Below are positions 1-64,000 of a stretch of 64,000 nt of DNA, one piece after another. The position numbers were made by a program, and so were the translations under genes. The DNA comes from Bacteroidota bacterium (GTDB taxonomy: Bacteria; Bacteroidota; Ignavibacteria; Kapaibacteriales; UBA2268). Positions within the stretch are counted from its first letter, which is position 1, and every line of letters begins with the position of its first letter. The notes under the pieces are model-generated. The model was not told the origin of the DNA. It saw only the letters and a program-made list of their open reading frames with translations, and searched no databases. Location of the stretch: positions 186,001 through 250,000 of the forward strand of contig JAJXYC010000013.1 of NCBI GenBank assembly GCA_021780815.1. Reading direction: 5' to 3'.

Positions 1-1
1 T

Positions 2-1165
2 GGTGTTTTTGTATCTAAACATATTACAATTGGTGATGATTTTGAATTAATGATAGAAGTGATTAATGAACAAATTCGGCATAATGATTTTGTTATTACA
101 ACAGGTGGTTTGGGACCTACGCATGACGATATAACAAAACCTGTTTTACTGAAAATCTTTAATGATGAACTTATTGAAGATAAAACTACAATAAATTACC
201 TTGAAGAATTTTTTAGAACAAGGAATTGGGCTTTAACGGAACGTAATAGGCAACAATCTTTAGTTCCATCAAAAGCCAAATTACTTCCTAACAAAATTGG
301 AACAGCACCTGGTTTACTTTTTGAAAAAGAGGGTAAATATATAATTTCTTTACCGGGTGTTCCGTCCGAAATGAAATATATAACTACGAACTCCATTTTA
401 CCTTTAATAAAGCAGAAAATGGAAGAAAAAAATGAAAACGTAGTTTTGTATAAGACTTTGAATGTTGCTGGCATATTTGAATCTAACCTTGCGGATTTAA
501 TCGGAAATCCAAACATCTTTTTAGGAGAAAAATCATCTCTTGCTTTTTTACCAAGCTATCAAGGAATAAAATTGCGAATCGGGACTATTCAAGATAATTT
601 TGAATTTGCCAAAAAAGAAATAGAGCGTATTAGAAAAATCTTGTATGATAAAGCAGGTAGTTATATTTGGTCAGAAGATAAAGAAAATCTTGCAGAAGTT
701 TTAGGACAGTTATTATTGCAAGAAAAAAAGACGTTATCTGTTGCCGAATCTTGTACAGGTGGTTGGTTAGGGCGCGAAATTACAGCAGTTGCCGGTTCAA
801 GCGAATATTTTCTTGGGGGTATAATTTCGTATTCAAATGAAGTAAAAATTAACCAATTAAAAGTTTCCAAAGAAACAATTGAACGATACGGTGCAGTAAG
901 TCAACAAACTGCATTTGAAATGGCAAAGAATGTTCGTGAAATATTTTCAAGTAATTACAGCATTGCCATCACAGGAATAGCAGGGCCATCTGGTGGTACA
1001 GTTGATAAACCAGTAGGTACAGTTTGGATAGGTCTTGCTACGGAAGATAATGTGCAGACTTTCAATTATAATTTTGGTAATGAAAGAAGCATAAATCGTG
1101 AAAGAGCAGTTGGCACTTCTTTACTCCTCCTTTTACAAGCAATAAAAAATAACAAAAAATTGTAA
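2..1165 (+). CDS. cinA: CinA family protein (MoCF domain plus nicotinamide-nucleotide amidase), 5' end cut by window
   Basis: The reading frame is open from the first bases of the window, so the start codon lies to the left; 387 residues are visible. The N-terminal part is a molybdopterin-binding-like (MoCF) fold with the TTGGLGPTHDD motif. The C-terminal part is the PncC/CinA amidase domain (SVAESCTGGWLG, then GIAGPSGGTVDKPVGTVW). In this family the C-terminal domain deamidates nicotinamide mononucleotide in pyridine-nucleotide recycling, and the N-terminal domain has ADP-ribose pyrophosphatase activity in some members. A first in-frame ATG at position 50 is internal, because conserved CinA sequence (VSKHITIGDD) precedes it. 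It is followed 75 bp later by a thiolase on the same strand. Confidence 0.93.
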   Translation, partial: GVFVSKHITIGDDFELMIEVINEQIRHNDFVITTGGLGPTHDDITKPVLLKIFNDELIEDKTTINYLEEFFRTRNWALTERNRQQSLVPSKAKLLPNKIGTAPGLLFEKEGKYIISLPGVPSEMKYITTNSILPLIKQKMEEKNENVVLYKTLNVAGIFESNLADLIGNPNIFLGEKSSLAFLPSYQGIKLRIGTIQDNFEFAKKEIERIRKILYDKAGSYIWSEDKENLAEVLGQLLLQEKKTLSVAESCTGGWLGREITAVAGSSEYFLGGIISYSNEVKINQLKVSKETIERYGAVSQQTAFEMAKNVREIFSSNYSIAITGIAGPSGGTVDKPVGTVWIGLATEDNVQTFNYNFGNERSINRERAVGTSLLLLLQAIKNNKKL

Positions 1166-1240
1166 ATAAAATTCTTTTTTTTTGTAATTTTATTTTTTTT
1201 ATAAATCACTTTTTATTTATTTTATAAACAGGAATATTTT

Positions 1241-2416
1241 ATGGGAAGTGTAATATTATCAGCGGCGAGAACGCCGGTAGGTTCTTATTTAGGAACATTG
1301 TCAAGTTTGTCAGCTCCTCAGTTAGGTGCAACTGCAATAAAAGAAGCAGTAACGAGAGCAAAAATTAATAAAGATGCAATTAACGAAGTAATAATGGGAA
1401 ATGTATTGCAAGGTGGAGTAGGGCAAGCACCTGCAAGACAATCTGCAATTTATTCAGGATTAAGTGTTCATGTAGAATGTATGACAGTAAACAAAGTATG
1501 TGGAAGTGGGCTTAAAGCTGTTATGCTTGCTGACCAAGCTATTAAAACAGATGATGCTGAACTTATTGTTGCTGGTGGTATGGAATCTATGAGTAATGCT
1601 CCATATTTCCTTAAAAAAGCTCGTAATGGCTATCGTATGGGTCATGGTGAATTAATTGATTTAATGATTCATGATGGACTTTGGGATGTTTACAAAAATA
1701 TACATATGGGTATGGCAGGTGAACTATGTTCCGAAACATACAATATATCAAGAGAAGAACAAGATGAGTATGCAATAATGAGTTATAAAAGGGCTATTGA
1801 AGCTACTGAAAATGGAAATTTCATTGATGAAATTATTCCTGTCGAAATTCCTGCTAAAACTGGTTCAATTAAAATTGATAAAGATGAAGAACCTTTTAAA
1901 GTAAATTTTGATAAAATTAAAAGTTTAAAACCTGCTTTCAAATCTGATGGAGTAATTACTGCGGCAAATGCTTCTTCAATTAATGACGGTGCTTCTGCAT
2001 TAGTGGTTGCATCTGAAAATTATGCTCAATTGAATGGTTTGAAACCTCTTGCAAAAGTTATTGCCCATGTTTCTTATGCCCAAGAACCAGAATGGTTCAC
2101 GACTGCTCCCACTTTTGCTATTCAAAAACTTCTGAAAAAAGTTAATATGAATATTCAAGATATTGATTTATTCGAAATTAATGAAGCTTTTGCTGTTGTT
2201 TCTATGATTACTGCTAAAAATTTAGGAATACCTTATGACAAAATGAACATCAATGGAGGTGCCGTTTCAATTGGTCATCCAATTGGTGCTTCTGGTGCAA
2301 GAATTTTGACTACTTTAATTTATGCTTTAAAGAAATTGAATAAAAAATATGGAATTGCTTCTCTTTGTATTGGTGGCGGTGAAGCAAATGCTATGTTAAT
2401 TGAAATGGTTGATTAA
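1241..2416 (+). CDS. Acetyl-CoA C-acetyltransferase (thiolase)
   Basis: A 391-residue thiolase, the usual length of biosynthetic acetyl-CoA acetyltransferases (AtoB/ThlA type). It condenses two acetyl-CoA to acetoacetyl-CoA or runs the reverse cleavage. The nucleophile is Cys87 in NKVCGSGLKAV. The C-terminal half carries the histidine motif NGGAVSIGHPIGASGARI and the second cysteine motif CIGGGEANAM. No signal peptide, so cytoplasmic. No other fatty-acid or ketone gene is adjacent, so the direction of the reaction in vivo cannot be told. A strong hairpin terminator follows at 2477-2507. Confidence 0.95.
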   Translation: MGSVILSAARTPVGSYLGTLSSLSAPQLGATAIKEAVTRAKINKDAINEVIMGNVLQGGVGQAPARQSAIYSGLSVHVECMTVNKVCGSGLKAVMLADQAIKTDDAELIVAGGMESMSNAPYFLKKARNGYRMGHGELIDLMIHDGLWDVYKNIHMGMAGELCSETYNISREEQDEYAIMSYKRAIEATENGNFIDEIIPVEIPAKTGSIKIDKDEEPFKVNFDKIKSLKPAFKSDGVITAANASSINDGASALVVASENYAQLNGLKPLAKVIAHVSYAQEPEWFTTAPTFAIQKLLKKVNMNIQDIDLFEINEAFAVVSMITAKNLGIPYDKMNINGGAVSIGHPIGASGARILTTLIYALKKLNKKYGIASLCIGGGEANAMLIEMVD

Positions 2417-2476
2417 ATCAATCAATAGCAAAATTCCTTGTACAAAGATATTGTGAAATTCAATTAAAACAAATAA

Positions 2477-2507
2477 AAAGGGGTTATCTTTTTGAGATAA
2501 CCCCTTT
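2477..2507. terminator. Bidirectional hairpin terminator between convergent genes
   Basis: A perfect 13-bp stem (AAAGGGGTTATCT / AGATAACCCCTTT) with a 5-nt loop sits between the stops of the thiolase (+) and the large secreted protein (-). A-rich and T-rich flanks on both sides allow it to end transcription from both directions. Confidence 0.9.
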
Positions 2508-2540
2508 ATTTGTGTTGGTTGTTGGTTAAGATGAAAGTGT

Positions 2541-5180
2541 TTATTTAGAAATTACTACTTTTGTGTTTGTAACGGTAGTGCCATCACTAATTGTAATCAA
2601 ATAGTTTCCAATTGAATAATCAGATAAATTTACTTCAACAGTATTTTCACCGACGGAAGCAGGTTTATTAATAATTTTAACTAACTGGCCATTAGATGAA
2701 TAAACTTTAATGGTAACATTGTCAGCTGTTGAATTGAAAGTTAAATTGAATAAACCATTTGATGGGTTAGGATAAACATCATTAGAATTCAAAGGAGTAG
2801 AGTTATCTACAACAGCAGTAGTACCAATTGGAGTAAGAAGAATTTGTCCTAAATTAACTGTTGAATTATTATCAGCAGTAATTGTTTGTACGTATTTTTG
2901 GAAACCTTCCTTTTCAATTGAAAGCGTATAAGTGCCAGAAGTAAGATTAGTTAAAGCAAATGAGCCATCAGCATTACTTTCTTCAAATGAAGCTAATGTT
3001 TGAGTATTTTGCAAATAAACTTTTGCAGTAGGAATTGCCGAAGCCGCTATGTTTTGCTCGTTATAATTTTCTTTATTATAAATCATACCTTTAACAATTC
3101 CACCACCATTTGGAGGAGTGAATAGTGCAAGATTAATTGTAATATTAGTAACTTTGTTACCAGTTGCAATTGTAATTTGAGTTGCTTTACTAAAATTAAT
3201 TGAGGCAGTATCATTTTCAACATAATATCCACAAGCAAAAGTTGTGTCTCTTTGAGTTGATGCGAACAAGATGTAATTACCGTCGGATAAATTGTTTATA
3301 GTGAAATTACCATTTGCATCAGTATAACCAAATCTAAACAAGTCATTTTTATCAAATCCATTTTGGCTGAGTTTTATAGCTTCGACGAAAGCATTTACAA
3401 ATGGTTGATTAGTAGAATTATTAATTACAACTCCGGAGATAGAACCGTTGAACTGATTTTGTGGTGCCTTGAAAGTGAAATTAATATTAGATAAAGTAGT
3501 AGAATTCGGGTCTTTTTGAATGATAGTGGCATCATCACGGTTGTAAGTTTGGTTGTAGAACAAAGGCATCATATCTTTTTTCCAACCCATTGCATTTGGT
3601 CCAACTACCATAGTGTAAGCAATATATTTGAATGTATCAGGCAGCTTAATTTCATAATAACCTTCTGAATTAGTGTTTGTTTGGTCAAAGTAATTATATC
3701 TATCATATTCTCCATTATCACTAAATCCTTCAAAGAATACTACTGCATTGTTTATAGGATTATTACTTGAATCTTTAACATAACCAGATACTGTGAAATA
3801 TGTAATGTTTGGATTTGGTATTAATTTAAAATTAACATCAGTTAAATCGCCAGTTAAATTTAAAACTGTGGCTTGTGTTTTGTCAAATGTTTGGTTATAG
3901 TACAAAATATTACCAAAATTTATAGGTCGTTGGTTGGAATGTTCATTTACATTGACGCTTGCTATATATTGATAAACATCAGAAAGTGAAATAGAGTAAT
4001 TACCCAAAGAATCTGTGATTGCCATCGTACTCATCTTTCCCGGTCTTCCTTCTTGATTATTATCATTAACAACTTCAAAGTTTACCACAAAATGAGGGAC
4101 AGGATTATCATTAGCGTCAACAATTTTACCACTTACATTATAATATTTGAAAGAAGCTAAATTTACTTTCCAATCAAAAGTTAAATTTTGACCGCAAGTT
4201 AAAGTTATTGTTTGAGCATCTTTAAAGTTCTTTACATTGTTATAAATATAGTATTGTCCTGACTGGTCATAAAGCATAACATAATAATCACCAGCATCTG
4301 CTTGAATAGTATAACTACCATTTACAACTTCTGATTGGAATGAAGGGTACGGTTTTTCATTCGGGATATTTTGATCAGTAGGAATTAGGGAAATATAACC
4401 TTCTGATAAAGGTTGGTCATTTTTATCAGTAATTGTTCCAGTAACAGTAATTGGGGTTTCACATTTTTGTACGAAAATTTCAAAATAAATTTCAGCACTT
4501 ATTTTTGGATTGCTAACTAAAAATGCAGAAATAACTCCCATAACATGCCCGGGTTGTTGAGGTGTCCAAGTGATAACGCCTGTTTTTGCATCGATAGACA
4601 TTCCATTTGGTCCTTTTACTAATTTGTAATTGATTTCCTGTGGTGTTGAAGATGTATCATTTGCATATTTTGCTTGTACTGTGCAAGAGTACAAAACATT
4701 TACGTTTGCAATTGTTGTTGGTGCTTGCGTAAAAACAATTTGTCCTTTTGGAGGTTCGAAACCGTCGCCAATATGCAATACAAAAGTATTAGAAGTTATA
4801 GTTGTTCCGTCTGTTTTGTTAATTTGCAAAGCAAAAGAATATTCTCCTGGTTGCAATGCAGGATTAAATGTGTAGTCGTATTTAAACATAACGTCCTTTT
4901 CAGATTGGACATCGTTCAATGTTAAGTCTGCAAATTTAGTAAAATCTGCTTGTACGAATTCTTTTTTTACACCTTTTGCCATCCATATAGCAAATCCGGC
5001 GGCAGTCTTTTGAGTATTATCGTAATGCCAAACAAAATGAATTACTCCTGTTGGGTCAGGTTGAGCATAAAAGAACGCTTCATTTTGTGCTTTAGATACT
5101 ATACTACCAAATAAAGATATTACAATGGCTAATATCATTGTAATTCTTGTTCTCTTGTTTTGGATACTTAAGGTCTTCAT
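2541..5180 (-). CDS. Secreted multi-domain protein with carboxypeptidase-regulatory-like repeats and T9SS sorting tail
   Basis: An 879-residue exported protein. The start at 5180 is chosen because AAGGAG lies 7 nt upstream and the residues that follow form a signal peptide (charged start, hydrophobic core ending in SKAQ); an in-frame extension to 5294 adds 38 non-conserved residues. After the signal come a putative immunoglobulin (He_PIG-like) segment (GMSIDAKTGVITWTPQQPGH), then several beta-sandwich repeats of the carboxypeptidase-regulatory type (VSGKIVDANDNPVPHF, VSGYVKDSSNNPINNA, ISGVVINNSTNQPFVNA). The end is a type A T9SS sorting domain (VYPNPSNGLFNLTF ... IGNYLITISDG ... KVVISK). The C-terminal domain is expected to be removed on secretion. 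The function of the body is unknown, probably cell-surface adhesion or structure. Confidence 0.85.
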   Translation of the reverse strand: MKTLSIQNKRTRITMILAIVISLFGSIVSKAQNEAFFYAQPDPTGVIHFVWHYDNTQKTAAGFAIWMAKGVKKEFVQADFTKFADLTLNDVQSEKDVMFKYDYTFNPALQPGEYSFALQINKTDGTTITSNTFVLHIGDGFEPPKGQIVFTQAPTTIANVNVLYSCTVQAKYANDTSSTPQEINYKLVKGPNGMSIDAKTGVITWTPQQPGHVMGVISAFLVSNPKISAEIYFEIFVQKCETPITVTGTITDKNDQPLSEGYISLIPTDQNIPNEKPYPSFQSEVVNGSYTIQADAGDYYVMLYDQSGQYYIYNNVKNFKDAQTITLTCGQNLTFDWKVNLASFKYYNVSGKIVDANDNPVPHFVVNFEVVNDNNQEGRPGKMSTMAITDSLGNYSISLSDVYQYIASVNVNEHSNQRPINFGNILYYNQTFDKTQATVLNLTGDLTDVNFKLIPNPNITYFTVSGYVKDSSNNPINNAVVFFEGFSDNGEYDRYNYFDQTNTNSEGYYEIKLPDTFKYIAYTMVVGPNAMGWKKDMMPLFYNQTYNRDDATIIQKDPNSTTLSNINFTFKAPQNQFNGSISGVVINNSTNQPFVNAFVEAIKLSQNGFDKNDLFRFGYTDANGNFTINNLSDGNYILFASTQRDTTFACGYYVENDTASINFSKATQITIATGNKVTNITINLALFTPPNGGGIVKGMIYNKENYNEQNIAASAIPTAKVYLQNTQTLASFEESNADGSFALTNLTSGTYTLSIEKEGFQKYVQTITADNNSTVNLGQILLTPIGTTAVVDNSTPLNSNDVYPNPSNGLFNLTFNSTADNVTIKVYSSNGQLVKIINKPASVGENTVEVNLSDYSIGNYLITISDGTTVTNTKVVISK

Positions 5181-5373
5181 AATTTTACTCCTTAAAATTG
5201 TGTTTGTTTTTTTTTCATCTTGAAACAAAATACACTTTAAAAAGTATTTTAGGACAAAATTAAAAAAAATTTTTTTAGTCTCATTTTGGAACAAAATTAA
5301 TAATTATGTGTAAATAATTATTAGTAAGAAACGTAAATAATTTGAATTATAACTGATAAAATTGTATTGCTAA

Positions 5374-5934
5374 TTGAATAACGAATATAACGATAGAGAA
5401 ATAATTGAAATGCTGATTTCTGATGATAAGAACAAATCGGATTTCGCTTTTCGTGATATTTACAATAAATATTCAGTTCAAATTTATTCATATTGCAATA
5501 AGATTTTAAAAGATAGAATGAAAGCTGATGATGTATTCCAAGAAACTTTCATCAATTTCTATCAAAATGTGAAACAAGAAAAAATAAATAATGGTAGTGT
5601 AATCGGTTACCTTATTAAAATCGCAAGAAATAAATGTTTAAATGTAAAACGTGATTTAAAGCACAATGTTAATACAGAAGACTACAAATGGATTACAGCT
5701 GATGAATTTAATTACTATAAACAAGATAAAGATAAAATAATAAAAAGTGCAATAGAAAAATTAGAAATCAAATATAAAGAACCTTTTATTTTAAGAGTAT
5801 ATGAAGGACTTGAATATATTGAAATTGCTGAAATTTGTGAAATATCGGAAGAAAATGCGAGGAAAAGAGTTTTTCGTGCGAAACAAAAAATAAAAGAATT
5901 TCTTAATCCCTTTATTGATGAATTATCAAATTAA
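5374..5934 (+). CDS. ECF-type RNA polymerase sigma factor
   Basis: A 186-residue sigma-70 family protein with only regions 2 and 4. Region 2 includes DDVFQETFINFYQNV (core binding and -10 recognition). Region 4 ends in a helix-turn-helix (LEYIEIAEICEISEENARKRVFRAKQKI). The frame opens right after a stop at 5371, so the first possible start is TTG at 5374. The next start, ATG at 5410, would remove DREIIEML, a stretch usually present in ECF proteins, so TTG is favoured although no Shine-Dalgarno is visible. It lies 20 bp before an anti-sigma-like membrane protein, the usual sigma/anti-sigma pairing. Confidence 0.9.
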   Translation: MNNEYNDREIIEMLISDDKNKSDFAFRDIYNKYSVQIYSYCNKILKDRMKADDVFQETFINFYQNVKQEKINNGSVIGYLIKIARNKCLNVKRDLKHNVNTEDYKWITADEFNYYKQDKDKIIKSAIEKLEIKYKEPFILRVYEGLEYIEIAEICEISEENARKRVFRAKQKIKEFLNPFIDELSN

Positions 5935-5954
5935 AATGAAATTTAGAGGTTGAA

Positions 5955-7232
5955 ATGAATCAATCAGAATTGTTAAATAAGTTTTTTGATGGGCAAATTG
6001 GACCCAATGAAGAAGAGAGTTTATTTAGTTCTCTTGCGGCAAATGCTTCATTAAGAAAAGAATTAAAAAATTTAATAGATATTGAAAAAGCTGTCAAATC
6101 AGATTTTGGGACGATGTTTCCACCGGTAGAAACTACCTCTGCAATTTTTTCAAATTTGAATATTGCTACTCAATCTATTGTTACTAAAGCTCCATTCTGG
6201 GCAAGTTTTAAAACCTTAATTTTATCTAATTTACTAACTTTGATTATAACTTCTTCACTTGTTTATTTTGGTATGAATTATTTTAATAGTAATTCAAATT
6301 TGATTAAACCGTCGAATCTTACTCAACAAAGTTCTATGCAAAATCAAAATAATGCTTACAATTATCCAGTTATATCAAATTTAAATGTAAATAGTAATAA
6401 TGATAACTCTTTGAACTCCAATAAATCACAAAATAATATTTCTAATAATAATATTGACAACAATCATATTAAGAAAAGCAATAAAATAGGGAAAAGAATA
6501 ATTGATAATAGTAATAATAAAAATAATGATAAGCAAGAAAATAATAATGACCAATTTGCTTCAAATCCAATTAATTTAGAAAATCATAGTTCAGATATTA
6601 ATCAAATTGAACCTACATCTGTAACAAATTCAAAATTTAGTGCACAAGCAAATACTAATTTGTTGTTAAACAAAAATAATGATATATATTTAAGCAAGAT
6701 GCAAAACATAGATTTCCCAATTCCGAGTTATTCTATAAAACAACTTGGGTTGAATAACTTATCATTAACTTTTTCAGGTGGTGATTCTTGGTCATTACCA
6801 AAAGCAACTGTGCCACGCTCATCACAACCTTTATTTAACAATAATTCAATTAATTTAACTTATAATTTGAATAAGAATTTTTCTTTTGGAATTGATTTCA
6901 GGCAAGAATATTTTTACCAGAAATACAATGGAATAGACAAAGACAAACAAGAATATATTTATGAACAAAACACCAATTATTCGGCTTTTGGGCTATTAGC
7001 AAGAGAGAATATTTTGAATTATGATTATTTCAAAACTTTTGTCCAAACTTATTTAGGCTTAAATAAGATAGGACCAATTGGTCGTTTAATGTTTGGATTA
7101 GAAATTAATCCAAAAGAAGAATATGGCTTTATTTTCACAGTTGAAGGTAGCTCATTAAGGTATTTTCACCAAAATAATTATTATTGGTCAAATAAAATCG
7201 GTGCTTATTACGGGATTATTTTGCATTTTTAA
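5955..7232 (+). CDS. Predicted dual-membrane-spanning anti-sigma factor (Dma-like), Asn-rich
   Basis: A 425-residue protein of unusual architecture. Residues 1-75 are a short acidic helical domain like those of anti-sigma factors; residues 85-108 form one transmembrane helix. Residues 110-250 are a low-complexity linker very rich in Asn, Ser and Lys. Residues 265-425 are a set of alternating, aromatic-rich strands (LTYNLNKNFSFGIDFRQ, FKTFVQTYLGLN, YGFIFTVEGSS) ending in Phe (GIILHF), as outer-membrane barrels do. This is the layout of the dual membrane-spanning anti-sigma (Dma) family described in Bacteroides: cytosolic anti-sigma head, inner-membrane helix, disordered periplasmic tether, outer-membrane barrel. 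It follows an ECF sigma gene by 20 bp and precedes a lipoprotein gene by 10 bp. Assignment is by architecture, not by sequence match. Confidence 0.72.
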   Translation: MNQSELLNKFFDGQIGPNEEESLFSSLAANASLRKELKNLIDIEKAVKSDFGTMFPPVETTSAIFSNLNIATQSIVTKAPFWASFKTLILSNLLTLIITSSLVYFGMNYFNSNSNLIKPSNLTQQSSMQNQNNAYNYPVISNLNVNSNNDNSLNSNKSQNNISNNNIDNNHIKKSNKIGKRIIDNSNNKNNDKQENNNDQFASNPINLENHSSDINQIEPTSVTNSKFSAQANTNLLLNKNNDIYLSKMQNIDFPIPSYSIKQLGLNNLSLTFSGGDSWSLPKATVPRSSQPLFNNNSINLTYNLNKNFSFGIDFRQEYFYQKYNGIDKDKQEYIYEQNTNYSAFGLLARENILNYDYFKTFVQTYLGLNKIGPIGRLMFGLEINPKEEYGFIFTVEGSSLRYFHQNNYYWSNKIGAYYGIILHF

Positions 7233-7242
7233 TGAGGTCAAA

Positions 7243-7896
7243 ATGAAAAGGAATTTATTAAATAATATTAAAATTATAGAATTTATTATAGTTTTGTTAG
7301 CTTTTGGTTATCTTACTTCGTGTACTGATACTTTAGGAACTGACCCAAATGTAAAAATAACGCCAGTAAATCCAGTAACTCCACCTGATTCTTCTGTTAA
7401 TAATAAATTCCCAATAAATTGCAAATGGAATTTTGCTGAGAATTTTGATATTAATGGATTTAAAGGCGATTCGTATATTTGGGGTTTGAACTATAATACT
7501 ATAAAAAATAATTGTTTGATAGACACAACGAATGGCAGAATTGCTTTATGGCTTGATGCGCAAATGGGAAATTCTATCCCTGATAGTTTTTTTGTCGGAA
7601 GAACTGATAGAGTTATTTCTTTTAGAATGTTTGTAGATTCATTATCTGTATCTGCAAAACAAAATGAACTTTATGATTTAAGTTTAAATAATATTAATAT
7701 AGAAGTGCAAGTGAAAGATTTAAAGAATGGAAATAAAATTTTAATAAATCAAAATGATGTCCAAATGTTCTTTTATGCTTTCAAAGATAATGATAATAAA
7801 GAAATTCATGGGCTAATCAACGTTGATTTTTACCCATACTTTAATTTCCAGACATTTAATTTTCAAGTTGTTTTCGATGCCGAACTTCCAAAGTAA
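7243..7896 (+). CDS. Predicted lipoprotein in the sigma/anti-sigma operon
   Basis: A 217-residue protein with a lipoprotein signal peptide (hydrophobic stretch ending LTSC, so Cys near residue 25 is the lipidated residue). The start at 7243 is chosen because GAGG lies 6-9 nt upstream; an upstream in-frame start at 7201 would lie inside the previous gene and bury the signal. The mature part begins with a Pro/Thr-rich linker (VNPVTPPDSS) and then a beta-rich domain with no family I recognise. The operon position suggests a periplasmic or surface partner of the envelope-spanning anti-sigma protein; this is inference. Confidence 0.75.
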   Translation: MKRNLLNNIKIIEFIIVLLAFGYLTSCTDTLGTDPNVKITPVNPVTPPDSSVNNKFPINCKWNFAENFDINGFKGDSYIWGLNYNTIKNNCLIDTTNGRIALWLDAQMGNSIPDSFFVGRTDRVISFRMFVDSLSVSAKQNELYDLSLNNINIEVQVKDLKNGNKILINQNDVQMFFYAFKDNDNKEIHGLINVDFYPYFNFQTFNFQVVFDAELPK

Positions 7897-7901
7897 GGGC
7901 A

Positions 7902-8552
7902 TCAAAGATTAATTGATAATCTAATTACCAAATCTGTTCTTACTTCAATATAAGGTATAAGAGATGTATCTGATTGTTGATTTTGATATTTTGAGTATTC
8001 AGATAAAATAAAAAAATATGGTCTTGACTTTAATGCAACTGATAATTGTGCAGCTTCTTTTTCGGGTAAAGCAACTATATGCTTTGGATTTTTGTAGTAT
8101 TCTGAAATTTTTACATTATTGAAATCTCCAATAACAAAAGGAGTAAAAGAACTATCTAAAGTAAAATCATTTGGGTCTTGCGATTCAGGCGAAAATCCAG
8201 GCTTTGGTTTTAATAATACTAAAGTATATTTAATCTTATCAAAAATCATCTCATCAATTTTAGGGTCAAAAGGCTTATTTGTACCTGGAATAACAAGAGA
8301 ATCAACCCAATAAGAGAACTGATAAAGTTCGGCTTGGTCAATTTTGTCTTTATTATTTTTATACTCATCATATTTATATAAGTTTGAAAATGTAAAACTT
8401 ATGCTTGGAACTTTCCTATTTGTGCTTTTATCATAAAAATTAATTGGTATTTGAATGGTAAATGTTTTGAAATTATTTACTGTATCTTGATAGCAAGAAT
8501 GTAGAAAAATTAATGTGCCAATAAAACAAATGTAAATTATCTTTGTTTTCAT
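7902..8552 (-). CDS. Predicted lipoprotein, function unknown
   Basis: A 216-residue protein. The start at 8552 gives a typical lipoprotein signal (MKTKIIYICFIG then FLHSC); the frame extends further upstream to 8633 but that part overlaps the preceding gene. It begins 7 bp after the stop of the tandem-OmpA protein, so the two are surely co-transcribed. No recognised domain; the body is mixed with Lys/Asp-rich loops. Its 3' end faces the lipoprotein at 7243-7896 with only 5 bp between stops and no hairpin terminator. Confidence 0.72.
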   Translation of the reverse strand: MKTKIIYICFIGTLIFLHSCYQDTVNNFKTFTIQIPINFYDKSTNRKVPSISFTFSNLYKYDEYKNNKDKIDQAELYQFSYWVDSLVIPGTNKPFDPKIDEMIFDKIKYTLVLLKPKPGFSPESQDPNDFTLDSSFTPFVIGDFNNVKISEYYKNPKHIVALPEKEAAQLSVALKSRPYFFILSEYSKYQNQQSDTSLIPYIEVRTDLVIRLSINL

Positions 8553-8559
8553 AATAAGC

Positions 8560-10854
8560 CTAATTATTTTTTTGATGAACATAAACTTGAACAGTACGAC
8601 AATAAAAGCGTCCTTCGGGAGTAGAATTATCATATATTAGTTCATCTTCTCCTTTACCTATAAAATCAATATTCTTTGCTTTTAATTTATTTGCAGTAGA
8701 TTTTGCCCTCATTTCAGATAAAGTTTTATTATGCTTTGTATCGCCAATTCTATCTGTATAACCAATTACTTGCACATTTGCATCTTCATTTAAGTCTGAG
8801 TTAATGTAATCTGTAATTTTTGAATTTATTTTGCCTAATTCATAAGAATTAAAATCAAATAAAATTAAATTATATAGATTAATGCTTGAATCAATTCTTG
8901 CTACTTCAACTGGAATTTGTTGTATTGGAGTAATTTCTACATCTTCATTATTTGCTACTTTTAAATAAGTATCAATATGGTTAGGCAAATTTCTAACGAA
9001 ATTGGTATCTTTATCTAAATTAATTGCTAAATCTTTTGTTATATTGTGATTTCCTTCAATTTTATTTATTAAACCTTTGTCTGAAGAAATATTTACTTCC
9101 CAGTTTTTAATTTCTGTTGGAGATTGTACATCACTTTTTACAACAAAATTAGATGGCTTAATTAAACGGAGTGTATCGTCAATAATTATCGGTACAATAA
9201 TTTCAAAATCGTTCGATGTAATTTCAACTCGTCTATTTTCAGCAATTCCATCAATATCTTTTGGATTGGAAAATTTTTCAGGTAAATTTCTTGCTAAAGT
9301 GCTGATTCTTTGTGGAGCAATATTCCAAATATCTATTAAATATTTTTTTACTATTTCTGCCCGTGCTTGTGATAATTTCTTGTTGTTTTTTTCAGATACT
9401 TGATTGCTGTTACAGCCAATTAACGTGATTGAAGCGTTTGGATAATCCTGCATCCTTTTCCCGACGATGTTTAAAATTTGATAATAAGTTTCTAATGAAT
9501 TTTTGCCAAGAAGTTGTTTGAATGAAAATTCATTTGCTTTTGTATTTGTTATTTGACTATATTTTAAAGGAATTGTAGATTTATTCTCATCGAAAAATAT
9601 ATAAGGTAAAAATGCTCTAATTTGTTTTGAATGGTAAATTTCAATTTTAAATGTATCTATTTTTTTGCCTGCTATATTTGTAATTTGAAATTCGGCTTTA
9701 ATTGGTATATGCTGTTTAGAAATAGGATTTGTATTAAAATGATATTCATTAATTTTAAATTGTGCAATTTCTCTTGGTGGCGGTGGAAGTAATTTAGGAA
9801 TTTCAATAGATTGATTTATTTTTACTTTTTCACCTGTATCGAAAAATGTAAAAGCAAATCCACCAGTAACCATTGGTTGTGAAGCCCAAGTGCCATCTAT
9901 GTGGAATTCTACAAAACCTAATTTGTAAGACAGCCCTATTAAAAACGCAAGATTGGTATAAGTATTCATAGAAATAATTAATGGGTCTCCATTTCGAACT
10001 TCTTCATAAGGATTGTTTACAAACTCATCGGTTGTACTTATTTTCCTTGTTGCTGTTATATTTCCATTGATATTTTCATACAATAGTCCAGAATAAAACC
10101 ATAAATTATCAGCAATTGCTCCTGAAAAATTTAAGCCCGTAGCATAAGATTGGATATTAATGCCAGTATTTCGTACAATTGAACTATAATTTAAATTTAG
10201 ACCAAGTGAATATGAAGAATTTCTATCAAAAATATTAATAAAATTAGAAAGATTTTGATTAACTCCAATAGTATAATAAGTTAAAGGAGAATTTAATACT
10301 GATGCAGTGAAAAAACTAAATTTTATTTGTGTTCGTGTTGGAATGCCTAAAAATAATTTTATTGTAGGTAATCCACTCATCAAATTAATATTGTTGCCTT
10401 CGGCATAAGCAACCGACTTATAAAATGAATCAGGTGGGAATGAGTTTTGTGGTGCGGCAAAAATAGGAGTAGAAATTCCTCCATAAATTGTTGGCTCGAG
10501 TGCTTGTCCTTTTGAATTTAAAGTTATCTTTCCACCTTTACTTAATGCAGTTAGCACAATATTTGTATTCCCAAATTTTTTTGGCAATTCAGCATTAAAG
10601 TTTTTTTGATATTCGGGTATATACATCTCACTTGCCGCTATATCTAATCCAAAACTCCAGCCATTATTATAATCAGCCCTTGTGTAAAGAGATGAATTTA
10701 AACTTTGATTTATTGAAGTTATTAATGGTTTTAAATATCCCGAAATATTTGTAGAAGTAAAAAGTCCAAATTCACGACTGATTTCAAGGTCATTTTGTGA
10801 ATATGAATAAAAGTGAATTAATATAAAAAAAATAAAAGTAAACGATTTTTTCAT
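8560..10854 (-). CDS. Outer-membrane protein with two OmpA-like peptidoglycan-binding domains
   Basis: A 764-residue protein with a cleavable signal peptide (MKKSFTFIFFILIHFYSYSQ). Residues about 25-350 read as a beta-barrel or beta-rich domain. An OmpA-like segment follows at roughly 410-550 (YIFFDENKSTIPL ... GCNSNQVSEKNNKKLSQARAE ... ENRRVEI). A second lies at the C-terminus (LILFDFNSYELGKINSK ... VIGYTDRIGDTKHNKTLSEMRA ... EGRFYCRTVQV). OmpA-like domains bind diaminopimelate peptidoglycan and tether the outer membrane. Two copies in one chain, the first degenerate, are less common. It is followed by a lipoprotein gene 7 bp downstream. Confidence 0.85.
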   Translation of the reverse strand: MKKSFTFIFFILIHFYSYSQNDLEISREFGLFTSTNISGYLKPLITSINQSLNSSLYTRADYNNGWSFGLDIAASEMYIPEYQKNFNAELPKKFGNTNIVLTALSKGGKITLNSKGQALEPTIYGGISTPIFAAPQNSFPPDSFYKSVAYAEGNNINLMSGLPTIKLFLGIPTRTQIKFSFFTASVLNSPLTYYTIGVNQNLSNFINIFDRNSSYSLGLNLNYSSIVRNTGINIQSYATGLNFSGAIADNLWFYSGLLYENINGNITATRKISTTDEFVNNPYEEVRNGDPLIISMNTYTNLAFLIGLSYKLGFVEFHIDGTWASQPMVTGGFAFTFFDTGEKVKINQSIEIPKLLPPPPREIAQFKINEYHFNTNPISKQHIPIKAEFQITNIAGKKIDTFKIEIYHSKQIRAFLPYIFFDENKSTIPLKYSQITNTKANEFSFKQLLGKNSLETYYQILNIVGKRMQDYPNASITLIGCNSNQVSEKNNKKLSQARAEIVKKYLIDIWNIAPQRISTLARNLPEKFSNPKDIDGIAENRRVEITSNDFEIIVPIIIDDTLRLIKPSNFVVKSDVQSPTEIKNWEVNISSDKGLINKIEGNHNITKDLAINLDKDTNFVRNLPNHIDTYLKVANNEDVEITPIQQIPVEVARIDSSINLYNLILFDFNSYELGKINSKITDYINSDLNEDANVQVIGYTDRIGDTKHNKTLSEMRAKSTANKLKAKNIDFIGKGEDELIYDNSTPEGRFYCRTVQVYVHQKNN

Positions 10855-10967
10855 TTGCTAAAAAAATTTTTTATAATTTAATAAAAAAAATAATATTAAT
10901 AGAAAAATTAGATTTTTTTGTTAATATTAAAATATTAGAAATTGGTAAACAAAGTGTGGAAAACAGA

Positions 10968-11002
10968 AAACCCCAGATATTGTAATCAATATACTGGGGT
11001 TT
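10968..11002 (-). terminator. Terminator of groEL
   Basis: A hairpin with AAACCCCAG / CTGGGGTTT arms. Read on the minus strand it lies about 60 nt past the groEL stop and is followed by a T-rich run, as expected of an intrinsic terminator. Confidence 0.85.
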
Positions 11003-11061
11003 ATTAATGGATTCCTGTGTATTAAGTAATAATTTCAGGGAATTGCTTAATACAAAAATTA

Positions 11062-13020
<1,959 letters not shown>

Positions 13021-14007
13021 ATGCCATTATTAAAAATCCAAAAAGCGGCAAGAATCGCTTTAAAAGATTATATGGGTTTAGATGAAGGTGAAACATTACT
13101 TGTTTTATCTGATGAAAAACTGCGTGAAATCGGGCTTTCAATTTATGAAGCTGGTTTATTGATTGCTAAAGAAGCATTTTATGTGGAAATACGAGAACGA
13201 GATATTAGTGGTCAAGAGCCACCTGAGCAAATTGCAGAATTAATGAAATCTGTTGATGTTGTTTTGGCTGTTACTACTCAATCGCTTACACATACGAATG
13301 CTCGTATAGAAGCTTCTAAATTAGGGGTAAGAGTTGGTACTATGCCTAATATTACTTCTGACACGATGATAAGGTGTTTAAATCCTCTTGCATATAAAGT
13401 TGTTAATATTACCAGGCGAGTTTTTGATTCGTTTACGAATATCAAAACAATCAAAGTTACAAGCAAACGTGGTACTGATATTACTTTTAGTGTTGAGGGA
13501 AGACAGCCTGTTCAAAGTACTGGAATTTTAAAGAACATTGGGGAAAGTGGTAATATTCCTTCTGGTGAGGTTTATATTGCTCCTATTGAAAATTCTGCAA
13601 ATGGTGTAATAGCTTTTGACGCTTCTATTGCAGGTATTGGTATCCTTGGTAACCCTGTTTATGTAGAAATTCAAAATGGTCTTGTTACAAAAATTTCCGG
13701 AAAAGGCGGTGAATCTCGTTTACTTGGACGTTTAATTAATCGTTATGAAAATGCAAGTAAAATACTTGCTGAATTTGGAATTGGGACTAATCCTTTTGCA
13801 AAAATTAGTGGTGAAATTTTAGAAGATGAAAAAGTACTTGGCACTGTTCATTTTGCTTTTGGAAACAATGTTTCCTTTGGTGGTACTAATAATGTTCCTC
13901 TTCACATAGATGGACTTGTTACTAAACCAAATGTTTATTTTGATGATAAGAAAGTTTTGGAAGATGGCAAATTACTGATTATTCCAGAAAGCGAAATGCA
14001 AGATTAG
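13021..14007 (+). CDS. Aminopeptidase, M29-like metallopeptidase
   Basis: A 328-residue cytoplasmic protein that matches the leucyl-aminopeptidase/M29 family in its C-terminal half. NIPSGEVYIAPIE and ILAEFGIGTNP supply candidate metal-binding Glu residues, and GTVHFAFGNN plus LHIDGL supply His/His-Asp ligands. Classical M29 enzymes are about 400 residues, so this is the shorter variant common in archaea and some bacteria. It should remove N-terminal residues from peptides using a two-metal centre. AGG precedes the ATG. It is a single-gene unit ended by hairpins at 14040-14068. Confidence 0.85.
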   Translation: MPLLKIQKAARIALKDYMGLDEGETLLVLSDEKLREIGLSIYEAGLLIAKEAFYVEIRERDISGQEPPEQIAELMKSVDVVLAVTTQSLTHTNARIEASKLGVRVGTMPNITSDTMIRCLNPLAYKVVNITRRVFDSFTNIKTIKVTSKRGTDITFSVEGRQPVQSTGILKNIGESGNIPSGEVYIAPIENSANGVIAFDASIAGIGILGNPVYVEIQNGLVTKISGKGGESRLLGRLINRYENASKILAEFGIGTNPFAKISGEILEDEKVLGTVHFAFGNNVSFGGTNNVPLHIDGLVTKPNVYFDDKKVLEDGKLLIIPESEMQD

Positions 14008-14039
14008 GTCTTTTCCCATCTGAAATACTATGTATATGA

Positions 14040-14068
14040 AATAAGCTATCCTGCAAAGATAGCTTATT
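14040..14068 (+). terminator. Hairpin terminator after the aminopeptidase
   Basis: An 11-bp perfect stem AATAAGCTATC / GATAGCTTATT with a 7-nt loop, 33 nt past the stop and followed by an AT-rich stretch. Confidence 0.7.
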
Positions 14069-14103
14069 CTATTTATATTATTTATATATAAGAAAAACAT
14101 TAA

Positions 14104-14126
14104 ATCCTAAAAGATTATTTTAGGAT
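14104..14126 (+). terminator. Second hairpin ahead of the carotenoid genes
   Basis: A 9-bp perfect stem ATCCTAAAA / TTTTAGGAT with a 5-nt loop followed by GTTTCTC. It could be a backup terminator or an operator just upstream of the lycopene cyclase promoter. Confidence 0.45.
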
Positions 14127-14161
14127 GTTTCTCAATTAATATTGTATGCAATTCGTTTAAA

Positions 14162-14169
14162 TAACTTTG
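14162..14169 (+). promoter_or_regulatory. Candidate -7 element (TAACTTTG) for the carotenoid genes
   Basis: Exact TAnnTTTG match with a TTG 17 nt upstream as a possible -33 element. It contains the TTG at 14167 that could be misread as a start codon; transcription would begin after it, which supports the ATG at 14203 as the true start. Confidence 0.5.
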
Positions 14170-14202
14170 GTAACAAAAAAATATAAAGGATTCGAGGCAA
14201 GA

Positions 14203-14877
14203 ATGTTTGCATATTTAACTTTTGATTTAATTATTCTTATTATTGCATTGCTGTTTTCATTTAATAGGAAAATTAAGTGTTACGAGAACTTTTTTGCTTA
14301 CTTATTTTCTGTGGCGATTGTAAGCACATCTTATTTAATATGGGAAATTTTGTCTGTAAATCGTGGTGATTTGTCATTTTCTGCAGCTCAAACAACCAAA
14401 TTTTACATTTTTAAATTGCCAATTGAAGAATTACTATTTTTCCTTATTATGCCTTATTTGGTAATTTTAATTTATGAAGCAACCAATTCTTACAGGCAAG
14501 AAAAAACAATTAATTTCACGAAAAACCACAGTTTCTTAGTTGCTATTGCTGTTTTCCTACTTGCTTTTATTTTTGTAAAACATAATTTTATTTTTGTAAA
14601 TCTTTTACTTGTTTCATTAGTTTTTTATTTAAATACAATTTTTAAATATCAAATACTAAATAAATCAAATATCTGGGTTACAAGTTCTATTATTTTTATA
14701 CCATTGATTATATTCTTTTATTTAAAAGTTTCATCGCAGATGATTTTTATTAGTCCGATGACAGTGATAGGATTGAAATTCATTAAAATACCTATTGAGT
14801 ATTTCTTTTATTCATTTTCAATGGTTAGCTTGTGGATAATTTTTTATGAAATTGGGAAAAATTTAGAACAAAAATAA
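14203..14877 (+). CDS. Lycopene cyclase domain protein (fused CrtYc/CrtYd type)
   Basis: A 224-residue polytopic membrane protein. The motif LPIEELLFFLIMPYLVILIYE at about residues 75-95 is the signature of the heterodimeric/fused lycopene cyclase family (CrtYc, CrtYd, CarR). A second, weaker copy (IPIEYFFYSFSMVSLWIIFYE) lies near the C-terminus, so the protein is an internal duplication equal to a Yc-Yd fusion. These enzymes close beta-ionone rings on lycopene in the membrane. The start at 14203 has GAGG 6 nt upstream; the frame is open back to a TTG at 14167. A carotenoid gene of another family follows 47 bp downstream. Confidence 0.82.
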   Translation: MFAYLTFDLIILIIALLFSFNRKIKCYENFFAYLFSVAIVSTSYLIWEILSVNRGDLSFSAAQTTKFYIFKLPIEELLFFLIMPYLVILIYEATNSYRQEKTINFTKNHSFLVAIAVFLLAFIFVKHNFIFVNLLLVSLVFYLNTIFKYQILNKSNIWVTSSIIFIPLIIFFYLKVSSQMIFISPMTVIGLKFIKIPIEYFFYSFSMVSLWIIFYEIGKNLEQK

Positions 14878-14924
14878 AATTGTAAGACAAATATAAATGT
14901 TATAAAGTTAATTAGCTATTAAAA

Positions 14925-15602
14925 ATGAATATAGAAAAATTTAAAGATTTAATTAAAAATGACCAAATAATTAATGGGATTATTATTATTACTTTTTTGG
15001 GTCTAACGGTTTTATATTTTTTTAAAATAAAAACAAGCGTAGAATATTTAATATTATTATGGACTGCTTTACTATTTTTGATAAGTATAGTATTTTTTAA
15101 TAACTATATATATTTACAAACGAGCAAAAAAGTCTTCATATATACTTTTAGTATTACTTTTCTACTGATTTTCTTCATAGAAGCAATAGGAATAAAAGCA
15201 GGTATGATATTTAGTCCTAATATACTGAGATTTGAAATAATTGCTATGTTAATTATTTCTTTAAATTGGTCTTTGATTATATTCGGTGCTTATTATTTAT
15301 CTCAAAAGATTATACGTCAAAAATGGATAAAAATAATACTTTCTGCTATTATAATTACTTTCTTTGATTTTGTCTTTGAACCTGTTGCGAGTAAATTGCA
15401 TTTTGGACATTGGTATAATCAAAGTGGGATTATCTTGAATAATATTCCACTACAAATTTATATTGCTTGGTTTGTAATAGGGATAGTTATAAGTTCAATT
15501 TTAAATAGACAAAAAATAACTTTAAATTCTGGAACAATACTTTACTATTTGTTTAGCCAATTGTTTTTCTATCAAATTATACAAATTTCTTTATTTAAAT
15601 AA
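14925..15602 (+). CDS. Carotenoid biosynthesis membrane protein, CruF-like (DUF422)
   Basis: A 225-residue protein with about seven membrane segments. EAIGIKAGMIF in the middle and DFVFEPVASKLHFGHWY with IPLQIYIAWF near the end match the pattern of the CruF/bisanhydrobacterioruberin hydratase family, which hydrates the psi end of acyclic or monocyclic carotenoids. Together with the neighbouring lycopene cyclase it implies a monocyclic hydroxylated carotenoid with one beta ring and one hydrated end, a product type known in this wider group. No phytoene synthase or desaturase is in the window, so the rest of the pathway is elsewhere. Confidence 0.75.
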   Translation: MNIEKFKDLIKNDQIINGIIIITFLGLTVLYFFKIKTSVEYLILLWTALLFLISIVFFNNYIYLQTSKKVFIYTFSITFLLIFFIEAIGIKAGMIFSPNILRFEIIAMLIISLNWSLIIFGAYYLSQKIIRQKWIKIILSAIIITFFDFVFEPVASKLHFGHWYNQSGIILNNIPLQIYIAWFVIGIVISSILNRQKITLNSGTILYYLFSQLFFYQIIQISLFK

Positions 15603-15610
15603 AGAAATTT
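15583..15610. terminator. Perfect 28-bp palindrome across both convergent stop regions
   Basis: AAATTTCTTTATTT followed directly by its reverse complement. It spans the end of the CruF-like gene (+, stop 15600-15602) and touches the stop of the secreted protein (-, stop 15609-15611). Probably a compact bidirectional terminator. Confidence 0.6.
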
Positions 15611-18600
15611 ATCTTAAAATTATAATTTTTTGTACAAAAACACTCGTAGCAGTTTTAATTTCAATTAAATATACACCACTTTGTAAGTTACTAATATCTA
15701 ATTGTGTCTTATATTCACCTTGTCGCACGTTAGTAAAGGTTTGGCTTTTCATAATCTCGCCAGTTGTTGAAATAATATTAATTGAAACATTGCCATCAGC
15801 AATTGTTTGAAATTTAATATCTACTTGGTCATTGGTATTATGTATAATTGGAATTTGACTTGTTTGGTCGAAATATATTGTTCTATTTTCTAATTCACAT
15901 TGTTTTGGGACATTAATTATTGTTGAATCGTTTTCTACGCTTATTTTTGATTTTGTAACAAAAATAACGCTATCAAGAGTAATTTTTCCTTTTTCTGAAT
16001 TTGATTGTAAAAGCAAAACTTGTAAATTTAAATTTAACCAATTATTATTATTTGGAGGGGTGTTTCCTTTTAAATCATATATTAGTATGGAATTATTGAT
16101 ATTATTCTCAGATAAAACGACCGAACTATTGTTTATCCAACTATTTTGATTTAATGGAGTTGCATTCTTGGGATAAAGCAAAACCCCATCATAGCTAAAA
16201 TAGTAAGCAATTTCTCCAATATTCGCATCTGCTAAATTAAAATTAGGAGTGAATGTAATAGGTACATTAACGGTTTGACCGATTTTTCCTGTTATTTCTT
16301 GCGGCATATCAGTTTGAATTTTTCCAATCAAAACATTATTAGCAGTAGCGGCAGATAATTTAATGCTAAATACTTCATCGCATGGTTCAATAAGCAAATT
16401 TAATGTTCCACTTGAAAATGTATCAGGATTATCTGATTTAAAATTAATAGTTATCTGCTGAGTTTCATTTGGTTTTAAAGTAATTGGTGAAATCAAATCA
16501 GAAGAGATTTGGAATTCATTTGATGAAGATGAAATATTAACAGAAATCTCAAAAGGTGCAGTATTGGTAATTGTAACAGTTCTTGAATTAAGAACCGATT
16601 GTTGAACAAATCCAAAATCTAACAAACTATCGGGATTCATAGTAATATTTGGTACAACACCTTGTGCAGAAATATTATACACTAGAACGTAATCGCAAGG
16701 GTCAAAAGTTAAAGTAATTTTTCCTTGCATTTGTCCAGGTTGTGTGCCTTGATATTTAAAAGTAATGTTTTGGGTAGAATTAATTATGTCTCCTGGATTT
16801 AAATCCAAAGCAAAAGGACCTTGTATTTGAATATCTTTAACTTTTACTGCACCACCAGAAACATTTATTGTTGCTTTTTGGATTGATTCGTGGTTTGAAT
16901 TAGAACAAGCTGGAACAACCCCAAAATCAATGTTTGAATTATTTGTTGTTATGCTAATATTACTTTTTGTAGCTGAAATTGAAATTTGGTCTTGAGTGGT
17001 ACAAGGTTCGTACTCCAAAACATCATTTAGATTAATATTCTGGTTAGAAATAACTCTGACTGTAATTGTCTTCTTTTCTTGTGGATTAAAAGAAATCGGA
17101 AGAGGTTCTAAAATAGACACTTGCGAACTATTAACAAAGTTCTTTGTTATTGAAATTGGTATTTTTGTGTTATTAGTAATATCTAAAGTTTGGTATGCTG
17201 TATCAGAACAAGTAGCAATTGAGCAAGCAAGAGTCGGCGAAAAATCTAATTTAGGTCTTACTATTTCTAATGTCCAAGGAATTAATATAGTATCTTGTTT
17301 TGGATTTTTTTCTAAACTTTCATAAGGTATAGAAAGTATTCCGCTGTAAATTCCTTCATTTGTTTGAGTGATATTTATATTAAATTGCAAAGTAGCATTA
17401 GTATCTAATGTTTTTGGGAAAAGCGAGTTATCAAAAGAAACTTGAGTATCCACAATCGGAGAATGGAGAATCAAAGGGAGTGTTCCTACTGATTTCACCG
17501 TAATTTGTTCGGAAATACCACTAATAGCATTACAAGTAGTTATAGTTCCGAAATCTAATGTATCAGGTATAGACAATAATTGTGCAGTACCGGGAACTTT
17601 TTTTACTCCTTGTAAATTCAGACGATAAGTTTGAGAACAAATAATATTTAAATATAATTTTGAAATATCTGTTCCCGGTGTAGTTCTCGTATATCTGATT
17701 TGAATAGATTGAGAGCCGTTTTTAGGAATTATTATTGGGAAAGTAGTATTTTCAAAAGTAAAAGCCTTCGGAATTTGGAAATTGCTTTCTAACAAAGTAA
17801 CATCAGCATTTGATAAGTTTTGAATCGTAATTGTTTGGACAGGGGAGTCATCAGCATCAAAGACCGCTGTAGATGGGTTGAAAACTAAATTTAAATTAAA
17901 ATAATCAATAAAGACTTTTGGAGTAGTGTCTGCACAAATTCCATTTTTAACAACGCCGAAATAAGAGCCTTTTTGAACAGCAATTGTTTCAACTTTATTC
18001 AATTCTTCATTTTTCAATTTTCCATCAAAATACCATTCCCGGGTATTTGCTCCTTCTAAATGCAATCTTGGATAGTCAAAAGAAGGGTCGGCATCTTTAC
18101 ATACGAAAATTGTTGTATCTTTTGTGACTGGTATATATTGTTGATTAGAAATAATATATAGAAATGCTTGCGGGGAAGGTAAAATTTGAATATCAACTAT
18201 ATCAGATTGAACTTGACATAAAGAAGTTAAATTTGTGGCTGTAACATAATATTGTCCAGAAGCATTCACTTTTAATTTACTACCTGTTGCGTTGGGAATT
18301 GCTAATCCATCTTTATACCATTGGAAAGTAATATCAGATGTATAATTTCCGTTGACTTGGATAAAAACATCTTCACCTTCGCAAAATGTATTTCTATTGT
18401 CAAGAGTAGAAATAATAGGTTTATCTGGACTTAATTTTGTAACTGTTGGTGTTTCAGCAAAGTTATTTTCATTGTAGCTACGACCACGAGCATTTTCTGG
18501 CTGAAAATCTTTCTTTTGGTTATCAGCATTATATCTAAAAGCATAAACTCTATAAAAATAGTCTTGTCCGCATTCTGCATTAGAGAAATCATCATCTGTA

Positions 18601-19550
18601 AATTCTTTTTGATTTAAATTGTAAACTGTTCCAACAACAGATCCTGAACCAATAAAATCACCAGTATTGTAAATTTTTCCATCAATAGGAGGTGTTGCTA
18701 AATTTCTTTGATTGTTTGGTATTCGGATAATAATATAGCCTTCGTCAGAATTCATAGTTGGAGCGGCTGGATTCCACGTAATTTTTACTTTGTTTGCAAT
18801 AACAGAGGCGGAGGTATTGACGCTTGAATTTATCCAGTCGGGCTGTCTTAATGAACGCCAAAACAAATGGTTTGTATTTGTTGAACCAACGTTAGCATTC
18901 GGGAAACCTTTTGAATAAGAATTATTTGCAACTGTATATTGTTTTGAAGCATCGAACCCCATTTCATAATCACTTATTGAAGCACCTGGATAAACACGTA
19001 AACTATTACCGTTTGAAAGCGAGCCATTGTACATTATTTTTGCTCCATTGATACTCATAAAGTCATTATATGGCTTTGAACCAACGCTGGCAGTATGTCC
19101 TAATGTATGCACATTATTTCCTGAAGCATCTAAAAGCTGGACCATATCATTAGTTTGGTTAATACTTAATGAGCCGTCAGCATCCCAAGTTGGAGATGTA
19201 TTGAAGTAATTAGGATCGTTTGCGGCGACTTCAATATAACCATCAGAAGGGTCAACATCTAATACGGTTCCTGTGGAACGGTGCATAATGACTATAATTG
19301 TGCCTTTTTGAAGATTTGACCATAAAGGTATTGATTTAAACACTGCGGCAGGTCGCCAAGAATTTGTATCAGAATTATCTCTAATAGAATAATTTGATAA
19401 ATTTACATTGTTTTCTAATATTAAAATTTCTGTCCATTCTCCATCAGGAGTACCTGATTGATTCATATATTCACTAATAACGGCAACTTGTGAATATGTA
19501 GAATAAAAACAAAATAAGATAATTATATTAAGTAAAATAAATTTTTTCAT
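15609..19550 (-). CDS. Giant secreted protein: lamin-tail domain, Ig-like repeats, T9SS sorting tail
   Basis: A 1313-residue exported protein starting with a signal peptide that ends STYSQ. Residues about 20-190 form a lamin-tail-like domain (ISEYMNQSGTPDGEWTEILIL). A fibronectin-like region follows, then an Ig/PKD-like domain (FCEGEDVFIQVNGN ... FQWYKDGLAIPNATG). Several ASH-type beta repeats come next, each opening with a DFG phrase (DFGTITTCNAISG, DFGVVPACSN, DFGFVQQSVLNS). The end is a T9SS type A tail (VSINIISTTGEIMKSQ ... LQSGVYLIEIKTATS ... KIIILR). Likely a cell-surface adhesin or structural protein. A -7-like element lies at 19593-19600 and there is no Shine-Dalgarno. Confidence 0.85.
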   Translation of the reverse strand: MKKFILLNIIILFCFYSTYSQVAVISEYMNQSGTPDGEWTEILILENNVNLSNYSIRDNSDTNSWRPAAVFKSIPLWSNLQKGTIIVIMHRSTGTVLDVDPSDGYIEVAANDPNYFNTSPTWDADGSLSINQTNDMVQLLDASGNNVHTLGHTASVGSKPYNDFMSINGAKIMYNGSLSNGNSLRVYPGASISDYEMGFDASKQYTVANNSYSKGFPNANVGSTNTNHLFWRSLRQPDWINSSVNTSASVIANKVKITWNPAAPTMNSDEGYIIIRIPNNQRNLATPPIDGKIYNTGDFIGSGSVVGTVYNLNQKEFTDDDFSNAECGQDYFYRVYAFRYNADNQKKDFQPENARGRSYNENNFAETPTVTKLSPDKPIISTLDNRNTFCEGEDVFIQVNGNYTSDITFQWYKDGLAIPNATGSKLKVNASGQYYVTATNLTSLCQVQSDIVDIQILPSPQAFLYIISNQQYIPVTKDTTIFVCKDADPSFDYPRLHLEGANTREWYFDGKLKNEELNKVETIAVQKGSYFGVVKNGICADTTPKVFIDYFNLNLVFNPSTAVFDADDSPVQTITIQNLSNADVTLLESNFQIPKAFTFENTTFPIIIPKNGSQSIQIRYTRTTPGTDISKLYLNIICSQTYRLNLQGVKKVPGTAQLLSIPDTLDFGTITTCNAISGISEQITVKSVGTLPLILHSPIVDTQVSFDNSLFPKTLDTNATLQFNINITQTNEGIYSGILSIPYESLEKNPKQDTILIPWTLEIVRPKLDFSPTLACSIATCSDTAYQTLDITNNTKIPISITKNFVNSSQVSILEPLPISFNPQEKKTITVRVISNQNINLNDVLEYEPCTTQDQISISATKSNISITTNNSNIDFGVVPACSNSNHESIQKATINVSGGAVKVKDIQIQGPFALDLNPGDIINSTQNITFKYQGTQPGQMQGKITLTFDPCDYVLVYNISAQGVVPNITMNPDSLLDFGFVQQSVLNSRTVTITNTAPFEISVNISSSSNEFQISSDLISPITLKPNETQQITINFKSDNPDTFSSGTLNLLIEPCDEVFSIKLSAATANNVLIGKIQTDMPQEITGKIGQTVNVPITFTPNFNLADANIGEIAYYFSYDGVLLYPKNATPLNQNSWINNSSVVLSENNINNSILIYDLKGNTPPNNNNWLNLNLQVLLLQSNSEKGKITLDSVIFVTKSKISVENDSTIINVPKQCELENRTIYFDQTSQIPIIHNTNDQVDIKFQTIADGNVSINIISTTGEIMKSQTFTNVRQGEYKTQLDISNLQSGVYLIEIKTATSVFVQKIIILR

Positions 19551-19592
19551 ATATTTTGAATTTTAATTTCATTTTTGTTATCTTTAAAAAAG

Positions 19593-19600
19593 CAAATTTA
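19593..19600 (-). promoter_or_regulatory. Candidate -7 element (TAAATTTG) for the giant secreted protein
   Basis: TAnnTTTG match read on the minus strand, about 43 nt before the ATG at 19550. Confidence 0.4.
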
Positions 19601-19632
19601 ATTATTTTAAATTAACAGTAACAAAATTATAA

Positions 19633-20349
19633 TTAAAAGCCGTAACCAATTGATAAAGATAAAACTAATCCACCAAAATCGGTCATTGGAAGTCCTTGAA
19701 TACTTTCTAATCCTCTTCCACCAAAAGGTATATAATAATATTTAATACTGAAACTTGCGACAGAACTACCAAATGAACGAAAATCTGCACCAATTGCTAC
19801 ATCACCACCAAATCTAACATAAGTTGTAGCATAGTTCCATGCTTCGAACCACCCTTTTTGGTAAGGATTGGAAAATATTAATGATGGACCTACTCCTAAA
19901 GAAATAAAAGGTTTAAATGAACCTGCTAACGCATTTGCAAATAAAATATGGGAATATCCAAAAGTTATTGGCACTAAAAATAATCTATTAATTTTATTAG
20001 GTACTATCCATTGACCTGTATTATAATCCCAATATTCAAATTCATCTGTATTTCTTGCTCCTGAAATATAAAAACTACCAAATATAATATTGTTATTATC
20101 AATGAAATTATTGTAAAAGAAACCCAAGCCTAAGCCAGAATTAGAAAAGGCAACATCTAATCCTAACGATTGATTTATGATATTTTCTGATGGATTATAT
20201 AATTTTACTGGTGCCGATGGCTTAAATATATAAGTTGAATCTACTTTACGAACTCTGTCTTTATCGTCTTGTCCATAAAGTGAAATTGATACAAGTCCAA
20301 ATAAAATTATATATAGAAGAATATTTTTTATCTTATATTGAATTTGCAT
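19633..20349 (-). CDS. Outer-membrane beta-barrel protein, function unknown
   Basis: A 238-residue protein with a signal peptide (hydrophobic segment ending SLYGQ) and a body of alternating hydrophobic strands with many Gly and aromatic residues (LGLGFFYNNF, FISLGVGPSLIF, VLSLSIGYGF). It ends in Phe, the usual C-terminal signature for barrel insertion by the BAM complex. No family name can be given. It is 82 bp upstream of the giant secreted protein on the same strand, but the -7-like element at 19593-19600 suggests separate transcription. Confidence 0.75.
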   Translation of the reverse strand: MQIQYKIKNILLYIILFGLVSISLYGQDDKDRVRKVDSTYIFKPSAPVKLYNPSENIINQSLGLDVAFSNSGLGLGFFYNNFIDNNNIIFGSFYISGARNTDEFEYWDYNTGQWIVPNKINRLFLVPITFGYSHILFANALAGSFKPFISLGVGPSLIFSNPYQKGWFEAWNYATTYVRFGGDVAIGADFRSFGSSVASFSIKYYYIPFGGRGLESIQGLPMTDFGGLVLSLSIGYGF

Positions 20350-20429
20350 TTTTGCACGCTTAAATTTAATTATTTAGACACTTTTCAAGACGAAATAGTT
20401 ACAAAAAAACTTTTTTTATTGCAAAGTTA

Positions 20430-21257
20430 TTAGTCATTGTTTAATTGTACTATATTTGGATTTTCTATTGAGAAACCAAGTAAAAATTCTGCAATTTTTT
20501 TGAAATTTGGGGATAAATCCGTAATAAAAAATTCAACTTGCGGAACAGCAGAAAAATCAATTGTATCGTTATTTAAAATATGTTTTTCAGCAAGAATTCT
20601 TAATACTTGGATAGAGGATTGTTCGCCGGTATCAATTAAATTTACATTTGGTAATAAATCTTGAATAATTTTTGACAAAGCTGGGTAATGAGTGCAACCA
20701 AGAATCAAAGTGTCAATATTTTTTTCAGAAAATTCTACTAAATAATTTGATGCAATTAATTTAGTTGCTTCATTGTCAAGAAATAGTTCTTCAACGAGAG
20801 GTACAAACAATGGACAAGGTTTTGAATAAATTTTTAGTTTTTTTGTATCTGCAATTTGTTTTAATTGTTGTTCGTAACTTTGACTATCAATTGTCGCTCT
20901 TGTACCTATAACAGCGATGTTTTTTGTTCGTGAAGTGCGATAAGCGGCAATAGCCGAAAAATCAAGCATTCCTACAACGGGAATATCTCCTGCAAGTTTT
21001 CTGACATTTTCTAATGCTAACGAAGAAACTGTATTGCAAGCAATAACAATCATTTTAACATTTTTTGAAAGTAAAAATTTTGTTGCTTCTTCGGCATAAC
21101 GTTTTACTGTTTCTTGTGATTTATTTCCGTAAGGTACTCGGGCAGTATCTCCGAGATAAAGAAATTTTTCATTTGGTAAAAATCTAATAAGCTGTTTTAA
21201 AACAGTTAAACCTCCTACCCCTGAATCAAAGACCCCGATTAATGAATTTATGTCCAT
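20430..21257 (-). CDS. murI: Glutamate racemase
   Basis: A 275-residue cytoplasmic enzyme that makes D-glutamate for peptidoglycan. The GVFDSGVGGLTVL opening is diagnostic. The two catalytic cysteines are Cys74 (VIACNTVSS) and Cys188 (LILGCTHYPAL). Its start is 3 bp after the stop of a secreted T9SS protein, so it appears to be co-transcribed with, and possibly translationally coupled to, an unrelated exported protein. Confidence 0.97.
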   Translation of the reverse strand: MDINSLIGVFDSGVGGLTVLKQLIRFLPNEKFLYLGDTARVPYGNKSQETVKRYAEEATKFLLSKNVKMIVIACNTVSSLALENVRKLAGDIPVVGMLDFSAIAAYRTSRTKNIAVIGTRATIDSQSYEQQLKQIADTKKLKIYSKPCPLFVPLVEELFLDNEATKLIASNYLVEFSEKNIDTLILGCTHYPALSKIIQDLLPNVNLIDTGEQSSIQVLRILAEKHILNNDTIDFSAVPQVEFFITDLSPNFKKIAEFLLGFSIENPNIVQLNND

Positions 21258-21260
21258 ATT

Positions 21261-22610
21261 TCATTTTAATATTTCAAAGTTAATGTTTTGAAGATTATTT
21301 CCTTGTTGCAAAAGCATAATGTAACTGCCTGTTGGCAAACTTAAACTCTCGAAGGAAATAACGTTATCTCCAATATTTAAGTTACTAATATTTTCAACTA
21401 ATAACGATTGACCGAGTGTATTAATTATTTCAATTTTTAATGTTTCGTTTACTTTTGAATTAAATAATAAAGAAAAGTGGTTGTTCCTTACAGGATTAGG
21501 AAAAATTTTAGAAGAAACAGCTAAATTACTGGAATTCGTTGGGATATTACTGGTAATATTATTTGATTGGTAAAGACCACCATCTAACAATGCTGCGTAA
21601 ACTTGGATACCACTTTTACTCGATGGTAAATTTGGTATTGCTATATTTCGTACATCAAAATTTTGAGGAAGACCATCTGAAATAATATCAAACCATTGTC
21701 CGGAAATACCTGAAATACCAACACCTAATTCGCCACAAGCAGAAGCTATAAAATTAGATTCGGTAGGATGTTCTTGAATATCAAATACACGAAAACCTTT
21801 TGCCGAAAGTAATGTCCAAGTTTTTCCTGTATCGTTACTGAAATAAATTCCTTTTCCAATTATGACTTTATTAAATGTAACTGTGTCAGCACCACAATAC
21901 ACAAAAGCAGGATTTGTTGTAGAAGGTTGTACGCATAAAATCCTTAATCCTTCTAATCCTGATACATCTTTAGTCCAAGTATTGCCTCCATCAGTACTCC
22001 TTGCTATTCTTCCGTAATTTGAATTATCCGATGCAATGAAAATATCTCCTGTTTTTTGTGAAATTTTCAAATCGTTAATTGTAGATAAAAGATTTGAAAA
22101 ATTAGTTGTTGCGAAACTATCATCAGAAATAGTCAAACCTTCGGAAGTGTTTATAGACGTTACAAAGTATCTTTCTTTCCCTTTATAAGAACCTATTATT
22201 AATTTTTGCATAAGTTTAGTATCTTCTATGAGAGGTGTTAAATCCCAATTTGAATAACTGCCTTGTGAACGAAGTATAGACGAGCGATTTAATTGCATTG
22301 TTACAGCATAATAATCCGATTCTGCTGATTTTGTTACATCAAAGCAAGTATATCCGCTTAAATATGGTCCCTGATAATTTTTCCCAAAATCAGAACTTGT
22401 ATAAAAGCCAGAGCCAAAATATGGTATGAACGGTGAACTATTCCAAATATCAATATACAAAGAATCGCCTAAAACAACCATTAAATTATCTTGTAAAAAT
22501 TTGACCTTATGCACTTGTTCAAAGGGTGTTTCTACTTTCTGAAAGATTTGGGCAGTTGAAAAATAAGTTACTAAAATTAATCCTGTAAATAGTAAAGTAA
22601 ATCTTTTCAT
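21261..22610 (-). CDS. Secreted BNR/photosystem-like repeat protein with T9SS sorting tail
   Basis: A 449-residue exported protein. The start at 22610 is chosen because the signal peptide (MKRFTLLFTGLILVTYFSTAQ) begins there with AGG upstream; the frame continues to 22646 without support. The body has Asp-box/BNR-like repeats (STDGGNTWTKD, SNDTGKTWTLL), suggesting a beta-propeller. The last 80 residues are a T9SS type A tail (IFPNPVRNNHFSLLF ... LPTGSYIMLLQQ). Ligand or substrate unknown. Lies directly upstream of murI. Confidence 0.83.
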   Translation of the reverse strand: MKRFTLLFTGLILVTYFSTAQIFQKVETPFEQVHKVKFLQDNLMVVLGDSLYIDIWNSSPFIPYFGSGFYTSSDFGKNYQGPYLSGYTCFDVTKSAESDYYAVTMQLNRSSILRSQGSYSNWDLTPLIEDTKLMQKLIIGSYKGKERYFVTSINTSEGLTISDDSFATTNFSNLLSTINDLKISQKTGDIFIASDNSNYGRIARSTDGGNTWTKDVSGLEGLRILCVQPSTTNPAFVYCGADTVTFNKVIIGKGIYFSNDTGKTWTLLSAKGFRVFDIQEHPTESNFIASACGELGVGISGISGQWFDIISDGLPQNFDVRNIAIPNLPSSKSGIQVYAALLDGGLYQSNNITSNIPTNSSNLAVSSKIFPNPVRNNHFSLLFNSKVNETLKIEIINTLGQSLLVENISNLNIGDNVISFESLSLPTGSYIMLLQQGNNLQNINFEILK

Positions 22611-22633
22611 TGTTCTTACCTTTTTTAACTTTT

Positions 22634-22641
22634 CAAAAATA
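22634..22641 (-). promoter_or_regulatory. Candidate -7 element (TATTTTTG) for the BNR protein-murI unit
   Basis: TAnnTTTG match on the minus strand, 24-31 nt before the ATG at 22610; supports that start over one at 22646. Confidence 0.4.
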
Positions 22642-22752
22642 CGCATTGAAAGTAAATTAATTTTGTTTTTGGAAATATTTATTTTGATATTTTCGTTTAA
22701 TTATCAAATTAAACTTAATCTAATAAGTAAGTAATTAATTATACATTATACT

Positions 22753-23766
22753 ATGTTTTTGATTTTAAACACGTTTCACAATCCTTATTTCAATATTGCA
22801 TTGGAAGAGTATTTCTTTTCCAAATTTCAAGAACCAGTTACTATTTTTTATAGGAATTCGCCATCGGTAATTTTGGGTAAACATCAAATTGCTCTGAAAG
22901 AAATTAATTCACGATATGTAGCAAATAATAAAATACCTGTAATCAGAAGAATATCGGGTGGGGGAGCGGTTTATCATGATTTAGGAAATATAAATTTCAC
23001 TTTTATTAAAAACGGCGAAAGTGAGAAATTATCAGATTTTCCTAAATTTACTGAACCTATTATCAAGTTATTGAATGATTTAGGTATTTCCGCTAAATTA
23101 GCCAATAAAAGTGATATTGTGGTTAATGATGTTAAAATTTCAGGGAATGCCGAACATACTTTCAAAAATCGTATTCTTCACCATGGAACAATCTTATTCT
23201 CGAGTGATTTGCAAAATCTTTCAAATTCGTTAAAGCAAGATGAGAACAAATTTGTTGATAATTCTGTGAAGTCAAGAAGAGCAAATGTTATGAATTTAAT
23301 TTCATTTGTAGAACAGCATCAAAGCAATTTAATTTCTAATTCAAATTTTTCAAAAGTTCTATGGGATGTTGAAGAATTTTTGACTATGCTTTATATGAAT
23401 TTTTTAATTTATTCCAGTGATATACAACAGTATGTGTTAAACAAAATTGATATTAAAAACATTAATCAATTAGTTGATGAAAAGTATAAAACTTTTGAAT
23501 GGAATTATGGTTATTTAGGAAATTATCAATTTCAAAATGTTGTATTGAAAGATGATTTGCGACTGCAAGTATATTTAAATGCAGAAAATGCCATTATTAA
23601 AGAAATTGAAATTGAAAGTAATGATGAGAATTTATTTGGAATATCAAAATTTATAGTTGGCAAAAAACATCTTTGGCAAGAAATTAAAGAAGAATTAATA
23701 ACTTTAGAGAAACAAGCAAAAATAAATAAATTGCAACTTGGAGTATTAATGGATTTATTGTTCTAA
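22753..23766 (+). CDS. lplA: Lipoate-protein ligase A
   Basis: A 337-residue enzyme that activates lipoate with ATP and attaches it to lipoyl domains of pyruvate and 2-oxoglutarate dehydrogenases and the glycine cleavage H protein. The RRISGGGAVYHDLGN motif binds lipoyl-AMP, and Lys128 in DVKISGNAE is the conserved active-site lysine. The length shows the full two-domain form with the C-terminal accessory domain. Monocistronic; no Shine-Dalgarno is visible before the ATG. Confidence 0.94.
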   Translation: MFLILNTFHNPYFNIALEEYFFSKFQEPVTIFYRNSPSVILGKHQIALKEINSRYVANNKIPVIRRISGGGAVYHDLGNINFTFIKNGESEKLSDFPKFTEPIIKLLNDLGISAKLANKSDIVVNDVKISGNAEHTFKNRILHHGTILFSSDLQNLSNSLKQDENKFVDNSVKSRRANVMNLISFVEQHQSNLISNSNFSKVLWDVEEFLTMLYMNFLIYSSDIQQYVLNKIDIKNINQLVDEKYKTFEWNYGYLGNYQFQNVVLKDDLRLQVYLNAENAIIKEIEIESNDENLFGISKFIVGKKHLWQEIKEELITLEKQAKINKLQLGVLMDLLF

Positions 23767-23869
23767 ATCACAATTTAATTATTTGGAATCAGGCATTAGA
23801 TTGTTGATAATTTTCTTGACGATTACATTAATTTTATTAATTTGGTTGGGTATCTAAAATAATGTTCTA

Positions 23870-23997
23870 ATGAACATTGCAGTTTTTGTTAAAAATGGAG
23901 AAATTAAGGTTACTTTCACAAAAAAAATGAAACATTTGCTCAAATAGAAGAAAAAGTATCGAAAATGTTTATCCAAACAAATAATAGAATTACTTAA
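23870..23997 (+). pseudogene. Possible small frameshifted ORF
   Basis: An ATG at 23870 opens a frame that reads MNIAVFVKNGEIKVTFTKK and then stops at 23945-23947. After an 8-A run (23920-23927), the +1 frame continues sensibly as ETFAQIEEKVSKMF and ends at 23997. One extra A would join them into a 42-residue protein. It may be a decayed gene, a slippage site or an assembly error in the homopolymer. It overlaps the 3' end of tmk on the other strand by 8 bp. No family recognised. Confidence 0.3.
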
Positions 23998-24595
23998 TTT
24001 TATCTAAAATAATATTTAGAATAATTTGAAAAATTTCTTCTTTTGATTGAGATGCATCTATAAAAACAAAACGTTCAGGATATTTTACGCAAAGTTCAAG
24101 AAATCCATCAGTAACATTTTTGAAGAATTCAAGCCCCGATTGTTCCATTCTATCTAAATCTTTGTGCTTACGTCTTGAGATTCCAATTTCGGGGGATAGG
24201 TGTAAATAAAAAGTAATATCAGGTAGCAAGTTTTGTGTAGCTAATTGGTTGCATTTTTCAATGCTTTGTATATCTAATCCACGACCATAACCTTGATAAG
24301 CGGTGGAAGAGTCAAAAAATCTATCGGAAAGCACGAGTTTATTTTGTTTTAAAGCAGGTAAAATGACTTTTTCGGTTAAATCTGCTCTTGCCGCTTCAAA
24401 AAGCATCAGTTCAGTAATTCCATTCATTTCATTTTTTGATGCAAGTAAAATATTACGGATTTGCTCGGCTATGTCAGTGCCACCAGGTTCACGTATTGAA
24501 ATAAATTCAATCCTATTTTCCAATAAATATTCTGATAGCAATTCAATTTGAGTGGATTTTCCACTACCGTCAATACCTTCAAATGTTATAAACAT
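23990..24595 (-). CDS. tmk: Thymidylate kinase
   Basis: A 201-residue nucleotide kinase that phosphorylates dTMP to dTDP. The P-loop is GIDGSGKS at residues 7-14, and the DRF/Y motif (DRFFDSSTAYQGYGRG) begins at residue 91. Its start overlaps the end of rsmI by 10 bp, so it is the last gene of an argD-like, glycosyltransferase, tadA, rsmI, tmk operon. Confidence 0.97.
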   Translation of the reverse strand: MFITFEGIDGSGKSTQIELLSEYLLENRIEFISIREPGGTDIAEQIRNILLASKNEMNGITELMLFEAARADLTEKVILPALKQNKLVLSDRFFDSSTAYQGYGRGLDIQSIEKCNQLATQNLLPDITFYLHLSPEIGISRRKHKDLDRMEQSGLEFFKNVTDGFLELCVKYPERFVFIDASQSKEEIFQIILNIILDKIK

Positions 24596-25329
24596 CTTTC
24601 TCCTGAAATTAATACAACAAATTCACCTTTTAGATTTTCTTTTTTATTGACCAAATCATAAACTTCTTTAATAGTTCCACGTATCGTTTCTTCAAATTTT
24701 TTTGAAATTTCCCTTGAGATAGAAATTTTTTGATTCTCCGTAAAAATTTCTTTAAGTTCGAGGACTAGTTTTTTAATTCTAAATGGAGATTCGTATAAAA
24801 TTATAGTACTATCTAAATCTTTGAGATTTTCCAAGAACTTTTTTCTGTTTTTCTTCTGTGGTGGGAAGCCGAGAAAAGTAAAAGAATGTACAGGGAAGCC
24901 ACTAAAGATTAATGCAGGTAAAACAGCATTAGCGCCGGGCAATACTTCAAAATATAAATTATTTTCAATCATTAGTTGAACGATTTTGTATCCTGGGTCA
25001 GAAATTAAAGGTGTTCCTGCATCACTAACAAGTGCAACTTTTTTCCCTTCTTTAATTAATTTTATAATATATTGAGATTTTTCAGTTTCATTAAAATTAT
25101 GATAACTAAAAAGTTTAGGAACCGGTATACTATAAAATTTAAGTAATTTATCGGTCGAACGAGTATCTTCGCAAGCAATATAATCAACAGAACGTAATAT
25201 ATTTAAAGAACGCAGAGTTATATCTTGCAGATTCCCGATTGGAGTAGGGACAATGTATAAACCTACTTCTAAATCTGAGGGTTGCAAAAATTTATTTATA
25301 AAATCATTTTTTGTTTGTTCATCATTCAT
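24586..25329 (-). CDS. rsmI: 16S rRNA (cytidine1402-2'-O)-methyltransferase RsmI
   Basis: A 247-residue SAM-dependent tetrapyrrole-methylase-fold enzyme. Family motifs are LYIVPTPIGNLQDITLRSL, CEDTRSTDKLL and ALVSDAGTPLISDPGY. RsmI methylates the ribose of C1402 in 16S rRNA at the decoding site. It overlaps tadA by 8 bp upstream and tmk by 10 bp downstream, which points to translational coupling. Confidence 0.96.
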   Translation of the reverse strand: MNDEQTKNDFINKFLQPSDLEVGLYIVPTPIGNLQDITLRSLNILRSVDYIACEDTRSTDKLLKFYSIPVPKLFSYHNFNETEKSQYIIKLIKEGKKVALVSDAGTPLISDPGYKIVQLMIENNLYFEVLPGANAVLPALIFSGFPVHSFTFLGFPPQKKNRKKFLENLKDLDSTIILYESPFRIKKLVLELKEIFTENQKISISREISKKFEETIRGTIKEVYDLVNKKENLKGEFVVLISGERCL

Positions 25330-25789
25330 TGTCTTTTGAACGTAATTGCTTAAAAAAAGTTTTTAATAATAGGCTACTTTCATTTTCTAAGACCCCTGAT
25401 AAAATTTCAACTCTATGGTTCAATTTCGGATTTTGCACGATATTTAATACTGAGCTACAAGCGCCAGATTTAGGATCAGGAGCGGCAAAGACTAAACTTT
25501 TAATTCTTGCTAATACAATTGCACCAGCACACATTGAGCAAGGTTCTAATGTTACATATAAAGTTGTATCAAGAAGATGTTTGTATCCAATGATTTTTAT
25601 AGCTTCTTGAATAGTAAGCAATTCAGCATGTGCTGTTGAATTAGAAAGTTCTTCCACCCGGTTATGATTTTTACTTATAACATTATCATTTAGAACAATA
25701 ACTGCGCCAATTGGTATTTCTCCTTTTTGTTCTGCTTTTTTTGCTTCATTTAAAGCAATTTGCATAAAATATTTATGTCGTTCTTCCAT
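25322..25789 (-). CDS. tadA: tRNA-specific adenosine deaminase TadA
   Basis: A 155-residue cytidine-deaminase-fold enzyme. The zinc site is His54-Ala-Glu56 with Cys84 and Cys87 (PCSMCAGAI). TadA converts A34 to inosine in the tRNA-Arg(ACG) anticodon. The 10 bp gap to the upstream glycosyltransferase and the overlap with rsmI place it in the same operon. The SMCAGA context fits TadA better than other CMP/dCMP deaminases. Confidence 0.95.
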   Translation of the reverse strand: MEERHKYFMQIALNEAKKAEQKGEIPIGAVIVLNDNVISKNHNRVEELSNSTAHAELLTIQEAIKIIGYKHLLDTTLYVTLEPCSMCAGAIVLARIKSLVFAAPDPKSGACSSVLNIVQNPKLNHRVEILSGVLENESSLLLKTFFKQLRSKDNE

Positions 25790-25799
25790 TATATCTTTA

Positions 25800-26930
25800 T
25801 TACTTCTTTAAAGAAAATGTTTGTCCTTTCCAAACAACTTTTTTATTAAATATTAAAAATGGTAGAACTAACTCAAATAGCATAAAGAAGAGCAATGCAA
25901 TTGGTGAAATTAAAATGAGTTTTCCTTGTCTAAAATTAATTAGAGACGGGAAAACAATTGTAAAATCGGCAATATTTCTTAACACAATAAAAGCAATTGC
26001 AACCAAAGGTATGTTGTAAGCCAAACTTAAAGTAAAACCTAACCAAATTGAAATTGTAGAAATAACAAATAAAACAGCAATCCAACCAAGTGCTAACCCA
26101 CCAATTGCCCATCGCCTATGCTGACTTACATAATCAGAAAATGTATCAACAGGCAAAGTAGTAACGCTACTATTTGTATTTGAGTTATAAACTGCGGTAT
26201 AGCCTGCTTTATGAATTGCCCGAAGAAGAGCAAAATCTTCTGTAACAGAAAATTTAATAAAACGGTAACCGCCAACTTTTTGATACACTTCTTTGCTTAC
26301 TGCTAAGTTATTACCATAACAGCCAACAGGCATATTTACTCCTATTCCTCCACTTGCCATTGTATGTAAATATAACCATTCTAATGCTTGAACTTTATCA
26401 AATAATCTTTTGGTTTTCATCAAAGTAAAAGAAAGAACTATGCCGACTTTGTGATTATTGAAAATTGATGAAACTGAATCAATCCAATTTGGATGAACAA
26501 TACAATCTGCATCAGTCATTAATATAATATCACCTTTGGCAATGGAAATTCCAGCATCAATAGCACCGGCTTTGCCTTTTAAATTTGTATCTGGGTTATT
26601 GTTGGTTAAATGCAAAACCTTTAAATTTGTAACTGTTTTAAGAAGATTATCTAATATTTTTTGTGTAGAATCGCTTGAACGGTCGTTTATTACAATAATT
26701 TCATAATTTTCTCTTGGGTAATTTGATTTTGCAATAGAAAGAATTGCATTTTCAATATTTTTTTCTTCATCTTTTGCGGCAATAATTACTGATACAAAGC
26801 CTTTGTATTTCTGATTTTTTGCAATATATTTTTTATTGACTTTCCATTCTTTAATTGCACCAATAAAGAAAATAGAAAATCTAAATAAAAAGATTAAAGC
26901 CAGAAGTAATAAAATTGAGAATAAGTTCAT
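25800..26930 (-). CDS. Family 2 glycosyltransferase, membrane-bound
   Basis: A 376-residue protein with an N-terminal membrane helix, a GT-A domain and three or four C-terminal helices. VSVIIAAKDEEKNIENAI opens the nucleotide-sugar site, DADCIVHPNW is the metal-binding DxD-type motif, and QHRRWAIGG is the Q/RXXRW-type motif of processive or lipid-linked GT2 enzymes. It probably transfers a sugar to a lipid or polymer on the cytoplasmic face; the acceptor is not known. It starts immediately after the argD-like stop. Confidence 0.88.
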   Translation of the reverse strand: MNLFSILLLLALIFLFRFSIFFIGAIKEWKVNKKYIAKNQKYKGFVSVIIAAKDEEKNIENAILSIAKSNYPRENYEIIVINDRSSDSTQKILDNLLKTVTNLKVLHLTNNNPDTNLKGKAGAIDAGISIAKGDIILMTDADCIVHPNWIDSVSSIFNNHKVGIVLSFTLMKTKRLFDKVQALEWLYLHTMASGGIGVNMPVGCYGNNLAVSKEVYQKVGGYRFIKFSVTEDFALLRAIHKAGYTAVYNSNTNSSVTTLPVDTFSDYVSQHRRWAIGGLALGWIAVLFVISTISIWLGFTLSLAYNIPLVAIAFIVLRNIADFTIVFPSLINFRQGKLILISPIALLFFMLFELVLPFLIFNKKVVWKGQTFSLKK

Positions 26931-28115
26931 TTAAAAACTCACTAAAGAAGTATTTAAAGCACTAATAAATTCATCAATATCATTTTTAGAAATAATTAAA
27001 GGAGGCACGATACGCAAAACATTGGTGTGTGTTGCATTGGAAATGACTTTATTTTGCAACAAAACTTCTACCAATTTTTTTGCTTCAAAAGAAAGAACTA
27101 ACCCTTGCATAAAACCTAATCCCCGTATTTCCAGAATAAGTTTAGGGAATTTATTTTTTAAATCGTGGAGTTTCTTTGTTAAATAACTTCCATTTTCTTG
27201 TATGTCGTTGAGTAATCCACCACTAATTTCATCTAATACTACACTGCCGGCAGCACAAGAAAGAGCATTTCCACCGAAAGTAGTCCCATGTTGGGACTTC
27301 TCCCATACATTTGCCAGATGAGATTGTGCCAATATAGCTCCAAGTGGCAATCCACCGCCAAGTCCTTTGGATAAGGTTACAATATCAGGAGTAATACCAA
27401 AATGTTCAAAAGAAAAAAATTTACCTGTACGTCCCATTCCCGCTTGAATTTCATCGGCAACAATTAAAAAATTATTTTGTTTTCTAAGTTCAATTAATAG
27501 ATTTATAAAATCTTGCGAAACAGATGAAATTCCGCCTTCACCTTGTATAAATTCAATGAAAACAGCTGCAACATCTAAATTTATATTTTCCATCAGAGAT
27601 TCTATTGAATTATATGGGATGATTTTAATATTTTCTAAAAATGGTCCCATTCCATTTTTATATATAGGGTTATCCATTAAAGATAAAGCTCCATAAGTTC
27701 TTCCATGAAACCCATTTGAGAAGGCAAGAATTTCTTTTTTATTATTTAAACTTCCCCATTTACGGGAGAGTTTCAATGCTCCTTCTATACTTTCAGTCCC
27801 TGAATTTGTTAAAAATATCTTTGGGAACTTTGTTATAGAATATAATTTTTCTGCAAATTCAATTTGTGCATCTTGATAGAAGTAATTTGACAAGTGTAAA
27901 TATCTTTGTGCTTGTGTATTAATTGCTTGAAGAATTTTTGGGTGAGAATGACCTAATACATTAACTGCAATTCCACCTAAAAAATCTAAATAAGTGTTAC
28001 CGTCTTTATCAGTTATTCTGCAGCCTTTTGCATTTTCAATTACGATTGGTAAACGACTATAAGTTTGTAAAAAACGCTCATTTTCAATTTGAATTAATTC
28101 ATTTCTTGTGTCCAT
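26931..28115 (-). CDS. Class III aminotransferase, ArgD-like (acetylornithine aminotransferase family)
   Basis: A 394-residue PLP enzyme. GNTYLDFLGGIAVNVLGHSHP, the TNSGTESIEGALKLSRKW phosphate-binding region, ADEIQAGMGRTGKFF and the PLP lysine in TLSKGLGGGLPLGA all fit acetylornithine/succinyldiaminopimelate aminotransferases. The start at 28115 is chosen because upstream in-frame codons to 28181 are not conserved. No arginine gene is adjacent, so the substrate is not certain. First gene of the five-gene operon ending in tmk. Confidence 0.88.
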   Translation of the reverse strand: MDTRNELIQIENERFLQTYSRLPIVIENAKGCRITDKDGNTYLDFLGGIAVNVLGHSHPKILQAINTQAQRYLHLSNYFYQDAQIEFAEKLYSITKFPKIFLTNSGTESIEGALKLSRKWGSLNNKKEILAFSNGFHGRTYGALSLMDNPIYKNGMGPFLENIKIIPYNSIESLMENINLDVAAVFIEFIQGEGGISSVSQDFINLLIELRKQNNFLIVADEIQAGMGRTGKFFSFEHFGITPDIVTLSKGLGGGLPLGAILAQSHLANVWEKSQHGTTFGGNALSCAAGSVVLDEISGGLLNDIQENGSYLTKKLHDLKNKFPKLILEIRGLGFMQGLVLSFEAKKLVEVLLQNKVISNATHTNVLRIVPPLIISKNDIDEFISALNTSLVSF

Positions 28116-28421
28116 ATTGTTATTTCTCTTTTTATTAATTTTGATATAATCAAATAAGTAATAGTTTGTACAAAACATCAAATTTTTAATTTATTGTTTT
28201 TGCAATTGCAGTTTTTGCTATTTTCATTTTTCTTATTTTACAAAATTATTAATTTTAATAAGAAATATTAATAAAAACGTTTTTTAATATAAATTTCTGT
28301 ATTTAAATTTAAATTTATTATTTTTGTAAAATAGATTAATTATGAATGAATAAATAATTATTAAATTTAATTTGAAATAGCAAATATTAAAAGAATTTAT
28401 TAATAAAAAAAGAGGTTAAAG
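28116..28421. other. 306-bp divergent intergenic region
   Basis: AT-rich gap between the argD-like gene (-) and purE (+). It contains a -7-like element in each direction (28241-28248 on minus, TAATTTTG; 28319-28326 on plus, TATTTTTG). No gene or stable hairpin seen. Confidence 0.5.
28319..28326 (+). promoter_or_regulatory. Candidate -7 element (TATTTTTG) for purE
   Basis: TAnnTTTG match 96 nt before the purE ATG; no clear -33 element. Confidence 0.35.
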
Positions 28422-28922
28422 ATGAACCAAGTTGAAGTAGGTATAATTATGGGGAGTGATTCGGATTATCCAATAATGGAATCTGCTGTAAATGTATGTA
28501 GAGAATTTTCAGTGTCTTACGAAGTGAAAGTTATATCAGCGCATAGAACACCAGAAGACCTTGCGGATTACGCCAAAACAGCAACTGAGAGGGGATTAAA
28601 GGTAATCATAGCAGGAGCAGGAGGTGCAGCGCATCTACCTGGTGTTACTGCGGCGTTTACTGTTTTACCTGTCATTGGAGTTCCAATTCATACTAAAACA
28701 TTGAATGGTATAGATTCTCTTTATTCTATTGTGCAAATGCCACCGGGTGTTCCTGTTGCAACTGTTTCTATTAACGGTGCTAAAAATGCAGCTTTACTTG
28801 CAATGCAAATTCTTGCTACAAGTGATAAAACAATTTATAATAAATTAATTAGCTTTAAAGAAAAAATTGCTGATGAATCTCGTTCTAAAAATCAAAAAGA
28901 TGAGTTTGGGATTTTTCTTTAG
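28422..28922 (+). CDS. purE: N5-carboxyaminoimidazole ribonucleotide mutase
   Basis: A 166-residue class I Pur[14 protein letters not shown] is the substrate phosphate-binding loop, SAHRTPEDL carries the catalytic His, and [11 protein letters not shown] completes the site. It moves the carboxyl group from N5 to C4 in purine synthesis and normally works with PurK, which is not in the window. The start has AGAGG 7 nt upstream. Its 3' end faces rimO with 32 bp between the stops. Confidence 0.97.
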
Positions 28923-28954
28923 CGATTGTTGTGGTTTTTGAAACAAAAAATTCA

Positions 28955-30232
28955 TTATTTAACAATTAAATCATACTCCGATGCGCCTGAAATTTTAAAT
29001 TTATAAATTTGACCTATTTCCAAATTCTTTTTATAAATAATTACGGAATTATCAATTTCAGGTGCATCAAAAGTAGTACGACCGATAAATTTATTCCCCT
29101 GCTTTGAATCTATAATTATTTCTAATTCTTGATTGACCATCTGTTTGTTTTTCTTTTTAGAAATTTCTTGTTGGGCAAGCATTATTTGATTTAATCTATC
29201 CTTTTTGATTTCAGATGGAATTGGGTCTCCGTAAGCAAAAGCGGGCGTTCCTTTTTCTGCTGAATATTCAAATACTCCCAACCTTTCAAATTGAAATTCT
29301 GTAACAAACTCAAGTAACTCTCGGAAATTTTCCTCAGTTTCATTAGGGAAGCCAACAATTAAAGTGGTCCTTATAGCAATTTGAGGAACTTTTTCACGAA
29401 TTTTATAGAGCAATTTTAATGTTTGTTGTTTGGTCATTCCACGCCCCATAAATTTTAAAACATTGCTGGATATATGCTGAATTGGTAAGTCAATATATTT
29501 TGCAATGTTATCTTTTTTTGCGATTAAATCCAATAATTCTAATGGAAAATTTCTCGGGAAAGCATACATTAAACGTAACCAATGCAAACCATCAAGTTCG
29601 GATATTTGTTCCATTAATTTGGGCAACACTTGCTTATTGGCAAAATCTATTCCATAAGATGTTGTATCTTGTGCAATCAAGATAATTTCTTTTGTGCCGT
29701 TTTTGATTAGATTTTGTGCTTCGTCGATTAGACTTTGAGGTGTTTCGGATACAAAACCACCTTTAAAATACGGTATTGAGCAAAAAGCACATTTGTGTTC
29801 GCATCCATCTTGAATTTTTAAATAGGCATAATGTTTTGGAGTTAATAAATGCCTTTCACCTATAAGTTCAGTTTTACTTTTTGTAATATCATCTATAATA
29901 GACTTATGAAAATTAGTCCCATAAAAATTATCAATTAAAGGAAATCGATTTTTAAAATCTTTTTTGAATCTTTCGGAAAAACAGCCAACAACAAATAACT
30001 TTTTTAATTTCTCATCTTGTTTCATTTTTGAAGCAAGATTAATATAATTAGCATTTTCGTCAATTGCTTGTTGAATAAAACCACAAGTATTAATTATAAG
30101 AATATCAGTGTTATTTGGATTGTCAGTTACTGGAAAACCCTTAGCCTCAAAATAACCAAGCAATTTTTCACTATCAACAATATTTTTTACACAGCCAAGT
30201 GTAAGAACGCAAATTTTATCTTTTTGCAACAT
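28955..30232 (-). CDS. rimO: Ribosomal protein S12 methylthiotransferase RimO
   Basis: A 425-residue radical-SAM enzyme. The N-terminal auxiliary cluster cysteines are in LTLGCVKNIVDSE (Cys14), INTCGF and VVGCFSER. The radical-SAM cluster is CEHKCAFCSIPYFKGGF, and a C-terminal TRAM-like domain follows. RimO adds a methylthio group to Asp of ribosomal protein S12. LGCVKN and the IPYFKG context favour RimO over MiaB. It is 26 bp downstream of bamD in the same operon. Confidence 0.94.
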   Translation of the reverse strand: MLQKDKICVLTLGCVKNIVDSEKLLGYFEAKGFPVTDNPNNTDILIINTCGFIQQAIDENANYINLASKMKQDEKLKKLFVVGCFSERFKKDFKNRFPLIDNFYGTNFHKSIIDDITKSKTELIGERHLLTPKHYAYLKIQDGCEHKCAFCSIPYFKGGFVSETPQSLIDEAQNLIKNGTKEIILIAQDTTSYGIDFANKQVLPKLMEQISELDGLHWLRLMYAFPRNFPLELLDLIAKKDNIAKYIDLPIQHISSNVLKFMGRGMTKQQTLKLLYKIREKVPQIAIRTTLIVGFPNETEENFRELLEFVTEFQFERLGVFEYSAEKGTPAFAYGDPIPSEIKKDRLNQIMLAQQEISKKKNKQMVNQELEIIIDSKQGNKFIGRTTFDAPEIDNSVIIYKKNLEIGQIYKFKISGASEYDLIVK

Positions 30233-30258
30233 AAGAAATGAAAATTATAATAAATAAA

Positions 30259-31014
30259 TTAATTCTGAATTTCTTTTTCTATTTCCAAAACTTTATCTAA
30301 ATATTTCCCATTTGGAAAAGTAGTTTTAAATATAGGAATTAATGCTTTGACCTGTTCAAACTTTTTGATTTCATACAATGTTTCTATTTTTCCATAGAAG
30401 GCAGGTTCGTAAAATTTAGTATCGTTGTACTTGCTAATAACTTCATTGTAATAGATAACGGAAGATAGGGGACTATCAAGTTTACGATAAAGTTCGGCAG
30501 TAAAATAATCACGATTAGCAAGTTTTTCTCGTAAAGTCATAATTTTTTGCGAAGCTTCATTGGATAATGAGTCGCTGGGATAAAGTGCTTGAAAATCACG
30601 GAATGCTTTTATTGCTTCATTGGTATAGTGTTGATCTCTTTCAAATTCAGGGGAAAGCATAAAATAACATAGTGCAGATTTATACATTGCAATTTTTGAA
30701 TAATCTGAGGCACTGTAATTTCTGAGTAATTTATTATAATTAAAAGCGGCAAGAATATATTCTTCATTAACAAAATTAATTTCAGCCATATAATATTGGG
30801 CATCGTCAGCATATTTGCTTGCGGGATATTGAATTAAAAGCAAATCAAACATCGATGTTGCTTCTTTATATTCCTTTTCTTGAAATAATCTTAATCCATT
30901 TAAATATATTTCTTCGTCGCTATTATATGTTGCTTTTGAACTTGTTGATTTGCATCCCCAAAATGATAATGAAGTTAAAATTATTATGCTTGTGTATATT
31001 AGTATTCTTTTCAA
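30259..31014 (-). CDS. bamD: Outer membrane assembly lipoprotein BamD
   Basis: About 251 residues with a lipoprotein signal (KRILIYTSIIILTSLSFWGC) and TPR-like helices, starting with YLNGLRLFQEKEYKEATSMFDLLLIQYPASKYADDAQY, the BamD/YfiO pattern. BamD is the essential lipoprotein of the outer-membrane barrel assembly machine. Only TTG codons are available as starts (31014, 31020 or 31044). 31014 gives a normal-length signal, and 31044 lies inside a -7-like element, so 31014 is preferred with moderate certainty. Confidence 0.87.
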   Translation of the reverse strand: MKRILIYTSIIILTSLSFWGCKSTSSKATYNSDEEIYLNGLRLFQEKEYKEATSMFDLLLIQYPASKYADDAQYYMAEINFVNEEYILAAFNYNKLLRNYSASDYSKIAMYKSALCYFMLSPEFERDQHYTNEAIKAFRDFQALYPSDSLSNEASQKIMTLREKLANRDYFTAELYRKLDSPLSSVIYYNEVISKYNDTKFYEPAFYGKIETLYEIKKFEQVKALIPIFKTTFPNGKYLDKVLEIEKEIQN

Positions 31015-31041
31015 TTGCAAAATCTTTAAATTATTAAACTG

Positions 31042-31049
31042 CAAAATTA
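31042..31049 (-). promoter_or_regulatory. Candidate -7 element (TAATTTTG) for bamD-rimO
   Basis: TAnnTTTG on the minus strand. It overlaps the furthest upstream TTG of the bamD frame, arguing against that codon as the start. Confidence 0.4.
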
Positions 31050-31115
31050 ATTAATTAAAAGAAGTATTAACTTAAATTTTATTAATTATAGCAAGAAAAA
31101 ATATTGTTTTACTTA

Positions 31116-31316
31116 TTAATCTTTTATTTTGGTTATTTTTTTGTATAAATAAAAAAGAGCAACTAATGTAAAAAGTAATACAAATAGTCCGCTCCAAAGA
31201 AAAACTTGGAATTTGGAAATTGCAAAAGCGACTAAAAACAAAATTGCTCCAATTCCATTAAAAATTCCCAGTATAGCAATTGATTTGATATATTTAGTTC
31301 TTGTTTGGTTATCCAT
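31116..31316 (-). CDS. Small membrane protein with two transmembrane helices
   Basis: A 66-residue protein with helices at about 11-31 and 37-58 and a Lys-rich C-terminus (YKKITKIKD). No family recognised. The ribosome-binding site AGGAG is formed by the last codons of the upstream GH57 gene, whose stop is only 3 bp before this ATG, so translation of the two is likely coupled. Confidence 0.7.
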   Translation of the reverse strand: MDNQTRTKYIKSIAILGIFNGIGAILFLVAFAISKFQVFLWSGLFVLLFTLVALFYLYKKITKIKD

Positions 31317-31319
31317 TTT

Positions 31320-33050
31320 TTACTCCTGAAATGTTAAATTATTCCACCAAGAAAGTTGCAATTCTGGGAATATTGCATCTCTTTCTTCTATTTCATATAA
31401 GTATAAGGCATCTTCTTCTGTAATAATATTTTCAGCAATGTGTTTTTCTGCAATATCACATAATCGGTTAAAATCAGAGTGATGGAAATAAAATCGCTGT
31501 TCTGCATAATCTTTTGCCGATTTCGTATGAATTAAAAATTGCCAATCAGAAGAATGTAAGAGCATAAGTTCTCTTAGTGCCTGTGTTAAAATTCTGCTTG
31601 TTGTGATATTAATATTTTGTATATCAATTTTTTGTAATAAGTCATTAAATCTTTTTTCGTTATTGTAGATATATTCCCAAGTCCATTTATTTTCATCATT
31701 TATCCAAACATCGTGATTGTTATTTTCACCCCAAGAACCTTCGGGCAAAGAAATTACTTCTTGTGGATGTACAATATTCAATTGTTCAGATGCTTTAACC
31801 ATTTTAACCCAAGGTGAGTGTGAAATACCACGAATTAATGAACGTAAAAATTCAGGTCCTTCAAACCACCAGTGTCCAAACAATTCTGTATCAAAAGGTG
31901 TTGTCAGTGTTGCAAACTTACCAGTTGTATTGTGGTAGTAATTTATTGTATTTTCCAAATTATGAATAAAATGGTGAGTTTGTAAATCTATTTTTTCCCA
32001 AATCCAATCAGGATGATAAAGTGATTTGTACATCATATCAATTTTCACATCGGTAACACGCCAATAACGAAGCATTGAATTTAAATGTTTTTTATGAAAA
32101 TCCAAATAATCAGATTCTCCGGGATAACCAACTTTACCACTCCAAACAAGCATAGATAAATCTTTGTGTCGTGTAAAAATAGAAGCATAACCATTTTGGA
32201 CTTGGTCCCCAGAAGAGACTAAAAAAACCCTTAATGGATTTTTACCAAAATTTCCAGGTGTATGTTGGAAATATGGAGAAAGGATACTATTGAAAAATTT
32301 TCTTTCAAAATCAAAAGCACCAATTGCTTTTGAGCTTTCAAGCAAGGTTTGGTCGGTTACAAAATAATCTAATTTATGATGATGTAAAAATTCCTCAAGT
32401 CCTAAACGAAAATGTGGTTTATTAAAAGGAGCAACGGGAATCAATGATTGCCAATTATAAGCAGGGCGATAAGCACATTCAGGTAACCAAATCCCTTTGG
32501 CTTCCCTATGAAAATGTTTCTTATAGTTTTCTTTAGCAACTTTAATTTGTAGATTTACACTTTTATCATAACCTAATAATGGCAAATAACCATGTGTTGC
32601 TCCACAAGTCATAATTTCAATTACATCTTTGTCTTGCAATTCACGAAGTGCTTGGACAATTGAACCATTATATTTTTGCAAAAAATCGTTTTTTCTATCT
32701 ATATACCATTTTTCCCAAAATTCAGTAAGCCAAATATGATGTAAATCATAACCCCATTTTTTAAAATCTTGTCTATCTGCTCTTGCCGCTTCAATTTTTG
32801 AATCGCAATATAATAAAAATATCTTTTTAAAATCTGGATGTTCAAGTTGTTCTGCTAAAATTGGAGATATATCTAACGTTACATTTGCTTTAATTCCTTC
32901 TTCCAATAAATCGTTAAAAACATTCAATAAAGGAATATAACATTCTGCTACCGCCTCATTTAACCAATCAACCCCATGAGGTGCTACACCGTGATGTAGA
33001 ACAAAAGGTAAATGAGTATGTAAGATTAATACAAAATTTCCGTTGTGCAT
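31320..33050 (-). CDS. GH57 family 1,4-alpha-glucan branching enzyme-like glycosidase
   Basis: About 576 residues with the GH57 opening FVLILHTHLPFVLHHG. GIWLPECAYRP carries the nucleophile Glu (residue 191 from the ATG) and PFDTELFGHWWFEG carries the acid/base Asp. A C-terminal DUF1957-type helical region is present (LREL ... SSDWQFLIHTKSAKDYAEQRF). This arrangement matches GH57 branching enzymes that make alpha-1,6 branches in glycogen. The frame has a GTG at 33062; ATG at 33050 is preferred because it places the conserved motif at the usual distance. It works in carbon storage; no other glycogen gene is adjacent. Confidence 0.9.
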   Translation of the reverse strand: MHNGNFVLILHTHLPFVLHHGVAPHGVDWLNEAVAECYIPLLNVFNDLLEEGIKANVTLDISPILAEQLEHPDFKKIFLLYCDSKIEAARADRQDFKKWGYDLHHIWLTEFWEKWYIDRKNDFLQKYNGSIVQALRELQDKDVIEIMTCGATHGYLPLLGYDKSVNLQIKVAKENYKKHFHREAKGIWLPECAYRPAYNWQSLIPVAPFNKPHFRLGLEEFLHHHKLDYFVTDQTLLESSKAIGAFDFERKFFNSILSPYFQHTPGNFGKNPLRVFLVSSGDQVQNGYASIFTRHKDLSMLVWSGKVGYPGESDYLDFHKKHLNSMLRYWRVTDVKIDMMYKSLYHPDWIWEKIDLQTHHFIHNLENTINYYHNTTGKFATLTTPFDTELFGHWWFEGPEFLRSLIRGISHSPWVKMVKASEQLNIVHPQEVISLPEGSWGENNNHDVWINDENKWTWEYIYNNEKRFNDLLQKIDIQNINITTSRILTQALRELMLLHSSDWQFLIHTKSAKDYAEQRFYFHHSDFNRLCDIAEKHIAENIITEEDALYLYEIEERDAIFPELQLSWWNNLTFQE

Positions 33051-33510
33051 TACAAATTTCACTTAAATAAAATGTAAAATTATAAATTAATTTTCAAATA
33101 CAGAAGATTTTACAAATTAATTAAGAAATTTATTCTGAAAGTTGTATTGAAATTGAAAAATCATCATCAACTTGTACCTTAAATTTTACTCTTAAAACAA
33201 AAAAACACAAATTGTTATAAAAATCTATTCTTTGTGAAAATATTTTTATCCTTATAAAAATTAATCAAAATTATCAGATACCAAATTGATAGTTTAATAA
33301 AATTTTATGGCAGTTCACACTTAACCTTTTCTCTTTTGTTTGTCTGGACTAATTTAAAATCTTTTTGTCAAATTTATCTCGTTTGATACCTGAAAAAGTA
33401 TTTGGTTCGATAATGTTATTTTTTAATATAATTTAAATTAAAATCATTATTTATTTAGTAATTTTGTATTTTATTAATAATTTATTTAAAAACAAAATAA
33501 GGGAAAAACA
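33051..33510. other. 460-bp AT-rich intergenic region
   Basis: Gap between the GH57 gene (-) and a lipoprotein gene (+). It holds a -7-like element at 33459-33466. A 44-codon minus-strand open stretch ending at 33134 lacks a credible start. No stable hairpin or RNA gene recognised. Confidence 0.5.
33459..33466 (+). promoter_or_regulatory. Candidate -7 element (TAATTTTG) for the lipoprotein at 33511
   Basis: TAnnTTTG match 45 nt before the ATG, a distance typical of a short leader. Confidence 0.4.
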
Positions 33511-34200
33511 ATGTTCAAAAAAATTATTGGTAGTGTATTCTTTCTTGCGATGCTAACATTAATGTGGTCTTGTTCGGAATCGCACCCGAAATCTTCATAT
33601 TTACAAGAAAAAATTACAAAAGAGAATCTATACGATTTGGCAAACAAAATAAAACAAGAAAACAAGATGACAAAAGAAGATGCCGAATTATTTATCGGAG
33701 CAATTAATAGATTAGGTCTTCAATCTGATTCAATTGTTGGCAAAACAGTAGAACAACTAATTAAAGGACAAGATAATTTTATAAAATTGTCAAGTTATAA
33801 TCTGATGATTTCTACTTTTGCAAAAGCTGAAATGTTGATGGAACATAAAATTAAATATCTTGGTCTTAAACCAATGGACACATTAGGTAAAAGTTATGAT
33901 TATTTAGTATTTGAAATAAAAAATGAAAGTAATAAGAACATCACAGATATTACAGGTCAATTGCGGTTTTTCACAACTGCTAATCAAATTATAAAGGCAT
34001 ATCCGATAGAATTAAACAAAGTATTAGATGGTAATGTAATTAAACCAAATGAAACCAGAAGATTTGTTTATCCATTTTTCCATGATAAAGATAATCAAAG
34101 AGATGAACTTATTCGTAATGGTAAAGATTTACAAGTTCTATGGTTCCCTGTATCTATGACTTTTTCTGATAGTTCAAAAATATCATCAGAAGTAAAGTAA
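33511..34200 (+). CDS. Predicted lipoprotein, function unknown
   Basis: A 229-residue protein with a lipoprotein signal (hydrophobic core ending MWSC; lipidated Cys near residue 21). The first half is helical with Lys/Glu-rich segments. The second half has a beta-sandwich feel (YDYLVFEIKNESNKNITDITGQLRFF ... NVIKPNETRRFVYPF), resembling FxLYD-type domains that stabilise extracellular proteins. No family can be named with certainty. GGGA lies upstream of the ATG. It stands alone and is followed by a long hairpin at 34230-34290. Confidence 0.75.
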   Translation: MFKKIIGSVFFLAMLTLMWSCSESHPKSSYLQEKITKENLYDLANKIKQENKMTKEDAELFIGAINRLGLQSDSIVGKTVEQLIKGQDNFIKLSSYNLMISTFAKAEMLMEHKIKYLGLKPMDTLGKSYDYLVFEIKNESNKNITDITGQLRFFTTANQIIKAYPIELNKVLDGNVIKPNETRRFVYPFFHDKDNQRDELIRNGKDLQVLWFPVSMTFSDSSKISSEVK

Positions 34201-34229
34201 GAATAAAATAATAAAAATAATAAAAATTT

Positions 34230-34290
34230 AAAGTGCCATCTTGGGTGCTGATGAAGAGAAACTTCTATCATGCAATCAAAATGGCACTTT
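34230..34290. terminator. Long hairpin between convergent lipoprotein and clpC genes
   Basis: 10-bp perfect arms AAAGTGCCAT / ATGGCACTTT separated by 41 nt that hold a small inner GAAG/CTTC hairpin, followed by a run of T on the plus strand. It fits a terminator for the lipoprotein gene and possibly for clpC as well. Confidence 0.75.
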
Positions 34291-34314
34291 TTTTATAATT
34301 TTTTTATAAAGCAC

Positions 34315-36873
34315 TTAATTTTTATTAATATTTTGAATTATTAAGGAAGCATTATCTTCAGGTTTATTGATTAATAAGTTTTCGTCAAGTATCAATTCAT
34401 TTGGCGATTCTTCAAAAGTGAAAGAAAGGGCTGTTTTAGTATCATTTAATTGAGCGATTGCTTTAAATCCACTTTTAAGTTCACCACGGATAATTAATTC
34501 AGCAAGTTCATCTTCAACGTATTTTTGTAAAGCACGGCGTAAAGGTCTTGCTCCAAATTTTATATCGTATCCTTTATCCACCAAAAATTCTTTAGCGTCG
34601 GGTGTTAATTCAATTGACATTTGATTTGATTTTAATCGTTTCATCATTTCAGCAAGTTGAATATCAATTATTGTATAAATGCTTTCTCTTTCTAACTTTT
34701 TAAAGATAATAGTATCATCAATACGATTTAAAAATTCAGGATTGAAAAGTTGTTTTACTGATTCTTCAATGCCTGATTTCATATTATCAAAATCGCTTGT
34801 GGCAGTTTCGATATTAAAGCCGATTTTTCCACCAGATTTAATTTGACGGGTTCCGACATTTGAAGTCATAATAATAATTGTATTTTTGAAATCAACTTTA
34901 CGACCTAACCCATCAGTTAAAATACCGTCATCAAAAACTTGCAAAAGAATATTAAAGACATCAGGATGAGCCTTTTCGATTTCATCTAACAAAACGATGC
35001 TATAAGGTTTTCTACGCACTTTTTCAGTTAATTGACCACCTTCTTCATATCCAACATAACCGGGAGGTGCTCCTACTAAACGGGAAACAGAGAATTTTTC
35101 CATATATTCGCTCATATCGATTCTCACCAGAGCGTCTTCGGTATCGAACATAACTCTTGCTAATGCTTTTGCTAATTCAGTTTTGCCGACCCCTGTTGGA
35201 CCTAAAAACATAAAAGAGCCAATTGGACGCTTTGGGTCTTTTAACCCAGAGCGAGCCCTTCTAATTGATTTTGCAAGAGAAACAATTGCATCATCTTGAC
35301 CTACGATATATTGACGCAGTTCATTTTCCAATTTTAATAATTTATTTTGTTCAGTTTGTTCTATTTTATTCATTGGGACGCCTGTCATCATAGAAACAAC
35401 ATCGGCTACATCGTTTTCAGTAACTGGGAAAGATTTGCGAGACAAAGCAAGTTCCCATTCTTGCAAAGCAAGTTCTAAATCAAGTTGGTATTTTTTTTCT
35501 AAATCACGTAATTGAGCGGCTTCTTCGAAGTTCTGTTGTCTAACGACGTCAGTTTTTTGTTTTTTTACTTCTGCGATCTTCTTTTCAAGGTTCATAATTT
35601 CAACTGGGACATCAATATTTGCCAAATGAACTCGTGAGCCTGCTTCATCAAGTACATCAATTGCTTTATCTGGGAACATTCTATCGGAAATATATCTTTC
35701 AGAATAACGAACGCAAGCTTCTAACGCTTCAGGAGAATATGCAACGTTATGGTGCGATTCATACATATCTTTTACATTCTTTAATATAGTTAGAGTTTCT
35801 TCGCTTGAAGGGGGTTCTACAAGAATTTTTTGAAATCTTCTTTCTAATGCACCATCTTTTTCAATAAATTGCCTGTATTCATCTAAAGTTGTTGCACCAA
35901 TTACTTGAATTTCGCCACGTGCTAAGGCAGGTTTGAACATATTAGAAGCATCTAATGAACCCGAAGCTCCACCTGCACCAACTAACGTATGTAATTCGTC
36001 TATGAAAACTATTACGTGTTTTGCTTTTTCTAATTCGGTTAGAAGACTTTTCATTCTTTCTTCAAATTGTCCTCTATATTTTGTACCAGCTACCAAGGAA
36101 GCCAAATCAAGTTGAACTATTCTTTTATCAAATAATACACGAGATACTTTCTTTTCAATAATTCTTATTGCTAAACCTTCTACGATGGCTGTTTTTCCTA
36201 CACCTGGTTCTCCAATCAATACAGGATTGTTTTTCTTTCTACGGGCTAATACTTGTGACAGCCTTTCTATTTCTTTTTCTCTGCCAACAATTGGGTCGAG
36301 TTTGTTTTCACTTGCCAATTTAGTCAAATCACGACCAAAATTATCTAACACAGGGGTTTTAATTCTTTCTGTCGAAGAACTTTGTTTTAGCGGTATTTTA
36401 GGAATATGCGTTTCATTCTCTTCTGGTTCATCAACTTCTTCACCTGATAATATCATATCTAAAGCTTTGCTTGCCTTGTCATATTGAATATTAAATTTGT
36501 TTAATACTCGTGAAGAAATATAATGTTCATCTCTTAATAAAGATAGAAGTAAATGTTCTGTACCAATTACTTTTGATTTATATATTTTTGCTTCAAATGA
36601 AGCTACATAAATTACTTTTTCGGCTTGTTTCGTTAAAGGTATGTTTGTCGTTGTAATTGCATGACCCGGACCTACTATGTTTTCTACTTCTTTAACTATG
36701 TCGTTTAAATCCACACCCAGTTTTTGCAATATTATAGATGCGATGTTATCACCAGAACGTATTATACCTAAAAGTAAATGCTCAGTTCCAACATAATCAT
36801 GACCTAATCTTAAAGCTTCTTCTCTCGAATATTTTAAGACATCGTTTATTCTTTCGGAAAATTGTTCATCCAT
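34315..36873 (-). CDS. clpC: ATP-dependent Clp protease ATP-binding subunit ClpC
   Basis: 852 residues from the preferred ATG at 36873, which has AGG upstream and gives the standard ClpC opening (MDEQFSERINDVLKYSREEALRLGH); the frame runs on to a GTG at 36945. The order is a double ClpN repeat, AAA1 (Walker A GEPGVGKT), a UVR/middle coiled region (QQNFEEAAQLRDLEKKY) that marks ClpC as opposed to ClpB, AAA2 (GPTGVGKT) and a C-terminal ClpB-D2 domain. ClpC unfolds substrates for ClpP. No clpP, ctsR or mcsAB is adjacent. A tandem 20-bp repeat lies upstream. Confidence 0.96.
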   Translation of the reverse strand: MDEQFSERINDVLKYSREEALRLGHDYVGTEHLLLGIIRSGDNIASIILQKLGVDLNDIVKEVENIVGPGHAITTTNIPLTKQAEKVIYVASFEAKIYKSKVIGTEHLLLSLLRDEHYISSRVLNKFNIQYDKASKALDMILSGEEVDEPEENETHIPKIPLKQSSSTERIKTPVLDNFGRDLTKLASENKLDPIVGREKEIERLSQVLARRKKNNPVLIGEPGVGKTAIVEGLAIRIIEKKVSRVLFDKRIVQLDLASLVAGTKYRGQFEERMKSLLTELEKAKHVIVFIDELHTLVGAGGASGSLDASNMFKPALARGEIQVIGATTLDEYRQFIEKDGALERRFQKILVEPPSSEETLTILKNVKDMYESHHNVAYSPEALEACVRYSERYISDRMFPDKAIDVLDEAGSRVHLANIDVPVEIMNLEKKIAEVKKQKTDVVRQQNFEEAAQLRDLEKKYQLDLELALQEWELALSRKSFPVTENDVADVVSMMTGVPMNKIEQTEQNKLLKLENELRQYIVGQDDAIVSLAKSIRRARSGLKDPKRPIGSFMFLGPTGVGKTELAKALARVMFDTEDALVRIDMSEYMEKFSVSRLVGAPPGYVGYEEGGQLTEKVRRKPYSIVLLDEIEKAHPDVFNILLQVFDDGILTDGLGRKVDFKNTIIIMTSNVGTRQIKSGGKIGFNIETATSDFDNMKSGIEESVKQLFNPEFLNRIDDTIIFKKLERESIYTIIDIQLAEMMKRLKSNQMSIELTPDAKEFLVDKGYDIKFGARPLRRALQKYVEDELAELIIRGELKSGFKAIAQLNDTKTALSFTFEESPNELILDENLLINKPEDNASLIIQNINKN

Positions 36874-36952
36874 TGTTTTACCTAACTTTCTTTCTAAAGA
36901 TATTAGACGTTGATATGAACTTATTAGTTTTTTAGAGTTTTCCACAATATTT

Positions 36953-36992
36953 ATAGATATTGAAGAACTAATATAGACATTGAAGAACTAAT
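36953..36992. repeat. Two tandem 20-bp copies upstream of clpC
   Basis: Unit ATAGATATTGAAGAACTAAT repeated directly once with one mismatch (T to C at position 6). It lies 80-119 nt upstream of the clpC ATG and about 80 nt upstream of divergent lnt, where an operator could sit. Tandem duplication by slippage is the alternative. Confidence 0.85.
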
Positions 36993-37028
36993 TAATGATT
37001 TTTTTTACGTTATTTTAAAACTTTGCTT

Positions 37029-37036
37029 TAATTTTG
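37029..37036 (+). promoter_or_regulatory. Candidate -7 element (TAATTTTG) for lnt
   Basis: TAnnTTTG match 38 nt before the lnt ATG. Confidence 0.4.
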
Positions 37037-37073
37037 TCTTGAAAACAAATTTGTAACATAAAAAAAGTATATA

Positions 37074-38759
37074 ATGAAGATTTTCAGAAGATTATTTTTT
37101 GTTGAGCAAAAGAAAGATTTGTTTTATGCAGTAATTTCTGGGATTTTACTTGCACTTTCATTTCCACCTCTTCCTTTTAATTTTTTTGCTTTTGTTGGAT
37201 TTGTTCCACTTTTATTTGTATTGTACAAGAAGGGAATATATCAAAACCGTTATTTCCTAATTTATATTACTTTTTTTATTTATCACATTGGGGCGAATTG
37301 GTGGATATCGAGTTGGAGCAAAGAGACAGACCCATATTTGTTAATTTCTGGATTAGCACTTGATTTTTTTCATCCTTTCTTTTTCTTTTTTCCTTTTTGG
37401 TTATTTTTTACGATAAGAAAGAGAGCTGGGGAAAATATGGCTTTATTTGCTTTTCCTTTTCTTTTTTCTTCTTTTGAGTGGTTGCACAGTTTAACTGATT
37501 TAAGTTATCCTTGGCTTACAATTGGTTACACACAGATGACAAACTTATACTGGATACAGTTTATTGATATATCTGGAATTTGGGGGAGTAGTTTCTTGAT
37601 TCTATCAGCTAATTTATTTATTCTAAAAATGATTATTATTTATAACGATTCACAACCTATAAATTTTTTAGATTTAATTATAAAATCAAAACAAACTGCC
37701 ATTTCTTTGTTATCTCTGGCATTAATTTTATTTTTACCTTATTTTTACACGATATTCATATTACCAAAATTTGATTACATCAAAAATTTGCAAAACAACA
37801 AACATATTACAATTGGACTTGTCCAACCAAATATCAATCCTTGGGGAAAGTGGAGTAACTCTGCAATTGACCAAATTCAACTACAATTTAAACTTTCAGA
37901 TTCTTTGTTAAATTCAAATGGTGATGTTGATTTATTTCTTTGGAGTGAAACAGCAGTTCCATACACATATTTAGAACTAAATTCGTTGCAAAATCTTTCA
38001 ATTCTTTCAAATTGGGTTAATCAAAGAAATGTCAATTTATTAACAGGTATTGCTGAATTTTATATTTATCCCAAGAACTCCGAACCATCGCAATGGGCAA
38101 AACAATTTCCTTTTGATAGCACTCAATTTTATGAGACTTATAATGCGTCTATTTTAATTGAGCATAATCAAACATATTCAAAATCGCAGAAACCACAAAC
38201 GTATAGAAAAACAAGACTAACACCTTTTGCAGAAAATTTCCCATTAAGGACACTTTTTCCATTTGCGGCAAAATGGTTTATGTGGGGAGTGGGCATTTCA
38301 AATTGGAGTATTGGCGAAGGTGCAAAGAATTTCAAATTATCAATTGATTCCTCTACAATTCAAATTGGTAACATAATATGTATTGAATCAATTTACCCTA
38401 ATTACGTTAGAACATTTACCGAAAAAGGGGCTAATATTTTGTCAATAATAACTAATGATGCTTGGTATGACCATACAGTTGGACCACGTCAACATTACTT
38501 AATTGCTTGTGCTCGTGCAATTGAAAATCGTAGATACATTGCTCGGGTTGGGAATAGTGGTATTTCTGGATTTATCTCGCCTTTTGGTAATTCATTAGAG
38601 GAATTGCCTCAATATAAGCCTGGCGCAAAAGCAATGATGTTGCCTTTATTATCTGGGAAATCATTTTATGTCAAGTGTGGTGATTGGTTACCGTATTTTA
38701 CAACTTTTGTAAGTTTGCTTTTGTTACTTTATGCCTTAATTTTTAATAATCGCAAATAA
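37074..38759 (+). CDS. lnt: Apolipoprotein N-acyltransferase
   Basis: A 561-residue membrane enzyme with about seven N-terminal helices (residues 15-230), a periplasmic carbon-nitrogen hydrolase domain and a final helix near 540. The catalytic triad is Glu292 (LWSETAVPY), Lys379 (YRKTRLTPFAE) and Cys436 (GNIICIESIYP). It adds the third acyl chain to lipoproteins in the inner membrane before they are sorted to the outer membrane. This fits the many lipoproteins and BamD in the window. Confidence 0.95.
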   Translation: MKIFRRLFFVEQKKDLFYAVISGILLALSFPPLPFNFFAFVGFVPLLFVLYKKGIYQNRYFLIYITFFIYHIGANWWISSWSKETDPYLLISGLALDFFHPFFFFFPFWLFFTIRKRAGENMALFAFPFLFSSFEWLHSLTDLSYPWLTIGYTQMTNLYWIQFIDISGIWGSSFLILSANLFILKMIIIYNDSQPINFLDLIIKSKQTAISLLSLALILFLPYFYTIFILPKFDYIKNLQNNKHITIGLVQPNINPWGKWSNSAIDQIQLQFKLSDSLLNSNGDVDLFLWSETAVPYTYLELNSLQNLSILSNWVNQRNVNLLTGIAEFYIYPKNSEPSQWAKQFPFDSTQFYETYNASILIEHNQTYSKSQKPQTYRKTRLTPFAENFPLRTLFPFAAKWFMWGVGISNWSIGEGAKNFKLSIDSSTIQIGNIICIESIYPNYVRTFTEKGANILSIITNDAWYDHTVGPRQHYLIACARAIENRRYIARVGNSGISGFISPFGNSLEELPQYKPGAKAMMLPLLSGKSFYVKCGDWLPYFTTFVSLLLLLYALIFNNRK

Positions 38760-38837
38760 TTGAAATTTAAAACTAAATAGCATCAACTTTTGTTTGTTTG
38801 TATTAGTGAATAATTTGCTTCTTTATCAAATATGATA

Positions 38838-38863
38838 AAAGTGTCTAATTTTGTTTACACTTT
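38838..38863. promoter_or_regulatory. Inverted repeat framing a -7-like element
   Basis: AAAGTGT and ACACTTT (7 bp) flank a 12-nt spacer that contains TAATTTTG at 38846-38853. It could be a weak terminator for lnt or an operator over a promoter for the gene at 39045. Confidence 0.35.
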
Positions 38864-38931
38864 GAAATTACATTATATCCTACGTATGAGATAGACCATA
38901 TTATTTTATAAGTCATTCAAAAAAATATTAT

Positions 38932-38939
38932 TAATTTTG
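38932..38939 (+). promoter_or_regulatory. Candidate -7 element (TAATTTTG) for the gene at 39045
   Basis: TAnnTTTG match about 106 nt before the preferred ATG. It includes the TTG at 38937 that could be mistaken for a start. Confidence 0.35.
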
Positions 38940-39044
38940 TATTCAGCAAAATTGCTAATTCAAAAAAGTTTATCTTTCAAATGTTCAGCAATCTATTTAC
39001 TAACAAAGTTAAGTTTTAAAATTAAAGCAAAAGTAAAAAAAACT

Positions 39045-40148
39045 ATGAAAAAGATTTTCAAGATTATTTTATACGTATTCATAATTATATTTGCATTGAT
39101 TGGATTTGGTTTAACTACTGCATACTTTGCTGTTAAATTCCATATAACTGATGACCCAGGCAATGTTGATGTCAATGATAGGTTATATAAAGAAATAGCG
39201 GAAAAAGATTTTTCCAGTCATAATAAGGATTCTACTTATTTAAATAAATTAGACCCAGAATTAGCAAAAAACTATTTGAACTTGCTTGTTCTAAGCAAAT
39301 TTTATCCTTATAATGCAAAAGTAATTTTGAATGCAGTCTCAAATTTACAAGATAAAGATATATTTTCAAAGTTACTTTATGCTTTTTCTTCTCATATTAA
39401 GCATCAAGATGAATATATTCATCTATTAAGCACAATGCAAAGTTTGTATGAGCAACCAGTTACTAAAGATACATTAGAAAATATTTATGAGTGGATGAAT
39501 ATTCCAGAATGGAATGATTTAAAAATTGCAATTACCAAAGACAAAAAAATGATAGATAGTGCTTCATATTTAGCAGGAGTTGAACCAAGAATAGTTGTTT
39601 GTTGTCTAATTGGTGAACAAATTCGCTTATTTAATTCTGACCGTGAAATATATAAAAAAGTAATTGGACCTTTAAAAATTCTTTCAGTAGAAAATAATTT
39701 TTCATTAGGAATAACAGGAATTAAAGATTTTACAGCAAAAAGTATTGAAAGCAATTTAATTGATTCTACTTCAATATTTTATTTAGGTAAAAAATATGAA
39801 AATATACTTGGAGATGTAAAAAATCTCACTGATAGTTCCAGATATTATAGATTTGTCAATGTTAGAAATCACTTTTATCAATATTTATATACCGCACTTT
39901 ATTTAAAGGAGATCCAAACCCAATGGAAAAAGATGAATTACGATATTTCTAATCGTCCGGAAATTCTTACAACTTTGTTTAATATCGGTTTTAATGGTTC
40001 TCGTCCCAAGCCTAACCCGCAAGTTGGAGGCGCACAAGTGAAAGTCCATGGACAAAGTTTCACTTTTGGAGGTATAGGTTTTGATTTTTACTATTCAGGT
40101 GAATTAACAAAAGAATTTCCTTATTTAGAGAAGAAATTTTGGAATTAA
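39045..40148 (+). CDS. Inner-membrane-anchored protein with possible lysozyme-like domain
   Basis: A 367-residue protein anchored by one N-terminal helix (residues about 5-27, FKIILYVFIIIFALIGFGL), with the rest predicted periplasmic. The stretch EPRIVVCCLIGEQIRLF followed about 30 residues later by FSLGITGIKDFTAKSIE resembles the catalytic Glu and the S-x-G-x-x-x-I-K-x-x-TA motif of lytic-transglycosylase-like folds. This is inference, not a firm family match. The frame runs upstream to a TTG at 38937, but ATG 39045 is preferred because the signal anchor starts there. Convergent with the tatD operon. Confidence 0.65.
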   Translation: MKKIFKIILYVFIIIFALIGFGLTTAYFAVKFHITDDPGNVDVNDRLYKEIAEKDFSSHNKDSTYLNKLDPELAKNYLNLLVLSKFYPYNAKVILNAVSNLQDKDIFSKLLYAFSSHIKHQDEYIHLLSTMQSLYEQPVTKDTLENIYEWMNIPEWNDLKIAITKDKKMIDSASYLAGVEPRIVVCCLIGEQIRLFNSDREIYKKVIGPLKILSVENNFSLGITGIKDFTAKSIESNLIDSTSIFYLGKKYENILGDVKNLTDSSRYYRFVNVRNHFYQYLYTALYLKEIQTQWKKMNYDISNRPEILTTLFNIGFNGSRPKPNPQVGGAQVKVHGQSFTFGGIGFDFYYSGELTKEFPYLEKKFWN

Positions 40149-40223
40149 TTCTGTTTGTTAATTCAACTAAATAATAGAAGATATTTAAAAGATTATAACA
40201 ATATTTTTTTATTCTGTGTGAAA

Positions 40224-40961
40224 TTAAAAAAGTGGAGGATACCAGATTATTCCAAAACGTGGAATTGAGAAGAAACTAGTAAATTCACTTGGTTTATTGT
40301 AGTTTGTTGGGTCAGTGTAATTGTATCTTGGGTCGTAATCTAATTTTGTTGAGCCAGTAACAAAGTTTAATCTCCATTCAGCATTTAAAACAAAAAGACC
40401 TGCTCCACTGATAGGTATATTTGCAAAAAATCCTAAACCGAAGAGCATACCATACTTATTATCTATCAAAATAGTTTTTTTATTAGTAAGAAAGTTGTAC
40501 TTGGAAGAAGTTTTATTGGTATATGAAATTCCTGTAAGAGCAAAGAAATTAACTCTGCTGTAAGGATTTGCAATAAAGCCGATTGCAGCTTCGTATAAAT
40601 TACTTTTAATTGGGTCTAAAATACCGGGTGCATCAATAGCTGGCTTTTTATCTTCAAAATGCAAATAAGATGCTTGAATGAATGTCCAACTTAATGGATG
40701 GTATATAATATTTCCACCATAAGTAAAAAGTCCATCGTGTGAAACATCTTGGTCGCTTGGTTTATAAGTATCGACAACAGTATTTGTTCCAAGAACAAAA
40801 CCAATTCCAAGAACTTTATTTATATATTCATGTTTAGGTTGAATATTAGTTGTATCTTCATAATCTTGCTGGGCATAAAGATTTGTAAATGCAAATAAAA
40901 GCCCAACAAAAAGGACAAATATTGATAACCTAAAAAAAACTTTGGCTGTTTTGGTTGTCAT
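40224..40961 (-). CDS. Outer-membrane beta-barrel protein started inside the tatD frame
   Basis: A probable independent product of 245 residues from the ATG at codon 242 of tatD. AGAGG lies 9 nt upstream, within the TatD codons for EEV. The first 31 residues read as a normal signal peptide: MTTKTAKVFFR (basic), then a hydrophobic core (LSIFVLFVGLLFAF) and a cleavage-like NLYAQ. The body has strands such as VLGIGFVLGTNTV, YGMLFGLGFFAN and LFVLNAEWRLNFV, as in small porin-like barrels. No family name. A signal peptide in the middle of a cytoplasmic nuclease would not work in a fusion, so internal initiation is the better reading. Confidence 0.7.
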   Translation of the reverse strand: MTTKTAKVFFRLSIFVLFVGLLFAFTNLYAQQDYEDTTNIQPKHEYINKVLGIGFVLGTNTVVDTYKPSDQDVSHDGLFTYGGNIIYHPLSWTFIQASYLHFEDKKPAIDAPGILDPIKSNLYEAAIGFIANPYSRVNFFALTGISYTNKTSSKYNFLTNKKTILIDNKYGMLFGLGFFANIPISGAGLFVLNAEWRLNFVTGSTKLDYDPRYNYTDPTNYNKPSEFTSFFSIPRFGIIWYPPLF

Positions 40962-41684
40962 TTGAATTACCTCTTCAAGATTTATTGATTTAATTTCTGA
41001 AATTTTTTCAGCAATATATTTTAAATATTTTGGTTCGTTTCTTTTACCCCGAAAAGGAATAGGCGACATATATGGCGAATCAGTTTCTAACATAATTCTA
41101 TCAATAGGAGCTTGCTTTACTACTTCTCGTAAAGCATCTGCTTTTTTAAAGGTTATATTGCCAGTAAAGGAAACATTAAAGCCAAGTTCAATAACTTTTT
41201 CCATCATTTTTATATCACTTGAAAAACAATGTAGAACTCCTTTCAATAATCCATCCTGTTGTTCTTTTAAAATTTCAAAAATATCATTATCTGCTTCTCT
41301 ATTATGGACGATTATTGGTAAGTCAAATTTTTTTGCTAATTCAATTTGTTGGATGAACACTTTTTTTTGAATCTCTTTGGGCGAAAAATCGTAGTAATAA
41401 TCCAAACCAATCTCTCCGATAGCTTTTACTTTTGGTCTAATTGCATATTCTTCAATTTGTGAAATTATGTGTTGTGAAAATTCATTAGAATTATGAGGAT
41501 GTATTCCTATTGTACAGAACAAATTTGGGTATTGAATAGCTAAATTATACATTTTTTCAAATGTTTTTGATTCTATGGCAGGCATTATTATGTATTCAAC
41601 TTTTTCAGCAAATGCATTATGAATAACTTCTCCAATGTCTTCATTGAATTCATCAGAAAAAATGTGTGCATGTGTATCAACCAT
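40224..41684 (-). CDS. tatD: TatD family metal-dependent DNase, reading frame runs on into an outer-membrane protein
   Basis: Residues 1-252 are a complete TatD: metal ligands His5/His7 (DTHAHIF), Glu91 (IGEIGLDYYYD), His127 (PIIVHNRE), His152 (VLHCFSS) and Asp202 (LETDSPYMSP), ending at the usual TTKxAKVFF tail. TatD enzymes are 3'-5' DNases/RNases in DNA repair and quality control. Unusually there is no stop: the same frame passes into a signal peptide and a 215-residue barrel-like protein, giving 486 codons. An 8-T run on the coding strand (40932-40939) lies at the junction; one more T would give an immediate TAG. Its start overlaps the bcp stop by one base (TAATG), so it is coupled to bcp in the dnaX-bcp-tatD operon. 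Confidence 0.85.
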   Translation of the reverse strand: MVDTHAHIFSDEFNEDIGEVIHNAFAEKVEYIIMPAIESKTFEKMYNLAIQYPNLFCTIGIHPHNSNEFSQHIISQIEEYAIRPKVKAIGEIGLDYYYDFSPKEIQKKVFIQQIELAKKFDLPIIVHNREADNDIFEILKEQQDGLLKGVLHCFSSDIKMMEKVIELGFNVSFTGNITFKKADALREVVKQAPIDRIMLETDSPYMSPIPFRGKRNEPKYLKYIAEKISEIKSINLEEVIQMTTKTAKVFFRLSIFVLFVGLLFAFTNLYAQQDYEDTTNIQPKHEYINKVLGIGFVLGTNTVVDTYKPSDQDVSHDGLFTYGGNIIYHPLSWTFIQASYLHFEDKKPAIDAPGILDPIKSNLYEAAIGFIANPYSRVNFFALTGISYTNKTSSKYNFLTNKKTILIDNKYGMLFGLGFFANIPISGAGLFVLNAEWRLNFVTGSTKLDYDPRYNYTDPTNYNKPSEFTSFFSIPRFGIIWYPPLF

Positions 41685-42157
41685 TATTTTTCTTGTAATT
41701 TATTTAATGCGGCTCTAACTTCTTCTATATGTCCCTCTACTTTTACATTTTTTTTTATCCATTTAATATTGCTTTGCGGGTCTAAAATAAATGTTGAACG
41801 TACTACTCCGATATATTTCTTGCCATACATAGATTTTTCACCTAAAATTCCATAAAGATTGCATATTTCTTTGTTTTCGTCGGATATCAATCGAAAGTTT
41901 AAGTCAAATTTATTTTTAAAATTTTGATGAGACTTTACCGAATCAGGGCTAACCCCAATTACTTCGGCATTTAATGCAGATAATTCTGAAAAATTATCTC
42001 TAAACGAGCATGCTTCTTTTGTGCAACCTGATGTGTTGTCTTTGGGATAAAAATATAAGATTACCCATTTCCCTTTAAATTCATATAAACTAATATCGTT
42101 TCCTTTATCATCAGTTGCATTAAAGTTCGGGGCGATTTGTTCTAATTGTAAATCCAT
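41684..42157 (-). CDS. bcp: Thiol peroxidase / bacterioferritin comigratory protein (Bcp)
   Basis: A 157-residue peroxiredoxin. Peroxidatic Cys45 and resolving Cys50 (NTSGCTKEAC) have the same five-residue spacing as E. coli Bcp (atypical two-cysteine type). It reduces hydrogen and organic peroxides with thioredoxin. It lies 23 bp after dnaX and overlaps the tatD start by one base. Confidence 0.95.
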   Translation of the reverse strand: MDLQLEQIAPNFNATDDKGNDISLYEFKGKWVILYFYPKDNTSGCTKEACSFRDNFSELSALNAEVIGVSPDSVKSHQNFKNKFDLNFRLISDENKEICNLYGILGEKSMYGKKYIGVVRSTFILDPQSNIKWIKKNVKVEGHIEEVRAALNKLQEK

Positions 42158-42180
42158 ATTTTCAACCTTTATTTGAGTGT

Positions 42181-43953
42181 TTACATTTGTAATTTTGCAT
42201 CAAAAATATTAATAATTTCTTTATCTAATTCCGTTAAATTTGTGTCATTTATTTTTGACGATTTATTTTTTTTTGTAGTTTTTTCTTTTACAATTTGTTT
42301 AGTATCCAAATTATCATTTATTTTTTTAGAATGCTCTTCTTGATAGCTATTTTGTACGTTACTGCCTTTACTTGAAAGGTGATATTCAATATTAATTTTG
42401 CCAGAATAAAAATTATCAACTAAATTCAACAAGCTGTTTTTATTGACTTCTAACGAATAGTTCTTAAAGACAATTTCTGAATCAAAGAATAAAATAATTT
42501 TATTATCTTCAAATTCTACTTCTAAATTGCCAAGAGTCGATAAATTATACTCTGAAATTCCATATTCTAAAACAAAGAAATGCCATTTTTCTTCAAGTTC
42601 TTGAGCATAAATTATTTTATTCTTGATTTCACTTTTAATATTTGTTGTAGTTTTCTGCTTATTTTCGGTAGCATTTTCCGTTACTCGTATTTTTTCTTTT
42701 TCTTCCATAGAAATAGGTTGAAGATCTTCCTGCTTTTTCTCAGAAGGTAAAATTGTATTTTGGCTAACTTTATTTAGAGGTAATTGATTAGTATTATTCT
42801 CCGAAATTAAATTGTTTTTTTTTATAAAATCGATTAACTCATTAATACTGTAAGATTTAGGCATAGAGGCAAGTTGTGCTAATATTAATTCAAATCTTAC
42901 TTTGGGTTGTGGTGAAAATTTTAATTGTTGTTCAGAATTAGAAATAAATTGAATAATTCTTAGAATATCGCTAACTTCAAAATTTTGTGAGTGTGTCAAA
43001 TATTTTTCTTGTAGAACTTTTGAAGCTGTGATGAAAGAAGTATTTTTTGCAATTTTAACAGCAAGAATATTTCTAAAATGCTCTAATAATCCTTGAATAG
43101 TTTCAATATAATCATAGCCTTTACTTGAAACCAAGGAAGCAAATCTAAACATACTTTCAATATCATTTTTCAAGATACTTTCAGAAATATCGAAAAAGAA
43201 GTCTTCATCTATTAAATGCAAAGCATCAGCAAGAGACTGGTAATTAACTTCTTTTCCTGTGAAAGCTACTACTTGGTCAAAAATACTTTCCGCATCTCTC
43301 ATTGAACCATCAGCTTTTTTAGAAATTGCATAAAGTGATTGGTCGTCAATTGAGATGTTTTCTTTTTCAGAGATTATTTTAAGTTGAAAAATTATATTTT
43401 CAATTTCCATTCTTCTAAAATCAAATCTTTGGCAACGGCTCATAATAGTTGCGGGTACTTTGTGTGGTTCAGTGGTTGCAAAAACAAAAATCAAATGTTC
43501 GGGTGGTTCTTCTAATGTTTTTAATAGGGCATTAAAAGCGCTTGTAGAAAGCATATGAACTTCATCAATAATATACATTTTGTATCTACCGTGGACAGGG
43601 GGAAATTTCACATTTTCTCTTAGCTTACGGACATCTTCCACGCTATTGTTTGAAGCGCCATCAATTTCAATAATATCCAATGAACGACCTTCCAATGAAC
43701 TTTTACAAGATTCGCATTCATTGCAAGGTTCGCCATCTTTTAAATTGGTGCAATTTAAGGCTCGTGCAAAAATTCTGGCAGTTGTTGTTTTGCCAACTCC
43801 TCTTGGTCCATTAAAAAGATAAGCATGATGAACTCTATTTTGCTTGATTGCATTCATCAATGTCCGAGTAATATGGCTTTGACCAATTACATCTTTAAAA
43901 ACTAATGGTCTAAATTTCCTTGCTGTAACTAAAAATGATTTCTGATTTTCCAC
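42181..43953 (-). CDS. dnaX: DNA polymerase III subunits gamma/tau
   Basis: A 590-residue clamp-loader ATPase. Walker A GPRGVGKT is at residues 49-56, zinc cysteines are Cys68, 77, 80 and 83, followed by DEVHMLS (Walker B) and the SRC motif (MSRCQRFDF). The C-terminal 200 residues are Lys/Asn/Ser-rich and variable, as in tau. The start is a GTG, because conserved sequence (FLVTARKFRPLVF) begins at residue 7 and no ATG precedes it. A TATATTTG element lies at 43977-43984. First gene of the dnaX-bcp-tatD operon. Confidence 0.95.
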   Translation of the reverse strand: MENQKSFLVTARKFRPLVFKDVIGQSHITRTLMNAIKQNRVHHAYLFNGPRGVGKTTTARIFARALNCTNLKDGEPCNECESCKSSLEGRSLDIIEIDGASNNSVEDVRKLRENVKFPPVHGRYKMYIIDEVHMLSTSAFNALLKTLEEPPEHLIFVFATTEPHKVPATIMSRCQRFDFRRMEIENIIFQLKIISEKENISIDDQSLYAISKKADGSMRDAESIFDQVVAFTGKEVNYQSLADALHLIDEDFFFDISESILKNDIESMFRFASLVSSKGYDYIETIQGLLEHFRNILAVKIAKNTSFITASKVLQEKYLTHSQNFEVSDILRIIQFISNSEQQLKFSPQPKVRFELILAQLASMPKSYSINELIDFIKKNNLISENNTNQLPLNKVSQNTILPSEKKQEDLQPISMEEKEKIRVTENATENKQKTTTNIKSEIKNKIIYAQELEEKWHFFVLEYGISEYNLSTLGNLEVEFEDNKIILFFDSEIVFKNYSLEVNKNSLLNLVDNFYSGKINIEYHLSSKGSNVQNSYQEEHSKKINDNLDTKQIVKEKTTKKNKSSKINDTNLTELDKEIINIFDAKLQM

Positions 43954-43976
43954 AAATTAAACTTTTATAATATTTA

Positions 43977-43984
43977 CAAATATA
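43977..43984 (-). promoter_or_regulatory. Candidate -7 element (TATATTTG) for dnaX
   Basis: TAnnTTTG on the minus strand about 24 nt before the GTG start; the implied leader is very short. Confidence 0.4.
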
Positions 43985-44044
43985 TTAATTATAAACAACA
44001 ATAAAGATATTAACGATTAAAAAAAATAAAAAGTAAAAATATTA

Positions 44045-46099
44045 CTATTTTTTAAATTCAATATTTGGATATATATCTTTATCTAAATTTTCAAATAAGA
44101 TTTCGGCAACATCTTTAATTTCTACCGTTTCATTTTCTAATGCTTTTACACCATCAGAAATCATAATATTACAAAACGGGCAATTTACTCCAATTATGTC
44201 AGGTTTAGTTGAAATTAATTCTTCGGTACGTTCAATATTAATTCTTTTGCCTTGTGATTCTTCCATAAACATTTGTGCGCCACCTGCGCCGCAACATAGT
44301 GCTTTGTCTTTGTGTCTTGAAGGTTCAAGCAAGGTAAAGTTTTCAATATTTTGGATTAAGTTTCTTGGTTCATTATAGATTTGATTGTATCGCCCTAAAT
44401 AACAAGAATCGTGATAAGATAGTGTTTTACTATCTTCCGACTTTTTCATTTTTAATTTTCCCTGTTTCACTAAATCATTTAAAAATTTAGTGTGGTGAAC
44501 AACTTTTGGTTTAAAACCAAAGTCTGGATACTCATTTTTGAAAGTATTGAAACAATGAGGGCAAGTCGTGATAATATTATTAACTTTATAATTAGATAAA
44601 ATTTCAATATTGGTTTTGATTAAAGAATCCGCAAGATATTCATTGCCAGAACGTCTTGCGGGGTCTCCGTTACATTGCTCTTCATTACCTAATATAGCAA
44701 AATTAATATTTGCCGCTTGTAAAAGCTGAGCGAAAGCACGGCTAACTTTTTTGCCACGGTCATCAAAACTACCTGCACAGCCTACCCAAAACAGATAGTC
44801 AAAATTTGGATTTTCTGCAGCAATTTGAACATTCAAATCAGATGCCCATTCCCCTCTGTCGGCTGGCGAAAATCCCCATGGATTACCGGAATTTTCAATA
44901 TTTGAAAATGTGTTCTGTAATAATGGCGGGAATTCCGATTCCATTAACACTAAACCTCGTCTCATTTCAATAATGGAAGGAACGTGTTCAATAGTTATTG
45001 GACATTCTTGCATACAAGCGCCGCAAGTAGTGCATTGCCAAATTGCTTCAAAGTTTTCATAATCAGATATGAATTTTTTATCCAAAATATTTTGTTCTTC
45101 TTTGTTTCTTTGAGAAGGATTAATAATAGGATCTTTTCCATTTTCTTTGATTAGGATTGGTCCAATATCGTCCATTCTTGCCCTGATTTGAATTATAATT
45201 TGTCTTGGGTCTAATACTTTGCCTGTCAAAACTGCCGGACACACACTTGTGCAACGTCCACAATGAGTACAACTATAACCATCAAGTATTGCTAACCAAT
45301 TTAAATCAGTTGCTTCTGTTACGCCATATTTTTCATTACTTTCATCTTCAAAATTAATTGGATTCAATTTTGCAGGAATTGTGTCTGAACCATAATATAC
45401 TGTAAACAAGGAAGTATAAACATGAAGATGTTTTGAAAATGGCAAATAATTCATAAATACAAAAATTGCAAGTATGTGTATCCACCAAGCCAATTCATAT
45501 AATGTTTGAGCATAAGGGAAACTTATAAAATTACTTAATAAATGAGATACTGGTTTGTAACTATATTCTTCTGCACCACAAAGTGAATAATTGGATGCAT
45601 TTTGTAAGATTAACCCTAATGTGATTATTAAAATAAAGGTTAAAACTAAAATTGCATCAATTTTTTCAGATTTATCGCCTTGTAAACGAGAAATTTTTAA
45701 AACAAATCTTCTATAAAAGGCAACAATTACTCCTAAAAGTATTACTATTGAAAAAATATCAGTTGAAAATGAAGTTATAGTATAGAAATAACCTAAAAAG
45801 TTCCAAGAAAATGAAGGATTAAAACCTTGAATTACTGATTCGGAAGCGGAAAAAAGAAATATTAAAAATCCCCAAAAAATTCCTGCATGAATCCAGCCTG
45901 CATCTTTGTCTCTAAATATTTTTGTTTGTCCCAAAGCAATTTGGATTAACCTTTTAAAATTTTTCCATTTTGTGTTTCTTTGTCGTAATGGAGTTCCTAA
46001 TTTAATTGTTTCATAAAGCCTTACTAAGTTAAAATATAAATAAGAAATTGCTCCAAGAAAGATAAAAATAAATGCGATAGTTTTTACTGAAAAGTCCAT
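44045..46099 (-). CDS. Membrane Fe-S oxidoreductase with two 4Fe-4S centres and two CCG domains (HdrD/GlpC-like)
   Basis: A 684-residue protein. About residues 1-240 carry six helices of the nitrate-reductase-gamma/cytochrome type. Two ferredoxin motifs follow (CTHCGRCTSVCPAVL and CTTCGACMQECPI). Then come two cysteine-rich CCG modules (VGCAGSFDDRGK ... CPHCFNTF; HDSCYLGRYNQIY ... LCCGAGGAQMF). The fusion of a membrane cytochrome-like part with an HdrD-like part suggests electron transfer between the quinone pool and a soluble partner such as electron-transfer flavoprotein. The partner is not in the window. It starts 8 bp after the ABC ATPase gene. Confidence 0.87.
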   Translation of the reverse strand: MDFSVKTIAFIFIFLGAISYLYFNLVRLYETIKLGTPLRQRNTKWKNFKRLIQIALGQTKIFRDKDAGWIHAGIFWGFLIFLFSASESVIQGFNPSFSWNFLGYFYTITSFSTDIFSIVILLGVIVAFYRRFVLKISRLQGDKSEKIDAILVLTFILIITLGLILQNASNYSLCGAEEYSYKPVSHLLSNFISFPYAQTLYELAWWIHILAIFVFMNYLPFSKHLHVYTSLFTVYYGSDTIPAKLNPINFEDESNEKYGVTEATDLNWLAILDGYSCTHCGRCTSVCPAVLTGKVLDPRQIIIQIRARMDDIGPILIKENGKDPIINPSQRNKEEQNILDKKFISDYENFEAIWQCTTCGACMQECPITIEHVPSIIEMRRGLVLMESEFPPLLQNTFSNIENSGNPWGFSPADRGEWASDLNVQIAAENPNFDYLFWVGCAGSFDDRGKKVSRAFAQLLQAANINFAILGNEEQCNGDPARRSGNEYLADSLIKTNIEILSNYKVNNIITTCPHCFNTFKNEYPDFGFKPKVVHHTKFLNDLVKQGKLKMKKSEDSKTLSYHDSCYLGRYNQIYNEPRNLIQNIENFTLLEPSRHKDKALCCGAGGAQMFMEESQGKRINIERTEELISTKPDIIGVNCPFCNIMISDGVKALENETVEIKDVAEILFENLDKDIYPNIEFKK

Positions 46100-46107
46100 A
46101 ATTGTTC

Positions 46108-47187
46108 TTATATTTTGTTGTTATTATTATCAAAAAAAATTAGTTTATCTTGGTTTAAGTATATATCAATATATTCATCTTGATTTAGATGTATTTTTTC
46201 ATTAGTTCTAAACGATTTTAATTCTTTGTTAAATTCAAAATTAACAATAGTTTCGTTACCCATATACTCAATTGTTAATATTTTTCTTTTTCCTAAAAAT
46301 ATAGAATGCGGGAAAACAGGTTTTAAAAAGATATTCTCGGGTCTAATAGCAATTTTTACTGGATTAGATTGTAATATTTCTTTTAGGGATTCATAAAAAT
46401 TCAATATAAGTTTCTGATTCAAAGAACTAGAATCGTCATTTAAATTGAGTGAATCAATTGTAAATAAATTAATTTGAGGATTACCAACAAAAGTAGCTAC
46501 GAAAAGATTAGAAGGGTTTTCGTAGATTTCAAAAGGAGAACCAATTTGCTGAATTATACCGTTGTTTAAAACAACAATTTTATCGCCCATTGTCATAGCT
46601 TCAACTTGATCATGAGTAACGTAAATTGACGTGGTACCAAGCTCTTTGTGTAATTGATAAAGTTCTGTTCGCATTTGCATGCGTAACTTTGCATCTAAAT
46701 TTGATAGCGGTTCATCAAATAAAAAGATTTGAGGCGAACGTGAAATAGCTCTTCCTAATGCAACTCTTTGTCTTTGACCACCTGAAAGTTGTTTTGGTTT
46801 ATAATCCAAATATTCTTTGAGACCAATGAATTCAGAAATTTGCAGTACTCGTTCTTTAATTTTTTCTTTTTTTTCACCACTAATTTTTAAAGGAAAGGCG
46901 ATGTTATCAAAAACATTAAGATGCGGGTATAGAGCATAATTTTGAAATACCATACCTATATTTCTATTTTTTGGTTCTAATGAATTGATAACTTTATCAT
47001 TAAAAAAAATCGTACCTGTATCTTCTTTTTCCAAGCCAGCGATTATGCGCAAAAGAGTTGTTTTGCCACAACCAGAAGGACCGAGAAATACACAAAATTC
47101 GCCATCATCAATCATTAACGAAATATCTTTTAAAATAGATTTCCCTTTTTCAAAAGATTTGCTAATATTTTCAAGTCTAACTTTCAA
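46108..47187 (-). CDS. ABC transporter ATPase, MalK/UgpC-like (CUT1 family)
   Basis: A 359-residue ATPase with Walker A GPSGCGKT (36-43), Q-loop, signature LSGGQRQ (134-140), Walker B FLFDEP (155-160), an H-loop in VTHDQVEAMT and a C-terminal TOBE/OB regulatory domain. It matches ATPases that energise carbohydrate importers. No permease or binding-protein gene is next to it, so it may serve transporters encoded elsewhere. It starts immediately after the stop of the S9 peptidase gene. Confidence 0.92.
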   Translation of the reverse strand: MKVRLENISKSFEKGKSILKDISLMIDDGEFCVFLGPSGCGKTTLLRIIAGLEKEDTGTIFFNDKVINSLEPKNRNIGMVFQNYALYPHLNVFDNIAFPLKISGEKKEKIKERVLQISEFIGLKEYLDYKPKQLSGGQRQRVALGRAISRSPQIFLFDEPLSNLDAKLRMQMRTELYQLHKELGTTSIYVTHDQVEAMTMGDKIVVLNNGIIQQIGSPFEIYENPSNLFVATFVGNPQINLFTIDSLNLNDDSSSLNQKLILNFYESLKEILQSNPVKIAIRPENIFLKPVFPHSIFLGKRKILTIEYMGNETIVNFEFNKELKSFRTNEKIHLNQDEYIDIYLNQDKLIFFDNNNNKI

Positions 47188-49974
47188 TTAATTGCCTCGA
47201 TACGGAATACCTTTTAACATCCAATCTGGTTCGGGAGCACCTTTTAAATAATGGTCAAAAAATTGTTTCATTTTGATTGCATAATCCACTTTATTGAAAT
47301 ATTTCTTTAAAATATGCGGTTCATTTTCATATTCAAGCATAAAAACAGGTTTATTCAATCTACGGAACGAAAGATAAAGTTCAATACCTTGTTCCCAAGG
47401 CACAGCGTCATCAATATTGCCAAATTCAATTAGTAATGGAGTATTAACTTTTTGAGCTTCAAAAACAGGAGAGTTTTTGATATAATTACTCAAAGAATCC
47501 CATAAATTGCCGCCAATACGGCTTTGTTGTTTTTCATATTGAAATTCTCTTGCAAGTCCACTACCTAATCTTATGCCATTATAAGCACTGGTCATATTCC
47601 CTACGGGTGCACCGGCAGAAGCAGCTTTAAAGAAATTAGTTTGAGTAATAATAAATGCAGTTTCGTAACCAGACCAACTATGTCCTTGTAATCCAATTGC
47701 ATTTGAATCGGCAATTCCCATCTCAATTAATTTCTTTGAACCACTTACTAAAGCATCAACAGCAGAATATCCGGGGTAGCCAACTTTGAAAACTATATCA
47801 GGATAAAAAACAACATAATCATCGTTTAAATATATAATAGGATTTGGGCGATGATTAATTGTTGGTCTTTGAAAGCGATGCATCTCATCAGAAAATTTCT
47901 CGTAAAAATGAATAATCACAGGATATTTTTTCTTAGCACTAAAATCTTCAGGTTTCATTATGAAACCTTGTAAATCATTTCCCTGCGAATCTTTCCAATT
48001 TATTTGTTCAGTTGATCCCCAATAATAATCTTTCATTTGAGGGTTGATATTTGTTATTTGCCAAGTTGAATCAGAAGGTTTAAAAAATTGCTTCTTATAA
48101 TGTAAATCAGGGAATTGAGCAAAATCTTCAATTGAAAATATCACAGCATCGCTACCTTTTGCTTTTGCTTTAAAACTAACATATTTATCTGTGTAGAATG
48201 TTAATTTTTCTGGACCTATGATTTTAAAATCTTGATAATATAAATTATTAACTTTTGTTACAGTATTAAATCCTGAAACAATTAAAGTATCACCGAACTT
48301 AAAATAATCACGGTCTGTAATAGTATTGATAAGACGATAACGGACTTTATTGGATCTACCGTATGCAGCTGTTAGACTAATTTTGTTTCTTGGTTCAGCA
48401 CAATCTAACATCCATACATCGTAGCGGTCATTAATTAAGAATCTTTGACTAACATTATACCAACCTACAAATCCATAACTCCCAGCTTTATCAGGGACAT
48501 CGTTTTCTTCATTATATACAGGAAATTGTAATCCTTTACTGGCTGGTTTAAGTGTATCATTTTCGGTATTATATATATACCATACACTATCTTTATAGAA
48601 AACTACATATTTACCATCTGGGGATAAATTTGCTGGTTCTTGTAATTCTTTTGTTATTAATTGTTTTTTACCAGTTGTTAAATCAATTTTATACAGGTCA
48701 AATTTATCAAATTCCCAAGTGCTTTGTATGGAATATGGATTTTCGTCATATCCAATTGTGTAATCGGGGTTATCGCATTCTTCTACTTCTTTGGTTTGTT
48801 TATCTGCAATTTGAGTAAATTTTCTAAGAGCAATATTAAATAAAGATGGATAAGTCCTATCTTTTATATTATTCCATTCGACTTGCTGATTAGATATAAT
48901 CTTTGGGTCTTTATAATGCCATAATAAAAGATTTGCATTAGCTTGTAACGAATCTAAATTATATAATGTAGTATCATTGTATTTCCTTTCATATTTTTCA
49001 ATGGCGTATGTTTCATCTTTTGGTTTGATACCAATCCATAGCCTTTTGCCGTCTTTTGTAAATTTCAAATTATTTTTGTAATAGATAAACCAATCTTTGG
49101 GTAATTGATTTTTAGTTATTACATCTTCTGCGATTCTATCTAATCCATTGGAAACAACCCAAATATTTAGATTGCATTCTTTTGGATAACCATCTTTTTC
49201 TAAATTACTTTCCAAAAAAGCAAGTGTTTTAGTGCTATCAGAATATGCTAAATTAGAAAATAAAGTAGTGTCCTTCTTTTTCAGAGCATATTCAGGAGCA
49301 AAGTTTGCTTCTAAATCTCGGTAATATATTCCATCTTTTTTACCATCAGGAGATGATATTGTGTAAAAAAAGTAATGGCTTAAACTATCAAATTTATAAT
49401 CATTAACATTGTTAATAAGAATCTCTGTTCCTGATTGAAGATGTACAAGAGCAATATCTTTGCCAATTGGCTTAAATTTTAATTTTTTATCTTTTTCTAT
49501 TTCTTCATCTTTTGTGTAAACAAGCCATTTACTGTTTTTAGAAAAAGTAAAATTGCTCGCTTTTGTAAAATCATATACTTTTTGGAAATCAGTTGAAACA
49601 ATTCTTAAGTTTGATTTGGGTGTATCTTTCGGACTTTTTGCATTTTCTATATCTACTAATTTAGGTCTAATCAAGCAAGCAAACCAATTTTCATCATTAC
49701 TAAAAGCAATGGAAGAGCCTCTTTCTATCGTCATTTTCTTGTTTGTGTCAAAAGGTGAAACGAAAGTTGTATAACCATCACCCCAGTCTGGGCTGACTTC
49801 ATAAGCGACCCAATTTCCTTTATAACTAATTATTTGATTCTTTATGTATTTAAAATTCATTGCATCTTGGAATGTGAACTTCTTTTTTTCTACTTTTTTT
49901 GTGCTCTCTTTTGCTATTAACGATAAATTTGTTAATATTAAGATTCCTAAAAATATTAATGCTAATTTTTTCAT
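47188..49974 (-). CDS. Exported S9 family (prolyl oligopeptidase-type) serine peptidase
   Basis: A 928-residue protein with a signal peptide (MKKLALIFLGILILTNLSLIA), a long N-terminal beta-propeller-like region, and a C-terminal alpha/beta hydrolase. The triad is Ser766 (GLQGHSWSGYE), Asp855/856 (GNIDDAVPWEQG) and His887 (ENEPHIL). It resembles dipeptidyl-peptidase-like S9 enzymes that degrade peptides in the periplasm or at the surface. It leads a three-gene unit with an ABC ATPase and an Fe-S oxidoreductase, an odd combination. Confidence 0.9.
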   Translation of the reverse strand: MKKLALIFLGILILTNLSLIAKESTKKVEKKKFTFQDAMNFKYIKNQIISYKGNWVAYEVSPDWGDGYTTFVSPFDTNKKMTIERGSSIAFSNDENWFACLIRPKLVDIENAKSPKDTPKSNLRIVSTDFQKVYDFTKASNFTFSKNSKWLVYTKDEEIEKDKKLKFKPIGKDIALVHLQSGTEILINNVNDYKFDSLSHYFFYTISSPDGKKDGIYYRDLEANFAPEYALKKKDTTLFSNLAYSDSTKTLAFLESNLEKDGYPKECNLNIWVVSNGLDRIAEDVITKNQLPKDWFIYYKNNLKFTKDGKRLWIGIKPKDETYAIEKYERKYNDTTLYNLDSLQANANLLLWHYKDPKIISNQQVEWNNIKDRTYPSLFNIALRKFTQIADKQTKEVEECDNPDYTIGYDENPYSIQSTWEFDKFDLYKIDLTTGKKQLITKELQEPANLSPDGKYVVFYKDSVWYIYNTENDTLKPASKGLQFPVYNEENDVPDKAGSYGFVGWYNVSQRFLINDRYDVWMLDCAEPRNKISLTAAYGRSNKVRYRLINTITDRDYFKFGDTLIVSGFNTVTKVNNLYYQDFKIIGPEKLTFYTDKYVSFKAKAKGSDAVIFSIEDFAQFPDLHYKKQFFKPSDSTWQITNINPQMKDYYWGSTEQINWKDSQGNDLQGFIMKPEDFSAKKKYPVIIHFYEKFSDEMHRFQRPTINHRPNPIIYLNDDYVVFYPDIVFKVGYPGYSAVDALVSGSKKLIEMGIADSNAIGLQGHSWSGYETAFIITQTNFFKAASAGAPVGNMTSAYNGIRLGSGLAREFQYEKQQSRIGGNLWDSLSNYIKNSPVFEAQKVNTPLLIEFGNIDDAVPWEQGIELYLSFRRLNKPVFMLEYENEPHILKKYFNKVDYAIKMKQFFDHYLKGAPEPDWMLKGIPYRGN

Positions 49975-50084
49975 ATCTGAACTTAAATGTTTTAATTTTG
50001 TAATTTACTAAAAAAAAATTTAATATCAATAATTTTAAAATTTTAATTGTTTAAATATATTACTCAATCTTATAATTACAATTT

Positions 50085-50681
50085 ATGGATAATCAAGAAA
50101 ATGAAATTAATATAACTTATTTAGGCGTAGTTTCTTCATTTAATTTTCAAAAATCAGAGATTACTATTTCTGATAGTCCGATTGAATTGAAGAATATCAA
50201 ACACGAAATACCTGTATATATTGGATATTCAAAAAAATTTTTGCAAAATTTTCAAGCTAAGGAAATTATTTTTTACAAAAAGTATGCTAAATTACTTTTT
50301 GTAGAGACTTTAAGTGCAGAAAAAATTAAATCTTTGGTGCGAATGGCTGTTTTTATTCAAGCAGATGATTTAAAGAAATCTAGTCCAAAAACAATTTTGC
50401 CAGAAGAAGTAATGAATTTTGAAGTATATGATATTGCAAAAGGTGAGTTAATAGGTATTATTCAAGATGTTCAAATTAATCCTGCAAATCAAGTTTGGAT
50501 TGTAGAGAATGATGAATATGAACTTCCAATCCCATTTGCGGAAAATGTTGTGAAAAAAATTGATTTAAAGAAGAAACAAATATTTATAGATTTGATTGAT
50601 GGAATTATGGACTTAGCAATTTTTAAACCGAAAGATAAACAACAGAAAAGTGTGAAAAAAAGAAGGATATTTGATGAGTAA
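50085..50681 (+). CDS. rimM: 16S rRNA processing protein RimM
   Basis: A 198-residue protein. The N-terminal barrel is divergent, but the C-terminal PRC domain (FEVYDIAKGELIGIIQDVQ ... ANQVWIVE ... YELPIPFAENVVKKIDLKKKQIFIDL) is clear. The position directly before trmD is the conserved rpsP-rimM-trmD order. RimM binds S19 and assists 30S head maturation. It overlaps trmD by 8 bp. rpsP is not adjacent here; the upstream neighbour is the divergent S9 peptidase. Confidence 0.9.
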   Translation: MDNQENEINITYLGVVSSFNFQKSEITISDSPIELKNIKHEIPVYIGYSKKFLQNFQAKEIIFYKKYAKLLFVETLSAEKIKSLVRMAVFIQADDLKKSSPKTILPEEVMNFEVYDIAKGELIGIIQDVQINPANQVWIVENDEYELPIPFAENVVKKIDLKKKQIFIDLIDGIMDLAIFKPKDKQQKSVKKRRIFDE

Positions 50682-51366
50682 AATGCATATTGATGTGGTA
50701 TCTGCCGTTCCAGATTCAATTAAAGATTATATGAATTATAGTATTATTAGGATTGCAAAAGAAAAGCATTTGGTAGAAATTGATTTACACAATCTTCATA
50801 ATTATGCTGATAATAAGTACAGAAGAATAGATGATTATCCCTTTGGTGGTGGTGCTGGTATGATTATTCGTTGTGAGCCTATCTTTAAATGTATTGAACA
50901 ATTAAAAGAAAATAGAGATTATGATGAGATAATTTATTTGGCGCCTGACGGAGAACTTTTAAATCAAAATATTGTTAATGAAATATCCATAAAAGAAAAC
51001 TTAATTATATTAGCAGGACATTACAAAGGTATAGACCAAAGAGTTCGTGATAAATTGATTACAAGGGAAATATCAATTGGTGATTATGTCTTGACAGGTG
51101 GAGAACTACCAGCCCTAGTTCTTATTGATGCTTTGGTGAGGTTAATTCCTGGTGTAATTGGCGATGCTGAAAGTGCATTATTTGATTCTTTTCAAGATAA
51201 TTTATTAGAGCCTCCGATTTATACACGTCCTGCTGAATTTCAAGGTATGAAAGTCCCTGATGTTTTATTGGGAGGCAATCATAAAGAAATTGAAAACTGG
51301 AAATTTGAAAAAGCATTAGAAAAAACTAAAAAGTTTAGACCAGATATGCTTAAAGATTGGTCTTGA
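50674..51366 (+). CDS. trmD: tRNA (guanine37-N1)-methyltransferase
   Basis: A 230-residue SPOUT methyltransferase. Motifs are [23 protein letters not shown] (knot) and [20 protein letters not shown]. TrmD makes m1G37 in tRNAs that read CNN codons and prevents frameshifting. ATG at 50674 is chosen over a TTG at 50671 because GAAGGA lies 7 nt upstream; it overlaps the rimM end as ATGAGTAA. The 3' end overlaps the convergent PHP gene by 51 bp. Confidence 0.96.
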
Positions 51367-52188
51367 ACGGATTTTTTTTGTTTTATCAAAGATTTGTTCT
51401 AAATAAGATGATGGAATAAAAGATTGTCCTAAATTTTTTTCATCATCGTTTATTCCATGGAAATCTGAACCACCAGTAATTAATAAATTATAATTTGTTG
51501 CAAAGTTAATATAAAACTTTCGCATTTCATCATTATGCAGAGGATGATTTACTTCGATACCATCAATTTCATCGGCAACAACTTTTTCCAGTTCATCGAT
51601 GGAAAAAAAATAGGCGGGGTGGGCTAATACAGCTACACCGCCTGCCGAATGGATTAAATCAACAACTTTTTTTACTGAAAGGTTTGATTTTGCCTCATAT
51701 GCGGGACCATTATCATAAAGATATTTAGAAAAGACTTCTTTGGGATCTTGTGCATAACCTGCTTTTACAACTGCTCGGGCAATATGTGGACGACCAATAG
51801 GGGATTTACCTGATTGTTCCAAAATATTTTCCATAGAAATTTTAATGCCAAGTTTTTCAAATTTTTTTGAAATAATTTCAGCCCGTCTTTGCCGTTCAAT
51901 TTCATAATTTTCAAAATGCTCTATAAAATTTTTGTTGTCGGACACAAAATTAAGTGCTAAAATATGGTAATCTTTTCCGTTTTGAAATGCACTAACTTCA
52001 CAACCTGTAATAAATTCCAAATTATGTTGTCGGGCAAGTTCCATTTCTTCGGAAATATTATGAATAGTATCATGGTCAGTAATGGCAATATGTGTAATTC
52101 CCCTTGATTTGGCTTTTCTAAATAAAATATCAGGAGAACACATACCATCTGAGAATGAAGTATGTGTATGCAAATCCGCTTTACCCAT
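51316..52188 (-). CDS. PHP-domain metal-dependent phosphoesterase (TrpH/RNase AM-like)
   Basis: A 290-residue PHP protein. Metal-binding motifs are [12 protein letters not shown] (His7, His9), [22 protein letters not shown] and GGSDFHG. The size and motif set fit the YciV/TrpH group that hydrolyses 3',5'-nucleoside bisphosphates and trims 5' RNA ends. It follows proS by 2 bp and its last 17 codons overlap trmD on the other strand. Confidence 0.87.
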
Positions 52189-52190
52189 AC

Positions 52191-53897
52191 TTAATCAATC
52201 CTTTCAAGAATATTTTTTAATTCTTGTTGAAAATTCTCTATTTTAATATTGAATTTTTCATTTGTTCTGCGAACTTTTATTTCTAATTCTCCATTTATCA
52301 AAGATTTGTTCCCAACAATTATTTGTAAAGGTATCCCAATTAAATCGGCATCGTTAAGTTTTACTCCTGCTGATTCATTACGGTCATCATAAAGCACTTC
52401 AAAACCATAATTTTGTATATCAAGATATAACTGTTCGGCGGTAGATTTCACTAAATCTGATTTACTTGGATTTAAAGTAATTAAATGAATTAAAAATGGA
52501 GCAAGTGCTTTGTTCCAAATAATTCCTTTTTGGTCGTAATTTTGTTCAATGTAAGATGCAATAATTCTTTCAATACCAATTCCATAGCTTCCCATAATAA
52601 TAGGCTTTTCTTTTCCATCGGCATCTAAGAATTTAGCACCCAGAGCCTCGCTGTATTTAGTTCCAAGTTTGAATATATGACCAATTTCAATTGCTTTAAC
52701 AATTCTTAAAGGATTATCGGAAATAGGAGATTTTTCGCCTTCTTTTACTGTTCTTAAATCGTAAAATTCTCCGATTTTACAATCACGGTTGAAATCAATA
52801 TTTTTAAAATGGAAACCGTCTTTATTAGCACCAGAGACAAGACCATTTGCATTTTTAAGTAAATTATCAGCAATGATTCTAATTTTAGTTTTTAAATTTA
52901 TTGGACCTATTGAACCAGCATTTGCACCAGTAAGGTCAAATAATTCGTTAGGTTCAGCAGGGCGAAATTGTGTTGTACCTAATATAGAAGAAAGTTTTAT
53001 TTCGTTTAATTGGTCATTACCCCGCATTAAAATTAAAATAGGTTTGCTTTCTACCATATAAACAACAGATTTTGCACAAATACGTTCGTCAAGACCAAAT
53101 TGATTAACCAAATCGTCAATTGTTTTAGCATTTGGGGTAGGGAATTCTTCTAATTGTTGGCTTGGTTCAATTCTTTGAAGCGGTTCAATAATAGAAGATG
53201 CAACTTCCACATTTGAAGCATAATCTTTATCATCAATAGCTACTAAATCTTCGCCAGCATTTGATTCTAACATAAATTCTTGACTTTCACGTCCTCCCAT
53301 TGCACCACTTGAAGCACTTACGATAAAATATTTTAAACCACATCTTTTGAAAATATTACAGTATGCTTCGTAATGTTTTTGGTAACTTATATTTAAGCCG
53401 TCCAATGTTGCATCCATTGAGTAAGCATCCTTCATTGTGAATTGCCTACCTCTTAATATACCTGATTTTGGTCTTGGTTCATTTCTAAATTTAGTTTGTA
53501 TTTGATACCAAATCTGAGGTAATTCTTTATAAGATTTAATATGATGTGCGGCATGATAAGTAATAATTTCTTCGTGTGTAGGTGCTAAAACTAAACCTTC
53601 ACGATTTTTAATATGAAACATCACATCACCCATTGCTTCAACTCGTCCAGTTTGTTCCCATATTTCGATTGGATTGAGTGCTGGTAAAAGAAATTCTTGA
53701 GCTCCAATTTTGTTCATCTCTTCTCGGACAATCTTTATTGCATTTTGATAAACTTTAAACCCCATAGGAAGAAATGAAAATATACCAGATGCCAATTGCC
53801 TAATAAGTCCTGCTCTTAACATTAACTGATGTGATGGAATATTTGCGTCACTCGGATTTTCTCTTAATGTTGGAATAAAATAATTTGTTTGTTTCAT
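52191..53897 (-). CDS. proS: Prolyl-tRNA synthetase (bacterial type, with editing domain)
   Basis: A 568-residue class II synthetase. The N-terminal region has motif 1/2 features ([23 protein letters not shown]) and motif 3 is in [11 protein letters not shown]. The insertion at about 220-390 ([29 protein letters not shown]) is the YbaK-like editing domain that clears Ala-tRNA(Pro), marking the bacterial long form. It is upstream of and co-transcribed with the PHP gene. Confidence 0.96.
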
Positions 53898-54012
53898 AAA
53901 CGTTTCATTGTTTTTTTAGAATTTCGGATTTTTTTTATAAACAAAATTAAAGATTATTTTTGAGAAGTAAAATTATTTGTTAAAATTTTATTATTTTTTT
54001 GAAATTATTTTG

Positions 54013-54020
54013 TAATTTTG
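54013..54020 (+). promoter_or_regulatory. Candidate -7 element (TAATTTTG) for the small protein-rpmE-rpsR unit
   Basis: TAnnTTTG match 24 nt before the ATG at 54044; the implied leader is under 20 nt and lacks a Shine-Dalgarno. Confidence 0.4.
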
Positions 54021-54043
54021 TAATTCTAAAATTTTGAAAAATT

Positions 54044-54217
54044 ATGGCAAAACAGCAAACTTTTGGTGACAAATCAAAAAAGAAAAAATTAAATGAAAAG
54101 CCTACTGTAAAAATCATTAAAGGCTTTAAAGGGGAAGATGGAAATACCCATTTCCTTGAAACTTTCGTCAAACTTGACGATATTGCATCAGTTGATAAAG
54201 TTGAAATTACAAAATAA
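54044..54217 (+). CDS. Small basic protein (57 aa) preceding ribosomal protein genes
   Basis: Starts MAKQQTFGDKSKKKK and contains KPTVKIIKGFKGEDG and FVKLDDIASVDKVEITK. The basic N-terminus and beta-rich rest, plus its place 9 bp before rpmE, suggest a ribosome-associated protein. Its size and place recall the small DUF4295 proteins beside ribosomal genes in Bacteroidota, but I cannot confirm homology. The coding pattern is good and the gap to rpmE is only 9 bp, so it is very likely real. Confidence 0.8.
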   Translation: MAKQQTFGDKSKKKKLNEKPTVKIIKGFKGEDGNTHFLETFVKLDDIASVDKVEITK

Positions 54218-54226
54218 GGTACAAAT

Positions 54227-54460
54227 ATGAAGAAGGGAATTCATCCATATTACCATACAGTTGATGTGGTTATGACTGACGGAACTACTTATCAAACTCG
54301 TTCTTGTTATAAAAAAGATAAAATGGTTTTGGAAATTGATTCCAAATCCCACCCATTTTTTACAGGAAAACAAGTATTAGTTGATACTGCCGGTCGTGTT
54401 GATAGGTTTAACAAGCGTCTTGAAAAATCCAAACAAATGATGGAGGGCAAAAAGAAATGA
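54227..54460 (+). CDS. rpmE: 50S ribosomal protein L31
   Basis: A 77-residue protein matching bL31: [19 protein letters not shown], then [26 protein letters not shown]. Only one Cys is present where the zinc form has four, so this is the zinc-free type. It overlaps rpsR by 4 bp (ATGA). Confidence 0.95.
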
Positions 54461-54723
54461 ACCCAATATTTCCATTACAACCTGAAACCAATGCAAAAGG
54501 AAAGCAAAGAGTTTTCAAAAAACGTACAAATCCTATTAAGGGACAAAAAGTCATTGATTATCTCGATGTGAAATTTATTACTCGTTTTATTAATGACCAA
54601 GGTAAAATTTTACCTGCACGTATTACCGGGCTTTCTGCTTACCAACAACGCAAAATGAATAGAGCTGTTAAGTATGCTCGTCATCTTGCTTTGATTACAT
54701 TTGTTGGTCAAGATTTATCGTAG
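54457..54723 (+). CDS. rpsR: 30S ribosomal protein S18
   Basis: An 88-residue bS18: [48 protein letters not shown] is the diagnostic core. The start overlaps rpmE by 4 bp. It is found here with rpmE and not with the usual rpsF-ssb-rplI neighbours. Followed by a hairpin terminator. Confidence 0.97.
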
Positions 54724-54757
54724 CCTTGTAAATTTTTTTATTTCATTCAAGATTTTG

Positions 54758-54789
54758 ACTCAGTTTTCTTTTCTTTAAGAGAACTGAGT
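54758..54789 (+). terminator. Terminator after rpsR
   Basis: A 13-bp hairpin with one mismatch: ACTCAGTTTTCTT / AAGAGAACTGAGT with a 6-nt loop, then TTTTTATTATT. Confidence 0.85.
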
Positions 54790-54871
54790 TTTTTATTATT
54801 GAATAATCTTTTTTTATTCTTTTATTCACCGTAATTTGCACAATTAGAGTGGTAAGATTATGGAAATAAAA

Positions 54872-54902
54872 AAAAGATTACCCTTATTTAGGGTAATCTT
54901 TT
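54872..54902 (-). terminator. Terminator after the initiator tRNA
   Basis: A 12-bp perfect stem AAAAGATTACCC / GGGTAATCTTTT with a 7-nt loop. On the minus strand it lies 4 nt past the tRNA 3' end and is followed by a T run. Confidence 0.85.
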
Positions 54903-54905
54903 AAG

Positions 54906-54978
54906 TAGCAGAGGCAGGACTCGAACCTGCAACCTTCGGGTTATGAGCCCGACGAGCTGCCATTTGCTCCTCTCTGCG
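54906..54978 (-). tRNA. Initiator tRNA-fMet (CAT)
   Basis: A 73-nt cloverleaf read on the minus strand. The anticodon loop is CTCATAA with a TCGGG/CCCGA stem, giving the three consecutive G-C pairs that mark initiators. The A11-U24 pair in the D stem is also initiator-like. The first acceptor pair is unpaired (C1 with U72), where initiators typically have C1-A72. T arm GCAGG TTCGAGT CCTGC. CCA is not encoded. Position 8 is A where U is nearly universal. Confidence 0.93.
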
Positions 54979-55064
54979 ATTTTATATTTACAAAATTACG
55001 AATAATTTTTAAACTAACAATTAATTTTAATAAATTAATTGTTAGTTTCTTTGTTTAAAAATCT

Positions 55065-55808
55065 TTATAAATCTATATTTATTAAAATCTTATAATAATC
55101 TTTTAATGATTTTGCGGAACTTGCAACACCATTATCAAAATAATCTACCATATCAATCCCCGTAGAAAACCAAAGTGAACCTTTTGTGCTTTGAATTTTA
55201 TAAGAAAGCCCTACCCAAAAGTGTTCGGTATATGTAATTGAATTTGTCCAGTAAATTTTATCAATAATATATTGGTCAATATAAACCCCTAATTTTTGTT
55301 TTTGTGATAGCATAAATTCAGGATTGACTTGCCATTGATATTCGTTAATTTTAGGTCTAATGTAAGCAACATTGCGAGCATGCAATCTATTATTAAATTG
55401 TGCTTCAAAAGAAATTTTGTCGCTAATTTTCCCATTTAAAATAAGATTTGCGGCTATATAATCAAGAACTACATCTCGTCCACCTCCTGAATGATAATTG
55501 CCATTCCCAATTCCAATACATGGAGCAACTGCTAAATAATCGTCAAATAATTTGAACGAAATTCCTGCACCAATCTCAGGTGAATAAGAAATTGACCCTA
55601 ATGTATCATCAACTTGCTTCTTATCCCAGAAAGTAGTGTAGAAAAGCAATTCTAGGTTATCATCTAATTTGTAACAAATTTTTGCTGCCGGGACTAAACC
55701 AAATTCAGCATCTTCTGACAAAGATACTTTGAAGTGTGTTGTGTTGTCTTCTGCTTTTAAATATATAGAACCAACAAAAAACAGTAAGATAATTATAATT
55801 CTTTTCAT
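55065..55808 (-). CDS. Outer-membrane beta-barrel protein, function unknown
   Basis: A 247-residue protein with a signal peptide (MKRIIIILLFFVGSIYLKAE) and about ten amphipathic strands (LELLFYTTFWD, IGAGISFKLFDDYLAV, ISFEAQFNNRLHARN, FWVGLSYKI). The last residue is Leu, not Phe. The YRP/INEYQW region suggests a DUF2490-like or porin-type fold, but no family is assigned. Monocistronic. Confidence 0.72.
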   Translation of the reverse strand: MKRIIIILLFFVGSIYLKAEDNTTHFKVSLSEDAEFGLVPAAKICYKLDDNLELLFYTTFWDKKQVDDTLGSISYSPEIGAGISFKLFDDYLAVAPCIGIGNGNYHSGGGRDVVLDYIAANLILNGKISDKISFEAQFNNRLHARNVAYIRPKINEYQWQVNPEFMLSQKQKLGVYIDQYIIDKIYWTNSITYTEHFWVGLSYKIQSTKGSLWFSTGIDMVDYFDNGVASSAKSLKDYYKILINIDL

Positions 55809-55912
55809 AATTTTTTTTTACAAAATTAATATAAAAATGAAACATAAAGCAAAAATCTTACGTAAAAGAATTTAAGAACAATGCTTTAAATAAAGAGAAA
55901 AGGAGAATAACT

Positions 55913-56383
55913 ATGAAAAACTTATATAGAAGCAGAGAACACAAAATGTTAGGTGGTGTTGCAGGTGGTCTTGGTGAATATTTTGATATTGACCCAATCT
56001 TTATAAGAATCTTTTTTGTTGTTACGCTATTTACAGGAGGAATTGGTATTATTGCTTATATAATTCTTTGGATAATTACTCCCAAAGAGCCAATTGAAAG
56101 ATTTTTTAAACAAAGTCAGCAACAATCTTATTCTTTTGCCAATGAAAATGAAAATAGTTATCAATCTAATATTTCAGATAAACCGATTGATGTGGAATAT
56201 TCTGAAAAGTCCAAAGTCAAGATGTTAGGCGGAATAACATTAATGGCTATTGGAATAATAATATTATTTGATAAACTTTTGCCAGATTTTGATTTTGCTT
56301 ATATTTGGAGTGGGGTTTTAGTATTTCTTGGAATATTTTTAATTTTTAATTCTTTTAAAAGGAGTTACAATAATGAAAAATAA
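55913..56383 (+). CDS. PspC domain membrane protein
   Basis: A 156-residue protein. Residues 1-60 are a PspC domain (LYRSREHKMLGGVAGGLGEYFDIDPIFIRIFFV ... WIITPKEP). A polar segment and two more helices follow (MLGGITLMAIGIIILFD; YIWSGVLVFLGIFLIF). PspC proteins sense or respond to envelope stress. AAGGAG lies upstream. The end overlaps the next gene by 11 bp. Confidence 0.9.
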   Translation: MKNLYRSREHKMLGGVAGGLGEYFDIDPIFIRIFFVVTLFTGGIGIIAYIILWIITPKEPIERFFKQSQQQSYSFANENENSYQSNISDKPIDVEYSEKSKVKMLGGITLMAIGIIILFDKLLPDFDFAYIWSGVLVFLGIFLIFNSFKRSYNNEK

Positions 56384-56663
56384 GTCAATATTTTGGGGTA
56401 TTTTTTTAATATCTGTCGGGGTTACAGCGATTTTTTATAAGTTAGGCTTTTATTATCTAAAGTCAATTGAATATATTTATTTTATTAGTTTGTTATTAAT
56501 TTTATTTGGTTTTTTAATTTTGTTAAAAAAAGAAATTTTAAAATTGGTAATTACAATATTAATTTCATTAACTTTGTCTTTTATGTTAATGCGATTTGTT
56601 GGAGATATAATTCAAAATGCAGAAAAATGCACAACAATCAACATACATTACGATAGATTTTGA
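56373..56663 (+). CDS. Small membrane protein of LiaF-TM/DUF5668 type
   Basis: A 96-residue protein with three helices (SIFWGIFLISVGVTAIFYKL; YIYFISLLLILFGFLIL; LVITILISLTLSFMLM). The WGIFLISVGV opening resembles the LiaI/LiaF transmembrane domain often found beside PspC proteins. A Shine-Dalgarno (AAGGAG) lies in the end of the PspC gene. It likely acts with the PspC protein in envelope stress; the cell-wall-active C-terminal domain of LiaF is missing. Confidence 0.75.
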   Translation: MKNKSIFWGIFLISVGVTAIFYKLGFYYLKSIEYIYFISLLLILFGFLILLKKEILKLVITILISLTLSFMLMRFVGDIIQNAEKCTTINIHYDRF

Positions 56664-56739
56664 TATAAAATTTATATATAAACAATTATTAAAAAATAAT
56701 ATTCACAAACTTTTATTAACTAATACAAAGGAAATTAAA

Positions 56740-59700
56740 ATGAGCCGGTATTCTCGTTTAATTTCCTTTTTCTTTTTGATGCTCATATTAGTAACACCCA
56801 GTTTTTCAAAAAAAGAAAAGAGTGGAGATGAATCCAAAAAGGAAAAGGAATTACTTACAAGTTCAACAATATCAGGATTAAAGTTAAGATTGATAGGTCC
56901 TGGTGCAATATCAGGCAGAATTGTTGATATTGCTGTACATCCACAAAATAAATCTATATGGTATGTAGCAGTTGCATCTGGTGGAGTTTGGAAAACAACA
57001 AATGCAGGTATAACATTTGAGCCTATTTTTGATAATGAAGGCTCTTTTTCAATAGGTTGTGTTACTATTGACCCAATTAATCCACATATTGTTTGGGTCG
57101 GTACAGGTGAAAACAATAGTCAAAGAAGTGTTGCTTATGGTGATGGGGTTTATAAATCGTTAGATGATGGTAAATCGTGGACAAATATGGGATTGAAAAA
57201 TTCGGAGCATATTGGGAAAATAGTAGTAGATCCAAGGAATTCTGATGTAGTTTATGTTGCAGCACAAGGACCACTTTGGGCATCAGGTGGAGATAGGGGA
57301 TTATATAAAACTATTGATGGTGGTAAAACTTGGGAACAAGTTCTGAAAATTGATGAATGGACTGGAGTTTCTGATATTGCTTATGACCCACGTAATCCAG
57401 ATGTAATTTATGCAACATCTTATCAAAGGGCAAGAGCAGTTTGGACTTTAGTTGATGGCGGTCCTGGTAGTGCATTGCATAAATCTACTGATGGCGGTAA
57501 AACTTGGAATAAATTAACAAATGGTTTACCAGGTGGAGATTTAGGTAGAATTGGAGTTTCCGTTTCACCTGCAAATCCAGATTACGTATATGCTCTTGTT
57601 GAAGCATCTGGTGAATTAGGCGGATTGTTCCGTTCTACTGACCGAGGTGCAAGTTGGGAAAAGAGAAACCCATGGAAATCTGTTTCTGCTCAATATTATC
57701 AAGAAATCTTTTGCGACACATATAATCCTGATAAGATTTATTTACCTGATACTTATACTATGTATTCGCTTGATGGTGGTAAAACATTGCAAAGAGTTGG
57801 TTTAAAATATAGGCACGTTGATGACCACGCTTTTTGGATTGACAAAGATATGGTTGACCATTTCATGATTGGTGGTGATGGTGGTTTATACGAAACTTAT
57901 GATGGCGGGAAAAACTTCCGTTGGTTTGGGCATTTACCAGTTGGACAATTTTATCGTATTACAGCTGATAATTCTGAACCATTTTATTATGTTTATGGTG
58001 GGACACAAGATAACAACTCTTGGGGCGGTCCTTCACAAACAAATAATAGCGGTGGAATTTTAAATGATGACTGGTTCCAAACTATTGGTGGTGATGGTTA
58101 TCAATCTAGAATTGACCCAATAGACCCTAATATTGTTTATGCTGAATTTCAATATGGTGGACTTGGACGTTTTGATAGACGTAATGGTGAAATGAAATTT
58201 ATTCAACCTCAACCAAAAGAAGGGCAAATGCTTCGCTGGAATTGGGATTGTCCTTATATTATAAGTTCCCATGATAATAAAACTTTGTATATTGGAGCGA
58301 ATGTTCTTTTTAAATCAACTGACCGTGGCGATTCTTGGGAACAAATTAGCCCTGATTTAACTCGTCAAGTTGATAGAAATCAGTTGAAGTTGATGGGTAA
58401 GATTTGGAATGTTGATGCAGTCGCTAAAAGTGCTTCAACTTCACTCTATGGTAATATTGTATCCCTTGCTGAATCCCCAAAGAAACAAGGATTAATTTTT
58501 GTTGGTACTGATGATGGATTAATTCAAGTTACTAATGATGATGGTAAAACGTGGAATAAATACGACAAAATTAATAGTTTACCTGAACTAATTTATGTTA
58601 GCGATATTTGTCCGTCTCAATTTGATGAAAACACTGTTTATGTATCTTATGATAACCATAAAAATGGTGATTTCAAACCATATATTTTCAAAAGTAATGA
58701 CCAAGGGAAAACTTGGGTATCAATTGCCTCAAATTTACCAGAAAGAGGAACAGTTTATACAGTTGCCGAAGATTTTGTAGATCCTAATTTACTTTTTGTA
58801 GGAACTGAATTTGGCCTATTTTTCACTAATGATGGTGGTCAAAAATGGTTTCAATTAAAAGGTGGGTTTCCAATTATTAATGTTCGCGATTTAGATATTC
58901 AAAAACGTGAAAATGATTTAGTTGTTGCAACATTTGGAAGAGGTGTTTATATCCTTGATAATTATGCACCTTTAAGGGATTTAAATAAGGACAATTTAGA
59001 AAAAGAAGCATATATTTTCCCTGTTAAAGATGCAAAGATGTTTATTATGGACGATTCTCGTGCTAAAGAGGCTTATGGTTCTTCATTTTATAGAGCACAA
59101 AACCCTCCTTTTGGTGCAACGTTTACTTATTACTTAAAAGAAGGATATAAGACCAAAAAAGATTTGCGAATAAAGGCAGAAAAAGAAGCAGACGAAAAAA
59201 ATGAAGTAGCATCATATCCAAGTTTAAACGAACTTTGGAAGGAAAATTTGGAGGAAAGACCTCAATTAATTTTTAATGTTTATGATTCTGATAAAAATTT
59301 AGTTAGAACATTGACTGCACCAGCAACAGCAGGTGTTAATAGAATTACTTGGGATTTACGTTATCCAAATACAAATCCAGTAGCTGAAAATACTGACCCT
59401 GACCATTTTTCTGGGTTCCCTGTTTTGCCCGGAAAATATTCAGTTACTTTAAGTAAAAATTTAGATGGAAATATTACTCAAATTGCAGGACCATCTGAAT
59501 TTGAAGTTAAGCATTTGGGACATTCTTCATTCCCTGTTCAAAATCGCAAAGATTTAGTTGATTTCCAAAAGAAAGTTGCTAAACTTCAACAAGCTGTTAC
59601 TGCTACTAATGAATATTTCAACGATATTTTTAAAAATGTGAAACTGATGAACAATGCAGTGCAGAATTCAGCAAATATTGATTTGAAACTTATTGAAAAA

Positions 59701-60012
59701 ATTAGAACAATTCAATACAAGTTGGAAAATTTACGTGTTACATTATATGGTAATTCTACAATAGCAGAAGAAAATGAAAATCAAACGCCTTCAATTAATG
59801 ATAGGCTAGGATATATTACTTGGGTTGTTTGGGACATTGATTCAGCACCAACAGGAACTGCTGAAATGAGCTATGATATTATTAGTAAAGAATTAAAACA
59901 ATTAATTTCTGATTTGAAGAAATTAGTAAATAACGATATTTTACCAATACAAAACGAGTTACAAAGAATTGGTGCACCTTGGACACCAGGTCGTGAACCT
60001 ATTTGGGAATAA
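56740..60012 (+). CDS. Large exported sortilin/BNR-repeat protein (glycosyl-hydrolase-like)
   Basis: A 1090-residue protein. The start at 56740 is chosen for the AAAGGA upstream and the signal peptide (YSRLISFFFLMLILVTPSFS); the frame extends to 56617 but overlaps the previous gene. It contains about ten Asp-box repeats of the S-x-D-x-G-x-x-W type (SLDDGKSW, TIDGGKTW, STDGGKTW, STDRGASW, STDRGDSW, TNDDGKTW, SNDQGKTW) forming two propellers as in VPS10/sortilin proteins. A fibronectin-like domain follows (LVRTLTAPATAGVNRITWDLRYP) and then a helical C-terminus. Such proteins are widely annotated as glycosyl hydrolases without proof. No T9SS tail. Confidence 0.87.
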   Translation: MSRYSRLISFFFLMLILVTPSFSKKEKSGDESKKEKELLTSSTISGLKLRLIGPGAISGRIVDIAVHPQNKSIWYVAVASGGVWKTTNAGITFEPIFDNEGSFSIGCVTIDPINPHIVWVGTGENNSQRSVAYGDGVYKSLDDGKSWTNMGLKNSEHIGKIVVDPRNSDVVYVAAQGPLWASGGDRGLYKTIDGGKTWEQVLKIDEWTGVSDIAYDPRNPDVIYATSYQRARAVWTLVDGGPGSALHKSTDGGKTWNKLTNGLPGGDLGRIGVSVSPANPDYVYALVEASGELGGLFRSTDRGASWEKRNPWKSVSAQYYQEIFCDTYNPDKIYLPDTYTMYSLDGGKTLQRVGLKYRHVDDHAFWIDKDMVDHFMIGGDGGLYETYDGGKNFRWFGHLPVGQFYRITADNSEPFYYVYGGTQDNNSWGGPSQTNNSGGILNDDWFQTIGGDGYQSRIDPIDPNIVYAEFQYGGLGRFDRRNGEMKFIQPQPKEGQMLRWNWDCPYIISSHDNKTLYIGANVLFKSTDRGDSWEQISPDLTRQVDRNQLKLMGKIWNVDAVAKSASTSLYGNIVSLAESPKKQGLIFVGTDDGLIQVTNDDGKTWNKYDKINSLPELIYVSDICPSQFDENTVYVSYDNHKNGDFKPYIFKSNDQGKTWVSIASNLPERGTVYTVAEDFVDPNLLFVGTEFGLFFTNDGGQKWFQLKGGFPIINVRDLDIQKRENDLVVATFGRGVYILDNYAPLRDLNKDNLEKEAYIFPVKDAKMFIMDDSRAKEAYGSSFYRAQNPPFGATFTYYLKEGYKTKKDLRIKAEKEADEKNEVASYPSLNELWKENLEERPQLIFNVYDSDKNLVRTLTAPATAGVNRITWDLRYPNTNPVAENTDPDHFSGFPVLPGKYSVTLSKNLDGNITQIAGPSEFEVKHLGHSSFPVQNRKDLVDFQKKVAKLQQAVTATNEYFNDIFKNVKLMNNAVQNSANIDLKLIEKIRTIQYKLENLRVTLYGNSTIAEENENQTPSINDRLGYITWVVWDIDSAPTGTAEMSYDIISKELKQLISDLKKLVNNDILPIQNELQRIGAPWTPGREPIWE

Positions 60013-60047
60013 TTTAAATTTTTATTTATAAATTAAAAGGAGCGAAA

Positions 60048-60224
60048 ATGGAGTCAACAAATGTTATTTTAAATGCTATGAAACAAGTTGGTAAACCAAT
60101 GAGCAATAGTGAAATTGAGTCTGCCACTGGACTCGATAAAAAAGAAGTTGAAAAGGCGATGAAAAAATTAAAAACAGAAAATTTAATTGAATCACCAAAA
60201 CGTTGCTATTGGCAACCTAAATAA
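60048..60224 (+). CDS. Small winged-helix DNA-binding protein (58 aa)
   Basis: Reads MESTNVILNAMKQVGKPMSN, then SEIESATGLDKKEVEKAMKKLKTENLIESPKRCYWQPK. This is a compact helix-turn-helix followed by a wing, as in MarR/DprA-WH or archaeal-type transcription regulators. A strong AAAGGAG site lies 7 nt upstream. The three predicted helices and the wing cover the whole chain, so it is a stand-alone DNA- or RNA-binding module. It lies 35 bp after the sortilin-like gene and may be co-transcribed. Confidence 0.82.
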   Translation: MESTNVILNAMKQVGKPMSNSEIESATGLDKKEVEKAMKKLKTENLIESPKRCYWQPK

Positions 60225-60229
60225 CTTGC

Positions 60230-60255
60230 AATATCATCTTATTTAAGATGATATT
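60230..60255 (+). terminator. Hairpin after the winged-helix gene
   Basis: A 12-bp perfect stem AATATCATCTTA / TAAGATGATATT with a 2-nt loop, 5 nt past the stop. Confidence 0.65.
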
Positions 60256-60261
60256 CTAATG

Positions 60262-60298
60262 AAAAAGAGATTATCTAAGTACAAGATAGTCTCTTTTT
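60262..60298 (+). terminator. Intrinsic terminator, second hairpin
   Basis: AAAAAGAGA / TCTCTTTTT arms with an inner TATCT/AGATA stem, ending in a T run. Confidence 0.85.
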
Positions 60299-60354
60299 TA
60301 TTTTGGGATTTGATGTAAAGTAAAAAAAATTTAAGTAAGTAAATAAATACATTA

Positions 60355-60606
60355 TTACTTTTCTTCCGAATCCAAGAATTCTCGTATAACTGGTTTAATG
60401 AATATTCCAACAATATCTTCTTGATTTATTGCTTTGGCAAGAGTTTTATTGTGTGATTCCACTGTTGCAAACTTATTTAAAACAATCACTTTTTCTTCTT
60501 TAATAATGCAATTATTGCTCCGGAAATTACCTGTATCTTTTCTGACTTTGTAACCAAGAGATTTAACTATTTCGCCAAGTTCAATATTGATATGTTGAGG
60601 TTTCAT
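60355..60606 (-). CDS. Conserved-looking small protein, function unknown (83 aa)
   Basis: Reads ELGEIVKSLGYKVRKDTGNFRSNNCIIKEEKVIVLNK, a compact alpha/beta pattern with a basic loop, then an acidic tail. The helix-then-basic-GNFRS-then-strands layout is coherent and codon use fits its neighbours. No family recognised. It is 33 bp downstream of a STAS protein gene and probably co-transcribed. Confidence 0.7.
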   Translation of the reverse strand: MKPQHINIELGEIVKSLGYKVRKDTGNFRSNNCIIKEEKVIVLNKFATVESHNKTLAKAINQEDIVGIFIKPVIREFLDSEEK

Positions 60607-60639
60607 TACCTTGAAATTATTTACTTTATAAAAATTTAT

Positions 60640-61005
60640 TTATTTATGAGAATTCCTCAAAAGAAATTGCTCAGCTTCTGGAAGAGTTTTAAAAATATTT
60701 AGAACACTCGATAATTTTGTTAATACAAATATATTTTCTAAGAAAGGAGGAACATTACATATAACAAGGTTACCACCTTTATTTGAAAAATTCTCATCTT
60801 GCTTTATCAAAACTCCAAGTGCAAGAGAACTAAAATATAAGACAAAATCGAAGTTTAAAACAACATTGTTGTTTTTTGTTTTGGAGAATTCTTCTAATGC
60901 ATTTTTTAGAATTTCAGTTTCTTCTTCTCCGACAAATTTACCTGTTAAATTAAACAAGAAGTAATTTTCTTTTTCTTCAATTTTAATAACATCGTTAATT
61001 TTCAT
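60640..61005 (-). CDS. STAS-domain anti-sigma factor antagonist-like protein
   Basis: A 121-residue STAS domain: FLFNLTGKFVGEEETEILKNALEEF, VVLNFDFVLYFSSLALGVLIK, then GGNLVICNVPPFLENIF. The SS in YFSSLALGV sits where RsbV/SpoIIAA carry the phosphorylated Ser. A partner-switching role with an anti-sigma kinase is possible, but no kinase or phosphatase is in the window. Confidence 0.85.
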   Translation of the reverse strand: MKINDVIKIEEKENYFLFNLTGKFVGEEETEILKNALEEFSKTKNNNVVLNFDFVLYFSSLALGVLIKQDENFSNKGGNLVICNVPPFLENIFVLTKLSSVLNIFKTLPEAEQFLLRNSHK

Positions 61006-61189
61006 ATATAATACCTTAATTAATTTTCAAATTTGTGAAATGACTTTATTTTAAATTTAAAATTAAGAATTTTATCTAAATTTAGAATAAATTTTTGTAT
61101 AAAAACTAAAATATAAACGAAAAAGAATTTTTAAGATTGAAAAACAGGTTTTGTTTTTGAGTTTGCAATAATTATTTTTAAATACTTCG

Positions 61190-61197
61190 TAAGTTTG
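61190..61197 (+). promoter_or_regulatory. Candidate -7 element (TAAGTTTG) for asnB
   Basis: TAnnTTTG match 17-24 nt before the asnB ATG, giving a leader of about 10 nt. A TTTG lies 24 nt further upstream. Confidence 0.45.
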
Positions 61198-61213
61198 TAA
61201 TTTTTAGAAATGT

Positions 61214-63130
61214 ATGTGTGGAATAGCAGGAATAATAAAAACAGCACAAAGTAATTACGAAATTACAGAAGTGTTATTGAAAGAGATGAGTGATGAAATT
61301 GTTCATAGAGGACCTGATTCTGATGGGCAATGGATTTCAAAAGGCAAACAAGCAGGTTTTTCTTTCCGTCGTTTAGCAATAATTGATTTAAGTAAAAATG
61401 GTAACCAGCCGATGTCTATATCTGACGGAAAGTATAGTATTGTATTTAACGGAGAAATATATAATCATAATGAAATCCGACAAGAATTAATCAAAAAAGG
61501 TTATAGATATAAATCTAATACAGACACAGAAACCATTTTGTACGGTTATCAAGAATGGGGTGAAAATATTCTAAAAAAAATGTTGGGAATGTGGTCATTT
61601 GCAATTTGGGATGAAGATAAACAAGAACTTTTTGCAAGCCGTGATAGAATTGGAATTAAACCTTTTTATTATCTTTTTCAAGATGGGAATTTTGTTTTTG
61701 GTTCAGAAATCAAATCAATTTTAAAGTATAAAAAATATTCGCCAGAAGTAAATTTTGATGAATTGCCAATTTACCTAAATTTAGGAGCTACAAGTTATCA
61801 ATCTACATTATTCGATAAAATTCTCAAACTTCCAGCGGCTCATTATTTAAAGGTGGAGAGGACAGGAGAAATAATTATTAAACAATATTGGGATACCTTT
61901 AGTTCCTTAATCCCATATAACAATTGGGATGAAGAAGAATTAGAAGCAGAGATAATAACATTATTAAGAGATGCCATAAAAATAAGGATGATGAGCGATG
62001 TTCCTTTTGGTGTATTTTTAAGTGGAGGGATAGATTCAAGTTTGAATGTTGCTTTAATGACTGAATTTATGGATAGACCTATTGATACCTTTACTGTTGG
62101 CTTTAAAGACTTGATTAAGTATAATGAATTAGAATATGCTCATAAAGTTGCTAAATTATACCAAACCAATCATAGAGAAATTATTATTGATAGCAATATG
62201 GCATTTCCCGTTCTCGATAAAATTGCTTGGCATAATGATGAACCGAATGCAGACCCTGTTTGTATTCCAATTTATTTCCTGAGCAAATTAACCCGTCAGG
62301 AAGGAACGATTGTTGTCCTTGTTGGAGAAGGAAGCGACGAACAATTTATTGGTTATAATTGGATGTTAAGAGAAATTTTGTTTAATAAGAATTATTGGGA
62401 AATATACGATTCTTTTCCTGATTTTATGAAAAAAGGAATTTATCATTTGTTAAAATTAATGCTTTCAAAAACTAACCAATATCAGATGCTAGAATATTTT
62501 CGTAAATCTGCGAATAATTGGGAACAATATTGGAGTGGGATGCCGATTTTAACTACTATTGAGCAAGATGAATTATTTAATAATAAATATCGTAAACATA
62601 TTCAGTCTTTGCCGCATTACGCCGACAAACTACATGAATTTGCTTTTAATTCATCTATTGATATTGACTATTCTTTACGTGCTACATTTACTGAATTTGC
62701 TCAACGATTACCAGAAATGCTTTTAATGAGAGTGGATAAAATGGGTATGGCTAACAGTATTGAACCACGCGTCCCATTTTTAGACCATAGAATTGTTGAA
62801 ATGAGTTTTGCATTAGAATTTAAGAAAAAAATACCTGATAAAAAAACTACTAAATACTTATTAAAAAAAGCATCTGCAAACATTATTCCTGATGAAATTA
62901 TTAATAGGAAAAAGCAAGGATTTGCCGCTCCTGTTAATGAATGGCTAAGAAATGAATGGTTCAATTTTACAAAAGAAACACTTTTGAACTCGGATTTTAT
63001 TAAAAATGGAATTTTTTCTCCTGATTATATAAATAAAATACTTACTTTGCATAAAAGTGGAAAACGCAATTTTAGCAAACAAATTTATTCTTTGTTAATG
63101 TTAAATTTGTGGCATAAAGAATACTTTTAA
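61214..63130 (+). CDS. asnB: Asparagine synthase (glutamine-hydrolysing)
   Basis: A 638-residue two-domain enzyme. Cys2 (MCGIAGII) is the glutaminase nucleophile, with class II amidotransferase motifs (HRGPDSDGQ, FNGEIYNH). The synthetase domain has the PP-loop FGVFLSGGIDSS and EPRVPFLDHRIVEM. The length fits long AsnB paralogs used for asparagine or for cell-surface polysaccharide amidation. Its neighbours do not help choose. No Shine-Dalgarno. Confidence 0.93.
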   Translation: MCGIAGIIKTAQSNYEITEVLLKEMSDEIVHRGPDSDGQWISKGKQAGFSFRRLAIIDLSKNGNQPMSISDGKYSIVFNGEIYNHNEIRQELIKKGYRYKSNTDTETILYGYQEWGENILKKMLGMWSFAIWDEDKQELFASRDRIGIKPFYYLFQDGNFVFGSEIKSILKYKKYSPEVNFDELPIYLNLGATSYQSTLFDKILKLPAAHYLKVERTGEIIIKQYWDTFSSLIPYNNWDEEELEAEIITLLRDAIKIRMMSDVPFGVFLSGGIDSSLNVALMTEFMDRPIDTFTVGFKDLIKYNELEYAHKVAKLYQTNHREIIIDSNMAFPVLDKIAWHNDEPNADPVCIPIYFLSKLTRQEGTIVVLVGEGSDEQFIGYNWMLREILFNKNYWEIYDSFPDFMKKGIYHLLKLMLSKTNQYQMLEYFRKSANNWEQYWSGMPILTTIEQDELFNNKYRKHIQSLPHYADKLHEFAFNSSIDIDYSLRATFTEFAQRLPEMLLMRVDKMGMANSIEPRVPFLDHRIVEMSFALEFKKKIPDKKTTKYLLKKASANIIPDEIINRKKQGFAAPVNEWLRNEWFNFTKETLLNSDFIKNGIFSPDYINKILTLHKSGKRNFSKQIYSLLMLNLWHKEYF

Positions 63131-63206
63131 TCATTTCTGATTTCTAATTTACTTATTAATTAATCGTCTTGAAGTAAGATATAACAAGATATTAAATGTG
63201 ATTTTA

Positions 63207-64000
63207 ATGAAAAAAAATATTAAAAATGTTGAATTAGAAGATTTACAGAATATAATGGTATCGCTCAATCAACCAGCTTATAGAACTGAACAGATTAGAC
63301 AAGCAATTTTTAAATTTAAGCGTACATCATTTGCTCAAATTTCAAATTTGCCAAAAAATCTCAAAGATTATTTAGAAGAGCAATTTGAAATTACATCTTT
63401 GCAAATAAAGACGGTAAGGAAATCTTTAGATGGGTCAATAAAATTTTTATTTTCTTTAGAAGATGGCAATTTAATTGAATCAGTTTATATGCCTTGGTAT
63501 GATGATACAAGTGAATCAATTGAAAGAGAAACTCTTTGTATTTCTTCTATGTCAGGTTGTTCAGTTGGTTGTGAATTTTGTGCAACAGGTAAGTTAGGAT
63601 TTAAAAGGAATTTGCAGGTTTCTGAGATATTAGAACAAATCTTTTTAGTAGAGCAACATCTAAATACTAAATTAACAAATATTGTATTTATGGGAATGGG
63701 GGAGCCTTTATTGAATTACAATAATGTTGTTCAAGCAATAGAGATTTTAACAGACCCAAATTATGAATTATTTTCACGGAAAAAGATAACATTATCAACT
63801 GCTGGGGTTGCTAATAAAATAAAACAACTTGCAACAACGAATAGACCAGTCAAATTAGCAATATCTTTGCACTTTACAACCAATATATTACGCAATCAGA
63901 TAATGCCTATTAACTTATCATCTCCTTTGGAAGATTTAATGGATGCGGTGGAAATTTATTATAAATCTACTAAAATGCCTATTACTTATGAATATATTTT
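63207..64000 (+). CDS. rlmN: 23S rRNA (adenine2503-C2)-methyltransferase RlmN, 3' end cut by window
   Basis: 264 residues are visible from ATG 63207; the frame is open at the window edge. The radical-SAM cluster motif is CSVGCEFCATGKLGFKRNL, followed by IVFMGMGEPLLNYNNV and ITLSTAGV, all typical of RlmN/Cfr. RlmN makes m2A2503 in 23S rRNA and m2A37 in some tRNAs. N-terminal NQPAYRTEQIRQAIF favours RlmN over Cfr. It lies 76 bp after asnB. Confidence 0.95.
   Translation, partial: MKKNIKNVELEDLQNIMVSLNQPAYRTEQIRQAIFKFKRTSFAQISNLPKNLKDYLEEQFEITSLQIKTVRKSLDGSIKFLFSLEDGNLIESVYMPWYDDTSESIERETLCISSMSGCSVGCEFCATGKLGFKRNLQVSEILEQIFLVEQHLNTKLTNIVFMGMGEPLLNYNNVVQAIEILTDPNYELFSRKKITLSTAGVANKIKQLATTNRPVKLAISLHFTTNILRNQIMPINLSSPLEDLMDAVEIYYKSTKMPITYEYI

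Follow-up and report, generated by a model that had tools for sequence, protein, structure and literature searches.

One reading frame for a TatD nuclease and a predicted outer-membrane barrel: a stop-less fusion conserved in a little-studied bacterial order, with a putative in-frame internal start

In-frame internal initiation in bacteria, in which a second start in the same frame gives rise to a shorter protein, has been described in Salmonella, where it produces N-terminal proteoforms in 26 genes (PMC11005335). For E. coli, that paper cites Meydan et al. for 42 genes with in-frame internal starts. The same principle is proposed here for a tatD gene, with two differences. The short forms of Salmonella and E. 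coli are generally N-terminally truncated copies of the same protein, whereas the short form of the present gene would be a separate, exported outer-membrane protein. Furthermore, unlike in those cases, the internal ribosome-binding site is shared by several families and, where the start codon has shifted, has shifted with it.

Two proteins can also be obtained from one frame after translation: the cytochrome b/c1 precursor encoded by fbcH of Bradyrhizobium carries an internal signal sequence and is split once it has been made. We know of no internal start in fbcH, and its first protein is a membrane protein, whereas the first protein here is a cytosolic nuclease. For the combination of TatD and a barrel, full-text literature searches found no precedent. 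What is new at this locus is that in-frame internal initiation would turn the tail of a cytosolic enzyme into the start of an exported protein unrelated to it, an arrangement fixed across an order of little-studied bacteria. Because gene annotation allows a frame only one start, a gene nested in the frame of another is easily overlooked; at this locus sequence alone exposes such a gene, through its deep conservation, through selection at the codon level and through a ribosome-binding site that has relocated. Labelling the fused gene only as 'TatD family hydrolase' would leave an outer-membrane protein unseen in almost all genomes of the order.

The window, by which we mean the whole stretch of 64,000 nucleotides that was analysed, contains the fused gene as one open frame of 486 codons on the minus strand. 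Its features and those of its upstream neighbour are as follows.

41684..40224, minus strand: whole fused open reading frame comprising TatD, signal peptide and barrel, 486 aa, with its stop at 40226-40224
40932..41684, minus strand: TatD metal-dependent nuclease part, residues 1-251 (PF01026, TIGR00010)
40969..40973, minus strand: internal Shine-Dalgarno sequence GAGGT, 8 nt from its last G to the internal ATG
40959..40961, minus strand: internal ATG start, residue 242; ATG in 34/41 family members
40872..40961, minus strand: predicted signal peptide, residues 242-271, MTTKTAKVFFRLSIFVLFVGLLFAFTNLYA, cut before Q272
40227..40871, minus strand: predicted mature 8-stranded outer-membrane beta-barrel, residues 272-486 (AlphaFold2, Foldseek)
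41684..42157, minus strand: peroxiredoxin gene (bcp-like) upstream of tatD, its stop overlapping the tatD start (TAATG)

An earlier note on this DNA had read the TatD part as complete, with the frame then entering a second protein whose ATG at 40961 lies in the last TatD codons behind a well-spaced ribosome-binding site. The analysis agrees: PF01026 and TIGR00010 cover residues 1-252, no stop follows, and the ATG is residue 242 with GAGGT 8 nt upstream. The further proposal of the note, one frame with two functions and an internal ribosome-binding site and start, is backed by conservation and codon selection across relatives. The overlap of the peroxiredoxin stop with the tatD start makes a shared transcript of the two genes likely. 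Convergent with the fused gene lies an open reading frame of 403 aa (38937-40148, plus strand), for which Pfam gave no match above cut-off.

The TatD part matches PF01026 over residues 1-252 with E 3.8e-86 and 289 bits against a cut-off of 27, and TIGR00010 with 286.9 bits against a cut-off of 206. D3, H5, H7, E91, H127, H152 and D202 are invariant in 29 fused relatives, and all of these except D3 we take to be metal ligands. Judged by its domain and metal-ligand residues, the N-terminal part is a full TatD. It has both in common with the TatD family DNA exonucleases (PF01026, TIGR00010), unlike which it has no stop of its own and shares its tail with another protein.

Beyond TatD the frame stays open: a hydrophobic stretch that ends with NLYA-QQ is followed by 215 more residues. 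A hydrophobic core is found at the junction in 103/103 parsed fusions and an A/S-Q motif in 97/103, while Q272, the residue after the predicted cut, is invariant in the 29 fused relatives; residues 242-271 thus look like a signal peptide. The part that follows is a predicted 8-stranded outer-membrane barrel. Its AlphaFold2 model has a mean pLDDT of 91 and eight long strands, the top Foldseek matches of this model include OmpA, Ail, NspA, OmpX and OmpW, and Pfam OMP_b-brl (PF13505) gives matches, albeit weak ones, in 9 of 29 relatives. The predicted fold is like that of the 8-stranded barrels of the OmpA/OmpX/Ail type, but identity to them is only ~10%, and unlike them this barrel family occurs, among the genomes searched, in the present group alone and never apart from TatD. 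When the whole fusion is modelled, both domains are well defined and the signal region (256-286) falls below pLDDT 50 and is unstructured.

How widely is the missing stop shared? The search covered 60 relatives first and then 391 genomes of the class as well as 103 genomes from the order with a completeness of at least 90%. Among the 103, the frame is open from TatD to the barrel in all 99 genomes that cover the junction, which represent 10 families. The earlier note had suggested inspecting related tatD loci and had stated that a stop separating the two parts in relatives would speak against its reading; such relatives were looked for, none turned up among the 99, and the stop-less layout proved to be conserved throughout the order. 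In three genomes (G026, G234, G015) the match lies wholly to one side of the junction, in short open frames and probably owing to contig ends, and one (G002) gave no match to the fused gene. One genome with a full fusion, G366, also holds a short second TatD-like piece (C596:11182-11376, model positions 204-269) with an internal TAG, which is a fragment or a contaminant.

The barrel profile matched 34 of 395 genomes of the phylum, all of them from the order or from family f13 and all within a long TatD-barrel frame; an unfused barrel was not found in these 395 genomes. The same fusion occurs beyond the order in family f13 of the same class (barrel profile comparison E 1e-26). In family f19 (L169-L171, L240-L242) a putative signal peptide follows TatD, and between it and a barrel-like domain of only weak similarity (E 5e-6, probability 86) lies a highly charged, coil-like stretch of ~80 residues with repeated RxDSI motifs. 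In the other families examined, TatD is unfused or joined to a radical SAM domain. Two loci of the window's own family, f1, come from genomes with public names, an Ignavibacteria MAG and HGW-Ignavibacteriae-4 (phylum Ignavibacteriota). In the TatD tree a single branch, of modest support (77/90), separates all rows fused to the outer-membrane protein from the rest. Several separate fusion events were considered and are unneeded, as the tree fits one origin, with one change for the fused TatDs.

Selection on the internal site can be separated from selection on the protein by looking at codon choice. In a scan of 482 codon columns over 41 fused genes of f1, each scored against its own usage, the Glu codon that forms the internal GAGG is the most biased column of all: it is GAG in 28/31 genes against a background of 24% (z 23.1; the next column reaches z 8.8), and although raw counts are inflated by relatedness, the signal survives thinning to one genome per genus (GAG 17/20, p 1.5e-8). 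With this distance between first and second column, chance is excluded for the internal site. The Val that follows this Glu uses only GTA or GTT (z 6.7), and replacement of the Glu often leaves AGGT intact, in the form AAG-GT, CAG-GT or AGG-GT. Met stands at -10 in 34/41 fusions of the family. In family f2, genus g24 and locus L027 the ATG lies 8 codons further upstream, at -18, with its own Shine-Dalgarno sequence (GGAG or GAGGT) and a spacing that is again 8 nt; ATG and Shine-Dalgarno sequence co-occur at the two sites, -10 and -18, with Fisher values of 5e-11 and 1e-11.

Synonymous simulations point the same way. A Shine-Dalgarno sequence with an in-frame start at the junction occurs in 40/41 fusions of f1 (simulated mean 16.8, maximum 24), in 17/17 of f2 (mean 5.7, maximum 9) and in 10/12 of a third set consisting mainly of f8-f10 (mean 4.9, maximum 9). 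Taken over all families, 69/103 fused TatDs have the pair of Shine-Dalgarno sequence and ATG compared with 0/33 TatDs that are not fused to the barrel (p 3e-13), and an ATG lies in the junction region of 96/103 compared with 3/33; only one unfused TatD has an ATG at the column of residue 242. Folding of the mRNA is minimal at the internal ATG and is there weaker than in synonymous variants in 28/34 genes, a higher count than at the six other positions tested. Shine-Dalgarno sequences are enriched at ordinary gene starts in most of these genomes; in G027, of genus g24, they are rare at other gene starts, as judged from 17 ORFs only. For a promoter of consensus type inside tatD there was no excess over shuffles. 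On these comparisons, the Shine-Dalgarno sequence and its start are selected beyond the protein sequence in f1, f2 and the f8-f10 set, and an internal start that would give the exported barrel alone is strongly supported for the window's family and f2.

The site is not shared by all fusions. Families f3, f4, f5, f7, f13 and f19 have no excess of Shine-Dalgarno-start pairs over the synonymous simulations, and 7/103 fusions have no ATG at the junction, including all 5 parsed genes of f5, which keep the predicted signal peptide with no ATG within the last 19 codons. The internal start is therefore not universal. In f5 and the families without the site, signal peptidase may free the barrel from the full-length product, or a start without a Shine-Dalgarno sequence or ATG may be used. 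The loci in question are L207, L208, L212, L218, L223, L230, L236 and L237 in f7 (no junction pair) and L216, L219, L227, L229 and L232 in f5 (neither pair nor ATG).

Very probably, then, one frame serves two proteins: TatD-through-barrel from 41684 and the barrel alone from the internal ATG. Ribosomes starting at 41684 would make TatD and, meeting no stop, run through the signal sequence into the barrel. Other ribosomes would begin at the ATG at 40961, guided by GAGGT within the TatD coding sequence, and would yield the barrel by itself, headed by an N-terminal signal peptide of the ordinary kind. This precursor would be exported by Sec, cut by signal peptidase before Gln272 and inserted into the outer membrane. 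The last ~10 codons of TatD would act as its C-terminus and as the start and basic n-region of the signal peptide, and the codons just upstream of them as the ribosome-binding site. We infer that translation and export take place in this way and, because the stop is missing, that the full-length form is also made. Every ribosome that finishes TatD would enter the export signal, so the TatD of this order should exist as a fusion, as a membrane-tethered fragment or as both; signal peptidase may cut the full-length product into a membrane-tethered TatD and a free barrel. The two products belong to different compartments, which raises two questions: how does the cell tolerate, sort or split a nuclease when each full copy carries an export signal and a barrel at its end, and why has no searched lineage parted the two?

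Could the frame work without internal initiation? Only the whole fusion would then be made, with its internal hydrophobic segment as a signal-anchor, and signal peptidase would release the barrel from it, leaving TatD tethered to the membrane. The continuous frame, the cleavage motif conserved everywhere and the five f5 genes with a predicted signal peptide and no ATG all suit such a polyprotein. As the sole explanation it is nevertheless unlikely, for it fails on the synonymous selection of GAGG, the Met at -10, the constant 8 nt spacing and the relocation of the Shine-Dalgarno sequence with its start. Splitting may occur alongside internal initiation and possibly acts alone in f5, whose genes are a natural test of splitting without it.

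Quite improbable is a true two-domain protein in which TatD remains part of the barrel protein and acts at the membrane. The lack of stops across 10 families, a barrel never seen unfused and invariant metal-ligand residues would be expected of it, but the segment joining the domains looks like a signal peptide, carries a conserved cleavage motif and is unstructured in the model. Nor does the missing stop need a functional fusion: with the barrel's start lying within tatD and in frame with it, a stop that separated the two would abolish the barrel. This constraint can be enough to preserve the open frame, whose conservation therefore proves no function for the fused protein. The chance that a miscounted base in the T8 run (40939-40932) conceals the true stop is negligible: one extra T would indeed create a TAG after TatD, but relatives lack the run and still read through the junction, so that sequencing error is ruled out, and slippage on the T8 is rejected because the run is not conserved.

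For the dual-output frame we can sketch a history, though only tentatively. It may date from the ancestor that the order shares with two further families, with TatD always made as a membrane-tethered precursor and the internal start setting the dose of the barrel independently; some families would have lost this start and use signal-peptidase splitting alone. A stop as the ancestral state in the class was considered and rejected, as the stops found after TatD in L139, L137 and L066 precede other proteins and never the barrel.

TatD has entered other arrangements in the class as well. A second kind of fusion adds an in-frame C-terminal domain with a CxxxCxxC radical-SAM-like motif, for example NRCNADCVFCDRKG. 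It was seen at L057, L058, L065, L140, L141, L143, L144, L146, L150-L154, L172 and L174-L181, in families f14, f16, f18, f20, f21, f23, f24, f25 and f28-f31, and at L137 the radical-SAM-like part lies in another frame after the TatD stop. In L139 (f31) and L066 (an Ignavibacteriae MAG), an ordinary TatD stop is followed by an exported-looking protein of HEAT-like repeats, in frame in the former and in another frame in the latter.
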